The translations under genes and the position numbers were made by a program. Source: Bacteroidales bacterium (lineage in GTDB: Bacteria > Bacteroidota > Bacteroidia > Bacteroidales > UBA932). Taken from it: a stretch of 64,000 nucleotides of DNA. The notes beneath the pieces are model-generated. The model was not told the origin of the DNA. It saw nothing but the letters and a program-made list of their open reading frames with translations, and made no database searches. Positions 1-64,000 of this stretch are shown one piece after another; the first letter of the stretch is position 1; the number at the start of each line of letters is the position of its first letter. The stretch lies in contig JAFZIN010000028.1 in the NCBI GenBank assembly GCA_017554305.1, forward strand, positions 62,001 to 126,000, read 5' to 3'.

Positions 1-59
1 AGAGGTAGACATTATTGCAGTTAAGTAAGTTTACAAATAAACTATTTTTGTAATATGAG

Positions 60-89
60 AAAGAGCCCGGTGAAATACCGAGCTCTTTT
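60..89. terminator. Hairpin downstream of rho
   Basis: An 11-bp stem, 61-71 pairing with 77-87 around a 5-base loop and with one C-A mismatch, lies about 30 bases beyond the rho stop codon. T-rich sequence flanks both sides, so it could end transcripts from either direction. Transcription entering from left of the window cannot be judged. Confidence 0.6.
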
Positions 90-120
90 CTTATTGGCCT
101 TTAAATGAGCGGATTGCCGA

Positions 121-1977
121 TTACTTCAGGGCATCTCCGTTCATTGTAACGAGGAATTCCTCGTTGGTGGTGGTTTTCTCCAGGCGGGATTTCATGAACT
201 CCATAGCCTCAACGCTGTTCATATCTGAGAGGTAGTTCCTCAAGATCCATACACGGTTGAGAACCTCCTTGTTAACCAGCAGGTCATCTCTACGGGTAGA
301 ACTGAGGGTAACGTCAACTGCAGGGAATACTCTCTTGTTGGAGAGCTTTCTGTCTAACTGCAACTCCATGTTACCTGTACCCTTGAACTCCTCAAAGATA
401 ACGTCATCCATCTTGGAGCCGGTCTCTGTAAGAGCGGTTGCTATAATTGTAAGAGAACCACCGTTTTCTACGTTTCTGGCAGCACCAAAGAATCTCTTTG
501 GTTTGTGAAGTGCGTTGGCATCAACACCGCCGCTGAGCACCTTGCCGCTGGCAGGCTGAACTGTGTTGAATGCACGTGCAAGACGGGTGATGGAATCCAA
601 AAGGATAACCACATCATGGCCGCACTCAACAAGTCTCTTTGCCTTCTCAAGCACTATGCTTGCAACCTTTACGTGGCGGTCTGCAGGCTCGTCAAAGGTA
701 GATGCAACTACCTCAGCCTTAACGCTGCGGGCCATATCTGTAACCTCCTCAGGACGCTCGTCTATAAGAAGGACAATCAGATAAACCTCCGGGTGGTTGT
801 CTGCAATGGCGTTTGCTATCTCCTTAAGCAGCACGGTCTTACCGGTTTTAGGCTGAGCCACTATAAGACCTCTCTGTCCCTTACCTATAGGTGCGAACAT
901 ATCTACAACTCTGCAGGAGAGGTTGTTGTGTCCGTTGCCAAGAATGTTGAACTTCTCATCCGGGAAGAGCGGAGTAAGGAAGTCAAACGGTACTCTGTCT
1001 CTGATGAAGGCAGGATCTCTGCCGTTGATGGAATCTATCTTTACAAGCGGGAAGTATTTGTCACCCTCTCTTGGCGGCTTAATCTCTCCGTAAACGGTAT
1101 CTCCGGTCTTAAGAGCGTAAAGCTTTATCTGTGACTGTGATACGTAAATATCATCCGGTGAGTTCAGATAGTTGTAATCAGATGAACGGAGGAAACCGTA
1201 ACCGTCAGGCATAATTTCAAGCACTCCGTTTGCCTTTACAACTCCCTCAAACTCAATCTTTACAGGTTTTTCTCTCTCCTGGAACTCCTCCTGGTTTCTG
1301 CGCTGCTCCATCTGAGGACGCTCGTTCTGGCGCTGCTCAAACTGAGGACGCTGAGGGCGGTCATTCTGCTGAGGACGCTCACCCTGAGGTGCGTTCTGCT
1401 GAACAGGTCTCTGCATCTGCTGAGGAGCAGATGGTCTTGGCTGAGGCTGTGCAATGTTCTGTGGCTGAGGCTGTGGAACGCTCTGCTGCTGAGCCTGCTC
1501 TGCCTGAGCCTGCTGGGCTGCAATCTGGTTCTTGCCGGTTCCTTTAGGACGTCCCCTACGCTTTGCAGGCTGTGCTGCCTCCGCATTTGCAGGCTGAGGC
1601 TGTGGAACATTCTGCTGCTGAGCCTGCTCTGCCTGAGGCTGCTGGGCTGCGTTCTGTGTATTCTGTGCTGCAGGTGCGGCCTCTTCCTTTCTCTTTCTTC
1701 CCCTCTTCTTAGGCTCTGCAACCTCCGGGTTGCTCTTTTCAATGTTCTGATTCTCCGCTCTTTGCTCAACTACAGGATTAGAAACCTGTATGCGCTCTCT
1801 CTTTGGTCTCTTTGGACGCTGAATAGGCTGGTCTACAGACTGAATAGCCTGCTCATCCAAAATCTTGTAAATCAGATCTTCCTGTGAATAATTCTTAGCT
1901 TTGGAAATGTTCAGTTTCTCTGCAATTGCCAACAACTCGTCAAAGCTCTTAGATTTTAGTTCAATAATGTCAATCAT
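121..1977 (-). CDS. rho: Transcription termination factor Rho with long disordered insert
   Basis: Hexameric RNA-dependent ATPase that ends transcription. Residues 1-45 form the small N-terminal Rho domain. Residues about 50-240 are low-complexity Q/P/A/R-rich sequence holding two near-identical Q/A blocks and two AT-hook-like basic motifs (KKRGRKRK near 90, KRRGRPKG near 139). A cold-shock-type RNA-binding domain follows (about 245-320), then the RecA-like motor with Walker A QPKTGKT (375-381), DERPEEV and [11 protein letters not shown]. The 618 residues compare with about 420 in E. coli; the excess is the insert. Such inserts are typical of Bacteroidota Rho, and in Bacteroides thetaiotaomicron the region has been reported to drive condensate formation. 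The gene stands alone with its own promoter. The identification is secure; the role of the insert here is inference. Confidence 0.98.
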
Positions 1978-2079
1978 AAAATATACTCCGATACACGGGT
2001 ATCAATTAGGTTATGTAAATAATTTAGTTTCTGGATTATTTGGGGATTACATCCGTACGATTTGCACGGATTGGTTATG

Positions 2080-2110
2080 CAAATATAATCTATTTTCCGT
2101 GAAAAGCAAA
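2080..2110 (-). promoter_or_regulatory. Bacteroidota-type promoter of rho
   Basis: Read on the minus strand, TTTG (2107-2110) is followed after 19 bases by TATATTTG (2080-2087), an exact match to the phylum's -33/-7 pattern. The leader of roughly 100 bases contains a hairpin ATCCGT/ACGGAT (2051-2071) and a second, GATAC/GTATC (1990-2003), directly beside the GGAG ribosome-binding sequence. Rho is autoregulated in several bacteria, so these hairpins could matter; that is inference. Confidence 0.75.
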
Positions 2111-2121
2111 CATGGACTTTA

Positions 2122-2186
2122 ATAAGGCGCTATAGCGCCCGGTGCGGAGCACCGTTGTGCCCCTAGAGGGGCTATGGGGTGACTAA
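2122..2186. repeat. GC-rich multi-hairpin intergenic element
   Basis: Three short perfect hairpins follow one another: GGCGC/GCGCC (2126-2139), CGGTGC/GCACCG (about 2139-2153) and GCCCC/GGGGC (about 2159-2172). They end in GGTGACTAAG, which is also present in the palindromic element at 16185-16310. It looks like a non-coding structured repeat rather than a gene. The relation to the second locus rests on a ten-base identity only. Confidence 0.45.
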
Positions 2187-2198
2187 GATAAAAAGTAT

Positions 2199-2229
2199 CA
2201 AAAAAAATAAAGGGGAGAACCCCTTTATT
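2199..2229 (-). terminator. Intrinsic terminator containing the pepD stop codon
   Basis: A perfect 10-bp stem (2206-2215 with 2220-2229, four-base loop) is followed on the minus strand by a run of T. The TAA stop of pepD (2225-2227) lies inside the stem, so translation reaching the stop would cover the upstream arm of the hairpin. Confidence 0.85.
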
Positions 2230-3661
2230 TTATTGATACGACAATCTCTTCAAGGAACTTTGTGAAGCGCTCCAATGACTTGAGATCCAGCTTCTCACCC
2301 GGTGCGTGAACGCCTCTGAGTGTTGGGCCGAATGAGATCATATCCATCTCTGGGAACTTAAGTGAGAAGAGGCCGCACTCCAAACCTGCAGGAGTTACAA
2401 TAACTCTTGCATCCTCCTTAAAGAGACGTTTGTAAGTCTTCTTGCAAACATCAAGGATTGGGGAGTTGAGGTTTGGAATCCAACCAGGGTATTCTCCTGA
2501 ATGAACCACCTTTGCACCGGCAAGAGCCCAGCAGGCCTCCATCTGCTGTGCCATCCAGCGCCTCTCGCTTACAACTGCACTTCTCTGGCTTGAGCCAATC
2601 ACAATCTTGTTGCCCGGACGCATCTTAATTGATGCAAAGTTTGTGGAGATTTCTATGAGTCCCTTAATGGAATCACTAATCTTGTAAGAGCCGTGAGGTG
2701 AGGCAACTCCGGCAAAAATCAAAGAGGCTGCGGTGTTCTCATCTATTGCCCCCTTTGTCCAGGTTACCGGAACAAGTTCCATATCTACGTTAGGGTCTGA
2801 GAGTGAGAACTCAGAACGTACATATCCTCTTATCTCCTCAAAAATCTCAAATACAGAGCCCTTTGCGCTCTTAGGGAATCCAAAGAGGGCGTGAGCGTCT
2901 CTTGGAATGGCGTTACGTTTGTTACCGCCCTCAATCTCATAGAGTTCAATGCGGTGCTTATCCAGAACCTTGTATAAGAATCTGAGCAGCTGCTGGTTGG
3001 CGTTAACTCTGTTCTTGTTTATATCATCTCCGCTGTGACCTCCCATACTTCCGAATACTCTTACTTTATACTTAAGGTACTCTTTGGTTTGAGGTACGCG
3101 TTTGTATTTGAATACGGCTGTGGTATCTATACCGCCGTTACAGCCAATGCAGAGTTCTCCCTCATCCTCGGAATCAAGATTAAGAAGAATGTTACCGGTA
3201 ACAAATCCCGGCTTAAGCGCCTCAGCTCCGTCCAAACCTGTCTCCTCAGAAACTGTAAAGAGAGCCTCAACTCTTCCTGTCTTAATTGTAGGATCCGTAA
3301 CCACAGCAAGTTGCGCAGCCATACCAATTCCGCAGTCTGCACCCAGCGTGGTATCTTTTGAAATGAGCCAGCCGTCCTCCTCTGTGTAAGGGATTGGATC
3401 TTTGGAAAAATCATGCTCAACTCCCGGATTCTTCTCACAAACCATATCTGAATGGCTCTGGAGAATAACGGTAGGAACCTTCTCCTTGCCCTTATCTGCC
3501 TCTTTGATAATGACTACGTTACCAATCTCGTCTCTCTTTGCTTTAAGGTTGTGCTTCTTGGCAAAAGCCAAAAGCCACTCTATAATTTTCTCCTCGTGAC
3601 CACTCTCTCTGGGAACAGTGGTAATCTCCTTGAAAATTTCAAGAATGTCTTTGCTGTTCAT
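2225..3661 (-). CDS. pepD: Aminoacyl-histidine dipeptidase (M20C family)
   Basis: Cytosolic zinc dipeptidase that splits Xaa-His and related dipeptides. Visible M20 features are HSDMVCEKN (H70, D72) for the first metal, the bridging aspartate in LGADCG (D109), the catalytic pair in SEETGLDG (E139-E140), the dimerisation-domain HSGDD motif and a C-terminal HAPGE metal histidine. The 478 residues are normal for the family. The gene begins 24 bases downstream of the dnaA stop-side boundary in transcription order, so it may be partly co-transcribed with dnaA, and it ends in its own terminator. Nothing looks broken. Substrate range is inferred from the family. Confidence 0.95.
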   Translation of the reverse strand: MNSKDILEIFKEITTVPRESGHEEKIIEWLLAFAKKHNLKAKRDEIGNVVIIKEADKGKEKVPTVILQSHSDMVCEKNPGVEHDFSKDPIPYTEEDGWLISKDTTLGADCGIGMAAQLAVVTDPTIKTGRVEALFTVSEETGLDGAEALKPGFVTGNILLNLDSEDEGELCIGCNGGIDTTAVFKYKRVPQTKEYLKYKVRVFGSMGGHSGDDINKNRVNANQQLLRFLYKVLDKHRIELYEIEGGNKRNAIPRDAHALFGFPKSAKGSVFEIFEEIRGYVRSEFSLSDPNVDMELVPVTWTKGAIDENTAASLIFAGVASPHGSYKISDSIKGLIEISTNFASIKMRPGNKIVIGSSQRSAVVSERRWMAQQMEACWALAGAKVVHSGEYPGWIPNLNSPILDVCKKTYKRLFKEDARVIVTPAGLECGLFSLKFPEMDMISFGPTLRGVHAPGEKLDLKSLERFTKFLEEIVVSIK

Positions 3662-3685
3662 AATACTATATTTTTAAGTTGAATA

Positions 3686-5095
3686 CTAACTATTGCTCTT
3701 GAGTTGACGCTCAAGATCTGCCACATAGTGACGGATATTTCTGTCCGTATCTATAAGATCAGATACGGTATTGCAGGCGTGAAGAACGGTTGCGTGATCT
3801 TTTCCGCCCATCTGACTTCCTATGGATGCAAGAGAGGTCTTGGTCAGATTTCTTACAAGGTACATAGTAATCTGACGTGCCTGAACAATCTCTCTCTTTC
3901 TTGTCTTTGAGACAATTAACTCCGGAGTAATCTTAAAGTAGTCACAGACGGTATTGCGGATTTTCTCAAGAGAAATCTCAGAAGAATCTATGTTGATTAT
4001 CTGCTGAGTTACCTTCTTTGCAAGTTCCAGGGTTATATCCTCATTGCTGAGTGTTGCGTGAGCCACCAGAGAGAGTATTGTTCCCTCAAGTTCACGGACG
4101 CTGCCTGTAACCCTATTTGCCAGATACTCAACAACTTCCTGCTTAAGAACTATACCCTCGTTCTCACTCTTTGCCTTGAATATCTTAAGTCTTGTTTCAT
4201 AATCCGGAGGCAGGAGCTCGGCAGACAGTCCCCATTTGAACCTCTGCAGCACTCTCTGTTCAAAGCCCTGCAGATTGGCTGGCGGACAATCGGATGTAAG
4301 GATTATCTGCTTTCCAGCCTGGTGCAGATAGTTGAAGATATGGAAGAATACATTCTGAGTACCACTGCTGGTAATCTCCTGTACATCATCTATAATCAAA
4401 ACATCTATCTGTTGATAGAAGTGCAGAAAATCCGGTATCTTATTACCTACATAGGCATTCTGGAACTGCGTCTTAAAGGTATTTGCACTAACATACAAGA
4501 CAATCTTATCCGGTAACCTTTCTTTAACTCTCAATCCTATGGCCTGTGACAGATGGGTTTTGCCCAGCCCCGAACCTCCGTATATGAACAATGGGTTGAA
4601 TGGATTTCCTCCCGGAGTCTTTGCTACGGTCTCACCGGCACTTCTTGCAAGACGATTGCAAGCACCCTCAATAAAATTGTCAAAGGTGTAACGAGGATTA
4701 AGATTTGACTCAATATAGAGTTGCTGAATTCCCGGAATTACAAAAGGATTCATCTTCTCCTTTTCATCCCATGGAATGGCAATACCTCTGTTTCTAAGTT
4801 GAATCTCGGGCTGGTGACGATATGATACCGTGGAGTTGAGAACTTTAACTTTGTACAATAGTTTTACGTTCTCTCCAATTACCCTCTTAAGAGTCTTTGC
4901 CAGGATATCATTCAACTGGCTCTCTTCCAACTGGCGGTAGTATGCATCTGAAGGAACTTCTATTGTAAGATTGGAATCTACCAAAGAAACGGGTTTTACC
5001 GGCAGGAACCATGTCTTAAAGACTGAATCCGGAACAACGTTCCTGATTATCTTAAGGCACTCACCCCAAACCTCTATGTAGTTTCTCTCCTTCAT
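3686..5095 (-). CDS. dnaA: Chromosomal replication initiator DnaA
   Basis: AAA+ protein that binds the origin and opens it. It has an N-terminal DnaB/partner-binding domain (1-85), a short linker, an ATPase core with Walker A GGSGLGKTH and Walker B LIIDDVQE, and a C-terminal DNA-binding domain with the signature GGKDHATVLHAC. The 469 residues are normal. It lies between pepD and an AT-rich 204-bp gap and is not next to dnaN, so it is not in the classical dnaA-dnaN arrangement. I found no TTATNCACA boxes around it, so the origin is probably elsewhere. Confidence 0.98.
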   Translation of the reverse strand: MKERNYIEVWGECLKIIRNVVPDSVFKTWFLPVKPVSLVDSNLTIEVPSDAYYRQLEESQLNDILAKTLKRVIGENVKLLYKVKVLNSTVSYRHQPEIQLRNRGIAIPWDEKEKMNPFVIPGIQQLYIESNLNPRYTFDNFIEGACNRLARSAGETVAKTPGGNPFNPLFIYGGSGLGKTHLSQAIGLRVKERLPDKIVLYVSANTFKTQFQNAYVGNKIPDFLHFYQQIDVLIIDDVQEITSSGTQNVFFHIFNYLHQAGKQIILTSDCPPANLQGFEQRVLQRFKWGLSAELLPPDYETRLKIFKAKSENEGIVLKQEVVEYLANRVTGSVRELEGTILSLVAHATLSNEDITLELAKKVTQQIINIDSSEISLEKIRNTVCDYFKITPELIVSKTRKREIVQARQITMYLVRNLTKTSLASIGSQMGGKDHATVLHACNTVSDLIDTDRNIRHYVADLERQLKSNS

Positions 5096-5299
5096 TAAAC
5101 TTTGATGTTACCAGAAAAAAAAAGCGCCGTTGTTTTGGCAGAACAAAAATGGTTAAAAAAAAGTTATAAAAAAAAATCGTCTGCTATTGTTTTTTTCAGA
5201 ATAAATATAAGAGCCTTATAAATCAACAAGAAAAAATTTACCCATTTGTAATGGTGTCATTTTGGGTTATTTGCAGGAATATTCTTTATAACTATCTAA
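5096..5299. other. AT-rich gap upstream of dnaA
   Basis: This 204-bp stretch is strongly AT-rich, with several A or T runs of 7-9 bases. It presumably carries the dnaA promoter, but I see no full TAnnTTTG box on the minus strand. I found no DnaA boxes, no iteron-like repeats and no small reading frame with a convincing start. Confidence 0.5.
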
Positions 5300-6211
5300 T
5301 CAGAAAACCTTTACTCTTATGTATTTTTTTGGATTTTCTTTAATCTTTTTAACAAGATCTTCAATTTCCACCACCAAACTGTCCAAAGAGTTGTGCAAAG
5401 CGTCCGTTGAGATGAGTTTTCCGGTGGTTGATTGAGGTGACTGTATCTTCTCCAAAAGCGAGTTGAGTTCATCCACTGTCTTACTGAGTTTTACGGTGGA
5501 GAGCTCCTCTGATGTCTTGTTTAAGTTGTTGAGTGTCTTATGGAAATCACCGTTAGGAGAGGATAGTGAATCTGTTAAAGCGTTGATATTCTTAAGTGAA
5601 GCGGAGAGGTTCGGAGTCATCTCGTTCAAAGAACCGGTCAGTTTCTGAACATTTGCCAAAGAGCCGTTCAGACGGTGCAATGAGGAGTGCAGATCTGCCC
5701 TGGCAGCGGAATCAAGTGTTTGATTTATAGCAGATAAAGTCTTCTCCAACTCCTCCATTACCTCACCCAGTTTGTTCTTTAAAGGACTGGCGTAGCCGTA
5801 AAGAATGCTTATCATATCCGGAACGGTAGCTCCAACCAGGGTATCTCCCCTTTTAAGCATAGTCTTGCTCTCTCCCAGTACAATGCGTAAAGATTTACCG
5901 CCCAATATACTAGAACTGTATGCCTCCGTTCTGGAGTCTGCTGGGAGCTTGTAATCCTTTCTAATACTGATACTTATGATAAAACGGTCCTTCTCTGCGT
6001 TATATTTTATCCTGTCAATTGCACCTACTTTCAAACCCTTGATGTATACCGGAGAGGTGGGCGTAATTCCGTCTACTTCACTCAGATAGGTGTAGAAAGT
6101 ATTGCTGCTTTTGAACATATCATGACCCTTAAGATAGTTTACGGCAAAGAATATGGCCGCCAGAATAAGGATCAGAAAAAGACCTACTTTTTGACTGTTG
6201 CTTATCTTCAT
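5300..6211 (-). CDS. MlaD/MCE-family lipid-transport protein
   Basis: A single membrane-anchor segment (about residues 9-26) is followed by an MCE domain (about 35-115; the conserved PVYIKGLKVG stretch is visible). A long, probably helical and coiled-coil tail (about 150-300) is rich in L, N and S. MCE proteins form hexameric rings that carry phospholipids across the envelope together with an ABC permease and ATPase. No MlaE or MlaF partner lies nearby. The gene follows the amidase on the same strand by 18 bases, so the two are likely co-transcribed. The 303 residues are typical of stand-alone Bacteroidota MlaD-like proteins. Transport of phospholipid is inferred from the family. Confidence 0.9.
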   Translation of the reverse strand: MKISNSQKVGLFLILILAAIFFAVNYLKGHDMFKSSNTFYTYLSEVDGITPTSPVYIKGLKVGAIDRIKYNAEKDRFIISISIRKDYKLPADSRTEAYSSSILGGKSLRIVLGESKTMLKRGDTLVGATVPDMISILYGYASPLKNKLGEVMEELEKTLSAINQTLDSAARADLHSSLHRLNGSLANVQKLTGSLNEMTPNLSASLKNINALTDSLSSPNGDFHKTLNNLNKTSEELSTVKLSKTVDELNSLLEKIQSPQSTTGKLISTDALHNSLDSLVVEIEDLVKKIKENPKKYIRVKVF

Positions 6212-6229
6212 AATCTGTTGTTTTCCAAG

Positions 6230-7438
6230 TTATTTACTATATATCACCCCTTCTCTCACCACTATTACAAAGGCTCCCTTGAAGCTCTTTCTCACTTTTG
6301 GAAGATCCTTTGCTGCCGCCTCTCTGTTTTTATAGTTTCCCAAATAGTATTTGTATCTGCCGTCCTGATAGATAAAACGGGCGTCACGCCTTCCTTTAAG
6401 ATCCGGAGCGTTGGATGCAAGTTTCTTGTTTACAGCCATTATCTGAATGGCGTAAAATTTATCCACCTGTTCAATTTTATCCTTCTCCCGCGGCTCAGGA
6501 TTTTGCTGAGGTTTAACCTCAGGCTCTTTGGTTTTAACCTCCGGCTCCTGGTTTGGCTTTACCTCCTGCTCTTTAACCTTTGGCATCTGCTCTATGTCCT
6601 TAGGCTCGTTATTTGGTTCCGCCGGACCATTATCCAGGGTGTTACGGCTCTCGTAATCATCCTTGTACCTGGTAAAGGCATCTGCCAGACGGCGGGCTAT
6701 CTTCCTCTGCCCCTCCTCTGTAACCAGTATCTTAAGGTCATCCAGGTTGGAGAGGAATCCTATCTCTGTAAGTACAGACGGCATTGTAGTTCTCCAGAGA
6801 ACCAGAAAGCCGGCCTGCTTAACTCCCCTGCCGTGCTTTACCGGGCCCTTTGCGTACTCATCCTGAATGAACTTTGCAAACTTTATACTCTGCTCTGAAT
6901 AAGCGTTTTGCAAAAGGGAGAATATGATGTAAGATTCCGGAGAATCCGGGTTGAAGCCCTCATACTTGGTGCTGTAATCATCCTCCATCTTAATTACGGC
7001 GTTCTCCCTCTTTGAGACCTCAAAGTTGCGGTCACTTACGTGAGTTCCCATTGTAAAGGTCTCACTTCCACGGGGTACCGGTGACGGGTTGGCGTTTACG
7101 TGAACGGATATAAAGAGGTCTGCCTTGTTGCGGTTGGCAATATCTGCCCTCTCCGCCAGAGGAATAAAGACATCTTTCTTTCTGGTATAGACCACTTTAA
7201 CATCTGGGTGCTCATCTTCAATCATCTTTCCCAGCTTAAGGACTACAGAGAGGACTATGTTCTTCTCACTGTATTTCTTGTCTTTGCTCAGGCAGCCGCT
7301 GTCTCTTCCTCCGTGGCCGGCGTCAAGCACAAGACACTTCAGCCCCCCCTCTGTTTGAGAGTAGCCATCTATCGGGAGAAAGATGAAGAGTGCTGCAATT
7401 ATGCACATTAATCCGTGGCGGGTAAAATGATTGGCCAT
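6230..7438 (-). CDS. N-acetylmuramoyl-L-alanine amidase with C-terminal SPOR-like domain
   Basis: Periplasmic zinc amidase that cuts the stem peptide from murein. There is a signal peptide (1-27), then an Amidase_3 domain with VLDAGHGGRDSG, SVHVNAN and the catalytic glutamate in VLTEIGFLSN. A K/E/P/Q-rich linker follows (about 265-325), and the last ~75 residues resemble a SPOR-type peptidoglycan-binding domain. The likely role is cell separation or wall remodelling. It diverges from the LptD-like gene across 83 bp and leads the MlaD-like gene. The linker contains short repeats built on EVKP. Function is well supported; the SPOR call is moderate. Confidence 0.93.
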   Translation of the reverse strand: MANHFTRHGLMCIIAALFIFLPIDGYSQTEGGLKCLVLDAGHGGRDSGCLSKDKKYSEKNIVLSVVLKLGKMIEDEHPDVKVVYTRKKDVFIPLAERADIANRNKADLFISVHVNANPSPVPRGSETFTMGTHVSDRNFEVSKRENAVIKMEDDYSTKYEGFNPDSPESYIIFSLLQNAYSEQSIKFAKFIQDEYAKGPVKHGRGVKQAGFLVLWRTTMPSVLTEIGFLSNLDDLKILVTEEGQRKIARRLADAFTRYKDDYESRNTLDNGPAEPNNEPKDIEQMPKVKEQEVKPNQEPEVKTKEPEVKPQQNPEPREKDKIEQVDKFYAIQIMAVNKKLASNAPDLKGRRDARFIYQDGRYKYYLGNYKNREAAAKDLPKVRKSFKGAFVIVVREGVIYSK

Positions 7439-7467
7439 CTTAGGTACGTTAATTGCTTAAATTGTGC

Positions 7468-7493
7468 TACATTTGCCAGTGCTGACAAAATTA
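7468..7493. promoter_or_regulatory. Back-to-back -7 boxes for amidase and LptD-like genes
   Basis: TACATTTG at 7468-7475 faces the LptD-like gene and TAATTTTG (minus strand, 7486-7493) faces the amidase. Both match TAnnTTTG. Neither has a clear TTTG at the expected distance, so both are only putative. The 83-bp gap must hold both promoters. Confidence 0.45.
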
Positions 7494-7521
7494 CAAATAA
7501 AAGCGGAAAAAAGTGCATCTG

Positions 7522-10254
7522 ATGAGTTTGAAGAGAATCATACGCAAATGGGGATACTTTACCATTATAGTATCCCTCATTCTTGTTATGCAGAGCTTTT
7601 CCGCTCCAAAGCGCTCCCAAGTTCCCGGTCTGAGGGTTTTACATCTTAGAGATACCGTTCCAACCAAGGATTCTATTGCAACGGACAGTATTAGCAGGGA
7701 TTCTATCGTGATTATAGATTCCTCTCAGATTTCTACTCTCAAAGAGCCGGTTTTCTCAACCGGAAGAGACTCCAGCGTAGAGATAATGACAGAGGGTAAG
7801 AGAATGCTCTATTACTATGGAGATGTGACTGTTACGTATGGAGACATTCAGCTGAAGGCAGACTATATGGCCTATAACGTTCAGACTAAGACTGTCTTTG
7901 CCAAGGGTTTGCCTGATTCCACCGGAGTCATTAAGGGCATGCCGGAGCTGAAGGAGGGTAAGAATACCTTCACCATGGAGAGCGTCTACTATAACTTTGA
8001 CACCAAGAAGGCCAAGATTTTCAATATGATGACCCAGGAGGGTGAGGGCAACATCAGGGGCAAGTACATTAAGAAGATGCCGGACAACTCCGTAAACATC
8101 TCCAAGGGTATCTATACCACCTGTGATGCAGAAGTGCCGCACTTCTACCTCCAGATGACCACCGCAAAGGTTGTAAACTCCGGTCCTATAAAGAAAACGG
8201 TGTTCGGCCCGGCTTATACGGTGATTGAGGGTGTGCCTACGCCTTTTGCTCTGCCGTTCGGATTTGTGCCAAAGATAAGCAACAGAAGCGGAGGTGTGCT
8301 CTTCCCTACTTACGGAGAGGAGACCGCCAGAGGCTTCTACCTCAGAGGATTAGGGTACTACTTTGTGTTTGGTGAGCACTTTGATCTGGCTGCAACCTGT
8401 GACATATACACCAAGGGTTCCTGGGCAACCAACCTTAATGCCAGATACACAAAGAGATATAAATATACCGGTTCACTGTCGGGAGTATACTCAGTAGACA
8501 TTACAGGAGAAAAGGGGCAGCCCGATTATGTAAAGAGCAAGAACTTCTCTCTCAACTGGAGCCACGCGCAGGATGCAAAGGCAAGGCCGGGAACAACGTT
8601 CAGGGCCTCTGTAAACTTCTCCAGCCCGTCTAACAGCAGGTACAACTCAACCACTATAAATCAGGCACTTACAAACCAGATTTCATCTTCCATTTCTTAC
8701 GGAAAATCATGGGCGGGAACTCCGTTCTCTCTCTCAATTAACGCTCTGCACAACCAGAATTCAAGAGACAGTTCGTATGCGGTTACCTTCCCTAACCTCA
8801 CCTTTAACGTGAGCCGTATCAATCCGTTCCGCAGAAAGGAGATGGTGGGAAAGAAGAAGTTTTATGAGGATATCACCTTCAACTATTCCGCAAGATTTGA
8901 CAACAAGATAAACTTTAAGAGCAGAGAGGTTAAGGAGCCGGACTTCTTTAAGAAGATGAAGAACGGACTTCAGCACAGCTTCTCCATAGGACTCCCAACC
9001 TTTACGGTTCTTAAGTATGTACAGGCCTCACCTAGCGTAAGTTACGGTATGAACTGGTACTTCTCCGATGCGGTTCAGTACTATGATACCCAGCAGAAGA
9101 AGGTGGTTACGGAGTACTCAGATCCGTTCAGCACGTTTGGAGTTACTCAGAACTACAACTTTGCGCTCAGTTTCAATACCCGTCTCTACGGTCTTTTCAA
9201 CTTTGGAAGGGATTACAAGGTGCAGGCTGTAAGACATACGGTTACGCCAAGTTTGAGTTTCAGTTATATGCCGGAGTTGGGAACCCGTGCAAACGGCTAT
9301 AGAACATTCTCTTACGTAGATATGAACGGTGTTTCTCACTCCGTGGTTTACAACAAGTACAGCGGGCAGATGTACTCGCCTCCTGGAATGGGTAAGAATG
9401 CCGGTATGTCTTTCAACATTGGTAACATGCTGGAAGCCAAGATAAAATCTCAGCAGGATACTACGGGTAAGGGAACCAGAAAGATAAGACTTATAGACCA
9501 GTTGAACATATCCGGTTCATACAACTTCCTGGCAGACTCCATAAAGCTCTCTAACATAGCGGTTTCTATGACCACTACCGTCTTTGGGAAGATGGCAATT
9601 AACGGTTCAATGACCTTGGATCCGTACGCCATTAACGATAGAGGAGTTAAGATTAACAAGCTGAACATTCAGCAGAAGGGATTCCATCCGTTCCGCCTTA
9701 CCGGAGCCACACTCTCCACTTCCTACAGTTTCTCCGGAGAGGGAACCAGCAAACTTGGCTCTCAATATGTGCCTCAGGGAGGAATTAACAGAGGCGGAAG
9801 CAGCTCAGGATCTGATCTTTACCAGAGGATTTACTATCACCCTGTTACGGGTGAGTATATTCCGGGCGGATGGGTTTACTACTATGACCCTAAGATGCCG
9901 TGGAGCGTAAACCTCAACTACAGTTACTCCTACTACAAGAACTACCAGTACTCCAACAACCAGCTTATTACAAAGCACAACCACTCAATGACGTTGGGTA
10001 TAAGTTCACAGATAAGGATTTACAGAGACTTGAACATATCACTGAATACCGGTGTTGATCTTACCAAGAGGCAGCTTACAACCACGCAGCTTTCCGGCTC
10101 ATTCAGTCTGCACTGCTTCCAGATTTCCTTCTCCTGGATTCCTAACGGAAAGTGGGAGAGCTGGAGTTTCAGAATAGCTGCAAACGCCTCATCTCTGGCA
10201 GATTTGCTGCAGTTTAAGAAGAACGCAAGTTACTGGGATAACCAGAATTATTAA
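7522..10254 (+). CDS. lptD: LptD-like LPS-assembly outer-membrane protein
   Basis: A large exported protein of 910 residues. It has an N-terminal signal segment, an OstA/LptA-like beta-jellyroll (about 60-230, containing YYGDVTVTYGDIQLKADY), and a long barrel region rich in alternating aromatic and polar residues. It ends in aromatic-rich strands, as LptD barrels do. LptD with LptE inserts lipopolysaccharide into the outer leaflet. A GTG at 7513 is also in frame; I prefer the ATG at 7522. It diverges from the amidase and is followed by rpe after 11 bases, probably in one transcript. The disulfide cysteines that mature E. coli LptD needs are not evident. The family call is good; the exact LPS role is inferred. 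Confidence 0.87.
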   Translation: MSLKRIIRKWGYFTIIVSLILVMQSFSAPKRSQVPGLRVLHLRDTVPTKDSIATDSISRDSIVIIDSSQISTLKEPVFSTGRDSSVEIMTEGKRMLYYYGDVTVTYGDIQLKADYMAYNVQTKTVFAKGLPDSTGVIKGMPELKEGKNTFTMESVYYNFDTKKAKIFNMMTQEGEGNIRGKYIKKMPDNSVNISKGIYTTCDAEVPHFYLQMTTAKVVNSGPIKKTVFGPAYTVIEGVPTPFALPFGFVPKISNRSGGVLFPTYGEETARGFYLRGLGYYFVFGEHFDLAATCDIYTKGSWATNLNARYTKRYKYTGSLSGVYSVDITGEKGQPDYVKSKNFSLNWSHAQDAKARPGTTFRASVNFSSPSNSRYNSTTINQALTNQISSSISYGKSWAGTPFSLSINALHNQNSRDSSYAVTFPNLTFNVSRINPFRRKEMVGKKKFYEDITFNYSARFDNKINFKSREVKEPDFFKKMKNGLQHSFSIGLPTFTVLKYVQASPSVSYGMNWYFSDAVQYYDTQQKKVVTEYSDPFSTFGVTQNYNFALSFNTRLYGLFNFGRDYKVQAVRHTVTPSLSFSYMPELGTRANGYRTFSYVDMNGVSHSVVYNKYSGQMYSPPGMGKNAGMSFNIGNMLEAKIKSQQDTTGKGTRKIRLIDQLNISGSYNFLADSIKLSNIAVSMTTTVFGKMAINGSMTLDPYAINDRGVKINKLNIQQKGFHPFRLTGATLSTSYSFSGEGTSKLGSQYVPQGGINRGGSSSGSDLYQRIYYHPVTGEYIPGGWVYYYDPKMPWSVNLNYSYSYYKNYQYSNNQLITKHNHSMTLGISSQIRIYRDLNISLNTGVDLTKRQLTTTQLSGSFSLHCFQISFSWIPNGKWESWSFRIAANASSLADLLQFKKNASYWDNQNY

Positions 10255-10265
10255 TAAACATTGTT

Positions 10266-10919
10266 ATGAAAAGGATGATTGTAGCCCCTTCAATGCTCTC
10301 CGCAGATTTTGCTAATCTGGGAAAGGATATTGATATGGTAAACCAGAACGGAGACATTTTCCATCTGGATATTATGGATGGAGTGTTTGTTCCTAATATC
10401 TCTTACGGAACTCCTGTTATTAAGGCAATTACGGCAAGGGCTACCATTCCGGTTGAGGCTCACCTTATGATTGTAGAACCTCAGAAGTTCATTAAGGATT
10501 ACAAGGATATGGGAGTGGCTGCCATTAGCGTTCACTACGAGGCCTGCACCCATTTAGACAGAGTTGTCAATCAGATTAAGGAACTGGGAATGAAAGCGGG
10601 AGTTGCAATCAACCCTCACACCAGCGTTAACCTTCTGGAGGATATTGTAAAGGTATCTGATTTCATATTGGTTATGAGCGTTAATCCGGGGTTCGGCGGG
10701 CAGAAATTCATCCCTTACACCACCAAAAAAATCAGAGACTTAAAGAAGATAATCCAAGACAACAACCCTAACTGCCTCATTGAGGTTGACGGCGGCGTTG
10801 GTCTTTCTAATATTGTGGAACTTTCACGTGCCGGAGCAGACATTGTGGTTGCCGGCAATGCGGTCTTCTCCTCCAAGAACCCCGCAGAAACCATCAAGAA
10901 ACTCCAGGGCTTACAGTAA
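10266..10919 (+). CDS. rpe: Ribulose-phosphate 3-epimerase
   Basis: Interconverts ribulose-5-phosphate and xylulose-5-phosphate in the pentose phosphate pathway. The TIM-barrel signatures are all present: SMLSADFANL, HLDIMDGVFVPN, HLMIVEP, the phosphate-binding MSVNPGFGGQ and the catalytic IEVDGGV. The length of 217 is standard. It follows the LptD-like gene closely. The 108 bases between its stop and the convergent psd stop show no convincing terminator hairpin. Confidence 0.97.
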   Translation: MKRMIVAPSMLSADFANLGKDIDMVNQNGDIFHLDIMDGVFVPNISYGTPVIKAITARATIPVEAHLMIVEPQKFIKDYKDMGVAAISVHYEACTHLDRVVNQIKELGMKAGVAINPHTSVNLLEDIVKVSDFILVMSVNPGFGGQKFIPYTTKKIRDLKKIIQDNNPNCLIEVDGGVGLSNIVELSRAGADIVVAGNAVFSSKNPAETIKKLQGLQ

Positions 10920-11027
10920 GCCCCACCCCACCACGGCCACCCACCCTGCAGCACTAATGCCCACATCTCACAATGAGCCCGCTCCTGCAAAGGGCTATAA
11001 TCACGTGCAACGTATATGTGGGAGTTG

Positions 11028-11696
11028 CTATTTCAGACGGGCTACAACGGTACGGCAGGCGGAGACCTTGTCCCCTACCTTCACAAGAACCTCAGAATCA
11101 ACGGGCAGGAAGAAATCTACACGGCTTCCGAACTTTATGAATCCCAGTTGCTGACCTGCGGCAACAGTATCTCCCTCTTTGGCATAGCAGACAATGCGGC
11201 GTGCTATGTATCCTGCAACCTGACGGAAGAGAACCTTTGTACCGCTCTCTGTCTCAACCACAACGGTAGTTCTCTCGTTCTTTTCAGAAGACTTTGGATG
11301 CCACGCTACAAGGTAGTCTCCCGGGTGATATTTGTAGTAAACAATACGTCCCGCAACAGGATAATAGTTAACGTGAACGTTGAACAGGCTCATAAAGACA
11401 GATACCTGTATGGCTTTGGAGTGCAGATATTCATTCTCTTCCATCTCCTTAACTATCACTACTTTGCCGTCTGCGGAGGCAAGCAGTTCGTTCGCAGAGG
11501 AGGAGATGGCTTTACGCTTGGGATCTCTGAAAAAGTAGGCAATGAACAGAAAGAGGAAGAAGAGTAAGATTGAGAAAACCACAGTGAGTATACTCATTCC
11601 TACTAAAAGAAAGAGTGCGCAGATAACAGCCGCAAAGAAGAAAAAGGTTAATAAAACTGATATGCGTCCTTCTTTGTGTATCATTGTAGTTCTCAA
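11028..11696 (-). CDS. psd: Phosphatidylserine decarboxylase-related proenzyme
   Basis: Makes phosphatidylethanolamine from phosphatidylserine on the inner membrane. Two hydrophobic segments (about 13-35 and 37-56) precede the catalytic domain. The self-cleavage site that generates the pyruvoyl group is visible as FIKFGSR, with the serine at position 191. The 222-residue length fits the short class of these enzymes, which has an internal GS site near the C terminus. Its start overlaps the cdsA stop by four bases (ATGA), implying translational coupling with the enzyme that supplies CDP-diacylglycerol. No phosphatidylserine synthase gene is seen nearby. Confidence 0.92.
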   Translation of the reverse strand: MRTTMIHKEGRISVLLTFFFFAAVICALFLLVGMSILTVVFSILLFFLFLFIAYFFRDPKRKAISSSANELLASADGKVVIVKEMEENEYLHSKAIQVSVFMSLFNVHVNYYPVAGRIVYYKYHPGDYLVAWHPKSSEKNERTTVVVETESGTKVLFRQVAGYIARRIVCYAKEGDTVAAGQQLGFIKFGSRVDFFLPVDSEVLVKVGDKVSACRTVVARLK

Positions 11697-12598
11697 AATA
11701 CTAAGTAGTTATAAAAGAGATAGAAGACCGCTGCGGCAGGGAAGGCAAAGAGTGCGCTGTCAAATCTGTCCAGCAGTCCGCCGTGGCCCGGCATAATGTT
11801 TCCGGAATCCTTTACCTCAAATCTTCTCTTGAGCTGGCTCTCCACCAAATCTCCCATCACTGCAAATATGCTCACAATGAGGGCGTAAAGAGTGCAGGCC
11901 TTGTAACTTGCCTCCGGAAGCAGCAGGTCAAAATATCTTAAAATGACGGCCGCAATAACGGAGAAAATGAGAGAACCTATGACGCCCTCCCAGGATTTCT
12001 TTGGTGAGACACTCGGCATAAGTTTATGACCCTTAGCGCCTTGCCCAAATGCTGTCCCTATGCAGTATGCACCAACATCTCCCGCCCAGAGGAGGATTAG
12101 AAGTGAAGCAATCTTCCAACCGTTGTATCCAAAGAAGCCTACAACGTTCAGAGTTGCAAATGGAACGGCCACGTAAACCAGTGAAGACCAGGCAAATTCC
12201 AGCCCCTTGTTCTCTTTGCTGAAGAGTCTCTCCAGCGGAATCATAAAGAGGCAGAGCACCAGAATAGCCACAAAAAGCATTGCGGCCTTATAATACATCC
12301 TGGAGTTAGGCAGAATTTCAGATACCTCAGATGAGCAGGTCTCCTGGGTTCCGCCCATTACGGTAAAGAGCAGAGCCGGTATCAAAAAGATTGAGACTGA
12401 GGCTGTTATTGAGATCAGTTTAAGGAGCACCTTCCCCTTTCCTATTGTGAAATGGAGGTACTCATAAACCATGCAGCAAACTATGAATGAAAAAACTATG
12501 ATGTACGGAAGCGGGTTATGCTTCCAGAAAAAGAGGCAGGATATAAGTATGACGCAGAAGACTATGCCACTTATCGTTCTCTTTATCAGCTCTTTCAT
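11693..12598 (-). CDS. cdsA: Phosphatidate cytidylyltransferase
   Basis: Integral membrane enzyme that converts phosphatidic acid and CTP to CDP-diacylglycerol, the branch point of phospholipid synthesis. It has about eight hydrophobic segments. The family signature near the C terminus is complete: GDLVESQLKR, then KDSGNIMPGHGGLLDRFDS. The length of 301 is normal. It lies between ftsH and psd in a same-strand run (rsfS-ftsH-cdsA-psd) and overlaps psd by four bases. The 93-bp gap to ftsH is pyrimidine-rich and shows no terminator. Confidence 0.96.
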   Translation of the reverse strand: MKELIKRTISGIVFCVILISCLFFWKHNPLPYIIVFSFIVCCMVYEYLHFTIGKGKVLLKLISITASVSIFLIPALLFTVMGGTQETCSSEVSEILPNSRMYYKAAMLFVAILVLCLFMIPLERLFSKENKGLEFAWSSLVYVAVPFATLNVVGFFGYNGWKIASLLILLWAGDVGAYCIGTAFGQGAKGHKLMPSVSPKKSWEGVIGSLIFSVIAAVILRYFDLLLPEASYKACTLYALIVSIFAVMGDLVESQLKRRFEVKDSGNIMPGHGGLLDRFDSALFAFPAAAVFYLFYNYLVF

Positions 12599-12691
12599 TA
12601 TACGTTAACGTTTCATTTATCACAGGGAACTTCCTTGCCATTACGCATCCCGCCCGTTTCCTTTCTTCTTCCTTTTAAGTTTCCCTTCCTT

Positions 12692-14821
12692 TTATTCTTT
12701 TGCTTTGTCTGCGCTCTCCGCTGCATCCTTCTGATCCGCATCCTTCTTAGCCTCAGCGTTTTCCGCAGCCGGAGCGTCAGAACCCTCCGCAGCCGGAGCA
12801 TCAGAACCCTTCGCAGCCGGAGCGTCCAGTGCCTGCGCCTCAGCACCCTGAACTGCCTGAGCCTCCGCAACCGCCTCACCCTCCGGCAGGCCGTCATTCA
12901 GCTTCACGCGAGGTCCGTAAATCCTTTCAAGATCCTCTGCAAAGATGACCTCCTTCTCCAGCAGCAGCTGAGCCAACTCCTTAAAGCCCTCCATGTGGCT
13001 CTCAAGAACATCCTTTGCCATCTGGTGAGCCTTGTCTATCAACGCCTTAGTCTCTGCATCTACAAGTTCCGCAGTCTTCTCGCTGAAAGGCTTTGTGAGG
13101 TTGTAACCGTCCTCCTGGAAGTTGTAGTAAGAGATGTTACCCACCTTGTCACTCATTCCGTAGTAGGCAACCATAGCGTATGCCATCTTGGTCAAACGCT
13201 CCAAATCATTGAGCGCACCTGAAGATATCTTGTTGTTTATAATCTCCTCAGCAACTCTTCCTCCAATGAGAGAAGCCATCTCATCCATCATCTGCTCCTT
13301 GGTCATAATCTGCCTCTCCTCAGGCACATACCAGGCTGCACCCAGTGCCTTGCCACGCGGAATTATTGTAACCTTTAGCAGCGGATTTGCATTTGGAAGG
13401 AACCAGCTTACCGTTGCATGGCCCGCCTCGTGGAATGCAATTGTACGTTTTTCAGACGGCGGAATAATCTTACTCTTTCTCTCAAGACCGCCCACAATTC
13501 TGTCAATAGCATCAAGGAAATCCTGCTTGTCTACAGACTTCTTGTTATGACGTGCAGCTATCAAAGCCGCTTCATTGCAGACATTTGCAATATCGGCACC
13601 GGAGAAACCAGGGGTCTGCTTGGAGAGGAAACTGATATCCAAATCCGGATCCAGTTTGAGTTTCTTAAGGTGAACCTTGAATATCTGCTCCCTGTCTTTA
13701 AGTTCCGGAAGATCTATAGTTATCTGACGGTCAAATCTTCCTGCACGCATAAGGGCCTTGTCCAGAATATCTGCACGGTTGGTGGCGGCAAGAATAATCA
13801 CACCGCTGTTTGTACCAAATCCGTCCATCTCTGTAAGCAACTGGTTAAGAGTATTTTCCCTCTCATCGTTAGAGGAGAATCCCACATTCTTTCCTCTTGC
13901 TCTTCCCACTGCGTCAATCTCATCTATAAAGACAATGCAAGGAGCCTTCTCCTTTGCCTGCTTGAACAAATCTCTTACTCTGGAAGCTCCCACGCCCACA
14001 AACATCTCCACAAAGTCTGAACCGCTCATAGAGAAGAAAGGAACATTTGCCTCACCGGCTACTGCCTTGGCCAGCAGGGTTTTACCGGTACCTGGAGGGC
14101 CTATCAGAAGCGCTCCCTTAGGAATCTTGCCGCCCAAACTGGTGTACTTTGCAGGACTCTTTAAGAAGTCTACAATCTCCATTATCTCAACCTTGGCCTC
14201 CTCCAAACCCGCTACGTCCTTGAACGTTACCTTCACCTTGCTGTTCTTGTCAAAGACCTTGGCCTGGCTCTTTCCAACGTTAAAGATTCCGCCGCCGCCA
14301 CCTGCTCCCATATTGGAGACACCTCTGGAGAGACGGCTCATAAGGTAAAAGAGCAGTACCAGCATCAGAATTGGCCAAACCCAACTCAGAATGTTGCTCC
14401 AGTAGTTAACGGACTCCTCAAACTCGTATTTGAATTTCTTCTCTTCCGGCAGAGTTGCCCTTGCCTCTGAGAACTCCTTTTCCGCTTCAAATGAGCCTGG
14501 TACAACAAAGAAGAACTGCGGAGCAGATTTAGGAGTCTGGCCGCCAAAACGGTTTTTGTACTTCTCCTGAGACTCTTTCTTAAGCTTCACATATCCCTTG
14601 TTCTCATTGGTAATGAAGGAGATCTTATCCACATCACCCGCCGGAATCATCTGCTCCCTAACCTCGTACCACTCTGTCTTAAGCTGTTTGCCTGAGGAGC
14701 CTCCGGTTAGCCATACATATCCGAGGACCAGAATCAAAGGCAGATAAATAATCCATACCACAGAGAATGGATTTTTCCTCTTCTGATTACCGCCCCTATT
14801 ATTCAATCTGTTGTCTGCCAT
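12692..14821 (-). CDS. ftsH: ATP-dependent zinc metalloprotease FtsH
   Basis: Membrane-bound AAA+ protease that removes damaged membrane and short-lived proteins. Using the ATG at 14821 (MADNRL), there are two membrane segments (about 18-37 and 144-161) around a periplasmic domain. The AAA module has Walker A GPPGTGKT (241-248) and an arginine-finger region MRAGRFDRQ. The HEAGH zinc site is near residue 460. The last ~50 residues are an unusual acidic, alanine-rich tail with tandem APAA(E/K)GSD units. An in-frame upstream start would overlap rsfS and is less likely. rsfS ends 4 bases upstream and cdsA follows. Confidence 0.97.
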
Positions 14822-14825
14822 ATAT

Positions 14826-15350
14826 TTAGTCTTGGTATTCTTTCCTTGGACAATCGCTCCACAACTCCTCAAGACGGTAGAAATTTCTGTACTCCGTCTG
14901 GAAAATGTGAACTACAATGTCTCCGTAATCCTGAATAATCCAGAAGCGATTCTCTTTTCCCTGAGAGCGTACAACTTTCTTCTTGCACTTTACAATCATC
15001 TCATCCTCAACATTATCTGCAATGGCAGAAACATTAGGAGTTGAGTCTGCATTGCAAATCACAAAGAAGTCACAGATGCTGCTGCCCACCTTTCTAAGAT
15101 CAAGAGAAACAACGTTTTGCCCCTTCTTATCAAGTATGGCCTCAACAATCACATCCAACTCGCTTGGCAACTTAGAGGCCGGCTTCTTTGCAACAACCTT
15201 CTTTGCAGCAGGCTTTTTGGCAGCCGCTTTCTTAACCGCAGGCTTCTTCTCTGCAACCTTCTTCACACTTTTCTTTGCCGGAGCTTTAGCCGCTTTGCTC
15301 TTTGCAGCGCTCTTGGTAACCGCTTTCTTAGATTTTTTCTCTTCTGTCAT
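14826..15350 (-). CDS. rsfS: Ribosomal silencing factor RsfS with basic N-terminal tail
   Basis: Residues about 63-174 match the RsfS/YbeB/Iojap family (LDLRKVGSSICDFFVICNADS, then FWIIQDYGDIVVHIFQ). These proteins bind L14 and block subunit joining when nutrients fall. The first 60 residues are an added lysine/alanine/proline tail made of repeated KKPA and KKVV-like units, similar in composition to histone H1 tails. Typical family members are about 105-130 residues and lack it. The gene leads the ftsH-cdsA-psd run and diverges from birA. The tail may help bind rRNA or DNA; that is inference. Confidence 0.93.
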   Translation of the reverse strand: MTEEKKSKKAVTKSAAKSKAAKAPAKKSVKKVAEKKPAVKKAAAKKPAAKKVVAKKPASKLPSELDVIVEAILDKKGQNVVSLDLRKVGSSICDFFVICNADSTPNVSAIADNVEDEMIVKCKKKVVRSQGKENRFWIIQDYGDIVVHIFQTEYRNFYRLEELWSDCPRKEYQD

Positions 15351-15361
15351 ATCTTAATTAT

Positions 15362-15380
15362 TAACTTTGCTTCAAAGATA
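15362..15380. promoter_or_regulatory. Face-to-face -7 boxes for birA and rsfS
   Basis: TAACTTTG (15362-15369, plus strand) points at birA, and TATCTTTG (minus strand, 15373-15380) points at rsfS. Both match TAnnTTTG and they are only three bases apart, so polymerase could hardly occupy both at once. A good -33 box is not evident for either. Confidence 0.5.
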
Positions 15381-15406
15381 CATCAATTATTTTGCCAACA
15401 GTCATT

Positions 15407-16183
15407 ATGGCACAAAAACTTAATATTACTTGGCTGGATGTTACGGATTCCACCAACAACAGAGCGCAGGACGGAATACCTACAGCAGAGGACCGGAGCG
15501 TCTGGGCCGCCCTTTTCCAAACCCAGGGAAGAGGCCAGAGGGGCAACACCTGGAAGGCCTCCAAGGGAGAGAACCTCACTTTTTCCATTCTTCTCAAGCC
15601 CTCTTTTATTCTTGCACAAGACCAATTCATTATCTCCGCGATAGTTACCTTAGGCATCCACAAGTACCTTCAAAACAAAGGAATAGAGAGCTGCATAAAA
15701 TGGCCTAACGATATTTACGCAGCAGATAGGAAGATCTGCGGCATTCTCATAGAAAACGGAATTTCCGGCAACTTGCTCTCTACCAGCATTTGCGGCATTG
15801 GGCTGAATATCAACCAAAGGGAGTTCCCAAAGGATCTGCCAAACCCCACCTCCGCCATCCTGGAACTTGAGCGACTTGCCGCCAAGCCAATTGCAAAAAT
15901 GGACCTGAAGTCAGAGCTTGAACTTCTGCTCACAGACATCTTTTCCTACTATGACAAGGCACAGGCCGAATTCCTTGCAAACGGCAACTACCAAGCCCTT
16001 TACAACGAATACCTGGCAAACCTCTACCGCCGCGGGGAGTTCCACCGTTACATAGAAACGGCCACCGGCAAAGAGATCACCGCCAAAATCATAGGCCTTG
16101 ATGAGTATGCCTGCCTAATCCTGGAAGGCCGGGACGGAAAGCGTAGATCCTTTGCTTTCAAAGAAATAAGTTACATTCTGTAA
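15407..16183 (+). CDS. birA: Biotin--[acetyl-CoA-carboxylase] ligase
   Basis: Attaches biotin to carboxylase carrier proteins. The catalytic core is clear: QTQGRGQRGNTW is the biotin/ATP loop, with SIKWPNDIYA-like (CIKWPNDIY) and KICGILIEN after it. At 258 residues it lacks the N-terminal helix-turn-helix, so it is a monofunctional ligase and not a biotin-operon repressor. I chose the ATG at 15407 (MAQKLN) because an upstream in-frame start at 15392 sits very close to the presumed transcription start. It diverges from rsfS and runs toward the palindromic elements at 16.2-16.4 kb. Confidence 0.95.
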   Translation: MAQKLNITWLDVTDSTNNRAQDGIPTAEDRSVWAALFQTQGRGQRGNTWKASKGENLTFSILLKPSFILAQDQFIISAIVTLGIHKYLQNKGIESCIKWPNDIYAADRKICGILIENGISGNLLSTSICGIGLNINQREFPKDLPNPTSAILELERLAAKPIAKMDLKSELELLLTDIFSYYDKAQAEFLANGNYQALYNEYLANLYRRGEFHRYIETATGKEITAKIIGLDEYACLILEGRDGKRRSFAFKEISYIL

Positions 16184-16184
16184 C

Positions 16185-16310
16185 GGTTTGGAGATTATTC
16201 TCTTTCTCGAATCCCTCGCTTTGCTCGTCCCTCCCACTGCTAAAGCAGCGGGTCCCTCCCGCTTATAGTCGCGGGTGACTAAGGATTCTCGAAAGAAATA
16301 ACTCCAAACC
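16185..16310. repeat. Palindromic intergenic element A
   Basis: Imperfect terminal inverted repeats of about 28 bp (16185-16214 and 16283-16310; outermost GGTTTGGAG/CTCCAAACC) enclose a GC-rich interior with its own short stems, including CCCGC/GCGGG. It starts two bases after the birA stop and contains GGTGACTAAG, shared with 2177-2186. No reading frame is credible. It could act as a bidirectional terminator or be a small non-autonomous repeat. Confidence 0.6.
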
Positions 16311-16318
16311 ATTTAAAG

Positions 16319-16440
16319 TTGGATGCCTACTCCACAGAGCCTGTGGCCGCCCATGGCCTCATGAATGGGTGCCCGGCTTGCCCGGGCGGGATGAAGCGAC
16401 ACTTTAGCGGAGCGGAAGGCGAATGGAGTTAGGCATCCAA
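16319..16440. repeat. Palindromic intergenic element B (copy 1)
   Basis: Outer arms TTGGATGCCT and AGGCATCCAA (16319-16328, 16431-16440) continue inward as CTCC/GGAG. They enclose an approximately 90-base GC-rich core starting near AGCCTGTGGCCGCCC and ending near TTAGCGGAGCGGAAGGCGA. The same core, with small differences, occurs at 43881-44022, but the outer arms there have a completely different, again self-complementary sequence. It lies between the convergent birA and metallophosphatase genes. Confidence 0.75.
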
Positions 16441-16447
16441 TCTTTAC

Positions 16448-16483
16448 AAAAGAAAGGGCTGGCCAAATCGTATTGGTCAGCCC
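16448..16483 (-). terminator. Terminator of the metallophosphatase gene
   Basis: An 11-bp stem (16456-16466 with 16473-16483, one G-T pair) with a six-base loop is followed on the minus strand by TTTCTTTTG. It lies 27 bases beyond the stop of the gene at 16510-18381. Confidence 0.75.
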
Positions 16484-16509
16484 CTCGTTAATCGTTTACG
16501 GTTAAGCAT

Positions 16510-18381
16510 TTACTTTTTGCGACGCTTGAGCGTGCGAATCAAAAAGATGAGCACAGCAATCAGCGCCAGCGCTGCAACGCCCCAGATAATGAACGGAGTG
16601 TAGCTTGGCTCAGCCTTACCGGCAGGTACCGGATAACTATCGGGGACATCAACCTTGTCTCTGAGATAAAGCGCGTAAGCGTACCACTCAGCAATATCTG
16701 CGTTATCCAAATACCACCCCTCTGCATGACCTCTGAGCGGGCAACTCCTCTCAATATCAAGAATCTCCTTGCCGTCCTTTGTTTTAGGAGTGAGGGAGAG
16801 GAAGCCGTATGACTTCTTGTCTACCAGAGAGATACAGTTAGCAGTGTAAAGGTCTGTAACTACAGGATAGAGTGCAGAAGACTCAACCTTCTTGCCGTGA
16901 ACATATACATCCTTAACTCTGAAGAGCTTAGGCATCCTAGGGTTGTAGGTGTAGTTCATTCCGTAGAAGGTCATATAAGTATCTGGATTATCGGGAGCTG
17001 CAGAAACATTGTATTCGCAGATTGTCTTGAGTTCCTTACCTGTTAAGTAGCAGAGAATTACAGGATAGCCAGGGTTCTTTCTGGAATCGCGGCCCAAAGA
17101 GAGAGTGTTGAATACGTCCTCGTAAGTGACAGGGCCCTCAGGAAGGTTCTGACGTATAACTCCCTTAGGCACAATGGATACAAGACGTGAGGTATCCTTT
17201 GGAACCTCCTTAAGGAAGTATGCGCAGTTGAATATTGCCTTTGCAATATCGTAAGCCATTGGGTTGAAGCCGGTTGAATCCGTAAACATTGAGAGCTGGG
17301 TCTTTACGGTATCCATCACCTCAAACGGAGATGAGTGGTATCTCTTCTCAAACTGGTCTACAACCTTCATTTTGAGCATATTTGCCATAAAGAGCGCACC
17401 CGGATCCGGTTCAATATCCTCAGGCACAGCCTTTAACTCGTAATCCTGAAGGGTGACTCCGCTGTTAGACTTAAAGAGATCTGCCTCACCTACTACCGTT
17501 CCGTTAGAGCCTGCAGAAACTATAGGGACATTGCCAACCACATAAGGTTTAAAGAGTGCCTCATGGTCATGGCCGCTTATAATAAGGTCAATATCCGGGC
17601 ACTCCTTAGCAAGACGGGCATCCTCGCTCTTGTCTCTTAAAGCGGCGCCGCTGTGAGAAAGGCAGATTATAAAGTCCGGCTTCTGAGCCTTAATAGATGG
17701 GAGCAGCTTCTTTGCAACCTCTATAGGATCCTGGAAAGGCATCTTGCCTGCAACGTTACTTATGTTGTATGCGTTGTTTCCCAAAAGGCCGAACACTGCA
17801 ACTCTCAAATTACCCTTTTTGAAGATGAAGTATCTCTGGTGTCCTATGAATTTGAGGGCGTTAGTAAAGTTCTGGTCATCTCCGCCGTCTATGTTTGCAG
17901 TAACGTTTACCGGGAACACCATGCTCTTTCCGGTGGTAGGATTCTTGTCATTGTCCTGAATCCTGGAGTTATAGAGCATATATGCAAGAGAGGTAAGACC
18001 CAAATCAAAATCGTGATTTCCAAAGACAAAGGCATCATAGCCTGCGTATGCAAGCATACGGTACTCGGTTGCATCTATCTCATAGAAAGCGGAATAGATA
18101 GAACCCATAGCCATATCTCCGGCATCAAGAGTAATAATCTCATAACCGTTCTCAGCCGCCTTCTCTCTCTCCTTGTTAATGAAAGAGACCAACTTGCCGT
18201 AACGGTCTGCACAGGAGTGAAGGTCAGAAGTGAAGATAACCTTTAAGGTGTTTACCTTACGGTTGGTTTTGTTCTCTTGGGTAAGAGTGTTGTTGTAATT
18301 CTTAGACTGCGCATAGAGGTTACCACAGAAAGCAACACACGCAAAGGCAGCAACCAATAAGAATAATCTGCTCTTTTTCAT
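16510..18381 (-). CDS. Exported metallophosphatase / 5'-nucleotidase-family protein
   Basis: The signal peptide (1-24) is followed by a calcineurin-like metallophosphatase domain with TSDLHS, DAGDMAMGS, FGNHDFD and GHDHEAL. A 5'-nucleotidase C-terminal domain follows (about 350-580), then a C-terminal membrane helix (about 597-617) with the basic end RTLKRRKK. It is probably anchored with the catalytic part outside the cytoplasm, removing phosphate from nucleotides or UDP-sugars. Length is 623. It follows pyrF by 16 bases on the same strand, so pyrimidine synthesis and nucleotide salvage may share a transcript. Exact substrate is unknown. Confidence 0.9.
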   Translation of the reverse strand: MKKSRLFLLVAAFACVAFCGNLYAQSKNYNNTLTQENKTNRKVNTLKVIFTSDLHSCADRYGKLVSFINKEREKAAENGYEIITLDAGDMAMGSIYSAFYEIDATEYRMLAYAGYDAFVFGNHDFDLGLTSLAYMLYNSRIQDNDKNPTTGKSMVFPVNVTANIDGGDDQNFTNALKFIGHQRYFIFKKGNLRVAVFGLLGNNAYNISNVAGKMPFQDPIEVAKKLLPSIKAQKPDFIICLSHSGAALRDKSEDARLAKECPDIDLIISGHDHEALFKPYVVGNVPIVSAGSNGTVVGEADLFKSNSGVTLQDYELKAVPEDIEPDPGALFMANMLKMKVVDQFEKRYHSSPFEVMDTVKTQLSMFTDSTGFNPMAYDIAKAIFNCAYFLKEVPKDTSRLVSIVPKGVIRQNLPEGPVTYEDVFNTLSLGRDSRKNPGYPVILCYLTGKELKTICEYNVSAAPDNPDTYMTFYGMNYTYNPRMPKLFRVKDVYVHGKKVESSALYPVVTDLYTANCISLVDKKSYGFLSLTPKTKDGKEILDIERSCPLRGHAEGWYLDNADIAEWYAYALYLRDKVDVPDSYPVPAGKAEPSYTPFIIWGVAALALIAVLIFLIRTLKRRKK

Positions 18382-18397
18382 ATTGTTAGATTGTTAT

Positions 18398-19273
18398 TTA
18401 CTTGTTTAAAAAAGGCTTCATCTGCAAGGCCATCCTGGCAGCCTCAGCCGCAGCGGCCTCTGCAAATTTTTCAGAAGAATCTGCAAAGATGATTCCCCTT
18501 GAGGAGTTAACCAGAAGGCCGCACTTGGAGTTCATTCCGGCCGTTGCAACATCCTCAACATTACCGCCTTGCACGCCCACTCCGGGAACCAGGAAGAAGC
18601 TCTCCGGAGAGAGAAGGCGAATTCTGTTCAGCTGTCCCGGACGGGTAGCCCCAACAACAAACATAATGCGTTCCTTGTTGCCCCACTTCTCTGCCTGGCG
18701 TATAACTCTCTCATACAAAGGAGTTACCACATCATCCTCTTCTCCGTAAGGGGTAGAGTGAGGAGAGGTCTCAAGAGTCTCAAAATCTTCTGCAGTAACG
18801 TTAGATGTAAGTGCAAGAACTATAACCCACTTACCCTCATACTCCAGGAAAGGAAGCACTGCGTCTCCGCCCATGTATGGAGAAACGGTAACCGCATCGC
18901 AATCCATTCTCTTAAAGAAGGCCTTTGCATACTGACGGGCGGTATTGCCAATATCTCCGCGCTTTGCATCTACAATGATGAAGATGTTTGGATAGTTGGC
19001 ACGGATATACTTTACGCTCTCCTCCATCTGAGAGAAACCCTCCGCTCCCAGAGCCTCGTAAAACGCTGTGTTTAACTTGAATGCAACAGCATACGGAGCA
19101 GTAGCGTCTATAATCCTCTTGTTGAACAGGAAGAGAGCGGCGCTCTCACTGAGCCCCTGCTTTTTTACCTCTTCTTTAATGCAAGAAGGAACCTTCTCAA
19201 TATCCGTATCCAGACCCACACAAAGGAAGCTTCCCTTCTTTTGAATTTCCGAGTATAGTTGATCGTAAGTCAT
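18398..19273 (-). CDS. pyrF: Orotidine 5'-phosphate decarboxylase
   Basis: Last step of UMP synthesis. It belongs to the longer type-2 class (291 residues), with FLCVGLDTD at the N terminus, the catalytic DAKRGDIGNTA and a C-terminal VPGVGVQGG phosphate-binding loop. It starts two bases after the clpX stop, at the distal part of the tig-clpP-clpX run, so it is probably transcribed from the tig promoter. The coupling of a pyrimidine gene to protein quality control has no obvious functional reason. Confidence 0.97.
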   Translation of the reverse strand: MTYDQLYSEIQKKGSFLCVGLDTDIEKVPSCIKEEVKKQGLSESAALFLFNKRIIDATAPYAVAFKLNTAFYEALGAEGFSQMEESVKYIRANYPNIFIIVDAKRGDIGNTARQYAKAFFKRMDCDAVTVSPYMGGDAVLPFLEYEGKWVIVLALTSNVTAEDFETLETSPHSTPYGEEDDVVTPLYERVIRQAEKWGNKERIMFVVGATRPGQLNRIRLLSPESFFLVPGVGVQGGNVEDVATAGMNSKCGLLVNSSRGIIFADSSEKFAEAAAAEAARMALQMKPFLNK

Positions 19274-19275
19274 AA

Positions 19276-20544
19276 TCAGATTTTTAGAAACATGCTGCCC
19301 GTAAGAGAGGAAATCTTCTCCTCCGCGTATGGGAGAGTAATCTCAAATTCTTTATTTTTCATAGACGGAGCCGCATACATTGCATCCATCATAATAGCCT
19401 CACAGATAGAGCGTAAGCCCCTTGCTCCCAGGTTGTACTTGACGGCGGTGTCTACAATCAGATCCAGCACTTTGTCATCTATCTTAAGTTCAATGCCGTC
19501 CATCTTGAATATCTCTCTGTACTGCTTAATGAGAGCGTTCTTAGGTTCTGTAAGAATGTTCATCAAAGCCTCTCTGTCTAAAGGATGCAGATACGTTACA
19601 ACCGGCAGTCTTCCAATGAGTTCCGGAATGAGTCCGTAAGAGCGCAAATCCTGCGGAGCAATGTATTTAAGTAGTTCTTTCTTGTCTACAACCTTCAGCC
19701 TCTCCTGAACTCCGTAACCCACAACCTTGGTATTGAGTCTCTGAGCAATCTTCTTTTCTATTCCCTCAAATGCACCGCCGCAGATGAAGAGGATGTTGGT
19801 AGTATCTACCGCAATCATCTTCTGCTCAGGGTGTTTGCGGCCTCCCTGAGGCGGAACGTTCACAATGTTTCCCTCCAGAATTTTGAGCATTGCCTGCTGA
19901 ACTCCCTCTCCGGAAACGTCACGTGTAATTGAAGGGTTGTCACTCTTACGGGCAATCTTGTCTATCTCATCTATGAAGACAATACCCATCTGTGCCTTTT
20001 CCACGTCATAATCAGCATCTTGCAAAAGACGTGTAAGAATGCTCTCAACATCCTCTCCCACATAGCCTGCCTCCGTTAAAACGGTAGCGTCCACAATGGC
20101 AAAAGGAAGATGGAGCATCTTGGCTATTGTTCTGGCCAGAAGCGTCTTACCGGTTCCGGTAGGTCCAACCATCAAGACATTGGACTTCTCAATATCCAGG
20201 TCAGATTTCTCCTCCCGGCCTTTGTAAAGAATTCTTTTGTAGTGGTTGTAAACAGCAACGCTCAGGAACTTTTTGGCCTCCTCCTGCCCTATCACATACT
20301 GATTGAGGTACTTGTGTATCTCTTTAGGTGTTAGGAGTTTGAAATCCTCTTTCACCTTCTCTCCGTAGTTGCTTTTTACCGGAGAGAGTTTCATCTCCTT
20401 CAGATACTCGTGAACCCTCTCAACACACTCAGAGCAGATGCATCCCATATCTCCTCCCAAAAGAAGAACTCCGTCCTTCTCTCCGCGGGAGCAGAAGATA
20501 CATCTTCTCTCCTTATCCTTTGGTCCTCCGTTCTTTACAGCCAT
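19276..20544 (-). CDS. clpX: ClpXP unfoldase subunit ClpX
   Basis: AAA+ unfoldase that feeds tagged substrates to ClpP. The N-terminal zinc-binding domain has CIFC and CSEC pairs (residues about 15-39). Walker A is GPTGTGKT, Walker B region [11 protein letters not shown], and the pore/sensor region includes [14 protein letters not shown]. The 422 residues are normal. Gaps of 2 bases on both sides show tight operon packing with clpP upstream and pyrF downstream. Confidence 0.98.
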
Positions 20545-20546
20545 CT

Positions 20547-21215
20547 CTATTTCTTCTGCTTGGAAAGAATCTCGTCTATCATTCCATACTCTTTAGCCTC
20601 AGCGGAGGTCATCCAGTAATCTCTGTCTGCATCCTTCTCAATCTGCTTGAGGCTCTTGCCGGTATTCTGGGCAAGTGACTCATAGAGCTCTTTCCTTGTC
20701 TTAATAATCTCCCTTGCTTCTATCTCAATATCAGATGCCTGGCCCTGAGTTCCGCCCATAGGCTGGTGAATCATAATTCTTGAGTGAGGGAGTGCGCTGC
20801 GCCTGCCCTTGTATCCTGCGGCTAGTAGAACCGCTGCCATAGAGGCTGCCATTCCGGTGCAGATGGTGCATACCTTAGGGCTTACCAGATTCATGGTGTC
20901 ATAGATACCCCAACCTGCATATACATGACCGCCCGGAGAGTTGATATAGAGCTGAATATCAGCGTTTGGATCTGCACTCTCCAAATAGAGCAGCTGCGCC
21001 TGAATGATGTTGGCAACATCATCGTTGATAGGTACACCCAAAAAGATTATTCTGTCCATCATAAGACGGGAGAATACATCCATACTGGCCACGTTCAGCT
21101 GCCTCTCCTCAATAATTGTAGGATTAATGTAAGCAGCTGTAAGTGAAGCGTATCCGCTTAACTTCAAAGACCCTATGTTTTTGTCAAGGGCGTACTTTTC
21201 AAAATCTTTGATCAT
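20547..21215 (-). CDS. clpP: ClpP protease subunit
   Basis: Serine protease that forms the tetradecameric chamber of ClpXP. The nucleophile serine is in GMAASMAAVLL and the catalytic histidine in LPHSRIMIHQPMGG. The 222 residues include a short N-terminal propeptide-like stretch. It lies one base after trigger factor and two before clpX, the conserved tig-clpP-clpX order. Confidence 0.98.
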   Translation of the reverse strand: MIKDFEKYALDKNIGSLKLSGYASLTAAYINPTIIEERQLNVASMDVFSRLMMDRIIFLGVPINDDVANIIQAQLLYLESADPNADIQLYINSPGGHVYAGWGIYDTMNLVSPKVCTICTGMAASMAAVLLAAGYKGRRSALPHSRIMIHQPMGGTQGQASDIEIEAREIIKTRKELYESLAQNTGKSLKQIEKDADRDYWMTSAEAKEYGMIDEILSKQKK

Positions 21216-21216
21216 A

Positions 21217-22668
21217 CTATTCTGTTTTTTTCTTAGTGCTCTTCTTTACAGGCTTTGCCTCAGCAGGCTTCTCCTCGCTCTCCTCCTTCTTAGCACTCTT
21301 CTTTGCAGGAGCCTTCTTTGCAGGTTTTGCAGCCTTAGCGGCCTGTTTCTCATTGAGCTCTGTAAGTTCCTCTCTTGTAACCTCTTTGGTAACTGCGGTT
21401 ATAAGACCTCTTACATAGTCAACAACCTTACCCTCCTCACATTTCTCATATATTCTGTTAATCTCCTTCTCATTGTTAAGCATCTGCTCTGCATACTGAT
21501 TGAGAGTCTCCTCAGGAACGTTTGCCAGACCGTACATTGCAAACTGACTGGCGGTCATCTCCTTAGCCACAGCAAGCAAATCCTCTTTACCAATCTTCAT
21601 CTTCTGATCCTCAAATATCTTTCTGGAAATCATCTGCCAGCGGTAATCCTGGAGGAAGAGAGGGAACTCCTTCTCAATCTGCTCCATAGTGAACTTACCC
21701 TCGTTAACTCTAAAGAGCCACTTCTTAAGGAAGTTCTCCGGCAGCGGAAGGTCTGCCTTCTTAACCATATAGTCTATGAGGTCTCTTCTGAAGCGCCACT
21801 CGCTCTCCTGCTTGAACTCACCTTTCATTCTCTCTTCCAGAGCCTTATCAAACTCCTCAACGCTCTTTACCTTATCCTTTCCAAAGAGACGGTCAAAGAG
21901 ATCCTGCTCCTCCTTAGCCGGAACAAAAGTCTTAACCTCCTCAACGGTAATCTTCCACATAGGGTTGGATGCGTCAAAATCATCCTTGTTAATTCTAAGC
22001 AGAGAAGCTCTGTCTGTCTCGTTAGGGAAGCACTTAACTACGTCAACCTCAAAGCTTTCACCGGCCTTCTTGCCCATAAACTGCTTCTTGGTCTTGGCGT
22101 CCATGCTCTTAAGAGTGATGTAGGTCTTCTCAACCTTCTTGTCACCCTGCTCCATATTTACAACCAGGAAATCCTCCTCGCCTGCCTTCTCTGTATCCTC
22201 AAGTTTACCAAACTGGCGGAGCATATCTGCCTTGTAAGCCCTGAGCCCCTCCTCAGTAACCTTAAGATCATAGTAATCAACCTTATCTGCCTTATCCAGA
22301 GCAATGTTTACCTCTGGCTTAACGGCCATATCGTAAACAAACTCAAACTTCTCATCCTTCTCAACATCAATCTGTTTCTGCTTCTCCTCGTTAGGAATAG
22401 GCTCACCTATGAGATTGAGGTTGTTATCCTTTATGAAGTTGTTAATACCGTCTGTAATAAGATTGTTCACCGCCTCGTTCATTGCGTTTGGACCGTACAT
22501 CTTCTCTATGAGACCCATAGGAGCCATACCTTTACGGAATCCTCTGATCTCTGCCTTTTTACGATACTCACGAAGCTGTTTCTCTTTCTTTTCATTTACC
22601 TCAGCCTTCTCTAAAGAGACCGTCAGAAGGTAGGTAAGCTGTTCTGTTTCTTTCTTAGTTACTTTCAT
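21217..22668 (-). CDS. tig: Trigger factor with lysine-rich C-terminal tail
   Basis: Ribosome-bound chaperone for nascent chains. The N-terminal ribosome-binding motif reads GFRKGMAPM (about 47-55). The peptidyl-prolyl isomerase and C-terminal helical arms follow. The last ~45 residues form a K/A/E-rich tail with repeated AKPAKKAPAKK-like units, absent from E. coli trigger factor and similar in style to the RsfS tail. I use the ATG at 22668 (MKVTKK); an in-frame start three codons upstream is possible. It is the first gene of the operon reading into clpP, clpX, pyrF and the metallophosphatase. Confidence 0.95.
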   Translation of the reverse strand: MKVTKKETEQLTYLLTVSLEKAEVNEKKEKQLREYRKKAEIRGFRKGMAPMGLIEKMYGPNAMNEAVNNLITDGINNFIKDNNLNLIGEPIPNEEKQKQIDVEKDEKFEFVYDMAVKPEVNIALDKADKVDYYDLKVTEEGLRAYKADMLRQFGKLEDTEKAGEEDFLVVNMEQGDKKVEKTYITLKSMDAKTKKQFMGKKAGESFEVDVVKCFPNETDRASLLRINKDDFDASNPMWKITVEEVKTFVPAKEEQDLFDRLFGKDKVKSVEEFDKALEERMKGEFKQESEWRFRRDLIDYMVKKADLPLPENFLKKWLFRVNEGKFTMEQIEKEFPLFLQDYRWQMISRKIFEDQKMKIGKEDLLAVAKEMTASQFAMYGLANVPEETLNQYAEQMLNNEKEINRIYEKCEEGKVVDYVRGLITAVTKEVTREELTELNEKQAAKAAKPAKKAPAKKSAKKEESEEKPAEAKPVKKSTKKKTE

Positions 22669-22700
22669 ATCTATCAATAATTATATTTTCCAAAGGGGGA

Positions 22701-22732
22701 CAAATATAGGCAAAATGTGCCTTATAATCAAA
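22701..22732 (-). promoter_or_regulatory. Promoter of the tig-clpP-clpX-pyrF operon
   Basis: On the minus strand, TTTG (22729-22732) and TATATTTG (22701-22708) are separated by 20 bases, a full match to the Bacteroidota pattern. The leader before the tig ATG is about 30 bases. No heat-shock-type inverted repeat is visible. Confidence 0.75.
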
Positions 22733-22769
22733 AGTAAGACCGTATGCCGGCCTCAAAACTTATTAATCA

Positions 22770-23759
22770 TTATTTAGATTTTCTGAACAGTATCACCAGG
22801 ATGACCGGAATACCCAGCAGGGCCGCCATTGTGTTGATTGGGATTATGCTCCCCGTGCCCGGCAGTTCGCTCAGCGTGTCTGCAAGCAGAGTCAGCACTC
22901 CGCCAAGCAGCGCCGATGCCGGAAAAAGCACCCTGTGGTTGGCATCTTTGAAGATAAACCTGGCAATGTGCGGCACCGCAATTCCCAGAAAACCTATAGG
23001 GCCGCAAAAGGCCGTCACCGCTCCTGCCAGAAGAGTTGTGGAAATAAGAATCCTATTCCTTATACCCCTAACATTCAGCCCAATAGAGGCCGCATACTCT
23101 TCTCCCGGCAGTATGGCATTCAGATTTTTTATATTCCATATCGCGATAGTTAAACCCACCACAACCAACACTGCCAGCACAGCTATCTGCATTTTATCCA
23201 GGGCAGCAAAACTTCCCATTGTCCAGAGTACGTACGCCTTAAGTGAGTGAGCGTTAGAGGTATACTGCAGCAGGTTCACTATTGCGCTGGCAATAAAACC
23301 AATCATCACTCCAAAGATTAGCAGGGTAAGGTTCCCCTTCACACGGTTGGAGATGTAGAGAATTAGCATTGTAACAGCAAAGGCCCCAACCAATGCCGCT
23401 CCGGCACTTCCCAATGAGACAGCCAGCGCGCTTCTTTCCGCTCCGCCCCAGAGTGTGCTTCCCATAATATAAAGGGCAACACCCAACCCCGCTCCGCTGC
23501 TCACTCCCAGAATATAAGGGTCCGCCAGGGGATTTCTGAATAGCGTCTGCATCTGCAATCCGCAGGTTGCCAGCGCAATACCGCATATAACTGCCACTAT
23601 AGCCTTAGGCAGGCGGAAAGAAAGCAGAATGTCTCGCCCCACCTCCGTTGAGAACAAATCCTTTACGGAGAGAGATGATGAACCCAGCAGCAGATCGGCC
23701 GCAAAGAAAACCACCAGCAGAAGGGCGAACAAAATAAAATATAAGGGTTTACGCTTCAA
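22770..23759 (-). CDS. FecCD/BtuC-family ABC transporter permease
   Basis: About nine hydrophobic segments over 329 residues, with the family motifs TLFRNPLADPYILGVSSGA and GPIGFLGIAVPHIAR. Such permeases pair as dimers with an ATPase and a periplasmic binding protein to import siderophores, heme or cobalamin. Neither partner is adjacent. A FecE-like ATPase lies about 14 kb away at 37843-38613. It has its own promoter and faces away from tpiA. The ligand cannot be told. Confidence 0.93.
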   Translation of the reverse strand: MKRKPLYFILFALLLVVFFAADLLLGSSSLSVKDLFSTEVGRDILLSFRLPKAIVAVICGIALATCGLQMQTLFRNPLADPYILGVSSGAGLGVALYIMGSTLWGGAERSALAVSLGSAGAALVGAFAVTMLILYISNRVKGNLTLLIFGVMIGFIASAIVNLLQYTSNAHSLKAYVLWTMGSFAALDKMQIAVLAVLVVVGLTIAIWNIKNLNAILPGEEYAASIGLNVRGIRNRILISTTLLAGAVTAFCGPIGFLGIAVPHIARFIFKDANHRVLFPASALLGGVLTLLADTLSELPGTGSIIPINTMAALLGIPVILVILFRKSK

Positions 23760-23785
23760 CGCTTCTCAAATTTCAATAAGTGGAG

Positions 23786-23816
23786 CAAAAATAGCCACTA
23801 TTTACTACTTTTGCAA
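23786..23816 (-). promoter_or_regulatory. Promoter of the FecCD permease, with a facing tpiA box
   Basis: On the minus strand, TTG (23814-23816), 20 bases, then TATTTTTG (23786-23793) fits the phylum consensus and leaves a leader of only about 20 bases. On the plus strand, TACTTTTG (23806-23813) could serve tpiA, but without a -33 match. That would give tpiA a leader of about 150 bases (23820-23969) in which I see no riboswitch-like fold. No iron-box-like palindrome is obvious. Confidence 0.6.
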
Positions 23817-23969
23817 CGCCAAAAGATCACAAACCCATATACAAATAAATCCATCCCGCTAAACCAATAAGTTAAAGCAGCGGATTAGACAATGGGCAAG
23901 TCAGCGGACTAATACAACAGGCTGAATGTGAATGAATAGAAAAAAGATAATAATAAAGGATATATCATT

Positions 23970-24794
23970 ATGAGACAGAAAATTGTAGCAGGAAACTGGA
24001 AGATGAACACTACAGTTTCAGAAGGAATTGAACTTGTAAATCAGATTGTAGGAAAAATAGAAGAGGTGCCGGAGAGCGTACATCTTATTGTAAATGTGCC
24101 TTTTACACATCTCTTCCCAGTAAGTAAAATTATCGGTGACATAAAGTGTCCATTCTGCAAGAGCAAAATTTCTCTGGGCGCTCAGAACTGCGCAGACAAG
24201 GAGAAAGGTGCTTACACAGGAGAGGTTTCCGCTCAGATGTTAGCTTCTGTAAGTAAGGCAGTTGGAACAGTTGCCGGTGCACCTGAGGGAGCAACCGGAG
24301 CAGCCGTTGAGTATGTAATATTGGGCCACTCAGAGAGAAGAGGTTACTACGGTGAGACCAACGCCATCCTCTTTGAGAAGATGAAACTGGCTCTTGCTGC
24401 AGGTCTTAAGGTTATCTACTGCGTTGGTGAGGCACTGGAGGAGAGAAAGGCCGGCAAGCACTTCCAGGTTGTTGAGAATGAGATTAAAGAGGTGCTTTTC
24501 AACCTTACAGATGAGCAGATGAAGAACGTTGTTGTTGCTTACGAGCCAATCTGGGCTATAGGTACCGGCGAGACTGCAACCAAGGAGCAGGCTCAGGAGA
24601 TTCACGCATTTATCCGCAAGACCCTGCGTGAGAAGTTCAACGCACTGGCAGAGGAGACCCCTATTCTCTACGGCGGCAGCTGCAAACCATCCAACGCCAA
24701 AGAGCTTTTCAGCCAGGAGGATATAGACGGCGGCCTTATCGGCGGCGCCTCCCTCAAGGCAGACGATTTCCTGGCCATTGCCAAGAGTTTCTAA
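23970..24794 (+). CDS. tpiA: Triosephosphate isomerase with two insertions
   Basis: Glycolytic enzyme interconverting dihydroxyacetone phosphate and glyceraldehyde-3-phosphate. Catalytic residues are intact: K11 in NWKMN, H120 in LGHSERR and E192 in YEPIWAIGTG. The length of 274 exceeds the usual ~250. The extra residues fall in two places: a C60-PF-C63 segment just before ISLGAQN, and an A/G-rich stretch (about 94-111) between the GAYTGE loop and the strand carrying the catalytic histidine. The single CxxC could bind metal with a dimer partner or be redox-active; that is speculation. It stands alone with its own presumed promoter. Confidence 0.96.
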   Translation: MRQKIVAGNWKMNTTVSEGIELVNQIVGKIEEVPESVHLIVNVPFTHLFPVSKIIGDIKCPFCKSKISLGAQNCADKEKGAYTGEVSAQMLASVSKAVGTVAGAPEGATGAAVEYVILGHSERRGYYGETNAILFEKMKLALAAGLKVIYCVGEALEERKAGKHFQVVENEIKEVLFNLTDEQMKNVVVAYEPIWAIGTGETATKEQAQEIHAFIRKTLREKFNALAEETPILYGGSCKPSNAKELFSQEDIDGGLIGGASLKADDFLAIAKSF

Positions 24795-25003
24795 TTGAGC
24801 CCCCGCCCCGCCAAGGCTACTGTTGGTCCAAGCAACTTGCCGGCCACAGACGTTTCACGTCCGGTCACGCTGCGAAATTTGGCCGCTTCACGTCCCTGAA
24901 TGCTGCCTGCCCGGCCAACAGCTTTAAGTTCAAGGCGTTCCAGGCCTGGCTAAAACATTGAGTTCAAGGCCGTTGAAAAAGAGCTTCTCAAACTTGAAAA
25001 CAT
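24795..25003. other. Structured gap between tpiA and tyrosine phosphatase
   Basis: The 209 bases between convergent genes are GC-rich and carry CTGTTGG (24820-24826) with its complement CCAACAG (24915-24921), two copies of TTCACGTCC about 36 bases apart, and two copies of GTTCAAGGC further right. This suggests a folded, repeat-derived spacer. It does not share the core of the 16.3/43.9 kb elements. I see no gene. Confidence 0.4.
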
Positions 25004-25444
25004 TTAAAGAAGCATAGCGTTACAGCCTTCCAGAAGATCCTGGAAGGTTGTTTCGTAATCACCCGTGTACCAGGGGTCAGCAACATCCCGCTCCACCCCC
25101 GTAAAGGCCATCATAAGATGAATCTTCCCCTTTGGATCATCCGGAATTATACGCTTAATAAGCCTCAGATTTGAGGCATCCATACAGACAATTGAATCAT
25201 AACGGTCATAATCTGAACGCGTTACCTGCCTTGCCCTCTTTCCAGTATCAAACCATACCCCGTGCTGGTTAAGGCACCGCTTTGCCGGCGGATAAATGGG
25301 ATTCCCAATCTCTTCCGTAGAAACCGCCGCAGACTCCGCATCATGCACCCCCTCCAGCCCCTTAGCCTTCAGCAACGCCTTAAAAATGAACTCCGCCATC
25401 GGACTCCTGCAAATATTCCCATGGCACACAAACAACACCCTCAT
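25004..25444 (-). CDS. Low-molecular-weight protein-tyrosine phosphatase
   Basis: Cytosolic phosphatase of the arsenate-reductase-like fold. The P-loop VCHGNICRSPMAE gives the catalytic cysteine (C8) and arginine (C-x5-R), and the general acid aspartate lies in VADPWYTGD. The 146-residue length is typical. In other bacteria these enzymes often act on tyrosine kinases for capsule export, but no such kinase or polysaccharide gene is nearby. It ends toward tpiA. Confidence 0.94.
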   Translation of the reverse strand: MRVLFVCHGNICRSPMAEFIFKALLKAKGLEGVHDAESAAVSTEEIGNPIYPPAKRCLNQHGVWFDTGKRARQVTRSDYDRYDSIVCMDASNLRLIKRIIPDDPKGKIHLMMAFTGVERDVADPWYTGDYETTFQDLLEGCNAMLL

Positions 25445-25517
25445 AACGCCTTATTTACTAGCTTACTATACCTTAATTACCGGCTTTAAATTACCTTAAT
25501 TGCTGGCCTAAATTACC

Positions 25518-26024
25518 TTAATTACTGGTCTTCTTTTTCTTCAGTTTTAAGGTTCCCTCAACCTTGCAAGCTCCGTTATACCAACCATTTGCGGGTTCTA
25601 GCTGAACAGGCTCAACATGTACTGAATCATCTGAAAAAACACCGTTAAGAGAAGGATTGTCAGATTCTCTGTAAACCAAAAATGTCTCACCAGACTTAGG
25701 GTATGAGAAAACGGTTTCCGTAGTGTCTATAATTCCCAAGTTATTAGTCTTTTGTCTAATTGAATAAATCTCACCTACCGGATCTTCATAATAACTTGGA
25801 GTATAATGAATTCCTGGGAGGACTGTTCTAACCCTAATTCTGGCATTTCCAAGCGGTGTGTTCTGATCATCAACAACGGTAGCCTTTATTTTGATTTTTG
25901 CGTATGGAGTACCGTACATATCAACTATTTCCTCATTATCCTTCTTGGAGCAAGAGGTAAAACCAAGTAAAGCCAGAAGGCCAACCATCAAGAACTTGAA
26001 TAAAGATATCGTTCTCTTTGCCAT
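25518..26024 (-). CDS. Lipoprotein of the radical SAM/lipoprotein system (copy A)
   Basis: A 168-residue lipoprotein with a lipobox ending at C25 (LLGFTSC). After the cysteine comes MYGTPYAKIKI (36-46), which is nearly the same as MYGSPYAKIKI in the lipoprotein at 27044-27490. Both then read as a small beta-sandwich resembling carboxypeptidase-regulatory-like domains, and both end with a W-Y-x-G...K-L-(K/R)-(K/R)-K motif and a shared DDS. Members of this family are known to sit beside a dedicated radical SAM protein in Bacteroidota; the function is unknown. This copy lies outside the left repeat array and points away from the radical SAM gene. It may be a second target of the same enzyme (inference). 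Confidence 0.8.
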   Translation of the reverse strand: MAKRTISLFKFLMVGLLALLGFTSCSKKDNEEIVDMYGTPYAKIKIKATVVDDQNTPLGNARIRVRTVLPGIHYTPSYYEDPVGEIYSIRQKTNNLGIIDTTETVFSYPKSGETFLVYRESDNPSLNGVFSDDSVHVEPVQLEPANGWYNGACKVEGTLKLKKKKTSN

Positions 26025-26176
26025 AATTTCTTTTTTTTTAGCCTATTACAAAGATCACCCCAAAGATAATAACAAATTCCAAATAATCATCATTAAGGTC
26101 AACTTTCTGTTTCCCAGATGTGCTATCTGAACCAACTATTGTTCTTCTATCTTAATATGCAGACATTGAAACCACA

Positions 26177-26304
26177 CAAAAGTGTGCAAGGTGTCCCACT
26201 TTTGACACCACCTTGCACATTATACCCCAAAAAACGTGCAAGGTGTCCCACTTTCAGCACCACCTTGCACACTTTCAACCTCTAAAACTATCGAGAAGAA
26301 GAGA
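26177..26304 (-). repeat. Left inverted copy of the REP-like array (two units)
   Basis: Two 35-base palindromic units (26184-26218 and 26236-26270), each with a 10-bp perfect stem GTGCAAGGTG/CACCTTGCAC, are separated by 17 bases. Including flanks, the block is the reverse complement of 29571-29749. It also holds a 22-23 base match (26277-26299) to the very end of the RAYT coding sequence. It therefore looks like the remains of, or a copy from, a RAYT-plus-array module. The outer unit differs from the others at a few loop bases. Confidence 0.85.
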
Positions 26305-26315
26305 ATAAAATTGCT

Positions 26316-26849
26316 CTAGCGTTTAAGATGAGGGGAGAAGGACTTCTTCTTAGCAATCCGTTTCTTCCTTATTACATGAATAATACCCCACAACAATAAC
26401 GATAACAAAACACAGCCATCAACGGTTATGAAAAGAATCGTATTCCAAGAAATAGAAGAATTATCCTGAGAATGAGAAAGAAGATAGCACTTACCATCTT
26501 CAAATAAAGACATTTTATTAATGGAATCGTTGATAAGCACAGAATCAGGACTGTGTTTCAGTTCTTTGCAACGGTGCCAACCATTATTGTCCATCTTTTC
26601 CCAAACAATATCAACGTATGGATGTCTATAACGGTAGTGCCCATAAACCTCCATATTAAAACCGCCAACAACCTCAAGACCGTAAATACGTGCTTTGACT
26701 TTTGAATTCGGATTAAAAGTAATAGTAATACCTTCTATAGAATAATAATTACCCTCAAACGATTTATCAGTCAGAGCGTCACGATATTTGTTGCAAGAAA
26801 TGATTAAGAAAATGCCCAAGCCAAACAATATCAACAAGATTCTTTTCAT
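26316..26849 (-). CDS. Uncharacterised lipoprotein with C-terminal membrane segment
   Basis: The 177-residue product from the ATG at 26849 begins MKRILLILFG and has a lipobox ending at C19 (FLIISC). A beta-rich middle follows, then a hydrophobic helix near residues 130-155 and a basic end with KKRIAKKK. A longer frame extends into the tRNA gene and is not credible. I recognise no family. A lipid anchor plus a C-terminal helix is an uncommon pairing. It lies inside the inverted repeats, directly downstream of tRNA-Leu on the same strand. Confidence 0.65.
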   Translation of the reverse strand: MKRILLILFGLGIFLIISCNKYRDALTDKSFEGNYYSIEGITITFNPNSKVKARIYGLEVVGGFNMEVYGHYRYRHPYVDIVWEKMDNNGWHRCKELKHSPDSVLINDSINKMSLFEDGKCYLLSHSQDNSSISWNTILFITVDGCVLLSLLLWGIIHVIRKKRIAKKKSFSPHLKR

Positions 26850-26875
26850 AATTATCAAGCTTGAACAGAAATTTG

Positions 26876-26957
26876 TGCGGGTAAAGGGACTCGAACCCCC
26901 ACGACTTACGTCACCAGATCCTAAGTCTGGCGCGGCTACCAATTACGCCATACCCGC
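26876..26957 (-). tRNA. tRNA-Leu (anticodon UAG)
   Basis: Folds as a class II tRNA of 82 bases. The acceptor stem is GCGGGTA/TACCCGC, the discriminator is A and no CCA is encoded. The anticodon stem CCAGA/TCTGG has loop CTTAGGA, giving UAG (template bases 26921-26923). The variable arm is long and the T-loop GGTTCGAGTCC is standard. A matching promoter lies at 26969-26999. It reads CUN leucine codons. Confidence 0.96.
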
Positions 26958-26968
26958 AAACGCGGATG

Positions 26969-26999
26969 CAAAGGTAATTTATTTCTTCAGAATGACAAA
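26969..26999 (-). promoter_or_regulatory. Promoter of tRNA-Leu, overlapping a facing box
   Basis: On the minus strand, TTTG (26996-26999), 19 bases, TACCTTTG (26969-26976): a full consensus match placed 12 bases before the tRNA 5' end. On the opposite strand TAAATTTG at 27005-27012 could start the lipoprotein/radical SAM transcript, with a leader of about 25 bases. The two promoters sit back to back. Confidence 0.75.
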
Positions 27000-27043
27000 T
27001 TGTGTAAATTTGTGCAGTTAACAACCTTACGTTTGAATCCAAG

Positions 27044-27490
27044 ATGAAAAAGTTATTCAGAACAAAGAGAAGAAAGATACTGACGGCCCTCCTGGGAATT
27101 CTTGGAATCAGTTCTCTTATGGGTTGCGGTATGTATGGAAGCCCTTATGCCAAAATAAAAATAAGAGCAAACGTTGTGGATGAGAGCAATAACCCGGTTC
27201 CGGGGATAAAGTTGGAATTGAAAGATTTAAACCAAAACCTCAGGCTTTGGGAGATTACCACAGATAATAACGGAGAGTTCAAGAAGGACTTTACTGGTCT
27301 TAATTGGCGTCTTGAGGAGGGTGCCAATGTAGTCTTTTATGAGAAAAACAATAGGTCTGTTGCTGATAAGTATGTAGATGATTCTCTGAGAGTTATCAAT
27401 AAAAAAACTAAATCCGGCGGTAAGATGAAAAATTCCTGGTATGAAGGCACATACCGCATGGAATTTACCATGAAACTTAGAAGAAAATGA
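27044..27490 (+). CDS. Lipoprotein of the radical SAM/lipoprotein system (copy B)
   Basis: A 148-residue lipoprotein with a basic start, hydrophobic core and lipobox ending at C28 (SSLMGC). MYGSPYAKIKI follows at once (30-40), then a short beta-sandwich-like domain and a C-terminal SWYEGTYR...MKLRRK motif shared with copy A. Its TGA stop overlaps the ATG of the radical SAM gene by four bases, so the two are translationally coupled, strong evidence that they work together. The family is known in Bacteroidota as the partner of a dedicated radical SAM protein, with no defined function. Confidence 0.88.
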   Translation: MKKLFRTKRRKILTALLGILGISSLMGCGMYGSPYAKIKIRANVVDESNNPVPGIKLELKDLNQNLRLWEITTDNNGEFKKDFTGLNWRLEEGANVVFYEKNNRSVADKYVDDSLRVINKKTKSGGKMKNSWYEGTYRMEFTMKLRRK

Positions 27491-28566
27491 GAGGTTTACC
27501 GTTTAAAACTTGGCTGGCCTGTGAGATAGAACGGAAAGTCAGGCACTTGGATATAAAAGAGCACAAACTCAAACAGCTCTTCTGGGAGTGCACTCTTTCC
27601 TGTAATCTCAACTGCCGTCACTGCGGAAGTGACTGCAAGAACCTGCCTGCGTCTGCAGCTATGAAGAGAGAGGATTTCTTAAAAGTCCTTGACTCCGTAA
27701 AGGCTTACAGCCAGAAAGTTGGAGATGATATAGGGAGCATTTTGGTAATCCTTACCGGAGGAGAACCGCTTATGCGTCCGGACTTGGAGGAGTGTGGAAG
27801 AGAGATAATCAAAAGAGGCTTCCCTTGGGGAATGGTAACCAATGGATATGCAATGACTCCCGAAAAATTCAAAAGGCTGCTTGCCGCGGGATTGCACTCA
27901 ATGACAGTAAGTTTGGATGGTCTTAAGGAATCTCACGATTGGATGAGAGGAAGAGCCGGAAGTTTTGAAAGAGCACTTTCTGCCATTAAACTGGCCGTCA
28001 AAACAGACTTGGCGTTTGATGTGGTCACTTGCGTTAATCAACGTAACTATACAGAACTTGAGCAGATTAAGGAACTATTAATCTCTATAGGTCTTAAGAG
28101 TTGGAGACTCTTTACAGTTTTTCCTTCCGGCAGAGCGGAGAATGATCCAATGTTACAACTTGATAATGAGCGTTTCCGCGGTGTAATGAACTTCATTGAA
28201 GAAACAAGGAAAGAGGGACGGATACAAACAAGTTATGCCTGTGAAGGATTCCTGGGTCCTTTGGAGGGCAGAGTCCGCAATAACCTTTTCAGATGCCATG
28301 CAGGAATTAACGTCGGTTCTGTTCTCAGTGACGGATCCATCTCTGCATGTGTAAGTATCAGAGCGGATTACAATCAGGGGAATATCTACAAGGATGACTT
28401 TATGGAGGTATGGAACAACCGGTTCCAGCCATACAGAGACCGCTCCTGGATGAAGAAAGATGAGTGCGATAATTGCAAGTTCTTCCGTTACTGCGAGGGA
28501 GGTGGAATGCACTTAAGAAATTCAGACGGCTCCCTTAAGTTCTGCCATCTGGATAGACTCAAATAG
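27487..28566 (+). CDS. Radical SAM protein with SPASM-like domain, lipoprotein partner
   Basis: A 359-residue enzyme. The radical SAM cluster motif is C39-x3-C43-x2-C46 (CNLNCRHC), followed by the SAM-binding GGEP-like stretch LTGGEPLMRP. The C-terminal third holds extra cysteines (C270, C288, C327, C330, C336, C353) arranged as in SPASM/twitch auxiliary iron-sulfur domains, which are typical of peptide- and protein-modifying enzymes. It overlaps lipoprotein B by four bases. It probably modifies the lipoprotein or a partner, but the cytosolic location of such enzymes means this would have to precede export. The reaction is unknown. Confidence 0.92.
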   Translation: MRGLPFKTWLACEIERKVRHLDIKEHKLKQLFWECTLSCNLNCRHCGSDCKNLPASAAMKREDFLKVLDSVKAYSQKVGDDIGSILVILTGGEPLMRPDLEECGREIIKRGFPWGMVTNGYAMTPEKFKRLLAAGLHSMTVSLDGLKESHDWMRGRAGSFERALSAIKLAVKTDLAFDVVTCVNQRNYTELEQIKELLISIGLKSWRLFTVFPSGRAENDPMLQLDNERFRGVMNFIEETRKEGRIQTSYACEGFLGPLEGRVRNNLFRCHAGINVGSVLSDGSISACVSIRADYNQGNIYKDDFMEVWNNRFQPYRDRSWMKKDECDNCKFFRYCEGGGMHLRNSDGSLKFCHLDRLK

Positions 28567-28723
28567 CACTCCTTGGAAACAGTTAAATAGCTTTTTTTAC
28601 TACCTTTGTTTCAAGGTACAATCATTTGTACTGTTTTACGTTCTATCATACTTGTTAGAGACTTCTTAGAGGCGAATAGATTCGAGGGGGTTACTGACAG
28701 CTGATAATTAGTGTAGTTAAAAA

Positions 28724-29599
28724 ATGAAGGGTATGAAGTATTGGTTGGTCACAACAGAGCATCTGAAAGAGAGACTCTTATTCAATGACTCAGATGATTT
28801 CAAAGCGGGAATGAACTATGTTGCTCTATGTTCACAGTTGCCGCGTATTAAGATTATGGCTTTCATTCTTATGTCAAATCACATTCATTTTATTCTGGAG
28901 TGTGAATTGGCTGATGCAGAGGCCTTTGTGCTGAAGTTCAAAAAGTTGTATTCTCAGTATTACAGTCATAAGTATTCTTACAAGGAGCTACTGAGGAAAT
29001 GTATGGTAGATTTTAAGGAGGTTTATTTAAACGATGATTCCTTCATAAATGCCGTAGCATACGTGCAGATGAACAGCGTTGCTGCAAATTTGGTATTTGA
29101 TTCATTCTCTTATCAGTGGGGTACCGGCAGCTCTTTCTTTGGAGAAAAACCGCTTAACATCAGACTTTTAGGAGACCTTTCCGCAAGAAAAAGAGCGGTT
29201 ATAATGCATAGCCGAGAACCATTGCCTTCACATTTTTGGGTTCATGAGGATGGGTATATTCTCCCCTCTTCATACGTAGACGTAAGGTTTGTAGAATCTG
29301 TTTTTAAGACTCCGAACAGAATGCGCTTCTTCCTTAACAAATCATCCAAGGCCAAAATTGCACAAAACAGAAACACCGAGTTACCAACATTCAATGACCA
29401 ATTTTTAGTATCAGCAGTTTCTGTATTGTGTAAGTCTGTCTTTAAAACTCAGTCTGTTGAGGAGCTGACGGAGAACCAGATGGCCGAGTTAGTGAAACAG
29501 CTGCGCTACAGATTTTCTGCCGGAATCAATCAAATCTCCCGTGTGCTCAACCTCCCTTTGGAAAGAACTTCTCTTATTCTCGATAGTTTTAGAGGTTGA
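28724..29599 (+). CDS. REP-associated tyrosine transposase (RAYT, Y1 family)
   Basis: A 291-residue protein whose N-terminal half matches Y1/IS200-like transposases. The HUH metal motif is NHIHF (H53, H55) and the nucleophile tyrosine sits in AYVQMNSVAA (Y113), the usual Y-x-x-x-N context of RAYTs. The C-terminal half is longer than in IS200 transposases. It ends 4 bases before a three-unit palindromic array, the classical RAYT-REP arrangement. RAYTs cut REP DNA as single strands and are generally domesticated rather than self-mobile. An alternative ATG lies at 28733. The frame is intact, so the enzyme may be active. Confidence 0.88.
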   Translation: MKGMKYWLVTTEHLKERLLFNDSDDFKAGMNYVALCSQLPRIKIMAFILMSNHIHFILECELADAEAFVLKFKKLYSQYYSHKYSYKELLRKCMVDFKEVYLNDDSFINAVAYVQMNSVAANLVFDSFSYQWGTGSSFFGEKPLNIRLLGDLSARKRAVIMHSREPLPSHFWVHEDGYILPSSYVDVRFVESVFKTPNRMRFFLNKSSKAKIAQNRNTELPTFNDQFLVSAVSVLCKSVFKTQSVEELTENQMAELVKQLRYRFSAGINQISRVLNLPLERTSLILDSFRG

Positions 29600-29749
29600 A
29601 AGTGTGCAAGGTGGTGCTGAAAGTGGGACACCTTGCACGTTTTTGGGGGTATAATGTGCAAGGTGGTGCTGAAAGTGGGACACCTTGCACGTTTTTGGGG
29701 GTATAATGTGCAAGGTGGTGCTGAAAGTGGGACACCTTGCACACTTTTG
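29571..29749 (+). repeat. Right copy of the REP-like array (three units)
   Basis: Three near-identical 35-base palindromes (29604-29638, 29656-29690, 29708-29742) repeat every 52 bases. The stem is GTGCAAGGTG/CACCTTGCAC, the loop GTGCTGAAAGTGGGA, and the spacer between units is 17 bases with TTTTTGGGGGTATAAT. The match to the left array begins inside the end of the RAYT gene (about 29571) and ends with ACACTTTTG (29749) on both sides. The arrays differ mainly by one unit. Confidence 0.9.
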
Positions 29750-29758
29750 CCTGATTGG

Positions 29759-29842
29759 TAGCGGGCTGGCGCTTGGGGCACAGTGAAGTAGCGGGCTGGC
29801 GCTTATGGGCACAGTGAAATAGCGGGCGCTCCCCTATGGGCG
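29759..29842. repeat. Degenerate ~30-base tandem repeat
   Basis: Two close copies of a 30-31 base unit, TAGCGGGCTGGCGCTT... ending CACAGTGAA (29759-29788, 29789-29819), and a decayed third (29820-29842). The third holds the stop codon of the next minus-strand gene. It directly follows the RAYT array but shares no sequence with it. Confidence 0.75.
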
Positions 29843-31270
29843 TTGGGAGAAGTCGTAGACTTTGATCTCGGAGATTGGATTAGAGGTGTAAGGGACAAAC
29901 CTCTCCTTTGGCGTGGCAATCAGGCGGATGTTCTTTACGCGGTTGTCTGCCTTCTCGTCTATAACATAATTGCCTGTCTCTTCACCGTTCTGATCTTTTT
30001 CCGTAACAAAGCGGCCGTCCGTTAAGAGATTGATATTGCAGATGTTAATGTAGTATGGATGCTCGTTGTAATCAATATCGTAGGAGTGTTCAATCAACTG
30101 GAAGAGCTGAGGCTCAATGCTGTACCTGTCAACCGCATACTCCTGAACGAATCCGTCTGCAAAAGTAACTATGACATAGACTACAAAGTTCTTTGGATTA
30201 TTTGAAACCCAGGTAGGAACCTTCTTAAGACGTCTCTGCTTATCCATAAAGGAGATATCTGTAACGGTCATTGGCTTAGGAAAATAGATATCTACCGTAT
30301 CTTTCTTTGCAACAACCCCGTAGTTGGCTCCGGAAATCCTGAATTTTTCTACCGGTACCCAAGTCTCCTTAACCGGTGAGACTCCGTACCCTTCCCTCTT
30401 GTCAAAGCTGATTTTAAGTTCTTTAGCGGTAGAGAAATCAAAGTCTTTGATGGTGTAATACCAAGTTTTACCCTCTCTCTTAAATCCTTCCCAACTGATG
30501 CTTGGACTTTTGTCTATATCTGCATCGTCTGTAAAATACCTCTCAGTACGCCAACATATATCCGGAGGAAGAGCAGAACCGTCTACAACTACCTCTAATT
30601 GTGCAGTTTTACCGTTGCCCCAATGCTTTGCAGGTTGGAAATCATATTTAATGGAACCGTTAGATGTAGTATATCTCTGAATGAAGGAATAGGGATATGC
30701 CGGCGTGTAGTTTGAATTATAGACGGAGTACTTAACTCTCAGGTTTACAACAGCGTTTGCAGGAACAGTGAACTTGGTGTAGGTCCAAAGTCTGGACTCT
30801 GCCCAAACTGAGACGGAATCCTCCATAGCTTCATCATACTCTTGGTGCCAAGGAGTTACCGCCTGGTGAGCGGAGTGCCACTGCAAGAGGCTGTCATTGA
30901 GGAAGAACTGAACGTCTTTAACATTGCCGTCCCACCATCCGCACTCATAGATAGACTCATTCCAATCGTCACCTACAAAACCGCTCTTTTCTTTAGGAGT
31001 ACCAACGTAATCTATAGGGAAGCCGTAGTCTATATCCTTTATCTCTTTTGAGGAGTTGTTCTTAAGGGTGTAATCTACTATTACTGTGGTATATGGAATG
31101 CCCAATTGGAATACAAGTTTCTCCTTTACTATGGCAACATCTTTTATTGTACGCGGAATTGGATTGCAGGAACGCGTTACAGATGAGAAACATACAACAG
31201 GGTCTCCGTTGGCGGAAGCACTCAGCGGCAGAACCACTGCAAACACCACAAGAAGCAATATTTTCCTCAT
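29834..31270 (-). CDS. Uncharacterised exported beta-rich protein
   Basis: 478 residues from the ATG at 31270; a TTG two codons upstream is the only other choice. The signal peptide ends near SASA (about 20). The mature part is aromatic and beta-rich: an early NNSSKEIKDIDYGFPIDY stretch looks like a module describing membrane-exposed or periplasmic domains, but I cannot name a family. No lipobox, membrane helix or catalytic motif is evident. It is the last gene of a minus-strand run of exported proteins (33814 to 29834), and its stop falls in the tandem repeat. Confidence 0.75.
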   Translation of the reverse strand: MRKILLLVVFAVVLPLSASANGDPVVCFSSVTRSCNPIPRTIKDVAIVKEKLVFQLGIPYTTVIVDYTLKNNSSKEIKDIDYGFPIDYVGTPKEKSGFVGDDWNESIYECGWWDGNVKDVQFFLNDSLLQWHSAHQAVTPWHQEYDEAMEDSVSVWAESRLWTYTKFTVPANAVVNLRVKYSVYNSNYTPAYPYSFIQRYTTSNGSIKYDFQPAKHWGNGKTAQLEVVVDGSALPPDICWRTERYFTDDADIDKSPSISWEGFKREGKTWYYTIKDFDFSTAKELKISFDKREGYGVSPVKETWVPVEKFRISGANYGVVAKKDTVDIYFPKPMTVTDISFMDKQRRLKKVPTWVSNNPKNFVVYVIVTFADGFVQEYAVDRYSIEPQLFQLIEHSYDIDYNEHPYYINICNINLLTDGRFVTEKDQNGEETGNYVIDEKADNRVKNIRLIATPKERFVPYTSNPISEIKVYDFSQRP

Positions 31271-31319
31271 ATTCAATACTTTTTTATAGCTAATCTTTTC
31301 TCTTCGCGATAGTTAAGCT

Positions 31320-32507
31320 TTACTCCTCTTTGCGGACAAGGTGGAGGGAGCCGCCTTTGCCTGTAAGCTCCAGCTTTTTACCGGAAGCATCTATATTGGT
31401 GGCGTATGAAACCTTTTTGTTCATACTTATCTGAGCCTTAATCTGCTCCTTTACTTCATCAGATAAGAGGTTATTAATGAAAGACTTAACGGAATCTGCC
31501 ATCTCCTCTTTGTAGGAAATGCCGCTCTGGTCTACATCAAATTTCATGGCCTCATTGTTAGGAGTTAAGATGAGAGAATCTTTCTTTATCTCCCACTTAC
31601 CCGGAATAAAGTACTGCTGAACAAGTTTGCCGGCAAAGACAGAGCCTGAGAGTGTGTTGTTTATTTTATACTCAAAGGTGTGGTCTTTGTTGAAGGTCAC
31701 CTCCAGAGAGTAGTTCTCTGCAGAGAGGGCAGTCCAGATTCCTTCAACCTCTTTTGGCGTAGCCTTGTGAACGTTTTTGATGTTCTTCTCCTCAAATTCC
31801 TTAAGCTCTTTATCTGTAATGTTCATAAGGAACTTGTTAGACTCGTTGAGTTCTATACACTTATCCAATACGTAGTTATAGAGATACTTACGCATCTCTA
31901 CGTAGTCTATGTAAATCTTTGTACGTATATCTGAAAGTTTCTCTGAACAGAGCTTATAGAAACTGCCCTCATCAAAGAGAGCGTCAGATGCCATAACAAT
32001 CTTGTAGGTCTCCTCATCTGTAAGAGGTTTTTTGAAGTAGACCCAATCCGTCATCTGATCAATAAGCATAGAGCGGAGATCATAGCACTTCTGAACGTTC
32101 TTTATAAAGGTCATATCATCCAGAGTGTTCCAGGAATCCTGGCTGCTGTTAAAGATAGACTCATTGGAACGGTCAAATCTCAGATCTGGGTTCAGAATGT
32201 TAGGAATCAGGTAGTTAATAAAGGAGATAAGGGTATCTCTTGAGATACTCTTTATGTTATCTTTATGGTCTAAGACATATCTGGCACTCTCCCATCCGCT
32301 CTCCTCCGTCTTAAGAATATCTCTAATGGTATTTATTGTCTGGTCAATATCATGAATAACCATCATTGAAACCTGACGACGCTCCTCTGCCTCCTGTTTT
32401 TTGCTTATAAGATGTGAGACACCAAAGGTGAGCAAAATAGAGATAACAGTTGCCAATATGGTTATCAGCAACTGTTTAGCCAAATCTGAAGATGAGAACT
32501 TTGACAT
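31320..32507 (-). CDS. Uncharacterised membrane-anchored protein with C-terminal lipocalin-like region
   Basis: 395 residues. One membrane helix (about 12-33) is followed by a helical, charged region (about 40-240) and then a beta-rich part (about 250-370) with GIWTAL...YSLEVTFNKDHTFEY, a pattern common in bacterial lipocalin-like domains. The topology suggests the bulk lies in the periplasm. I recognise no named family. It is separated by 10 bases from the lipoprotein gene upstream, so the two are surely co-transcribed. Confidence 0.7.
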   Translation of the reverse strand: MSKFSSSDLAKQLLITILATVISILLTFGVSHLISKKQEAEERRQVSMMVIHDIDQTINTIRDILKTEESGWESARYVLDHKDNIKSISRDTLISFINYLIPNILNPDLRFDRSNESIFNSSQDSWNTLDDMTFIKNVQKCYDLRSMLIDQMTDWVYFKKPLTDEETYKIVMASDALFDEGSFYKLCSEKLSDIRTKIYIDYVEMRKYLYNYVLDKCIELNESNKFLMNITDKELKEFEEKNIKNVHKATPKEVEGIWTALSAENYSLEVTFNKDHTFEYKINNTLSGSVFAGKLVQQYFIPGKWEIKKDSLILTPNNEAMKFDVDQSGISYKEEMADSVKSFINNLLSDEVKEQIKAQISMNKKVSYATNIDASGKKLELTGKGGSLHLVRKEE

Positions 32508-32517
32508 CTGAACTCTC

Positions 32518-33003
32518 TTACTGCGCTTCCGAGCCTATTACGGTAACAACAACGTTCATTGCATTGCCAAACGGATCTGCAGCACGCAGTGTAGACATTC
32601 CGTCACTCTTTGCAGAAATCTGAAGTACCTGGCTTGCAGAAGTTGTAGCACTGGTTGTGCTGTAGTTGTAACCAGCTTTGGTAGGAGGTACAACGCCAAC
32701 ACCCTTTGCAACAGCCGTCAGTGAGAGTTCTGCAGAACCTGTAGCGGTCCACTTAACTGAACCGTTGAACGGAGTTTTGCTTGAGGAAGCACCAATGTAA
32801 ATCCTTATGGTACTGCCTGAGGCAATAGTAAAGCCGTTCATATTCACCGTGGTACCGTTCTCCATAAACATACGCGCGTTAATGGTCTGGAAGGTCTCAT
32901 CTTGTTCTACCTCTCCGCCTGATTTGCTCTTGGAACAGGAGATGACAATCAATGGCAACGCCAAAATTGCCATGAACTTGAAAAGGGTTGCAAATTTTCT
33001 CAT
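32518..33003 (-). CDS. Small lipoprotein with Ig-like fold
   Basis: 161 residues, lipobox ending in LPLIVISC (cysteine about 23). The mature part is rich in S, T, G and A with alternating beta patterns typical of bacterial Ig-like domains. No cysteines or catalytic motifs follow. It lies second in the run of exported proteins, 49 bases after the larger lipoprotein gene and 10 before the membrane-anchored protein. Function unknown. Confidence 0.75.
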   Translation of the reverse strand: MRKFATLFKFMAILALPLIVISCSKSKSGGEVEQDETFQTINARMFMENGTTVNMNGFTIASGSTIRIYIGASSSKTPFNGSVKWTATGSAELSLTAVAKGVGVVPPTKAGYNYSTTSATTSASQVLQISAKSDGMSTLRAADPFGNAMNVVVTVIGSEAQ

Positions 33004-33052
33004 AACAATAATTATATCTCTTACCGTAATAACGCAAAAAGCGTGCTACCGG

Positions 33053-33814
33053 TTAATATTTATCTTCAATCTCGTCTTCTTTGTTCTCTATGTAATCCTT
33101 AAAGCGCTCTCTAACGCTCTTAGGCAGAGAGTTATCTGCCATCACCTTCTTCTCAATGCTCCACAGATGATCTTCAATCTGCTTAGCCTTGCTCTTGTTG
33201 CGGTTCTTAAGCGCTCTGTCATACTGAGCTAAAAGGCCGTGAATTCCGTGAAATTCCAAAAGCTCACTCAACGTGCTTGGCTTCTTGTTATCTGCCTGTT
33301 GCTTTTGTGGAGACTCCGGAGCGGAGAGGTTCTTATCTGACTCCATTACGTTGAAAACCATTCTCACGCCCTTGGTCTTATTAAGCAGATCCTTAGCCTC
33401 GTTGTATGAGAAATCTTTCTTGCCATCCTCTCCAACAGAGAAGACAATGGTATTCTCCACGCTGTTGCCTGAGTTGTAGACAGGTACAATGTTATCCAAA
33501 TCTTCTGCCTTTAGAACAAATCCGTCTCTGATTCTTATTCCCCTGTCATCTAAAAGGTTCATCTCCATATCCATAGAGCCTATAAGGCCGGAAGCCTCTT
33601 TTCTTACCGGCACAACTCCCTGAATCATCCACTTTGAAGGATCATCCGGGTCCTGTGCTGTAAAGAGCTTAACATCAGCGCCTAAACTGAATGAAGCAAA
33701 AGCGTTGCCTGCAAATTCAACTGTATTTTTAGGAACATAAAGTTCTACAGGCTTCTTATCAACGCAAGATGCGGTACTTATTGCAACTGCAAGAATTAAA
33801 AGTAGTTTTTTCAT
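33053..33814 (-). CDS. Uncharacterised lipoprotein
   Basis: 253 residues, lipobox ATSTASC-like (cysteine about 17). The N-terminal half is beta-rich and the last ~80 residues are helical and highly charged, with many lysines and glutamates (RNKSKAKQIEDH, ENKEDEIEDKY). No known family is recognised. It lies 19 bases after yqeY in the transcription direction and begins the run of exported proteins of unknown role. Confidence 0.75.
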   Translation of the reverse strand: MKKLLLILAVAISTASCVDKKPVELYVPKNTVEFAGNAFASFSLGADVKLFTAQDPDDPSKWMIQGVVPVRKEASGLIGSMDMEMNLLDDRGIRIRDGFVLKAEDLDNIVPVYNSGNSVENTIVFSVGEDGKKDFSYNEAKDLLNKTKGVRMVFNVMESDKNLSAPESPQKQQADNKKPSTLSELLEFHGIHGLLAQYDRALKNRNKSKAKQIEDHLWSIEKKVMADNSLPKSVRERFKDYIENKEDEIEDKY

Positions 33815-33833
33815 ATCGCGATAGATTTTTGTC

Positions 33834-34283
33834 TTAAGAGAGCAAATTCTTTACAACCGTAGAGATGGTTCGACCGTCTGCAGCGCCTGCCAGCGCCTTT
33901 GTTGCAAGCCCCATAACCTTTCCCATATCTTTGATGGAGGAGGCACCAACCTGTGCAATTATCTCCTTTATTTTTGCCTCAACTTCCTCAACCGGAAGTT
34001 GCTTTGGAAGATACTTCTCCATAACGGCAGCCTCTGCCAACTCGTTATCTGCAAGCTCTTTATGGTTTGCCGCAACATACTGTTCTGCTGCCTCTTTACG
34101 CTGTTTTACAAGTTTCTGAATCATCTTCAGAATGTCTGCATCCGTAACCTCTTTGCTTCCGCCCTCAGATGTTTTAAAGAGAAGAATCTCACCCTTGATT
34201 GCTCTTACAGCATTCATTGCTACGGTATCCTTGGCCTTCATTGCAGCCTTGATATCCTCTTGAATTTGTTGTTCCAGTGCCAT
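33834..34283 (-). CDS. yqeY: GatB/YqeY domain protein
   Basis: 149 residues from the ATG at 34283. YqeY resembles the tRNA-interacting tail of GatB: a helical N-terminal half (IKAAMKAKDTVAMNAVRAIKGE) and a C-terminal domain with EKYLPKQLP and MGKVMGLATKA. It is thought to bind tRNA-related partners, but its precise role is not known. It heads the minus-strand run that continues with exported proteins and diverges from ogt. Confidence 0.92.
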   Translation of the reverse strand: MALEQQIQEDIKAAMKAKDTVAMNAVRAIKGEILLFKTSEGGSKEVTDADILKMIQKLVKQRKEAAEQYVAANHKELADNELAEAAVMEKYLPKQLPVEEVEAKIKEIIAQVGASSIKDMGKVMGLATKALAGAADGRTISTVVKNLLS

Positions 34284-34305
34284 AACCACATTATTTAGCT
34301 CTCTG

Positions 34306-34332
34306 CAAATTTAATAAATATTACTATATTTG
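34306..34332. promoter_or_regulatory. Back-to-back -7 boxes for yqeY and ogt
   Basis: TAAATTTG (minus strand, 34306-34313) faces yqeY and TATATTTG (34325-34332) faces ogt. Both match TAnnTTTG. No -33 box at the expected distance is clear for either, so both are tentative. Confidence 0.45.
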
Positions 34333-34356
34333 TGAAGGTGCTTAACGAGGAAGAGT

Positions 34357-34947
34357 ATGCTAAAAGTAAATATCTACGAATACGACTCCCCTTGCGGGAC
34401 ACTCCTTCTTGCGGTAAAGAGAGGCAAACTCTGCCTCTGCTCCTGGAAGGGAAGCAAAAGAACAGATGCCGCCATGGCCAGACTCTCCAAACTTTTAAAC
34501 GTGGAGTTTGTCTTTCCGGAAGAGAAGGAGAAAAAGCCTTCATCCAAAACCATTACGCTGGCTATTAAGCAGTTGAACCAGTATTTCTCCAAGAGGAGAA
34601 AGAGTTTCAACGTTCCTTACCTTGAGATGGGAACAGAGTTCCAGAAAAAGGTGTGGAACAATCTTAAAGACGTACCTTACGGCAAGACAACCTCTTACGC
34701 AGATATAGCAAAAGAGATTGAGGAGCCTGAGGCAATAAGGGCGGTGGCCAACGTATGCGGAGACAATGCACTCTCTCTTATTATCCCTTGCCACAGGGCA
34801 ATTGGAAGTGACGGATCCTTAGTGGGTTACGCCGGAGGTCTTCCGGTTAAGAGGTTCCTTATAGATATGGAGAGCACCCAGCAGAGTCTGCCGTTCAAAG
34901 ATCCCGTTAAGAAAAAATCTGTAAAACCTAAATCTAAAGTTAAATAG
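34357..34947 (+). CDS. ogt: Methylated-DNA--protein-cysteine methyltransferase
   Basis: Suicide repair protein that takes alkyl groups from O6-alkylguanine. An N-terminal ribonuclease-H-like domain (1-95) is followed by the DNA-binding domain with a winged-helix segment (YGKTTSYADIA, RAVANVCG) and the acceptor cysteine in IPCHRAIG. A short lysine-rich tail ends the 196 residues. There is no Ada regulatory domain. It is followed after 3 bases by the transporter gene. Confidence 0.96.
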   Translation: MLKVNIYEYDSPCGTLLLAVKRGKLCLCSWKGSKRTDAAMARLSKLLNVEFVFPEEKEKKPSSKTITLAIKQLNQYFSKRRKSFNVPYLEMGTEFQKKVWNNLKDVPYGKTTSYADIAKEIEEPEAIRAVANVCGDNALSLIIPCHRAIGSDGSLVGYAGGLPVKRFLIDMESTQQSLPFKDPVKKKSVKPKSKVK

Positions 34948-34950
34948 TTC

Positions 34951-36381
34951 ATGAGTAGTAAATCCACCCTCTCCGATCTCTGGAAAAAGGAAGACTGGCT
35001 GGCCGTCTGGATTGGAGTAGTTCTCATTGTTGTTGCGGCATTTGCCGTTCTCACTAAAGCATTTGATTTTTCAGCACTTAAATTCTCCACCTGGCATCTC
35101 TGGGAAGGAGTAGCAGAAAAGAAGAGTCTGCTGGGGCAGATGGACGGCGCCTTCTGGATTAAGCTTGCCCGTACGTTTTTGGTTCTGGCCTTTTTGTTTG
35201 CCATTGGCATAAAGCTTCAGGGAGAGAGAGTAACAAAGTTCTTTGGAGCCTTTTTAGGACTCTTCATACTGGCTGTGATTGTAAGAATCATAAGCGCGGA
35301 GTTCACATTCAACAGATATTTGGAGTGGGCTTTCTGGGCTTTGATTGTGGGACTTCTAATTTCCAACACCGTGGGTGTTCCGCAGTGGCTCAAGCCGGCA
35401 ATCAGAACAGAGTTCTACATTAAGACTGGATTGGTTGTAATGGGATTTTCCGTGCTCTTTTCTAACATTGCAAAGTTTGGACTCTACGGTCTTGGAATTG
35501 CCTGGATTGTTACCCCTATTGTAATCCTCTTTATGTGGTGGCTGGGAACCAAAATCTTTAAGATTGAAAACAAGCCTTTGGTAATTACAATGGCCTCAGC
35601 AACAAGTGTCTGCGGAACATCCGCAGCCATTGCTACGGGTGCTGCGGCAAAGGCCAAGAAGGATGACCTCTCAATTGCAATCTCCATCTCCATAATCTTT
35701 ACCATTCTGATGATGGTCTTTGAACCTATGATAATCCGCTGGGTTGGAATGAGTCAGATTATGGGAGGTTCTCTAATTGGAGGAACGGTAGATTCCACCG
35801 GAGCGGTTGTGCTTGCAGGTAACGCATTGGGACCGGAGGCGGAACAGGCTGCCGTTCTGGTTAAATCCATTCAGAACATACTCATTGGATTCATAGCCTT
35901 CTTTGTTGCACTCTTCTTTGCCACAAAGGTAGACCGCGTTGGAACCCAGAGGGTTGGAGCAAGTGAAATCTGGCACCGTTTCCCTAAGTTCATTATAGGA
36001 TTCTTTGCAGCCTCACTTGTTGCCTCATTTATAATTCTTCCGCTCTACGGAAGTGATAACGTAAGTGCAATAAACAAGACTCTGGATCAATACAAGAACT
36101 GGGCTTTTGTGCTGGCTTTCACAAGCATAGGATTGGATACCAACTTTAAGGAGATTATTAAGAAGATGCAGGGCGGTAAGGTTCTCTGGCTCTATGTCAT
36201 TGGACAGTTATTCAACATTGCCCTCACATTCTTTGCAGTTTGGATGCTGCTCTCCGGCAGGTTCCTCCCTGTTCCAAAACTGGATGACTACGGCAGCAAA
36301 AAGGTTGAGCCTAAGGTTGTTCCGGCTCCTCAGCCTGCAAAGACAGCCCTTAACTCCACTTACTATCTGGGCAAATTTTAG
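34951..36381 (+). CDS. YeiH-family putative sulfate exporter
   Basis: A polytopic membrane protein of 476 residues with about eleven hydrophobic segments and the family motifs TSVCGTSAAIATG and TGAVVLAGNALG. The family (UPF0324, YeiH) is annotated as a putative sulfate exporter, but few members have been tested. The C-terminal ~40 residues are polar and proline/lysine-rich, probably cytoplasmic. Gaps of 3 bases to ogt and 2 to the next gene suggest one transcript. Confidence 0.88.
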   Translation: MSSKSTLSDLWKKEDWLAVWIGVVLIVVAAFAVLTKAFDFSALKFSTWHLWEGVAEKKSLLGQMDGAFWIKLARTFLVLAFLFAIGIKLQGERVTKFFGAFLGLFILAVIVRIISAEFTFNRYLEWAFWALIVGLLISNTVGVPQWLKPAIRTEFYIKTGLVVMGFSVLFSNIAKFGLYGLGIAWIVTPIVILFMWWLGTKIFKIENKPLVITMASATSVCGTSAAIATGAAAKAKKDDLSIAISISIIFTILMMVFEPMIIRWVGMSQIMGGSLIGGTVDSTGAVVLAGNALGPEAEQAAVLVKSIQNILIGFIAFFVALFFATKVDRVGTQRVGASEIWHRFPKFIIGFFAASLVASFIILPLYGSDNVSAINKTLDQYKNWAFVLAFTSIGLDTNFKEIIKKMQGGKVLWLYVIGQLFNIALTFFAVWMLLSGRFLPVPKLDDYGSKKVEPKVVPAPQPAKTALNSTYYLGKF

Positions 36382-36383
36382 GT

Positions 36384-36668
36384 ATGAATCCTAAAACCGA
36401 GAAGATAATCATAAGGGCGGTAACTGTCATAATGATAGTTGCCGTCCTTGTTTGTGTACTCTGGATTATGGCTTTCCGCCTGGGTCTTGCAGAGAAATAT
36501 GACTTTGGCGCGGGGGCCTATTACTATGCAGATATTCCTGATTACGATAAAGTTATAGGAGAAAGCTCCTACAAGCCCCCCATCCCTTTCTGGATTTACC
36601 TCCTTCTCTTTTTTGGATGGGGATGGATTATGTGGAGAATCTGGTCTCTGATGGAGAGAAAAAAGTAA
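36384..36668 (+). CDS. Small two-helix membrane protein
   Basis: 94 residues with two hydrophobic segments (about 10-32 and 70-88) joined by a loop rich in tyrosine and aspartate. No known family is recognised. It lies two bases after the transporter gene, which suggests it is an accessory of that protein or is simply co-transcribed. Confidence 0.75.
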   Translation: MNPKTEKIIIRAVTVIMIVAVLVCVLWIMAFRLGLAEKYDFGAGAYYYADIPDYDKVIGESSYKPPIPFWIYLLLFFGWGWIMWRIWSLMERKK

Positions 36669-36669
36669 A

Positions 36670-36701
36670 CGGACAAGTGAAAAATTGATTACTTTTGTCC
36701 G
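36670..36701 (+). promoter_or_regulatory. trpS -7 box inside a 7-bp palindrome
   Basis: TACTTTTG at 36690-36697 matches the -7 pattern 16 bases before the trpS start. The arm TTGTCCG (36695-36701) pairs with CGGACAA (36670-36676), so the box overlaps a perfect inverted repeat with an 18-base spacer. That could be a repressor site or a weak hairpin. No -33 match is clear. Confidence 0.4.
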
Positions 36702-36712
36702 AATAGTAGATT

Positions 36713-37837
36713 ATGAGCAAAAAAGTTATACTTACCGGAGACCGCCCTACCGGCCGTCTTCACATAGGCCACTATGTTGGCTCCCTAAGAGGAAGGGTTG
36801 AACTTCAGAATGAGGCAGACTATGAGAAAATGTTTGTTTTCATAGCAGATGCACAGGCACTTACAGACAACTTTGACAATCCGGAGAAGGTTCGTCAGAA
36901 TATTGTGGAGGTGGCGCTGGATTACCTCTCCGTAGGATTGGATCCTAATAAAGTTACCATATTCGTTCAGAGTATGATTCCTGAACTTACGGAACTTACC
37001 TTCTTCTATATGAACCTTGTAACGGTTGCAAGACTGCAGAGAAACCCAACCGTTAAGACAGAGATTGCAATGAGGGGGTTCAGCAAGGAGGCTGAAGATG
37101 GGCAGGAGAAGGTATTCGGAAGCGGACTTCCGGTAGGATTTTTCACCTACCCTATCTCACAGGCAGCTGATATTACGGCGTTTAAGGCAACCACCGTTCC
37201 GGCCGGAGAGGATCAGAAACCTATGATTGAGCAGACCGTGGAGATTGTACGCAAGTTCAACTCCATTTACGGTGAGACTCTGGTAGAGCCGCAAATTCTT
37301 CTCCCAAAGAACAGTGCCTGCCTCCGTCTTCCGGGTATAGACGGCAAGGCCAAGATGAGCAAATCTCTGGGCAATTGCATCTACCTTTCAGAGACTGCAG
37401 ATGAACTCAACAAGAAGGTAATGAGTATGTATACAGATCCGCATCACATAAGCATAAATGATCCGGGCCACATTGAGGGCAACACCGTATTTACCTATCT
37501 TGATGCGTTTTGCAAGGATGAGCACTTTGCTCTCTACCTGCCGGATTATGCTAACCTTGATGAACTCAAGGCTCACTATCAGAGGGGCGGATTGGGAGAC
37601 GTTAAGATTAAGAAGTTCCTCTCAAAGATTCTGAATGAGGAGTTTGAACCAATAAGAGCAAGACGCAAGGAGTTTGAAAAGGATATTCCTGCAGTTTACG
37701 ATATGCTCAAAAAAGGCAGCCAGACGGCAAGAGAGGTTGCTGCAAAGACCATGAGTGAAGTTAAGAACGCAATGAAAATCAACTACTTTGATGATGCGGC
37801 TCTGATTGCTTCACAGGCGGAGAAATTCAGCAGATAA
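36713..37837 (+). CDS. trpS: Tryptophan--tRNA ligase
   Basis: Class I aminoacyl-tRNA synthetase charging tRNA-Trp. The signature sequences are [10 protein letters not shown] (HIGH) and KMSKS at the usual distance; [12 protein letters not shown] is the conserved tryptophan/ATP region. The 374 residues are slightly longer than the ~330 of E. coli. The ABC ATPase gene follows after 5 bases, so trpS heads a run through ldt at 43586. Confidence 0.97.
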
Positions 37838-37842
37838 CAAAA

Positions 37843-38613
37843 ATGGCACTTCTTCAAATAGAGGATCTTTCTTTGGGGTATGGCTCAAAAACCATATTCA
37901 AGGATATCAACGCCTCTGAAGAAGAGGGGTGTCTGATTGCTCTTTTGGGTTCCAACGGCAGAGGTAAATCTACGCTGCTGAGGACCATAGCCCGCCTGGA
38001 GGAGATATATGAACCTTCAAAAGGAAAGATTCTCTACAACGGAAAGGAGGCCTCCTGTTACTCCAAAAAGGAGATGAGCCGGATGGTCTCATTCGTCAGC
38101 CCTGTAACGGAGAGAGCCCCCTATCTGAAGGTAAAAGACCTGGTCTCCATAAACACTTACTACAGAACAGATTGGATGGGATCCATAAATAAGAGTGAAG
38201 AGGAGAAAATACTCAAAGCTCTTAAGATGGTTGGACTGGAGGGGTTTGAAGAGAGGGAGTGTACCAGCCTTAGTGACGGTGAGTTCCAGCGTGCCACCAT
38301 TGCCGGTGCAATTGTTCAGGACAGCCGCATCATCCTTTTGGACGAGCCCACCGCCTTTTTGGATATAGCAAACAAATACCTCATAACCGGGCTGTTAAAA
38401 ACTATCGCGGAGAAAAAGTTAATAATATTCTCTACTCACGATTTGCAATTGGCGCTGCAAGTATGTGACAGGCTGTGGGTTATGACATCAGAAGGGTTCT
38501 TCTGCGGTTCTCCCGCACAGCTTATTGAGAACGGGCAGATTGAGAAGATGTTTGATGTTGAGGGAGTTAGGTTTGACAAAGAGAAACAGAGTTTTGTTCC
38601 CACCAAACAATAA
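37843..38613 (+). CDS. FecE-like ABC transporter ATP-binding protein
   Basis: 256 residues with Walker A GSNGRGKST, signature LSDGEFQRA, Walker B IILLDEPTAFLD and the switch histidine in STHD. The Q-loop region reads SFVSPVTERAPY, lacking the usual glutamine. Sequence type fits iron-siderophore, heme or cobalamin importers. No permease or binding protein is adjacent; the FecCD permease at 22770-23759 is the only candidate in the window. It is packed between trpS (5 bases) and queD (4 bases). Confidence 0.92.
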   Translation: MALLQIEDLSLGYGSKTIFKDINASEEEGCLIALLGSNGRGKSTLLRTIARLEEIYEPSKGKILYNGKEASCYSKKEMSRMVSFVSPVTERAPYLKVKDLVSINTYYRTDWMGSINKSEEEKILKALKMVGLEGFEERECTSLSDGEFQRATIAGAIVQDSRIILLDEPTAFLDIANKYLITGLLKTIAEKKLIIFSTHDLQLALQVCDRLWVMTSEGFFCGSPAQLIENGQIEKMFDVEGVRFDKEKQSFVPTKQ

Positions 38614-38617
38614 AGAG

Positions 38618-39061
38618 ATGGCAAAAATCAGAATTACAAAGGAGTTCAGCTTTGAGGGAGCTCACGCACTCAAGGGGTATGACGGCAAGTGCAGCCACAT
38701 TCACGGGCACTCTTACCGCCTGGCTGTCACCGTTATGGGTGAACCTATAAAGGAGGAGAACTCTCCCAAAAAGGGAATGGTAATTGACTTTACAGACCTT
38801 AAGAAGATTGTCTCTGAAAAGATTATAGAGAAGCTGGATCATGCGCTTATTCTTGTAAAGGGTGCGGAACTCACGGAGGAGATTACCAGGTTTTACGGCA
38901 ATACGGTAACGGTTGATTTTCAGCCTACAAGCGAGATGCTTACCATTCACTTTGCAAAGATTCTGAAGGAGGCTCTGCCAAAGAGTGTGACTTTGGTATC
39001 TGTGCGTCTGTGGGAGACGGAGAAGAACTATGCGGAGTGGAGAGAGGAAGATAACCAATGA
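38618..39061 (+). CDS. queD: 6-carboxytetrahydropterin synthase
   Basis: Second step in making the queuosine precursor from GTP. From the ATG at 38618, 147 residues. Zinc ligands and active site appear as FEGAH, CSHIHGHSY and PTSEM, with DHALIL and the late glutamate in RLWETEKNYAEW. An earlier in-frame start would lie inside the ABC ATPase gene and is not credible. Its stop overlaps the polA ATG by four bases. No queC, queE or queF lies nearby. Confidence 0.95.
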   Translation: MAKIRITKEFSFEGAHALKGYDGKCSHIHGHSYRLAVTVMGEPIKEENSPKKGMVIDFTDLKKIVSEKIIEKLDHALILVKGAELTEEITRFYGNTVTVDFQPTSEMLTIHFAKILKEALPKSVTLVSVRLWETEKNYAEWREEDNQ

Positions 39062-41799
39062 ACAGGATATTCCTTATAGACGGACACGCGCAAATCTTTA
39101 GGATGTATTACGCCTTTATGCGCCATCCCCTTATAAATTCCAAGGGGATAGATACTTCCATACTCTACGGCTTTACAAAGATGGTGCTGGAACTCATTGC
39201 AAAAGAGAACCCTACCCACCTGGCCGTGGCCTTTGATCTGCATGCGGAGACTTTCCGTCATAAGGTTTACAAGGAGTACAAAGCCAACCGTCCGCCGGCT
39301 CCGGAACTTGTGGTAGATGCGCTGGAACCGCTTAAGGAGATTCTCAAAGCGCTGAACATTCCGGCAATCGGCATTGAGGGAGTGGAAGCAGACGATGTTA
39401 TTGGCTCTATGGCAAAGCAGTGGTCTTCAGAGAGTTCAAAGGTCTATATGGTTACTCCCGATAAAGATTACGGGCAGGTTGTAGATGACAACATCTTCCA
39501 GTACAAGTTCTCCAAAGGCAACAGCGGAGAGGTGGAGATTATTGGCAAAAAGGAACTATGCTCCCAGTACGGAATCTGTGACCCTAAGAGCGTTATAGAT
39601 ATTCTCACAATTTGGGGAGACGCATCGGATAACATTCCGGGTGTTAAGGGAATAGGAGAGGTTGGCGCCAAGAAACTTATTGGAGAGTATCAGACTCTGG
39701 ATAACCTTCTTAATCACCTTAAGGAGCTTCCGGCAAAGCAGCAGGAGAAGATTGAGGCAGCAAAGGAGCATCTGAATATGAGCCGTTTCCTTGTTACCAT
39801 TAAGACAGACATAGATCTTCCGCTCTCTTTGGATGACATCAAAATTTCTCCTGCAAACAAGGAACAGGTAGATGCTGTCTTTGGAAAATACGAGTTCTCC
39901 TCCCTTAAGAAGATGATTAAGGAGTTCAAAACTGAGGAGGCGGTAAATGATTTTCCTGCAGACGATTACCCTACTGAGGGAAACTACTTTAACAGTTACG
40001 CTCCCGTTCAGGAGAATAAGAGAGAAGAGGCGGGAATGCCAAAAATCAAGTTTGTATCTAAGGAGATTTTTGAGAGCGCGGTTAAAAAGAACAACACTCT
40101 TGCAATGGCACTCCCAACTGACGGTGAGGAAGTTATACTGTGCACTACAGATTCGGATTCAACTCTTAAGGAGCCAAAGGGGCTGGCACTTCTAATCAAA
40201 CCTAATGAGTGCCTGAGCCTTGTAATCAATCCCAAAATCATTAAGACCGGCTTCTCCTTAAAGGAGATAATAAGGCATATATCAAAGAGTTACACCGGCA
40301 ATTTGGATGTTGCAAAGATTCTCTCTGAGGAGGAACTTTATGACATTCAACTGCTCCATTATCTGATTAATCCGGAGGTAAGCCACTCCCCTGCCTTCAT
40401 CATAAAAGAGAGGTTTGGATTGGAACTTTCTACGGAGAACCCAGAGGAGAAAGAGAGTGATTTGTTCTCATCTGTAGAAAGAGATTTGGAGAAAGAGGCG
40501 GAGGAGAGAGCAAAGGAGGCACTGCTCAGTATCTACCTTAAAGAGAGGCTCTTAAAGGAGATCCCAAAGGCGGAACTCTACAGAGATATTGAGATGCCGC
40601 TTGAGGGAATTCTTGCAAAGATGGAACTTACTGGAGTTAAGATAGATACTGCCCAGCTTAAAGAGTACAGCAAAGAACTAACTCAGCAAATGAATGAGAT
40701 TGAGGCTAATGCAAAGGCTCTGGCAGAAGATCCCAACATCAACCTCTCCTCTCCAAAGCAGATTGGACAGCTGCTCTTTGAAAAACTCAAGGTGAGTGAC
40801 TCCGTTAAGAAAAGTGCCAAAGGCAGTTACCCTACAGATGAGCAGACGCTCCGCTCTCTCTACTACGCTCATCCTCTCATTGGAGAGATTCTGGAGTACC
40901 GCAACCTGAAGAAACTTCTTTCTACCTACATAGATGCCTTCCCTCAGCTTATAGACCCGGAAGACGGCAAGATACACACCACTTTCAATCAAGCACTTAC
41001 AGCAACGGGCAGGCTCTCTTCCAACAACCCTAACCTGCAGAACATCCCAATCCGTACAGAGAGAGGAAGGGAGATTCGCAAGGCCTTTATTCCATCTACA
41101 GAGAACGGCTACATTGTCTCTGCAGATTACTCCCAGATAGAGCTCCGCCTTATGGCGCACCTAAGCCGGGATGAGCATCTTATTGCGGCATTCAACTCCG
41201 GCCAGGATGTTCACAAGGCCACTGCGGCAAGGCTCTTTGGCGTTGATATTAATGATGTTACAGAAGATCAGAGAAGGAAGGCAAAGACCGTAAACTTTGG
41301 AATCATTTACGGCATCTCCTCCTTTGGCCTGTCTGAGAGAATGGAGATTGGAGTTAAGGAGGCAAAGAGGTTTATAGAGCAGTATTTTGCTATGTATCCG
41401 GGAGTTAGCGCATACATAGCAGACTCCGTGGAGAAGGCAAGAAGGCTGGGTTATGTAGAAACTATCTACGGCAGAAGGCGTTACCTTAAGGATATAAACT
41501 CCCGCAACGCCAACGTGCGCAAGTTCAACGAACGCAATGCGGTAAACGCCCCGCTGCAGGGGAGTGCCGCAGATATTATAAAAATTGCAATGGTCAACGT
41601 ATCAAGGAGATTGGAGAGTGAGAACTTAAAGAGCAGAATGGTTCTTCAGGTTCATGACGAACTTGTCTTTGATGCAACAGAAGATGAGAGGGATATTGTA
41701 ATGCAGATTGCAAAGGAGGAGATGGAGGCTGTTGCAAATCTTAAAGTCAAACTAACAGCAGAGTGCGGTTATGGCAAAAATTGGTTACAAGCTCACTAA
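39058..41799 (+). CDS. polA: DNA polymerase I, proofreading domain apparently inactive
   Basis: Replication and repair polymerase, 913 residues. The 5'-nuclease domain (1-290) and polymerase domain (about 500-913) are complete, with motif A DYSQIELRLM and motif C VHDELVFD. The middle domain (about 325-495) has the size of a 3'-5' exonuclease but lacks the acidic residues. The Exo I position reads LAMALPTDGEE in place of a DxE motif, Exo II reads KTGFSLKEII, and the Exo III region reads RAKEALLSIYL where aspartate is expected. The same loss is known in Taq and Bst polymerases. It overlaps queD by four bases. Confidence 0.96.
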   Translation: MNRIFLIDGHAQIFRMYYAFMRHPLINSKGIDTSILYGFTKMVLELIAKENPTHLAVAFDLHAETFRHKVYKEYKANRPPAPELVVDALEPLKEILKALNIPAIGIEGVEADDVIGSMAKQWSSESSKVYMVTPDKDYGQVVDDNIFQYKFSKGNSGEVEIIGKKELCSQYGICDPKSVIDILTIWGDASDNIPGVKGIGEVGAKKLIGEYQTLDNLLNHLKELPAKQQEKIEAAKEHLNMSRFLVTIKTDIDLPLSLDDIKISPANKEQVDAVFGKYEFSSLKKMIKEFKTEEAVNDFPADDYPTEGNYFNSYAPVQENKREEAGMPKIKFVSKEIFESAVKKNNTLAMALPTDGEEVILCTTDSDSTLKEPKGLALLIKPNECLSLVINPKIIKTGFSLKEIIRHISKSYTGNLDVAKILSEEELYDIQLLHYLINPEVSHSPAFIIKERFGLELSTENPEEKESDLFSSVERDLEKEAEERAKEALLSIYLKERLLKEIPKAELYRDIEMPLEGILAKMELTGVKIDTAQLKEYSKELTQQMNEIEANAKALAEDPNINLSSPKQIGQLLFEKLKVSDSVKKSAKGSYPTDEQTLRSLYYAHPLIGEILEYRNLKKLLSTYIDAFPQLIDPEDGKIHTTFNQALTATGRLSSNNPNLQNIPIRTERGREIRKAFIPSTENGYIVSADYSQIELRLMAHLSRDEHLIAAFNSGQDVHKATAARLFGVDINDVTEDQRRKAKTVNFGIIYGISSFGLSERMEIGVKEAKRFIEQYFAMYPGVSAYIADSVEKARRLGYVETIYGRRRYLKDINSRNANVRKFNERNAVNAPLQGSAADIIKIAMVNVSRRLESENLKSRMVLQVHDELVFDATEDERDIVMQIAKEEMEAVANLKVKLTAECGYGKNWLQAH

Positions 41800-41812
41800 T
41801 CTCTACATCCGC

Positions 41813-42400
41813 ATGGATGTGCCTCAACTTGTGGAGAGGGCAAAGGCCGGAGAGCAGATGGCCTTCACCTTCCTCTTTGAAAGATACCATAACCAACTTA
41901 CGGATTACCTTAAGAGACAGTCTGGTACGCTGCTAAAAAACAAGAGCGTGGAGATTGAAGACATCTGCCTGGATACCTTCAACAAGGCCTTCATAAACAT
42001 TGGTTCATACGATTCCAAGTATATGTTCACCACCTGGCTCTATAAGATTGCAAAGAACTCTCTTACAGATTATTTCCGCCAGACAGCAGGTGAGAGCAAC
42101 TCCTCCACGGAGTCTTCTGAGGTGAGAAACGTTCACAGCGGAGATACCCCGGAAGACAAACTCATAGAGAACCAGCAGATAGAAAAGACAATGGAGGCGG
42201 TGCGCCAACTGCCGGATATCTACAAAGATGTAATGATGCTCTACATTGAGGGCTACGCTTTGGACGATATTGCAGACTCCCTCTCCATCACCCTCTCCAA
42301 CGCCAAGGTGAGAGTGAAAAGAGGCAAAGACCTCCTTGCAGAAAAACTCTCAGACAGCCCAATAGCACAGAAGAGGGCAAACTCAAAAAAGACCAGATAA
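41813..42400 (+). CDS. ECF-type RNA polymerase sigma factor
   Basis: 195 residues from the ATG at 41813; an upstream in-frame start at 41771 would overlap polA by 29 bases. Sigma-70 region 2 is visible as AFTFLFERYHNQL...TWLYKIAKNSLTDYFR, and region 4 as LPDIYKDVMMLYIEGYALDDIADSL. No anti-sigma gene is adjacent, so its control is unknown. The rsmG start overlaps its stop by one base (TAATG), pointing to reinitiation. Confidence 0.94.
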   Translation: MDVPQLVERAKAGEQMAFTFLFERYHNQLTDYLKRQSGTLLKNKSVEIEDICLDTFNKAFINIGSYDSKYMFTTWLYKIAKNSLTDYFRQTAGESNSSTESSEVRNVHSGDTPEDKLIENQQIEKTMEAVRQLPDIYKDVMMLYIEGYALDDIADSLSITLSNAKVRVKRGKDLLAEKLSDSPIAQKRANSKKTR

Positions 42401-43074
42401 TGACTCCCAATATTGTTTTCAAATACTTCCCCAATCTCTCTGATATTCAGAGGCAACAGATAGAACGGCTTGCTCCCCTTTACCGAGAGTGGAACGCTAA
42501 AATCAACGTTATCAGCCGCAAAGATGAGGACAATATCTACCTCCACCACATACTCCACTCTCTTGCCATTGCAAAGTATTTGAATTCTTTCCTTCCTACT
42601 CTCGATAGTTCTAACGCCAATGGCGTTACCGTTATGGATGTAGGCTGCGGCGGCGGATTCCCCGGCATACCGCTGGCAATCCTCTACCCAAAGACAAACT
42701 TCATTCTGGCAGATTCTATCGGGAAGAAGATAAAAGTTGCTCAAAGTATTGCAGAAGAGATTGGCCTTAAGAATGTTACAGCCCTTCACGGCCGTGCAGA
42801 AGAGGTCAACCTGAAAGAGTATACCCCAACGGGCAAGGTAGATTTGGTTGTCTCCAGGGCCGTCACCTCCCTTGTCAACTTTATCCCTTGGGTTAAAGGC
42901 AAATACACCAAGGGCATCATCTGCCTTAAGGGCGGAGATATTAAATCTGAAATAGATGAGTGCGTTAAACGCCTGCACATTTCCCCTTCACACCTCTTTA
43001 CCAAAGATATAACAGACTGGTTTGAAGAGGATTACTTCCAAGAAAAAAAGGTCCTCTATGTAAATGCGTTATGA
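42400..43074 (+). CDS. rsmG: 16S rRNA (guanine-527-N7)-methyltransferase
   Basis: 224 residues with the SAM-binding motif VMDVGCGGGFPGIPLAI and the RAVTSLVNF segment conserved in RsmG/GidB. It modifies G527 of 16S rRNA; loss confers low-level streptomycin resistance in other bacteria. It overlaps the sigma gene by one base and the L,D-transpeptidase by four. The usual partner mnmG is not nearby. Confidence 0.96.
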   Translation: MTPNIVFKYFPNLSDIQRQQIERLAPLYREWNAKINVISRKDEDNIYLHHILHSLAIAKYLNSFLPTLDSSNANGVTVMDVGCGGGFPGIPLAILYPKTNFILADSIGKKIKVAQSIAEEIGLKNVTALHGRAEEVNLKEYTPTGKVDLVVSRAVTSLVNFIPWVKGKYTKGIICLKGGDIKSEIDECVKRLHISPSHLFTKDITDWFEEDYFQEKKVLYVNAL

Positions 43075-43586
43075 AAAGACTCTTAGTTGTAATATTTGCA
43101 TTGCTTGTTTCAGCGGGCATTTGGGGTCAGACGCCGTTTGCTAAGTATTTGGATCAGGCAAAGGGGGCACCGTTTATTGTGATAGATAAGCCGGCCCTTA
43201 AACTTACGCTTGTAGACACAAAGGGGGCTGCCATTAAGGAGTACGGCATCTCTTGCGCTGTGAATTATGGCCCAAAGCAAAAGAAGGGAGACCACAAGAC
43301 TCCGGAGGGGACCTTTAAGATTACACAGCTGCTTTACGCCAAAGGGCTTTCCCATGACTTTAAAGACGGCAAGGGGCCAATTAAGGATGCTTACGGCCCG
43401 TGGTTTCTGCGCCTGAGCGTTCCCGGGTTCATAGATATTGGCATTCACGGCACTCCGTTCCCGGAGAGCATTGGCACACGTGCCACCGAGGGGTGCATAA
43501 GGCTTCGTAACGAGGACATTGTAGACCTTAAAGAGCGGGTAAAAGTGGGTACGGTGGTTATTATACTGCCGGACAAGAGCAAATAA
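43071..43586 (+). CDS. Exported L,D-transpeptidase (YkuD family)
   Basis: 171 residues with a signal peptide (1-19). The YkuD domain has HKTPEGTF and the active-site region GIHGTPFPE...TEGCIRLRNEDI, with the catalytic cysteine in GCIRL. Such enzymes form 3-3 crosslinks or attach proteins in peptidoglycan. It overlaps rsmG by four bases (ATGA). It is the last gene before the separately promoted rpmH. Confidence 0.93.
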   Translation: MKRLLVVIFALLVSAGIWGQTPFAKYLDQAKGAPFIVIDKPALKLTLVDTKGAAIKEYGISCAVNYGPKQKKGDHKTPEGTFKITQLLYAKGLSHDFKDGKGPIKDAYGPWFLRLSVPGFIDIGIHGTPFPESIGTRATEGCIRLRNEDIVDLKERVKVGTVVIILPDKSK

Positions 43587-43588
43587 AA

Positions 43589-43619
43589 TTTGTATTCTTT
43601 AAAATAAATGCTATATTTG
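43589..43619 (+). promoter_or_regulatory. Promoter of rpmH
   Basis: TTTG (43589-43592), 19 bases, TATATTTG (43612-43619): an exact consensus promoter that starts immediately after the L,D-transpeptidase stop. The leader to the rpmH ATG is about 30 bases. Confidence 0.8.
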
Positions 43620-43655
43620 CAGCCCAATTGACGAAAATAATAAATAGAAAAAGAT

Positions 43656-43808
43656 ATGAAACGTACATTCCAGCCTTCCATCCGCAAAAGACGCAACAAG
43701 CATGGCTTCAGAGAGAGAATGAGTACTCCTAACGGAAGAAGAGTTCTTGCAGCACGTCGCAGAAGAGGAAGAAAAAAACTGACAGTTTCTAGTGAGGATA
43801 GATTCTAA
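43656..43808 (+). CDS. rpmH: 50S ribosomal protein L34
   Basis: A 50-residue, arginine/lysine-rich protein: [18 protein letters not shown] then [20 protein letters not shown], the near-invariant L34 sequence. It has its own promoter and terminator, so it is a single-gene unit. The usual neighbours rnpA and yidD are absent. Confidence 0.97.
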
Positions 43809-43830
43809 TTACTAGATTCACAAGAATTTA

Positions 43831-43866
43831 GAAGGAAGGTCATTCTTTTGATCTTCCTTTTTTGTT
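43831..43866 (+). terminator. Terminator of rpmH
   Basis: A 10-bp stem formed by AAGGAAGGTC and GATCTTCCTT (about 43832-43857, one G-T pair) is followed by seven T, 23 bases after the rpmH stop. A standard intrinsic terminator. Confidence 0.85.
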
Positions 43867-43880
43867 TTCACAAAGACATA

Positions 43881-44022
43881 TAATGAAAAGATTGTCTGCC
43901 TACTCCTCAGAGCCTGTGGCCGCCCGTGGCCTCATGAACGGGTGTCCGGCTTGCCGGACGGGATGGAGCTCCGCGTTAGCGGAGCGGAAGGCGAAAGGAG
44001 TACGGCAGACAATCTTTCATTA
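43881..44022. repeat. Palindromic intergenic element B (copy 2)
   Basis: Outer arms 43881-43906 and 43997-44022 (TAATGAAA...GTCTGCC with its complement GGCAGAC...TTTCATTA) pair over about 25 bases with one bulge and one mismatch. The inner ~90 bases match element B at 16319-16440 closely (AGCCTGTGGCCGCCC, CTCATGAA, TTAGCGGAGCGGAAGGCGA). The arms have no similarity to those of copy 1. It lies between the rpmH terminator and the PASTA gene. Confidence 0.78.
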
Positions 44023-44063
44023 AAAGGACGAGCCGGTTTCTTTTTTTATATCTTTGTAAAGTT

Positions 44064-44984
44064 ATGGCAAAGGACAATAAGGTTAAATGGTATAAGTCTT
44101 GGGGATTCAAGCAGGTAGTGCTGGCTGTTGCGGCAGCGGTAGTTACCGTAATCCTTCTATTTTGGCTGCTTAAATCAGTTACAAGACACGGTAAGAGTCT
44201 GGTGGTTCCGGACTTTACAAACATGACAATAAGCGAGGCTCAGAAACTGGCTCGCAAGAACCACGTAAGGATAGATGCCACGGATTCCGTCTATATTCCT
44301 CAACTGCATGCAGGACAGGTAATTAAGCAGATTCCGGCTGCGGGAAGCAGGGTGAAGAAGAACCGCAGAATTCTGGTTACCATAAACTCTCTGGTTCCGG
44401 TTATGGTAAAGGTTCCTAACGTTGTGGGAGTATCTCTCCGCCAGGCAGAGAGTTCTCTGCACTCCATTGGCCTAAAGATTGGAAAACTCAGGTACGTTTC
44501 TGATATAGCAACCAATAACGTATTGGCTCAGAGCTTTAAGGGAGCACCTATTGAGCCTGGGACTTCAATTCCTCAGGAGAGTTATCTGGATTTAACTCTG
44601 GGACTCAACTCCTCAGATAACCGCACCAACATTCCTAACCTTATAACCGTACCGTATCATCAGGTACGCAGTGAACTTATCTATCACTCTCTGAATCTTA
44701 ACAGAATGGTCTTTGACCAGACGGTAAAGACCTACGCAGATACCGTTAACTCAGTGGTTTACCGCCAGGAGCCGGGCCCTACTCTTTCAAGTTCCGTACT
44801 TATGGGAACGGGAGTTACAATCTATCTTACTTTGGATAAGAACCTTGCTCAGCATAACAAGCTCAGCGTTAAGGCTCAGGATCCTATTGTGGTGGATACT
44901 CTAAAGAGCGAGAAACCTAAAGAGAATACAGAGAGCGTTCAGGATGAGGAGGTTCAGGAGAGCGGAGACGAACCTGTTCTGTAA
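44064..44984 (+). CDS. PASTA-domain membrane protein without kinase domain
   Basis: 306 residues: short cytosolic start, one membrane helix (about 16-36), three PASTA domains (about 45-250) and an acidic C-terminal tail. PASTA domains bind muropeptides or the penicillin-binding protein face; no kinase or transpeptidase is fused, as is common in Bacteroidota. A TATCTTTG box at 44049-44056 ends only 7 bases before the ATG, so the message would be almost leaderless if that box is used. It is followed by the RluA-type gene after 11 bases. Confidence 0.9.
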   Translation: MAKDNKVKWYKSWGFKQVVLAVAAAVVTVILLFWLLKSVTRHGKSLVVPDFTNMTISEAQKLARKNHVRIDATDSVYIPQLHAGQVIKQIPAAGSRVKKNRRILVTINSLVPVMVKVPNVVGVSLRQAESSLHSIGLKIGKLRYVSDIATNNVLAQSFKGAPIEPGTSIPQESYLDLTLGLNSSDNRTNIPNLITVPYHQVRSELIYHSLNLNRMVFDQTVKTYADTVNSVVYRQEPGPTLSSSVLMGTGVTIYLTLDKNLAQHNKLSVKAQDPIVVDTLKSEKPKENTESVQDEEVQESGDEPVL

Positions 44985-44995
44985 GGTTTTTGTCT

Positions 44996-46216
44996 ATGGG
45001 GGCATCCAAAAAGAAAAACACAGTTAAGAAGCTGGCAGAAAAGCTCAGCGCCTTTGATGCTGCTGCTAAGGGCATTGCAGGCACTGAGGGCTACGGCATT
45101 GAGCATGATGATGAAGATGCCGTAAGCTTGAGCGGCGGTGAGGACGGCGTACTGGCTGGTGCTTCAGGCGGCGTGCTTGCAGGGATGGGCGTTTCTGAAG
45201 AGCCTGATTTCACAGATGATGAGAACGTAGAGGAACTCTTTGAACACTACAAGTTTGTATCAGACAAGGGGCAATCTATGGTGCGCTTGGATAAGTATAT
45301 AACATCCAAGATGACAGAGACTTCCCGCAGCCGGGTTCAGATGGCTATTGAGGCGGGTTACGTGAGAGTTAACGGGAATATTGCCAAATCAAACTACAAG
45401 GTTAAGCCTCTGGACGAGATATCTCTGGTATTCCCATACGAGAAGAGAGTTAGAGAGATTGGGCCGGAAAACATCCCTATTGATGTGGTTTATGAAGATG
45501 ATGACGTGCTGGTAATCAATAAGGAAGCGGGCATGGTGGTCCATCCGGGCCACGGCCATTTCTCAGGCACGCTGGTTAATGCGGTTGCATATCATCTGGG
45601 AGGAAAGAACGGAATACTGGTTCACAGAATAGATAAAGATACATCCGGCATTCTGGTGATTGCCAAGAATGAAGAGGCACAGATGAAACTGGCCAAGCAG
45701 TTCTTTGACCACACCACAAAGAGAAAGTATGTGGCAATTGTATGGGGCAACATTGAAGAGGATGAGGGCACGGTGGATGCCAACATAACTCGCGATGAAT
45801 CTGATAGAATGCGCTTTACCGTATCTAAAGACTCTAGCAAGGGAAAGCACGCCGTAACCCACTACAGAGTGTTGGAGAGGTTTGGGTATGTAACTGTGGT
45901 TGAGTGCATTCTGGAGACGGGCAGAACCCATCAGATAAGAGTGCACATGAAGTATCTGGGCCACCCTCTCTTCAGCGATGAGCGTTACGGAGGAGACAAG
46001 ATTCTGCAGGGAACCATCTTCACCAAGTATAAACAGTTCATAGAGAACTGCTTTAAGATTCTGCCACGCCAGGGACTTCACGCAAAGACGCTCGGCTTTG
46101 TGCACCCTACAACAGGTAAGGAGATGAACTTTGATTCACCCGTTCCTGCAGATATGACTGCCCTTATTAACAAGATGAGGGAGTACACTAAACTCCGAAA
46201 CGATAAAGCAGAGTAA
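44996..46216 (+). CDS. RluA-family pseudouridine synthase with N-terminal extension
   Basis: 406 residues from the ATG at 44996. After a ~75-residue low-complexity, acidic extension containing GGVLAG-type repeats comes an S4 RNA-binding domain (about 90-150, MVRLDKYITSK). The catalytic domain has HRIDKDTSGILV (catalytic aspartate) and TGRTHQIRVHM. RluD/RluC-type enzymes modify 23S rRNA; the exact site is unknown. The extension is not usual for the family. Its last 29 bases overlap the end of the convergent barrel-protein gene. Confidence 0.93.
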   Translation: MGASKKKNTVKKLAEKLSAFDAAAKGIAGTEGYGIEHDDEDAVSLSGGEDGVLAGASGGVLAGMGVSEEPDFTDDENVEELFEHYKFVSDKGQSMVRLDKYITSKMTETSRSRVQMAIEAGYVRVNGNIAKSNYKVKPLDEISLVFPYEKRVREIGPENIPIDVVYEDDDVLVINKEAGMVVHPGHGHFSGTLVNAVAYHLGGKNGILVHRIDKDTSGILVIAKNEEAQMKLAKQFFDHTTKRKYVAIVWGNIEEDEGTVDANITRDESDRMRFTVSKDSSKGKHAVTHYRVLERFGYVTVVECILETGRTHQIRVHMKYLGHPLFSDERYGGDKILQGTIFTKYKQFIENCFKILPRQGLHAKTLGFVHPTTGKEMNFDSPVPADMTALINKMREYTKLRNDKAE

Positions 46217-48890
46217 TCAGGGCGTATCTTCCTAGTACGTTGGTTCTTACATCCTGGTAATAGTTTTCCGCAGTGGTTCTGTTTATTGCCTTTGAAGATT
46301 TTAAGATATCGTAAACCTTAAACTTTAAGGTCATCCTCTTTTTGTAGAATGTCTTGGAAAGCGAGCAGTTCCAAACTGTTTGGGAGTTGCCGTAATCATT
46401 GTCGTAACCCCAGAAAAACCTGTGAGTTACGTCTGTTGTAATGTTCCAGGTTTTAAGGAAGGTCCAGTTAACGCTGGCCCCCACTCTGTTGTTCCAGGTG
46501 GAGATGTCATCCAAAGAGGAGAGAGAGTACCAGGCGTTGCGGTATGAGAGAGCACAGCTGGCGGCAACCTCCAGATCATCAATTCTGTAGGAGAATCTCT
46601 GATTTACGGTGAGGTTGAGGTTGGTGGTAACGTTCTCCTTAAACTCCCCATCCTCAAGTATATAACTTATGCCGTTGCTCAGGGCGGCCCTTGTCCAAAG
46701 GTTGTAGAAAAAGTCCGTCTGGCCTAAACGGCTGTTTAGCATCGCTCTTAGATCTGCGCTGTAAACCCCTCTGTCTGAGTTGATATAACGGCGTACCTGC
46801 ACTCCGTCTTCCGTGTAACTCTTGCGATTGATTATGCTGTTGGTGGTGTAACGGCCGCGGAAACTTATGCTGAACCAGCGGAAACGATTTCTCTTTCCGC
46901 TGCGGTACTCCATATCCAAATTGTGTGTAAATGAAGGATTTAACTTATCATTACCCACCTGGATAATAAGAGGGTTGGAGTTATCTACCAGCGGAAGAAG
47001 TTGGTTGAGCGTTGGCTGCTTGGTAGTTCCGCGGTAAGTAATCTTAAGGTATCTTGTATCTGTAAACTTGTAGATAAATCTTGCGGTAGGAGCAAAGTTG
47101 CCCAGAGAGTATGTGGTATCCTTATCCCTTCCTTTGCTCTCAGTCTTAGAGGGTTGGTAAGAGACGCCCAGCATAAAGTTGTACTTTTTCTCCTGCTTGC
47201 GAAAGGAGAGTTCATACCGCTGGTTGGTAAAATCTCCAAAGTAATCTCTTGTAAGTTCCTCATCCGGAATATCATACCTCTGTGTCTCCTTGTCATAATC
47301 ATACGTATTACGCAGAGTGTTGGAGTGATTTACAGCATAACGATATGCAAACTGAATAAAGTAGTTCTTTCCAAGAGGTTCTGTATAAGTGATATATGCG
47401 GAGTATGCGTTGCTTCTGTTGTTACGGTGATAGAACTGGTCTATCTCCTTGGTTCTGTTTACCGCATTGTTTTTGAAGTAATTGGTAGCACTTTGGTTAT
47501 AACCGTCCACGCTGTTGGTAGAGAAATTGTAGGCTAGAACCAGAGCCATAGTGCGGCCCGGCTTTCCAAGTTTCTGACGGTAGATAAAGGTTGCTCCCGC
47601 CTTAAGGGATCTGTTATCTCCAAAGGAAGAACTCCAGCCCTTATTGGTTGAATCCGAGTTTCTTAGAGTGGTAAAGAGACGCTCTCTGGAGAAACTGCCA
47701 CTGCCCACCTGAAGGGTAGGCCTCAGAGTGAAAGAGGTGTTATCCGTTGGAGAGTAGGTTGTCTCTCCGTTGTATCTGTGACCACGCACCTTATTCTTGT
47801 TGAGGTTGGAGGAGTTGCTATACTGGGTTACATCATCGCTGATGGTGGAAACACGCTCAATGCTCTGCTCAATGCGCTGATCTGAAGAGGAATAGAGGTA
47901 ACTGTTGTGGCTCTTAAGCTTTTTGTTGCGGCTCTCGTAGTTATAGTTGACTCCCCCCATCCGGCTGGTTGTAATGCCGCTGCCGGTTGCAGTGTTGCCC
48001 ACCATTTGGGTGAGCATATCCATCGCCAGATCTTTAAAGCCGCTGTTGTTTGTGTTGTTGGCATTTGCAAGAAGACTGAGCTGAGAGGTGTTGGTAAATC
48101 TTCCCGCAAGAGCCGCCCCCTCATAGCGTTTGTCTGTTCCGTAAGAGCCGCCTATGTTGCCAAACCAGCCGTCAAAGATACCGCTCTTAAGGCTCAGATC
48201 CAGAACGGTTTCCTCCTGTCCGTCATCTATTCCGGTAAAGCGTGCCTCGTCACTTTGGCGGTCCAGAAGACGAATCTTCTCCACAATCTTTGCCGGGATA
48301 TTTTTGGAGGCCAGCGTAGGGTCATCCATAAAGAAGATCTTACCGTCTATCATAATCTTGGTAATCTCCTTTCCGTCTACCGTTATCTTGCCGTCTTCAA
48401 TCTCCGCACCCGGCAGTTTTTTAATAAGGTCCTCCAGCATATCGGACTCCTCCGTCTTAAAGGCGTTGGCGTTGTACTCAATGGTATCCTGCTTTATAAG
48501 CATCTGATTTCCAACGGCGCTGACCGTTATAGCATCCAGCATGTTGTTTGAGGAGAGCAGCACCTCTCCTATATCGTTTGCTCCGCGATGGATATCAAAA
48601 CTGAAACTCTTGCTGCGGTATCCTATGAAATCAATTTTAACCTCCGCCCTACCGATTGGAACCTTTTTCAGAACGGCAACACCGCTGCTGTCCGTAAGGG
48701 TGTAACGGGGATTGCTCTCCCCTATGTACTTGACGGAGAAGGTTGCCAGTTCCACCGGAGTACGGGAAGTGCTGTCCAAAACCCTTACGCTTAGAGAGTT
48801 CTGAGCATATAAGAAGTTTCCCCGGCCACTCAGAAGTAAGACCAGGGAGACTAAGGTAACTTGTAATATCTTTATTCTGAAGCTTTTCAA
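46188..48890 (-). CDS. Outer-membrane beta-barrel protein, paralog 2
   Basis: 900 residues. A signal peptide (1-28), then a carboxypeptidase-regulatory-like domain (about 30-115), a plug-like region with IMIDGKIFFMDDP, and a long barrel in the style of Bacteroidota OMP_b-brl proteins related to TonB receptors. The start codon must be TTG at 48890, as no ATG fits; the upstream paralog ends three bases before it, so translation is probably coupled. Sequence and motif order closely match paralog 1. Its end overlaps the convergent rluA-type gene by 29 bases. The transported or bound ligand is unknown. Confidence 0.88.
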   Translation of the reverse strand: MKSFRIKILQVTLVSLVLLLSGRGNFLYAQNSLSVRVLDSTSRTPVELATFSVKYIGESNPRYTLTDSSGVAVLKKVPIGRAEVKIDFIGYRSKSFSFDIHRGANDIGEVLLSSNNMLDAITVSAVGNQMLIKQDTIEYNANAFKTEESDMLEDLIKKLPGAEIEDGKITVDGKEITKIMIDGKIFFMDDPTLASKNIPAKIVEKIRLLDRQSDEARFTGIDDGQEETVLDLSLKSGIFDGWFGNIGGSYGTDKRYEGAALAGRFTNTSQLSLLANANNTNNSGFKDLAMDMLTQMVGNTATGSGITTSRMGGVNYNYESRNKKLKSHNSYLYSSSDQRIEQSIERVSTISDDVTQYSNSSNLNKNKVRGHRYNGETTYSPTDNTSFTLRPTLQVGSGSFSRERLFTTLRNSDSTNKGWSSSFGDNRSLKAGATFIYRQKLGKPGRTMALVLAYNFSTNSVDGYNQSATNYFKNNAVNRTKEIDQFYHRNNRSNAYSAYITYTEPLGKNYFIQFAYRYAVNHSNTLRNTYDYDKETQRYDIPDEELTRDYFGDFTNQRYELSFRKQEKKYNFMLGVSYQPSKTESKGRDKDTTYSLGNFAPTARFIYKFTDTRYLKITYRGTTKQPTLNQLLPLVDNSNPLIIQVGNDKLNPSFTHNLDMEYRSGKRNRFRWFSISFRGRYTTNSIINRKSYTEDGVQVRRYINSDRGVYSADLRAMLNSRLGQTDFFYNLWTRAALSNGISYILEDGEFKENVTTNLNLTVNQRFSYRIDDLEVAASCALSYRNAWYSLSSLDDISTWNNRVGASVNWTFLKTWNITTDVTHRFFWGYDNDYGNSQTVWNCSLSKTFYKKRMTLKFKVYDILKSSKAINRTTAENYYQDVRTNVLGRYALITLLYRFGV

Positions 48891-48893
48891 CGC

Positions 48894-51722
48894 TTATCTT
48901 CTTCCGCCGCCCGGACGTCCGCCTCCTGGAGGAGGGCCCATAAATCCGCCGCCTCGTCTTGCATCACGCATGCTCTTTCCTCCAAACGAACCGAATCTGA
49001 AGGTAAGGGTGAACATAAGGTAACGTCCTAACGTATTGTTTGTTACATCCTCAAAGTAGTTCTCCGAGTTGTTTCTGTAGGTGTTGCGTGATTTGTTGAG
49101 AATATCATAACATCTTACCTTGAAGGTAAATGCGTTGTGGTAGAATGTCTTTGAAATCTCACCGTTCCATATTGTCTGACTCTGACCGTAACCTGCGGAG
49201 TAACCGTTGTACCAGCGGTAGTTGATATCCGAGGTAATATTGAAGGTCTTAAGGAAAGTCCAGTTGAATGAGCCGCTTACACGGTTAGACCAAGTGCGTA
49301 CATCATCAATTGACTTAACGCTGTATCTGGCGTCTCTGAGGTTGGTCCCGCCGCCAATTGAAGCCTCAAAGTTGTCTATTCTATAAGAGAGACGAGTATT
49401 GAGGTTAATGTTGAAGGTCTTGGTCTCGTTCTCCGCAAAGTTGCCGTTGGTTGCAACATAACTGAATCCGTTACCGTAGGAGATATTGGAGTTGACATGG
49501 ATGTTGAAGTCACTCTTTGCAATCTTGGAGTTGTAGAACAATCTTCCGGAGATGTTGTAAACTCCCTTGTCTGCATTGACATACTTGCTGTACTGAATTC
49601 CGTCATCTGAATATCTCTTCTGGTTGATGATGCTCTTTGAAGTATACTTGAAATCAATGGATGCTCCAAAGAAACTGAATGTATGACGGTTATTGGTTCT
49701 ATACTCACTGCTTATCTGGTGAGTGAATGAAGGATTCAGGCTTGCGTTACCCTCCTGAACGTAAAGCGGGTTGGAGTTATCCGGAATAGGAAGCAACTGG
49801 TTCAGAGATGGCTGAGAAGTTCTGCCCCAGTAAGAGAAACGGAAGAACTTGCTCTCGGAAATTCTGTAATCCAACCTTGCAGATGGAGAGAAGTTGGTTA
49901 CCGTATAAGAGGTATCTCTTCCCCTTCCTTCACTTGTTGTCTTTGCAGGACTTGCAGAGAATCCGAACATAAAGTTGTATTTCTCCTCCTGTTTACGGAG
50001 AGCAAGTTCATATCTCTGATTGGTGAAGTTACCCATATACTTGCTTGAATACTCCTCATCCTTAATATCATACTGATTTGTGAAAGGATCAAAATCGTAT
50101 GTTGTCTTAACCGTATTGGAGTGGTTGATGGAGTATCTGTATGAAGCCTGAATGAAGTAGTTCTTTCCCAGAGGCTCGGTATATGTTCCGTTAATACCAA
50201 TCTGGTTAGATCTCTGATTCTGGTGGTAAGACTGGTTAACCTCAGAGGTCTGGCTTATTACACCGCCGGTGAAGTAGTTGGTCTTGGAGATATTGTATCC
50301 GTCTGAAGAGTTGTTTGAGAAGTTGTAGAAAATACGCAGAGTGAGAGTTCTGCCCGGTTTCCAGAGTCTCTGACGGAATACCAGACGGCCTCCAATCTGC
50401 TGAGAATGATTGTCTCCGTATGAGGTATTGAAACCTCTGTTGGTAGAATCAGCACCTCTTAAAGTGTTGAATCTGTTGAGCTGTTCAAAATCTCCGTTAC
50501 CGAATCTTACGTAAGGACGGAAGATGACGGAAGTTGCGTCGGTTGGGTTGTACTCAATCTCAGCATCCATTCTATGACCGCGTGCAATGGTGTTCTGCTT
50601 ACCTTTAGACCAGTTGTACTGGTTAAGGTTCTCAGAGAGCATTGTGGTACGGTTCTTCTCCTCCTCAACGTTCTTGTCTGTAGTAGAATAGAGGTAACTG
50701 GTGTTAACCTTAATTTTCTTGCTGTCAGCCTCATAGTTGCCGTTGAAACCGCCCATCTTGGATCTGGTTATACCGTTTCCGGTAAAGGAGAATCCTCCGC
50801 CCGGACCACGTCCCATACCCATTCCGCCGCTTCCGGAACTCATCATAACGCTCATCATAGAGCCGGCCATATCGTTGAATCCGCGGTTGTTGGTGTTGTT
50901 GGCGTTACCTATGAAACTTAAGTTTATGTTCTTTGTGAATCTTCCAATCATTGCGCTACCCTCATATCTCCTCTGAGTTCCGTAACCGCCTCCCATATTT
51001 CCAATCCAACCTTCACTCATTCCCTTTTTGAGGCTGAGGTCCAGAACCGTCTCCTCCTCACCGTCATCAATACCGGTAAAGCGGGCCTCATCACTCTTTC
51101 TCTCAACCACCTTCAATTTCTCTATAATCTTGGCAGGCAGGTTCTTGGAAGCAAGCTGAGGGTCATCCATAAAGAAGGTCTTACCATCAATCATAATCTT
51201 GGAGATGGTCTTTCCGTTTGCAGTAATGCTTCCGTCTTCACCTATCTCAACGCCAGGAAGTTTCTTAAGGAGTTCCTCAAGCATATCCGTATCGTTAACC
51301 TTAAAGGCGTTGGCGTTGTACTCAATTGTATCCTGTTTAACCATCATCTGGTTACCTGCAGCGGTAACTACAATTGAATTCAGGGTGTTCTGACCGTTGA
51401 GGTAAACGGTTCCCAGATCATTGGCTCCCTTGTGAACGTCAAAGAGCTGCTTGTGCTGGCGGTAACCTACGCACTCAATAGTTACGGTTGCTCTTCCTAT
51501 AGGAGCGCTCTTAATGATAGCAAATCCGGTGCTGTCTGAGAGAGCATAACGCTTGGCCTGCTGCTCGCCAATGTACTTGATAGACATTGTGGCAAACTCC
51601 ACAGGTGCTTTTGACGCACTGTCTAGCACCATCACTTTCAATGAGTTCTGAGAATATCCCTTTACAGAAACAAGGGATGATAAGATTACTGTTATTGCAA
51701 GGAAAAATAAACCTTTCTTCAT
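48894..51722 (-). CDS. Outer-membrane beta-barrel protein, paralog 1
   Basis: 942 residues, same architecture as the next gene: signal peptide (1-24), carboxypeptidase-regulatory-like domain (about 26-110), plug-like region with IMIDGKTFFMDDP, beta barrel. A methionine/glycine-rich insert lies near residue 290-315. Unlike its neighbour it ends in a glycine/proline/arginine-rich tail (GPPPGGGRPGGGRR), which is odd because barrels normally end with an aromatic residue recognised by BamA. The tandem pair arose by duplication. No clear promoter is seen in the 48-bp gap to ruvC. Confidence 0.88.
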   Translation of the reverse strand: MKKGLFFLAITVILSSLVSVKGYSQNSLKVMVLDSASKAPVEFATMSIKYIGEQQAKRYALSDSTGFAIIKSAPIGRATVTIECVGYRQHKQLFDVHKGANDLGTVYLNGQNTLNSIVVTAAGNQMMVKQDTIEYNANAFKVNDTDMLEELLKKLPGVEIGEDGSITANGKTISKIMIDGKTFFMDDPQLASKNLPAKIIEKLKVVERKSDEARFTGIDDGEEETVLDLSLKKGMSEGWIGNMGGGYGTQRRYEGSAMIGRFTKNINLSFIGNANNTNNRGFNDMAGSMMSVMMSSGSGGMGMGRGPGGGFSFTGNGITRSKMGGFNGNYEADSKKIKVNTSYLYSTTDKNVEEEKNRTTMLSENLNQYNWSKGKQNTIARGHRMDAEIEYNPTDATSVIFRPYVRFGNGDFEQLNRFNTLRGADSTNRGFNTSYGDNHSQQIGGRLVFRQRLWKPGRTLTLRIFYNFSNNSSDGYNISKTNYFTGGVISQTSEVNQSYHQNQRSNQIGINGTYTEPLGKNYFIQASYRYSINHSNTVKTTYDFDPFTNQYDIKDEEYSSKYMGNFTNQRYELALRKQEEKYNFMFGFSASPAKTTSEGRGRDTSYTVTNFSPSARLDYRISESKFFRFSYWGRTSQPSLNQLLPIPDNSNPLYVQEGNASLNPSFTHQISSEYRTNNRHTFSFFGASIDFKYTSKSIINQKRYSDDGIQYSKYVNADKGVYNISGRLFYNSKIAKSDFNIHVNSNISYGNGFSYVATNGNFAENETKTFNINLNTRLSYRIDNFEASIGGGTNLRDARYSVKSIDDVRTWSNRVSGSFNWTFLKTFNITSDINYRWYNGYSAGYGQSQTIWNGEISKTFYHNAFTFKVRCYDILNKSRNTYRNNSENYFEDVTNNTLGRYLMFTLTFRFGSFGGKSMRDARRGGGFMGPPPGGGRPGGGRR

Positions 51723-51770
51723 ATTTTTAAAATTACAGCCGTTAGACTGAAATAACTATTCAACGTAAAA

Positions 51771-52394
51771 TTAATCAGTAGTTTTTTTTCTTCTGTTTAT
51801 ACCCGTTATTGTTCTGGATGGATTTGCCTTTACAAAATCTTCCCATCCCCTCTTTCCTACTCCTCTGCTAAGTGATACCACTTTCTTTTCCTTTGTAACC
51901 TGTGAGGAGAGGGTGTTACTATTATAATAATGGCAGAGCGCTATGGCCACCGCATCCGTAGCGTCCAGATACTTCACCTGGCAGCTGAAACCCAGAATTG
52001 CCTGAACCATAGAGGCTACCTGCTCCTTGGAGGCCGCACCTTTACCTGTTACGGAGAGTTTTACGCTCGTTGGAGCATATTCATAGATTGGAATATCCTT
52101 AAGCAGCGCTGCGGAAATTGCCGCTCCCTGAGCTCTTCCCAGTTTGAGCATAGTCTGAGGATTCTTTCCGTAGAAAGGAGCCTCAATAGCCATCTCATCC
52201 GGCCTGTACTTTCTCACAAGTTTGGAGACCTCCAGCAGAATCCTCTGAAGCACAAGGAAATGAGTCTCCTCCTTCTTAAGATTTATGACACCCAGTTCTT
52301 TTAGAGAGAGCTTGTTGCCAATAACGGAAATAACCCCAAAACCGAGAATTCTGGTTCCGGGGTCAATTCCCAATATTACTCTCTTGGATGCCAT
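51771..52394 (-). CDS. ruvC: Crossover junction endodeoxyribonuclease RuvC
   Basis: Holliday junction resolvase. From the ATG at 52394, 207 residues. Catalytic acids appear in GIDPGTRILGFG, in the EAPFYGKNPQTM region and in DATDAVAIALCH. A basic ~35-residue C-terminal extension goes beyond the usual ~170. A TTG five codons upstream would overlap serS. ruvA and ruvB are not in the window. Confidence 0.96.
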   Translation of the reverse strand: MASKRVILGIDPGTRILGFGVISVIGNKLSLKELGVINLKKEETHFLVLQRILLEVSKLVRKYRPDEMAIEAPFYGKNPQTMLKLGRAQGAAISAALLKDIPIYEYAPTSVKLSVTGKGAASKEQVASMVQAILGFSCQVKYLDATDAVAIALCHYYNSNTLSSQVTKEKKVVSLSRGVGKRGWEDFVKANPSRTITGINRRKKTTD

Positions 52395-52405
52395 CTGCCT
52401 TAGGA

Positions 52406-53680
52406 TCAATCTATAAAGTCAAATCCGGTGAACGGTCTCAGACACTCGGGAACTCTGATTCTGCCATCCTCCATCTGGTTGTCCTCCAAAATTGCAGCCA
52501 GAATTCTAGGCAGAGCCAAAGAACTGCCGTTCAGAGTATGAGCAAGACGCATCTTGCCGTCATCATCCTTATATCTTAATTTCAGACGGTTAGCCTGGTA
52601 TGTCTCAAAGTTGGAAACGGAACTTACCTCCAGCCAGCGGCCCTGAGCCTGGCTGTAAACCTCAAAGTCGTAGGTGATTGCAGAGGTGAAACTCATATCG
52701 CCGCCGCAAAGACGGAGAATACGGTAAGGAAGACCGAGTTCCAAAACCAAAGACTCCACGTGAGCTACCATTCCGTCCAGAGCCTTGTAAGACTCCTCAG
52801 GCAGAGAGAGTTGCACTATCTCAACCTTATCAAACTGATGCAGACGGTTCAATCCTCTCACATCCTTTCCGTAAGAGCCTGCCTCACGGCGGAAGCACTG
52901 AGTGTAGGCGGTCATCTTAATTGGGAAGTCCTTTTTATTGACAATGCAATCGCGATAAATATTGGTAACAGGTACCTCTGCGGTTGGAATCATATAGAAT
53001 TTGTCCAGACCCACATAGTACATCTGCTCACCCTTATCCGGCAGCTGACCGGTACCGAATGCGGAATCCTCATTTACAACCAGAGGCGGCTGAACCTCAA
53101 GGTATCCTGCCTTGGTGTTGCGGTCCAAAAAGTAAGAGATAAGCGCTCTCTGAATCTTGGCACCCTTACCCAGATAGACGGGGAAACCTGCTCCGGTAAG
53201 TTTTACTCCAAGGTCAAAATCTATGATATCCAAATCTTTGGCAAGTTCCCAGTGAGGTTTTGCATTTGGAGGAAGAACGGCCCTGTGACCACCCTCCTTT
53301 ACAACTACGTTATCCTCGGCTGTTTTGCCCAGCGGAACCTGGCTGCAAGGAAGGTTAGGAAGAAGTACCAGTTTGTCCAACTGCTCTTTTTGCAACTGAT
53401 CCAGAGTCTGTTGCAGTTCTGCCGAACGGCTCTTGAGTTGAGCAACGCTCTTCTTTGCCTCCTCTGCCTCATCCTTTTTCCCCTCTTTCATAAGCATTCC
53501 AATACTCTTTGCAGTCTTGTTCTGCTCTGCAAGGTTGGAGTCCAACTCCGTCTGAACGGAGCGGCGGCTCTGATCCACTTTGAGGATATCCTCAACTATC
53601 TCTTTGGCATCAAAGTTCTTAACTGCAAGGCGCTCAATCACAAACTGTGGATTCTCACGCAATAATTTCAGTTCTAGCAT
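52406..53680 (-). CDS. serS: Serine--tRNA ligase
   Basis: Class II synthetase, 424 residues. An N-terminal tRNA-binding coiled coil (about 30-105) precedes the catalytic core with motif 2 FRREAGSYGKDVRG and motif 3 LNGSSLALPRILAAILE. All core features are intact. It lies between the rpmA terminator and ruvC, which starts 11 bases after its stop. Confidence 0.98.
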   Translation of the reverse strand: MLELKLLRENPQFVIERLAVKNFDAKEIVEDILKVDQSRRSVQTELDSNLAEQNKTAKSIGMLMKEGKKDEAEEAKKSVAQLKSRSAELQQTLDQLQKEQLDKLVLLPNLPCSQVPLGKTAEDNVVVKEGGHRAVLPPNAKPHWELAKDLDIIDFDLGVKLTGAGFPVYLGKGAKIQRALISYFLDRNTKAGYLEVQPPLVVNEDSAFGTGQLPDKGEQMYYVGLDKFYMIPTAEVPVTNIYRDCIVNKKDFPIKMTAYTQCFRREAGSYGKDVRGLNRLHQFDKVEIVQLSLPEESYKALDGMVAHVESLVLELGLPYRILRLCGGDMSFTSAITYDFEVYSQAQGRWLEVSSVSNFETYQANRLKLRYKDDDGKMRLAHTLNGSSLALPRILAAILEDNQMEDGRIRVPECLRPFTGFDFID

Positions 53681-53702
53681 ATAGTAAATTGTTTAATTCA
53701 AA

Positions 53703-53735
53703 GTAAAAGGCGCCCCATGCAAGCAAAGGACGCCT
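53703..53735 (-). terminator. Terminator of the rplU-rpmA operon
   Basis: A stem of 8 bp (AGGCGTCC with GGGCGCCT, one imperfect pair) spanning about 53708-53735, followed on the minus strand by TTTTACTTT, 37 bases after the rpmA stop. Some read-through into serS may occur, as no separate serS promoter is visible. Confidence 0.65.
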
Positions 53736-53771
53736 CTCAAACTCAATAATTAACGTACCGGTCCCTTGAGA

Positions 53772-54041
53772 TTAGCTCTTTGCCTCTTCTTTAGGGAGTA
53801 CCGATACATAGGACTTACCTTCAGCCTTAACCTTGAAGGTAACAATTCCATCCGTCAAAGCAAAAAGAGTATGGTCTTTACCCATGCCTACGTTCTTGCC
53901 CGGATAGTGAACGGTACCCCTCTGGCGAACCAGAATGTTACCGGCTTTGCACTCCTGGCCGCCAAAAATCTTGAGGCCAAGTCTTTTGCTCTGTGATTCA
54001 CGGCCGTTCTTAGAACTACCTACACCTTTTTTGTGTGCCAT
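53772..54041 (-). CDS. rpmA: 50S ribosomal protein L27
   Basis: 89 residues: [20 protein letters not shown] then GLKIFGGQ and [16 protein letters not shown], the conserved L27 core near the peptidyl-transferase centre. It begins with the mature MAHKKG end and needs no N-terminal processing. It follows rplU after 11 bases. Confidence 0.98.
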
Positions 54042-54052
54042 AACTTTTTACT

Positions 54053-54361
54053 TTAAGCTATTGATTCAATTTCCAGTCTGGTTAAATACTGACGGTGACC
54101 GTTCTTCTTGTCAAAACCCTTGTGGGCAATCTTCTTGAAAACGATAACCTTGTTTCCTTTCAGGTGCTCAAGTACCTTTGCCTTTACGGCTGCACCTGCA
54201 ACATACGGAGTGCCGACTGTAACCGCTCCGTCGTTGTCTGTCAACAGAACTTTATCAAAGGTAACGGTAGAACCTACCTCGTCTGAAAGACGATGAACAT
54301 AGATTTTCTTACCGGCCTCTACCTTAAACTGCTGACCTGCAATGTCTACAATTGCGTACAT
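54053..54361 (-). CDS. rplU: 50S ribosomal protein L21
   Basis: 102 residues, [19 protein letters not shown] and the C-terminal [14 protein letters not shown] motif that binds 23S rRNA. It leads the rplU-rpmA unit. Its leader (about 54362-54446) holds AAAACTT/AAGTTTT-type pairing close to the start, which might be the site of autoregulation; this is a guess. Confidence 0.98.
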
Positions 54362-54450
54362 ATTAGCAAAAACTTTTAAGTTTTGATAGCAAGCGGCCTG
54401 ATTTACAGACTCTTATAAAAAGCTCCACTATCTTTTTCGTGTTAGGAGTG

Positions 54451-54498
54451 CAAAAGTAACGCATTTATTGAAAAATGCAAAATTTTTCAGTAAATTTG
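54451..54498. promoter_or_regulatory. Interleaved divergent promoters (rplU and P-loop gene)
   Basis: Minus strand: TTG (54478-54480), 19 bases, TACTTTTG (54451-54458), serving rplU. Plus strand: TTG (54468-54470), 20 bases, TAAATTTG (54491-54498), serving the P-loop gene. The -33 box of each lies between the boxes of the other, so polymerase binding must be exclusive. The plus-strand box also rules out the upstream start at 54475 for the P-loop gene. Confidence 0.75.
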
Positions 54499-54519
54499 CT
54501 AGCCAATGCCCCAAATTGT

Positions 54520-55626
54520 ATGGATTCAATATCTCCATTTGAGTTCAACAACATAGTGACGGGGGATCAGTTCATAGGGCGTGAGAAGGAAGTCTCACGC
54601 CTAAAGGATTTGATTTCCAGGCACAAAAGTGTTGTAATCTACGGTCCGCCCAAGATAGGCAAGAGATCTTTGGTCTTCAACGCCCTCTCCCAGATGGACC
54701 TTAGAGGGGAGAATATTGCAATTTGTGATATAGATATCTTCAATATCAGGCATATAGACAAGCTTCTGAAGCGTCTGGCCAAGCACGTCACCAACACACT
54801 TTTTGAGACGGAGGAGGAGAAAAACCGAGCCGTATCTACCTATTTAAAGGGTATTCCTCTCACGATGGATACCCGCAATGACCTTTCAGACAGGCAGATA
54901 AAAACGCTGCTCAACTACCCTCAGGCTGCCGCACAGCTTAAAAAGGTGCACCTGTACATCTACTTCCAGCAGTTCCAGGATCTTCTGCTCTTTGACAAGC
55001 CAAAGAAGGTCCTCTCCCTTTTGGAGACCGCCTTTTCCGAGTCCAAACAGGTCTCCTGCATAATTGTGGGAGACAAGCGCAACGCCATGGATTCCATTTT
55101 CAACCAGATGAACTTCTTCCGAAACCTGGTGACGGAGATACCTTTAAAGCCTGTAAACAAGAAGGTCTTTGCAGAGTACATCTGCAACCGCTTCATTCAG
55201 AACGGCAAAAAGGCCTCTGCAAAAGAGGCTTCCACCATTTACGAGGCGGTGGGAGGAGACCCGTGGTATGTTCAGCATCTTGCGGAGATCTGCTATCTGA
55301 TGACAAAAGAGGAACTTACGCCGGAGATTGTAAACGAGGGCATCTCCCACCTGCTCAACATTCATGATTACGAGCTTCACAATACCATATATGATTTGAG
55401 CACTCACCAGCTGCAACTGATTAGGGCAATTCTCAACGGTGAGAGAAAGTTCAGTAAGACAGAGGTTTTGGAGAAATATCACCTCAACTCCTCCGCCAAC
55501 GTGAACAGGCTCAAGGAGGCTCTTACAAAGAAGGAGATAGTGACATTCGTCTCAAAAAATACAATAGAGTTTAACGATACCCTGCTCAAACTCTGGTTTG
55601 AGAACTACTTCTTTAACGATGATTAA
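54520..55626 (+). CDS. P-loop ATPase relative with altered Walker motifs
   Basis: 368 residues from the ATG at 54520. It resembles the archaeal-type ATPase/AAA_35-like group found in many Bacteroidota: an N-terminal P-loop domain and a C-terminal winged-helix region (about 290-368). Walker A reads GPPKIGKRS (42-50), with R49 where S/T should coordinate magnesium. The Walker B segment reads LYIYFQQFQDL (about 145-154), with glutamines where aspartate and glutamate are usual (DEFQ). The fold is kept but hydrolysis is doubtful. The sirtuin gene follows after 9 bases. No role is known. Confidence 0.82.
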   Translation: MDSISPFEFNNIVTGDQFIGREKEVSRLKDLISRHKSVVIYGPPKIGKRSLVFNALSQMDLRGENIAICDIDIFNIRHIDKLLKRLAKHVTNTLFETEEEKNRAVSTYLKGIPLTMDTRNDLSDRQIKTLLNYPQAAAQLKKVHLYIYFQQFQDLLLFDKPKKVLSLLETAFSESKQVSCIIVGDKRNAMDSIFNQMNFFRNLVTEIPLKPVNKKVFAEYICNRFIQNGKKASAKEASTIYEAVGGDPWYVQHLAEICYLMTKEELTPEIVNEGISHLLNIHDYELHNTIYDLSTHQLQLIRAILNGERKFSKTEVLEKYHLNSSANVNRLKEALTKKEIVTFVSKNTIEFNDTLLKLWFENYFFNDD

Positions 55627-55635
55627 CAAATAATT

Positions 55636-56331
55636 ATGGCTGAGAGAAAGAAAATAGCGGTATTAAGCGGTGCGGGTATCAGCGCGGAGAGCGGAATATC
55701 CACCTTCAGAGACAGCAACGGCCTCTGGGAGAACTACAAGGTGGAGGATGTAGCTACTGCGGACAGCTGGTACTGTTACGGCCGTAAGGAGTTGATGCTC
55801 AACTTCTACAATGCAAGAAGAAGAGACCTTAAGACTAAAGAGCCTAACCTTGCCCACAAGATTGTAGCGGAACTGGAAAAGTGGTACGACGTTACCGTTG
55901 CAACTCAGAACATAGACAACCTTCACGAGAGAGGTGGCAGCACCAACATCATCCATCTGCACGGTGAACTGACCAAGGCAAGGGGGGAAAATTCAGACTA
56001 TTACAACACTATCGAGATAGGATATAATGATATTCACCTGGGGGATAAGAGCCCGCGGGGAGAGCAGTTGCGCCCTCACATTGTTTGGTTCGGGGAGCAG
56101 GTGCCGGAGTTGGAGAGAGCGGCCAGAGCGGTTCAGCAGGCTGATATTATGATAGTTGTGGGGACCTCTCTTGCAGTATATCCGGCGGCGGGGCTGTTGG
56201 GTTACGCCAAGAGCAGTGCGGAGATTTACCTTGTAGACCCGGCAGATGTTCAGACACATTACAGATGTGAGCATATAAAAGAGAAGGCTACCGTGGGTAT
56301 GCAGAAACTTTTGGAAAGACTTAAAGGATAA
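55636..56331 (+). CDS. cobB: Sirtuin NAD-dependent deacylase, zinc-less class
   Basis: 231 residues with GAGISAESGISTFR, TQNIDNLHERGG and the catalytic H109 (HLHG). Y58 and R61 in FYNARRRDL form the class III acyl-selectivity motif seen in SIRT5 and E. coli CobB, predicting removal of succinyl or malonyl groups. The usual four zinc cysteines between the catalytic histidine and LRPHIVWFGE are absent, a known variant in bacteria. It is paired with the P-loop gene upstream. Confidence 0.93.
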   Translation: MAERKKIAVLSGAGISAESGISTFRDSNGLWENYKVEDVATADSWYCYGRKELMLNFYNARRRDLKTKEPNLAHKIVAELEKWYDVTVATQNIDNLHERGGSTNIIHLHGELTKARGENSDYYNTIEIGYNDIHLGDKSPRGEQLRPHIVWFGEQVPELERAARAVQQADIMIVVGTSLAVYPAAGLLGYAKSSAEIYLVDPADVQTHYRCEHIKEKATVGMQKLLERLKG

Positions 56332-56357
56332 CAAATTCAAATATATACACACACATT

Positions 56358-58862
56358 ATGAGATTCAAAGCATTACTTCTATCAATTATGGCCACCGCCT
56401 TCCTGGCAGCGGGCTGTACTGAAGAGGACGACATCCAAATGCCTTATATGGATGTAAACTTGGCAAATCTCCAGTTAGATTTTGGCGAGGCTGCCTCTTC
56501 ACAGACTTTCACAATTACCGCAAACAGGTCTTGGAAAGTCACTTGCAACGAAACTTGGATTTCTGTTGAGCCGACAAGCGGAAGCGCTTCTGACGAGCCT
56601 CAGACAATTAAAGTTTCAGTTTTGGGCAATGACCTTTTCAACAGAACTGCAAGCGTAAAGGTCTCTATGGATTATGATTACAGAACCGTAACCGTTAACC
56701 AGAAGGGTGAATGGGGAAATCCTGAGGACCTTATTGTTTACAAGAACAACTTTGACGCAGAGGCTGCAACTCAGACCTACGGAACAGGCGGAAAGAGCTG
56801 GCCTTACACAGACCAGTCCGACTGCTGGAAGAACGCAACCGGTTCCGCAAAGAATGTTGTTTATACAATCAGCGGCGTTACAGTACGTAACAACAGTAAC
56901 TCCAACGGAAACTACTCTGATTATGAGGGTAGCGGAACCAACAACCTCTTCTTTGGTCAGAAGGCAGGTTTCAAGGTAGACAACATTGACGTAGTTGGCA
57001 GAGACTTTACACTCACATTCGGTAGTGAGAAATATCTTGCACAGGGCTCATCCGTATTTGACCCTGCAGAGTTCCACGTATGGTTGGGACCGGATCCTCA
57101 GCACATGATTGAACTTGCATATACCTTCCCTAACGGATTCAAGGATGGAAGATGGGATCTTGCAACCGCCTCATTCACCGTACCTGAGGGAACTACCAAA
57201 CTCTGCGTTTACTTTAAGCCTGACGTTGCCAGCGCCTACAGATTGGACGATGTAAACCTCAGCCGCTCAATAACTGCAGGAACTCCGGTAGACTTTACAA
57301 ACGGTGTAGATCCGGATGTTGATCCTGTAATTGGAACTGTAATGTACTACAACAACTTTGATAAGGAGACCGCTACACAGACCTACGGTTCAAAGGGTAA
57401 CAGCTGGCCTTACACAGACCAGTCTGACTGCTGGAGAAACGAGACCGGTGAGGGCGCAGCCAACGTTGCATACTACAACGCAGGAATAAGCGTAAGAGCA
57501 AACAGCGCATCTGACGGTTCATACTCAGACTATGCGGGTTCAGGTGCTAACAACCTCTTCTTTGCAAATAATAATAGATTCAAGATTAAGAAGATACAGA
57601 CCAAGAGCGAGTACCAGAACTATAGAATTTCATTCGGTGCGGAGAAGTATCTCTCTTCAGGTTCTTCCGTATTTGACCCTAAGGAATTCCACGTATATGT
57701 TGGAAAGGATACACTTCTTTGGACAGAACTTTCATACACATTTGCAGGCGGAGAGTACAAGACGGGAAGATGGGATGAGGCTTCAGTTACCATCACCATC
57801 CCTGCCGGAGTTTCAGAACTCTTCTTCTGGATTACCGCAGACGTTGCAAGTGCCTACAGATTAGATGACTTCAAGGTTACCGTATCTGAGGAGGCAGGCA
57901 CAGCTATTGACTTCTCACAGGGTAAGAAACTGGATCCGGATGATCCTACTCCTGGCGGAGACGAATTCAAGTATAAGAAGGTAACCACAGTTACTTCCGG
58001 TAAGTCTTATCTTATTGTAGCTAAGGATGCTTCAGGCTCTCTCTATGCAGCCGCTCCAATCCCTGCAAACAAGACTTATGGCTACCCTGGGAAGGTAGAC
58101 GTTACAGAAGATAACGGTGTCATCACCCTCACTTCAGATGAGAACGAATTCCTGATTGAGGCAGCTACAGGTTCTACCACCACTTATACATTGAAGCAGA
58201 AAGATGGCAGATACCACTATCAGACAGGAACTTACAACTCTATGAACGTTGCATCGGAGGTATCTACAGGCCAATACTGGACAATCACTCCGCAGAATGA
58301 CGGCACATTTGAGATTAAGAACACCTCAGTTAACAAGTGGTGGCAGTATTCAACCGGCCACTCATCCTGGGGTTCATACGCATCCGCTCAGAGCGACGGC
58401 ATTCTGCCATATCTCTATGAGAGACAGACAAGTGGCGGCGGCGGTGGAACAACCGGCACAGTGGAGTGGGCTATAGGTTCAGGTAACCAGACTTGGGCAG
58501 CAGAGACAGACGCAACTTACGGTGCCGGCTTCTCTGCTTCAGATAACGACATTAAAGTTGGCTACTACAAGCATACCGGTTCAAGTGCAGCTGTGACTGC
58601 AAATTCAGACCACATAAGGGTTTACAAGAACTCAGTACTTGTTATCACCCCAACCGGCGGAAAGAAGGTTAAGAAAGTTGAGATTGAGACAACAGGCACA
58701 GGCTACACTTCCAATATGGCTATTCTTGCACCGGGCAGCGGCAACGCTACAGCCAGCGGTACCACAATTACCTGGGAGGGAACAACAGCCGTAACTCCTT
58801 TTGTAGCACACGCTACGGGTGGTCAGGTAAGAGTAAAGACATTAAAAGTAACACTGGAATAA
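56358..58862 (+). CDS. Modular BACON surface lipoprotein
   Basis: 834 residues. Lipobox ending at C20 (FLAAGC); a BACON domain (about 35-115); two homologous ~180-residue beta-sandwich modules (about 125-305 and 328-512) that share SWPYTDQSDCW, GSSVFDP, EFHV and a DVASAYRLDD motif. A distinct module follows (about 536-690), then a C-terminal beta domain (about 698-834). The repeat modules resemble choice-of-anchor-J-type binding domains, but each has its own pattern. No catalytic site is evident. A nuclease gene follows after one base, so it probably binds substrate at the cell surface for the locus. Confidence 0.82.
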   Translation: MRFKALLLSIMATAFLAAGCTEEDDIQMPYMDVNLANLQLDFGEAASSQTFTITANRSWKVTCNETWISVEPTSGSASDEPQTIKVSVLGNDLFNRTASVKVSMDYDYRTVTVNQKGEWGNPEDLIVYKNNFDAEAATQTYGTGGKSWPYTDQSDCWKNATGSAKNVVYTISGVTVRNNSNSNGNYSDYEGSGTNNLFFGQKAGFKVDNIDVVGRDFTLTFGSEKYLAQGSSVFDPAEFHVWLGPDPQHMIELAYTFPNGFKDGRWDLATASFTVPEGTTKLCVYFKPDVASAYRLDDVNLSRSITAGTPVDFTNGVDPDVDPVIGTVMYYNNFDKETATQTYGSKGNSWPYTDQSDCWRNETGEGAANVAYYNAGISVRANSASDGSYSDYAGSGANNLFFANNNRFKIKKIQTKSEYQNYRISFGAEKYLSSGSSVFDPKEFHVYVGKDTLLWTELSYTFAGGEYKTGRWDEASVTITIPAGVSELFFWITADVASAYRLDDFKVTVSEEAGTAIDFSQGKKLDPDDPTPGGDEFKYKKVTTVTSGKSYLIVAKDASGSLYAAAPIPANKTYGYPGKVDVTEDNGVITLTSDENEFLIEAATGSTTTYTLKQKDGRYHYQTGTYNSMNVASEVSTGQYWTITPQNDGTFEIKNTSVNKWWQYSTGHSSWGSYASAQSDGILPYLYERQTSGGGGGTTGTVEWAIGSGNQTWAAETDATYGAGFSASDNDIKVGYYKHTGSSAAVTANSDHIRVYKNSVLVITPTGGKKVKKVEIETTGTGYTSNMAILAPGSGNATASGTTITWEGTTAVTPFVAHATGGQVRVKTLKVTLE

Positions 58863-58863
58863 G

Positions 58864-60060
58864 GTGAAACAGATAAGATACATACTGCTGTTTACGGCCC
58901 TGGCAACTATGATGTTGCTGGCGGCCGCCTGCGGCGGTGGCGGAGGAGGAAAAGGTAGCACGCCCACTCCAACCCCGGGTCCCGAACCTACAACTCCTGC
59001 CTCTGTAACCTTCAAACAGGCTAGCGTTGAGGCGGCTAAGGGAAGCCAGTTCATTGTCATTACGGCAAGCGGAGCCTGGACCCTTACCTCTTCTCAGAGT
59101 TGGCTCAAGGTGAGTCAGAGTTCCGGAAGCGGCAACAGTTCAACGGTTTCCGTCTCATACGAGGCGAACACCTCCAACGATGCCCGCACCGCGACACTTA
59201 CCTTAACCAGCTCAGGCTCAACTGCTACGGCAACTCTCACTCAGAAGGGAGCCGGCCCGTCAACCACAACGGTTACTTCACCGGGGTGGCTGGAACTGCC
59301 AGACCTTAAACTGGTAAGCGGACATAAGTTTGTCTATCACCAGTTTGCATCTGCAGGCAAGACGGGCAGAAGTTTCTCTTTTGACTGGAGTCCTACTGAT
59401 TTGGTTGCCATGTGGGTGGCATATCCGCTCAACAACTCCCTTAAGGGAAGCGGCAACAGATCAGACGCCTGGGGCTATGACCCGGATATTGTAACCGCAG
59501 ACCAGCCTACCCTCTTCTCAGCATACAAGGGGACAGGCAGTTACAGTTACGACAGAGGTCACCAGCTTCCTAGTGCAGACCGCCTCAGTTATCAGGACAA
59601 TGTGATGACCTTCTACTTCACCAATATGACTCCTCAGCTAAATGCCTTTAACGGAGGTATTTGGGCCAATGCGGAGACTCTGGTGAGAAACTGGGCTTCC
59701 AAGTGTGACACTCTCTACGTTATTACGGGATGTGTTGTGAAGGGAAGTTCTCAGAAGGCCTACGACAATAACAATAAGGCTGTTACCGTTCCGGTAGCTT
59801 ACTGGAAAGCGGTTCTCAGATACAGCAACGGAAGCACTCTGGGATACAACGGTTATATGGGATTGGCTATGTACTTTGAGCACAAGGCTTACAGTCAGGC
59901 CTCCATCACCAGTTCATCTACATCCATCGTGATGAGTATAGACGCCTTGGAGGCAAAGATTGGCATAGACCTCTTCCCCAACCTTGCTGCAAAAGTGGGC
60001 CAGAGTGTTTCAGATCAGGTTGAGGCTGAGGACCCTACAAAGAATTCTTACTGGTGGTAA
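58864..60060 (+). CDS. BACON lipoprotein with DNA/RNA non-specific endonuclease domain
   Basis: 398 residues starting at GTG 58864. Lipobox ending at C23 (LLAAAC), a low-complexity G/P linker, a BACON domain (about 48-128), and a C-terminal ββα-metal nuclease domain of the NUC1/NucA type (about 150-385). The key DRGHQ motif is at D230-Q234 (catalytic H233), followed by NMTPQ and a late aromatic end. It is anchored to the membrane, probably facing outward, and would cut DNA and RNA. It starts one base after the preceding gene. Confidence 0.92.
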   Translation: MKQIRYILLFTALATMMLLAAACGGGGGGKGSTPTPTPGPEPTTPASVTFKQASVEAAKGSQFIVITASGAWTLTSSQSWLKVSQSSGSGNSSTVSVSYEANTSNDARTATLTLTSSGSTATATLTQKGAGPSTTTVTSPGWLELPDLKLVSGHKFVYHQFASAGKTGRSFSFDWSPTDLVAMWVAYPLNNSLKGSGNRSDAWGYDPDIVTADQPTLFSAYKGTGSYSYDRGHQLPSADRLSYQDNVMTFYFTNMTPQLNAFNGGIWANAETLVRNWASKCDTLYVITGCVVKGSSQKAYDNNNKAVTVPVAYWKAVLRYSNGSTLGYNGYMGLAMYFEHKAYSQASITSSSTSIVMSIDALEAKIGIDLFPNLAAKVGQSVSDQVEAEDPTKNSYWW

Positions 60061-60063
60061 ACA

Positions 60064-61152
60064 ATGAGACCTATGAAGAAAAGCATTACATACAAAATAA
60101 TAATCCTGGCTGCACTGCTGCTCTTTGTCTTCCTCAAACCGGGGATGTCTCAGAAGAGTAAGAGCTATGTCATTGGATTTTACAATGTAGAGAACCTCTT
60201 TGATACGTTTCACGATATTGGCAAAGGAGACTTTGAATATCTGCCGGACGGTGCAAACGAGTGGACTGCTGCCAAATACAACAAGAAGCTCCACAATATG
60301 GCAACCGTCATCAGAGATATGAAGGAGGACAACAAAGCATGGCACGCCGTGTTGGGACTGAGTGAGGTTGAGAACCGCCACGTTTTGGAAGACCTTGTAA
60401 GTCAGCCGGAAATTGCGGATGCCAACTATCAGATAGTCCACTTTGAGGGACCGGATTACAGAGGTGTAGACGTTGCTCTGCTCTACGACCCTACCAAGTT
60501 CCAACTGCTGGAGGAGGATGCAATTCCTTACAACTTTGACAGCAAGAGGATTACTTTTACGGACACCGTGGATATGAAGAAATTTCTTACCAGAGATATT
60601 CTTATGGCCCGCGGTATGTTGGGAGGAGAGATGTTCGCTTTCTATGTGGCTCACCTTCCGTCCAGAGCAAAGACGGACGAGAGGAGATGCCGCGGTGCGG
60701 AAATCATTCACGATCATGCCGTTGAACTGATGAAGGAGTTCCCGGGTATTAAGATAGTTGTGATGGGAGATATGAACGACAACCCTACGGACAGAAGTAT
60801 GACCAAATTCCTTCACGGAAGAGAGAAGATAGATGAGTTGAAAGATGACGACTTCTTCAACCCATTCATCGCTATGTATAAAAACGGCTATGGTTCACTG
60901 GCTTACAGAGGTGCCTGGAATATCTTTGATATCATTATGGTAAACAAGAACCTGGCTCAGGCAAAAGAGGGCACTCTGAAGATTGTACCTATCGTGAAGA
61001 AAAAATATTACGGAAGAGTTTTCCACAAACCTTATATGGAGGTGCAGGAGGGACAGTATAAAGGTACGCCTTTCAGGACATTCCAAGGCGGCGCTTTCAT
61101 AGGAGGTTATAGCGATCACTTCCCTACTTACATAGTTGTAACAAATAAATAA
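60064..61152 (+). CDS. Exported endonuclease/exonuclease/phosphatase-family protein
   Basis: 362 residues; a second ATG three codons in (60073) is as likely. The signal peptide (to about residue 30) leads into an EEP/DNase I-like domain: FYNVENLFDT (N41), the catalytic glutamate E101 in LSEVENR, a GDMND motif, and D351-H352 in GGYSDHFP. The family includes nucleases and phosphodiesterases; this one is secreted and follows the nuclease lipoprotein by three bases. It probably trims nucleic acids or releases phosphate, but the substrate is unknown. Confidence 0.9.
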   Translation: MRPMKKSITYKIIILAALLLFVFLKPGMSQKSKSYVIGFYNVENLFDTFHDIGKGDFEYLPDGANEWTAAKYNKKLHNMATVIRDMKEDNKAWHAVLGLSEVENRHVLEDLVSQPEIADANYQIVHFEGPDYRGVDVALLYDPTKFQLLEEDAIPYNFDSKRITFTDTVDMKKFLTRDILMARGMLGGEMFAFYVAHLPSRAKTDERRCRGAEIIHDHAVELMKEFPGIKIVVMGDMNDNPTDRSMTKFLHGREKIDELKDDDFFNPFIAMYKNGYGSLAYRGAWNIFDIIMVNKNLAQAKEGTLKIVPIVKKKYYGRVFHKPYMEVQEGQYKGTPFRTFQGGAFIGGYSDHFPTYIVVTNK

Positions 61153-61163
61153 ATGATAATAAT

Positions 61164-64000
61164 ATGTTAAAGAAAATTTCCTTGGTAATTGCCATCCTCT
61201 TTACTGCCCTAAGCCTTCAGGCTCAGAGTAATACGGGTGGCGTAAAGGGAACGGTAATCAACCGTGCGGACCGTACTCCGGTCTACAACGTCTCACTTAC
61301 TCTTACAAAGAGCGGTGAGGTTGTTGCAAAGGGCACCACTGATTCCGACGGTAATTTCTTGATTTCCAACATTGCGGATGGAGTTTACTCCCTTGTCTTT
61401 GCTGCTGAGAATTACGTGCAGACAAGGGTGGGCGTTACCATTGCAGAGGGAAAGATTAAAGATCTCTTTACCGTTTCCCTATCTCCTGTAGTTACAATTT
61501 CAGACACAGGATCTGAGGAGGATCAGGCGGAGTTTGAGTTGGACGATGACGGTTATTCAGATAACCCTACCGTTCTCTACGGACAGAATGACGTCTTCAA
61601 CAACCTCTCTTACAACTTCTCCTCCATCAGATTTAAGGCTCGTGGTTATACCAGTGAGTCTCAGGAAGTTGAACTTGCCGGCATCAAACTCAACGATGCA
61701 ACTACCGGCAGTTCTCCGTTCTCTCTGTGGAGCGGTCTTAACGAGGCAACCAGAACCAAGTTCACCGTTAACGGCTCTGAAATTTCAAGCTACGGCTTTG
61801 GCGGTTACAACGGTCTTACCAACATCCCCGTTAATGCTTCCAACGTCCGTAAAGGCTGGAGAGCCAGCGTAATGACAAACAGCTCATTATACAGGCTCCG
61901 TCTTATGCTCACCTACGCTTCCGGCGTTCTGGACAACGGCTGGTCTTATGCATTCAGCGTATCTGCCCGTTTAGGCGGAAACGACTGGATTCAGGGCGTT
62001 TACTACAAGTCTTTCGGTTACTACTTTGGTATTGAGAAGAAGTTTGGTAAGGGAAGCAAGATTGGCGCTACGGTACTCGGAACTCCGGGCCAGAGGGGCG
62101 TGCAGATGGCTGCCACACAAGAGGTTTATGACCTTATGGGAGACAATATGTACAACCCTAACTGGGGATATCAGAACGGCAAAATGAGAAACGCCAGAGT
62201 GAGAAGGACTCACGAGCCTATCACAATCCTCAAGTATGACTATGAGCCTTCAGACAAATTCAGAGGAACCCTCACCGCTCTCTACAGATTCGGTATGAAC
62301 GGTTACTCCGCTTTGGACTGGTATGACGCATACGACGCTAAACCGGATTATTACAGAAATCTTCCTAGTTACTTCTGGAATGAAAATCCTGATTATAACC
62401 GCAATAACATGCAGAAATACCTCTGGACCAAAGATGCCTGGATGGCTGATCTGGATAACATTGCGCACGTAAATTGGGACCGTTTCTACAACGTTAACAA
62501 AAACAACAGAACCACTCACGGACTCCGTTCAAAGTATATTATTGAGGAGAGAAGAGTAGACCAGAAAGATTTCAACTTTGGAGGCAACCTCAAGTGGAAG
62601 ATTAAAGACTGGTTGACTCTCACCGGCGGATTTACCTACAAGTGGAACAGAAGTGACAACTACAAGAAGATAAAGGATCTTCTGGGCGGTGATTATTACG
62701 TTAATATTGACCAGTTTGCAGAGAGAGACTACGCTTCCAACGAGGCACTCATTCAGAATGACCTCAACTACTTCTTTAAGAACGGCAACGCAGAAATCCT
62801 CTATAAGGGAGACAGATACGGATACAGCTATATTGCAAATATCCGTAACCTCACCGGATGGATGAACTGGACTTTCAAATTCGGAGGCTTCCAGGCAGAC
62901 TTGGCCGGCAAAGTTGAAAGAACAAAATTCTGGAGAGACGGTAAGTACCGTAAAGGCCTCTTTGCAGGTCTGAATGAAGACGGCAGTGAGATTTTCTACA
63001 AGGGAGAACTCATTACCAAATATGACGTAAACGGCAAGCCTATAACCTCTTACGGCTCCAGTGAAAAACCTGAGTTTACAACCTGGAGTGCAAAGGGTAT
63101 GTTAAGTTACACATTCGGAGGCAGCCATCGCCTGAGCGTAAGCGGCGGTATCTTTACAGAACCTCCTAAGTTTAACAAGGCATTTGTCTCTCCAAGAACC
63201 AGAAACACTCTTATTCCTAACCTGGACAAGACTAAGATTGTATCTGCAGATGCAACCTACTCTTTCAATACCAACAGTGTAAACTTCAGACTCACAGGAT
63301 TCTTCACAACCATAAAGGATCAGACGGACCTTATGAGTATGTATGATGACGTTCAGAACTCCATGACCAACTTTGCTCTCAGAGGAATGGACGAGCGCCA
63401 CATGGGTATTGAGATGGGATTCAAGGTTCCTACCTTTATTACGGATCTCTCTCTTGTTGGAGCACTCAGTTACGGAGAGTACGTTTACACATCCAACCCA
63501 AGAATGACTCAGACCTTTGATAACACAACCGAATACATTGTAAATGATGAGGTTGTACCTTACTGGAAGAGTCATCCGGTATTCCTCAAAGACGGAAACG
63601 GCAACTATGTTAAGGATGAGAAGGGCAGATACGTTGTTGAGAAGTTCCAGAAGCACTATGTTCCGGGAACTCCGCAAATTGCTGCCTCTATGGGACTTTC
63701 ATACAACTTCAACTATTGGTTCATAGATGCTAACGTCAACTACTTTGACCGCTCTTACCTGAGCATGAACCCGTTCCTGAGAACAGACCTTCCAACCGCA
63801 GGACCTGATAAGATTATCACCCCTGCAGAGGTTGAGTATATGGCCGCTCAGGAGAAGTTCAAGAAGGCTTGGATAGTAAACCTCAGCATTGGTAAATCCT
63901 TCTACATCAAGCGCAAATATCAGTTGGGCTTCAATGTTAACGTCAACAACCTTCTCAACAACAAGGGTGTAAAGACGGGAGGATTTGAGCAGAGCCGCCT
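61164..64000 (+). CDS. TonB-dependent receptor, runs off window end
   Basis: An open frame of at least 945 codons from the ATG at 61164. A signal peptide (1-20, ending QAQS), a carboxypeptidase-regulatory-like domain (about 25-105, GVKGTVINRADRTPVYNVSL), a plug-like region, and many alternating barrel strands. It is reached 11 bases after the nuclease-family gene, so it belongs to the same transcript. Such receptors import nutrients across the outer membrane with TonB-ExbB energy. In this context nucleic-acid fragments are the likely cargo (inference). The C terminus is not in the window. Confidence 0.9.
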   Translation, partial: MLKKISLVIAILFTALSLQAQSNTGGVKGTVINRADRTPVYNVSLTLTKSGEVVAKGTTDSDGNFLISNIADGVYSLVFAAENYVQTRVGVTIAEGKIKDLFTVSLSPVVTISDTGSEEDQAEFELDDDGYSDNPTVLYGQNDVFNNLSYNFSSIRFKARGYTSESQEVELAGIKLNDATTGSSPFSLWSGLNEATRTKFTVNGSEISSYGFGGYNGLTNIPVNASNVRKGWRASVMTNSSLYRLRLMLTYASGVLDNGWSYAFSVSARLGGNDWIQGVYYKSFGYYFGIEKKFGKGSKIGATVLGTPGQRGVQMAATQEVYDLMGDNMYNPNWGYQNGKMRNARVRRTHEPITILKYDYEPSDKFRGTLTALYRFGMNGYSALDWYDAYDAKPDYYRNLPSYFWNENPDYNRNNMQKYLWTKDAWMADLDNIAHVNWDRFYNVNKNNRTTHGLRSKYIIEERRVDQKDFNFGGNLKWKIKDWLTLTGGFTYKWNRSDNYKKIKDLLGGDYYVNIDQFAERDYASNEALIQNDLNYFFKNGNAEILYKGDRYGYSYIANIRNLTGWMNWTFKFGGFQADLAGKVERTKFWRDGKYRKGLFAGLNEDGSEIFYKGELITKYDVNGKPITSYGSSEKPEFTTWSAKGMLSYTFGGSHRLSVSGGIFTEPPKFNKAFVSPRTRNTLIPNLDKTKIVSADATYSFNTNSVNFRLTGFFTTIKDQTDLMSMYDDVQNSMTNFALRGMDERHMGIEMGFKVPTFITDLSLVGALSYGEYVYTSNPRMTQTFDNTTEYIVNDEVVPYWKSHPVFLKDGNGNYVKDEKGRYVVEKFQKHYVPGTPQIAASMGLSYNFNYWFIDANVNYFDRSYLSMNPFLRTDLPTAGPDKIITPAEVEYMAAQEKFKKAWIVNLSIGKSFYIKRKYQLGFNVNVNNLLNNKGVKTGGFEQSR

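What the first reader, a model, noticed from the sequence alone, without database searches (positions are those of the whole stretch)
56358..64000. Candidate nucleic-acid scavenging locus built like a glycan-utilisation locus
Seen: four tightly packed genes (gaps of 1, 3 and 11 bases) that are all exported: a lipoprotein with a BACON domain and two repeated binding-type modules, a BACON lipoprotein carrying a NucA-type endonuclease, a secreted DNase I-fold enzyme and a TonB-dependent receptor. Known: in Bacteroidota, a surface lipoprotein, a surface enzyme and a TonB receptor in one operon capture and import large polymers. Inference: the polymer here is DNA or RNA, cut at the surface, trimmed in the periplasm and imported as oligonucleotides or nucleotides. 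No SusD homolog is seen inside the window, and the first lipoprotein could take that role.
Basis: partly seen in the sequence, partly recalled or inferred. Interest (0 to 1): 0.72.

Follow-up and report, generated by a model that had tools for sequence, protein, structure and literature searches.

The report
Likely outer-membrane DNA import operon
These genes look like a relative's version of an outer-membrane gate that a duck bacterium needs to take up DNA from outside, here with two DNA-cutting enzymes in the same operon, which offers a testable idea of how such bacteria bring DNA through their outer membrane.

Summary
In detail: four genes as described, catalytic residues conserved in both nucleases, a receptor with the fold of TonB-dependent transporters. 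The window ends too early: the receptor stops at 64103 and a fifth gene, a DUF5689 lipoprotein, starts 12 bases later. Receptor plus DUF5689 lipoprotein match the pair RA0C_RS04915/RA0C_RS04920 of Riemerella anatipestifer; clean deletion of either abolishes natural transformation there (PMC8459023). I fetched that locus: full-length receptor homology (28%, E 7e-102), DUF5689 next to it, a homologous EEP nuclease beside it. DUF5689 follows the receptor in 38 of 40 and 40 of 40 further loci; in 16 distant-receptor control loci, 1. A nuclease-bearing operon form sits in one well-supported clade. The own genome has ComEC, a ComEA-like protein and DprA; no secretin was found. Best reading: an outer-membrane DNA import locus, most likely for natural transformation, with nucleases built in. 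The receptor type occurs in roughly half of 393 genomes of the window's order; the paper gives RS04915 homologues for Flavobacteriaceae only, though it also calls the set widespread in the phylum.

The parts
56358..58862 (+). Gene 1 (LIP): 834-aa lipoprotein, BACON domain, two repeated beta modules, further beta modules; lipobox C20 followed by TEEDD (surface-export-like)
58864..60060 (+). Gene 2 (NUC): 398-aa BACON lipoprotein with a DNA/RNA non-specific endonuclease domain, GTG start
   Evidence: closest solved structures 2o3b, 1zm8, 1ql0
60064..61152 (+). Gene 3 (EEP): 362-aa exported Exo_endo_phos_3 (DNase I-fold) enzyme, no lipobox, EEP motifs conserved
61164..64000 (+). Gene 4 (REC): outer-membrane TonB-type receptor, 979 aa; continues to window-equivalent 64103. 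The fifth gene of the set, a 335-aa DUF5689 lipoprotein, follows at window-equivalent 64116-65123 (L003:116-1123)
54475..56331 (+). Upstream AAA-type ATPase (54475-55626) and SIR2-family gene (55636-56331), same strand, 26 bases before gene 1; found at 6 other genus loci but not at G271/G279, so probably neighbours rather than part of the core

Best explanation
The locus is an outer-membrane DNA import operon, the nuclease-bearing form in this clade of the receptor/DUF5689 pair that R. anatipestifer needs for natural transformation. Proposed working: gene 1 and the DUF5689 lipoprotein hold DNA at the surface (inferred; neither has been shown to bind DNA); the TonB-type receptor passes it across the outer membrane (shown only as a need for the homologue in R. 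anatipestifer, where two TonB mutants also transform less); the NucA-type lipoprotein and the periplasmic EEP enzyme cut it or remove one strand (inferred from families and conserved active sites); the ComEA-like helix-hairpin-helix protein and a short ComEC then take a strand to the cytoplasm, where DprA protects it (genes present, function inferred). DNA import by this receptor I hold at about 0.8; that its main purpose is transformation, at about 0.6.
For: Receptor vs the R. anatipestifer receptor: 28% over 1011 aligned columns, E 7e-102; EEP 33%, 8e-59; DUF5689 33% over 216, 1e-18. In R. anatipestifer the order is comEC, two genes, EEP, receptor, DUF5689; counting locus tags in fives from comEC (RS04895) makes the last three RS04910, RS04915 and RS04920. 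Clean deletions of RS04915 and RS04920 fall below detection (about 4e-10 against 5.4e-5). tonBA and tonBB mutants transform less. DUF5689 lies directly downstream of the receptor in 38 of 40 fetched phylum loci and 40 of 40 fetched order loci, an EEP gene within 1.5 kb upstream in 26 of 40 and 28 of 40; among 16 distant-receptor loci, some on short contigs, DUF5689 is near in 1 and EEP in 0. The 94 receptors lie in one group (100*) apart from 8 distant ones, Riemerella's inside; the split is 100/100 with IQ-TREE on 32 chosen rows. Own genome: ComEC (TIGR00360 over cut-off), a ComEA-like HhH protein (TIGR00426 over, TIGR01259 under cut-off) aligned end to end with the likely RS02645, DprA over cut-off, DUF1343/NamZ. 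Secretin matches are missing in 22 of 24 genomes searched, the own among them.
Against: No transformation is known to me in this unnamed genus. ComEC is shortened: 361 aa in the own genome, 356-445 aa in the 12 genus loci read (up to 575), against 690-713 in 9 of 15 order relatives with a match and 586 in Riemerella. The competence core does not track the receptor: in the genus the receptor is full-length in 8 of 25 genomes, ComEC matches in 24 of 25, HhH in 25 of 25; in the phylum HhH matches are wider than the receptor, and 5 of the 46 receptor carriers (G129, G144, G215, G239, G275) have no HhH match at 1e-8. Two further receptor loci, L047 and L101, show no DUF5689 or EEP. The Riemerella stretch read has no NucA-type gene or gene 1, and RS04910 is not among its tested mutants. 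Riemerella's DUF5689 protein (NCBIfam M949_1556 family) is linked elsewhere to LPS and antigenicity, so the phenotype could be indirect. The authors put the tonBB effect down to iron uptake. Two nucleases also fit feeding. ComF and YifB/ComM were not searched.
Confidence: 0.62

Rival explanations
1. Nucleic-acid scavenging: the same parts cut extracellular DNA or RNA and import oligonucleotides as a source of phosphate, nitrogen or nucleosides.
For: Two active-looking nucleases in one operon; the short ComEC; competence genes uncoupled from the receptor in the genus; the nuclease-bearing operon form is confined to part of the receptor tree, as an ecological add-on might be.
Against: The receptor and DUF5689 homologues are essential for transformation in R. 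anatipestifer, where EEP sits beside them without the second nuclease. The two genes tested after the receptor are DUF5689 and an M3 peptidase, not nucleotide-handling genes; a gene that by eye looks like a calcineurin-type phosphoesterase lies on the other strand more than 10 kb further on (L003:14695-16728), untested.
Confidence: 0.26
2. Surface nuclease locus for defence or biofilm remodelling, with the receptor importing something else.
For: NucA-type exported enzymes can act alone (recalled). The upstream ATPase matches a candidate defence family, PDC-S27, at 7.8e-10.
Against: EEP and DUF5689 stay with this receptor in loci without the nuclease gene. The ATPase and SIR2 genes have no match at the G271 and G279 loci, and the other 6 of 7 proteins tested give no PADLOC match at 0.001.
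Confidence: 0.06
3. The conserved pair works on the cell surface (LPS or antigen assembly), and the loss of transformation in R. anatipestifer is indirect.
For: M949_1556, the name-bearer of the lipoprotein family that Riemerella's DUF5689 protein belongs to, is listed among LPS-associated genes.
Against: The receptor and DUF5689 deletions are below detection like the comEC insertion, and an EEP gene keeps company with the pair in 54 of 80 fetched loci.
Confidence: 0.06

Closest known systems
R. anatipestifer RA0C_RS04915/RA0C_RS04920 natural-transformation pair (PMC8459023)
   Same: Full-length receptor homology, DUF5689 lipoprotein directly downstream, homologous EEP gene next to the receptor
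   Different: Here EEP is in the operon on the same strand, a NucA-type nuclease and a BACON lipoprotein are added, and the DUF5689 protein has no match to the choice-of-anchor J tail of Riemerella's. The paper says both that the homologues are widespread in the phylum and that RS04915's was found only in Flavobacteriaceae (its supplementary table not seen)
Sus-like (SusC/SusD) polymer import loci
   Same: TonB-type receptor with lipoproteins and enzymes in one operon
   Different: No SusD or glycan enzyme seen; nucleases instead; the receptor has no plug or barrel Pfam hit
Pneumococcal EndA and the ComEC C-terminal nuclease (PMC8579336, passages)
   Same: A nuclease that processes incoming DNA; the window's ComEC has no room for a C-terminal nuclease part
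   Different: EndA sits at the cytoplasmic membrane of a Gram-positive; kinship of gene 2 with EndA was not tested here
ExeM/NucH extracellular DNases
   Same: Weak match of the EEP protein (1.2e-5)
   Different: 24.4 bits against a cut-off of 300

Membership tests
RS04915/RS04920-type transformation pair | receptor homologous over its whole length and grouped with the Riemerella receptor | tested here: met
RS04915/RS04920-type transformation pair | DUF5689 lipoprotein directly downstream | tested here: met
   12-base gap; PF18942 2.4e-47; homologous to Riemerella's
RS04915/RS04920-type transformation pair | DUF5689 protein has a choice-of-anchor J tail | tested here: not met
   NF038128 found in Riemerella's but not in the window's 335-aa protein; likeness to gene 1's modules inconclusive (best 12.8% probability)
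RS04915/RS04920-type transformation pair | both genes needed for transformation | not testable with these tools
   shown only in R. anatipestifer
RS04915/RS04920-type transformation pair | ComEC, ComEA-like HhH and DprA in the genome | tested here: met
   ComEC is a shortened form
SusCD polymer import locus | SusD-family lipoprotein | tested here: not met
   no SusD match in gene 1 or in the next two genes
SusCD polymer import locus | TonB-dependent transporter fold | tested here: met
Type-IV-pilus/secretin DNA uptake | secretin in the outer membrane | tested here: not met
   no PF00263 match in the own genome (89.5% complete), and in 22 of 24 genomes in all
Endonuclease_NS (PF01223) | score over the curated cut-off and DRGH motif | tested here: met
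   131.7 bits against 23; motif in 7 of 7
ExeM/NucH DNases (NF033681) | score over the curated cut-off | tested here: not met
   24.4 against 300

The most novel reading that the evidence does not exclude
In this order a TonB-powered transporter, not a type IV pilus, is the outer-membrane gate for DNA. In the window's clade the gate shares one operon with two nucleases that make single strands for a ComEC without its own nuclease part, so import and strand processing form one surface-to-periplasm machine. It would also be a candidate for the unknown outer-membrane step of competent Bacteroidota such as Porphyromonas gingivalis (presence of the receptor there was not tested).
Probability: 0.33. 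Interest if true: 0.87.

Novelty: new variant of a known kind. Interest (0 to 1): 0.7.

Why it matters
How DNA crosses the outer membrane in Bacteroidota is open: a 2024 paper on P. gingivalis says that its import into the periplasm remains unclear (PMC11532111, passages), and PMC8579336 (passages) calls strand degradation in organisms whose ComEC lacks the C-terminal nuclease an open question. The receptor-DUF5689-EEP set, and its nuclease-bearing form here, names concrete genes for both questions. It also shows that a locus that looks like nutrient scavenging may be a gene-transfer device.

Tried and rejected
SusD-like role for gene 1: the model is poor (pLDDT 59.9, pTM 0.29), mostly beta, its best fold match is a BACON-bearing chain (3zmr) and no SusD is among the 50 listed of 1291 with E up to 10. 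Likeness of gene 1's modules to the choice-of-anchor J tail of DUF5689 proteins: best 12.8% probability, left open. Co-occurrence as proof of transformation: tested with ComEC and HhH and not supportive. Distant receptors of the genus (about 800-870 aa) as alternative gates: the genus loci listed (L054, L056, L058, L062) lie mostly among housekeeping genes (by eye; L054 also beside what looks like a SusC/SusD-type pair), so they served as control. NCBIfam gave no match for gene 1; PDB searches with the receptor alignment reached mainly carboxypeptidase-regulatory-like domains, and those with the EEP and DUF5689 alignments nothing meaningful. L196 and L223 have a nuclease gene near, not next to, the receptor; they carry the nuclease label in the tree, which therefore needs 3 changes for it, and I left them out of the 32 rows.

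Literature searches behind statements on print. DUF5689 appears in one held paper; the RS04915 and RS04920 tags in one, the ComEC tag in two. Subscription papers and preprints are not held.

Full report
WHAT IS THERE. The four genes are as described. The window is G000:C27:62001-126000 of a 1.82 Mb assembly in 32 contigs, 89.5% complete; no call names the organism. Past its end the receptor stops at window-equivalent 64103 (979 aa) and a DUF5689 lipoprotein follows after 12 bases, then an M3 peptidase. Pfam gives the receptor a carboxypeptidase-regulatory domain and no plug or barrel, but its model (pLDDT 66.9, pTM 0.61) matches TonB-dependent transporters in the 50 listed hits; 93 of 94 receptors end in an alternating strand by a simple rule of mine, 68 of 94 in F. 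Active-site residues of both nucleases are conserved.

THE KEY LINK. A literature search turned up a R. anatipestifer transposon screen (PMC8459023; abstract, found passages and sections 4 and 17-20 seen). Two genes essential for natural transformation there are a carboxypeptidase-regulatory outer-membrane protein (RS04915) and the DUF5689 protein downstream (RS04920); clean deletions of each are below detection. I located the locus with a published comEC primer and read it. It holds comEC, two genes, a divergent EEP gene, the receptor and the DUF5689 gene. Homology to the window's proteins is clear: E 7e-102, 8e-59 and 1e-18 for receptor, EEP and DUF5689. That these are RS04915 and RS04920 rests on gene order, domains and tag numbering.

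HOW WIDE. Receptors of this type (my count at 350 bits or more) are in 46 of 296 phylum genomes, all within the window's class, and at E up to 1e-60 in 206 of 393 genomes of the window's order. By my count 192 of these reach 1e-100, but G040, one of them, groups with distant receptors in the tree, and 8 more lie between 1e-110 and 1e-130; 183 are at 1e-130 or below. I fetched 40 of the 45 other phylum carriers (not fetched: G183, G094, G171, G263, G148) and 40 order loci that I picked for spread over families and contig room. DUF5689 is directly downstream in 38 of 40 and 40 of 40; EEP lies within 1.5 kb upstream in 26 of 40 (24 divergent, 2 same strand) and 28 of 40 (24 and 4); some misses are at contig ends. 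Of the two phylum misses, L116 has a DUF5689 frame that overlaps the receptor beyond my limit and L101 has none. Of five further carriers outside the genus fetched first (L044-L047, L063) DUF5689 is next in four and EEP in two; L047 shows neither. Control: of 16 distant-receptor loci, several on short contigs, DUF5689 is near in 1 and EEP in 0. The local profiles were built partly from the family itself; Pfam confirmed DUF5689 in the window's genome, L094, L095 and Riemerella.

HOW IT EVOLVED. In the FastTree receptor tree the 94 members group apart from 8 distant rows (100*), Riemerella inside. Fifteen loci with the nuclease gene form one group (99*): the window's family, G271/G279 of family f18, and G630 of family f134, where the nuclease gene lies downstream instead. 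Two other loci (L196, L223) have a nuclease gene nearby, so the label needs 3 changes in all. IQ-TREE on 32 chosen rows, without those two, gives 100/100 for the nuclease group (10 rows) and for the split from distant receptors. Same-strand EEP genes form one group (14 of 14, 99*) among divergent ones in a midpoint-rooted tree. The simplest history is an older receptor-DUF5689-EEP set, then a nuclease gene joining and EEP turning round in one lineage; this is inference.

HOW IT MAY WORK. Acidic residues after the lipid cysteine resemble the surface-export signal of PMC5080379 (abstract seen). Two or more occur in 9 of 10 gene 1 relatives and in 43 of the 68 DUF5689 proteins in which my pattern found a lipobox (of 106); for nucleases the pattern found 10 of 14, none with two, but it missed the one of G279, which reads CSKDDSE; in the window's genus 0 of 7 nucleases have an acidic residue there. 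EEP matched a lipobox in 3 of 71. This puts the capture proteins outside and EEP in the periplasm; the nuclease's side is unsure. Steps shown: none in this organism. Steps carried over from R. anatipestifer: need for the receptor, for DUF5689 and for TonB (PMC8383284 seen as passages; the authors put the tonBB effect down to iron). Steps inferred from families: cutting, and the roles of the ComEA-like protein, ComEC and DprA. The window's ComEC is 361 aa, with the next gene on the other strand right after it, so no C-terminal nuclease part; PMC8579336 (passages) says that almost half of ComECs lack that part and that strand degradation there is open. The operon's nucleases could fill that role, which is my inference. 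No secretin match is in the own genome.

AGAINST. In the genus 8 of 25 genomes have the full receptor while ComEC matches in 24 of 25 and HhH in 25 of 25, so competence genes persist without it; the assemblies are 82-96% complete, so some absences may be gaps. Five of the 46 phylum carriers have no HhH match at 1e-8. The DUF5689 lipoprotein family is linked to LPS in another R. anatipestifer strain (listing and passages of citing papers; original not seen). Gene 1 and the nuclease are absent from the Riemerella stretch read. Nutritional use is therefore kept at 0.26.

VERDICT. Observation confirmed; first interpretation partly supported: the substrate and import idea are good, the purpose is more likely DNA uptake for transformation, in a new nuclease-bearing variant of a known pair.

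Noticed in passing
L141:1619-2704 (own genome) and L142-L152: ComEC is 356-445 aa in the 12 genus loci read, in species with and without the receptor, against 690-713 aa in 9 of 15 order relatives with a match.
   Followed up: partly
window 54475-56331 and L003:1132-3156: An AAA-type ATPase, a SIR2-family gene and an M3 peptidase flank the operon on the same strand; all three recur at 6 further genus loci (the M3 peptidase partly at a seventh) but not at G271/G279. The ATPase matches PADLOC family PDC-S27 at 7.8e-10.
   Followed up: partly
L003:3249-12030: Two very large repeat-type proteins and a 462-aa gene lie between the M3 peptidase and the next genes; in the near relative G020 (L037) the M3 peptidase is followed directly by the counterpart of those next genes, so this looks like an insertion.
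   Followed up: no
L094:10709-11743 and L094:15067-16083: G279 has two EEP genes at the locus, one in the operon and one on the other strand beyond gene 1; they fall in different parts of the EEP tree.
   Followed up: partly
G655:C22:136155-136658 and G499:C1:3688036-3688536: The only two of 24 searched genomes with a secretin match.
   Followed up: no
G263:C19:401291-404102: The receptor is matched as two adjoining open frames, so it looks split in this genome.
   Followed up: no
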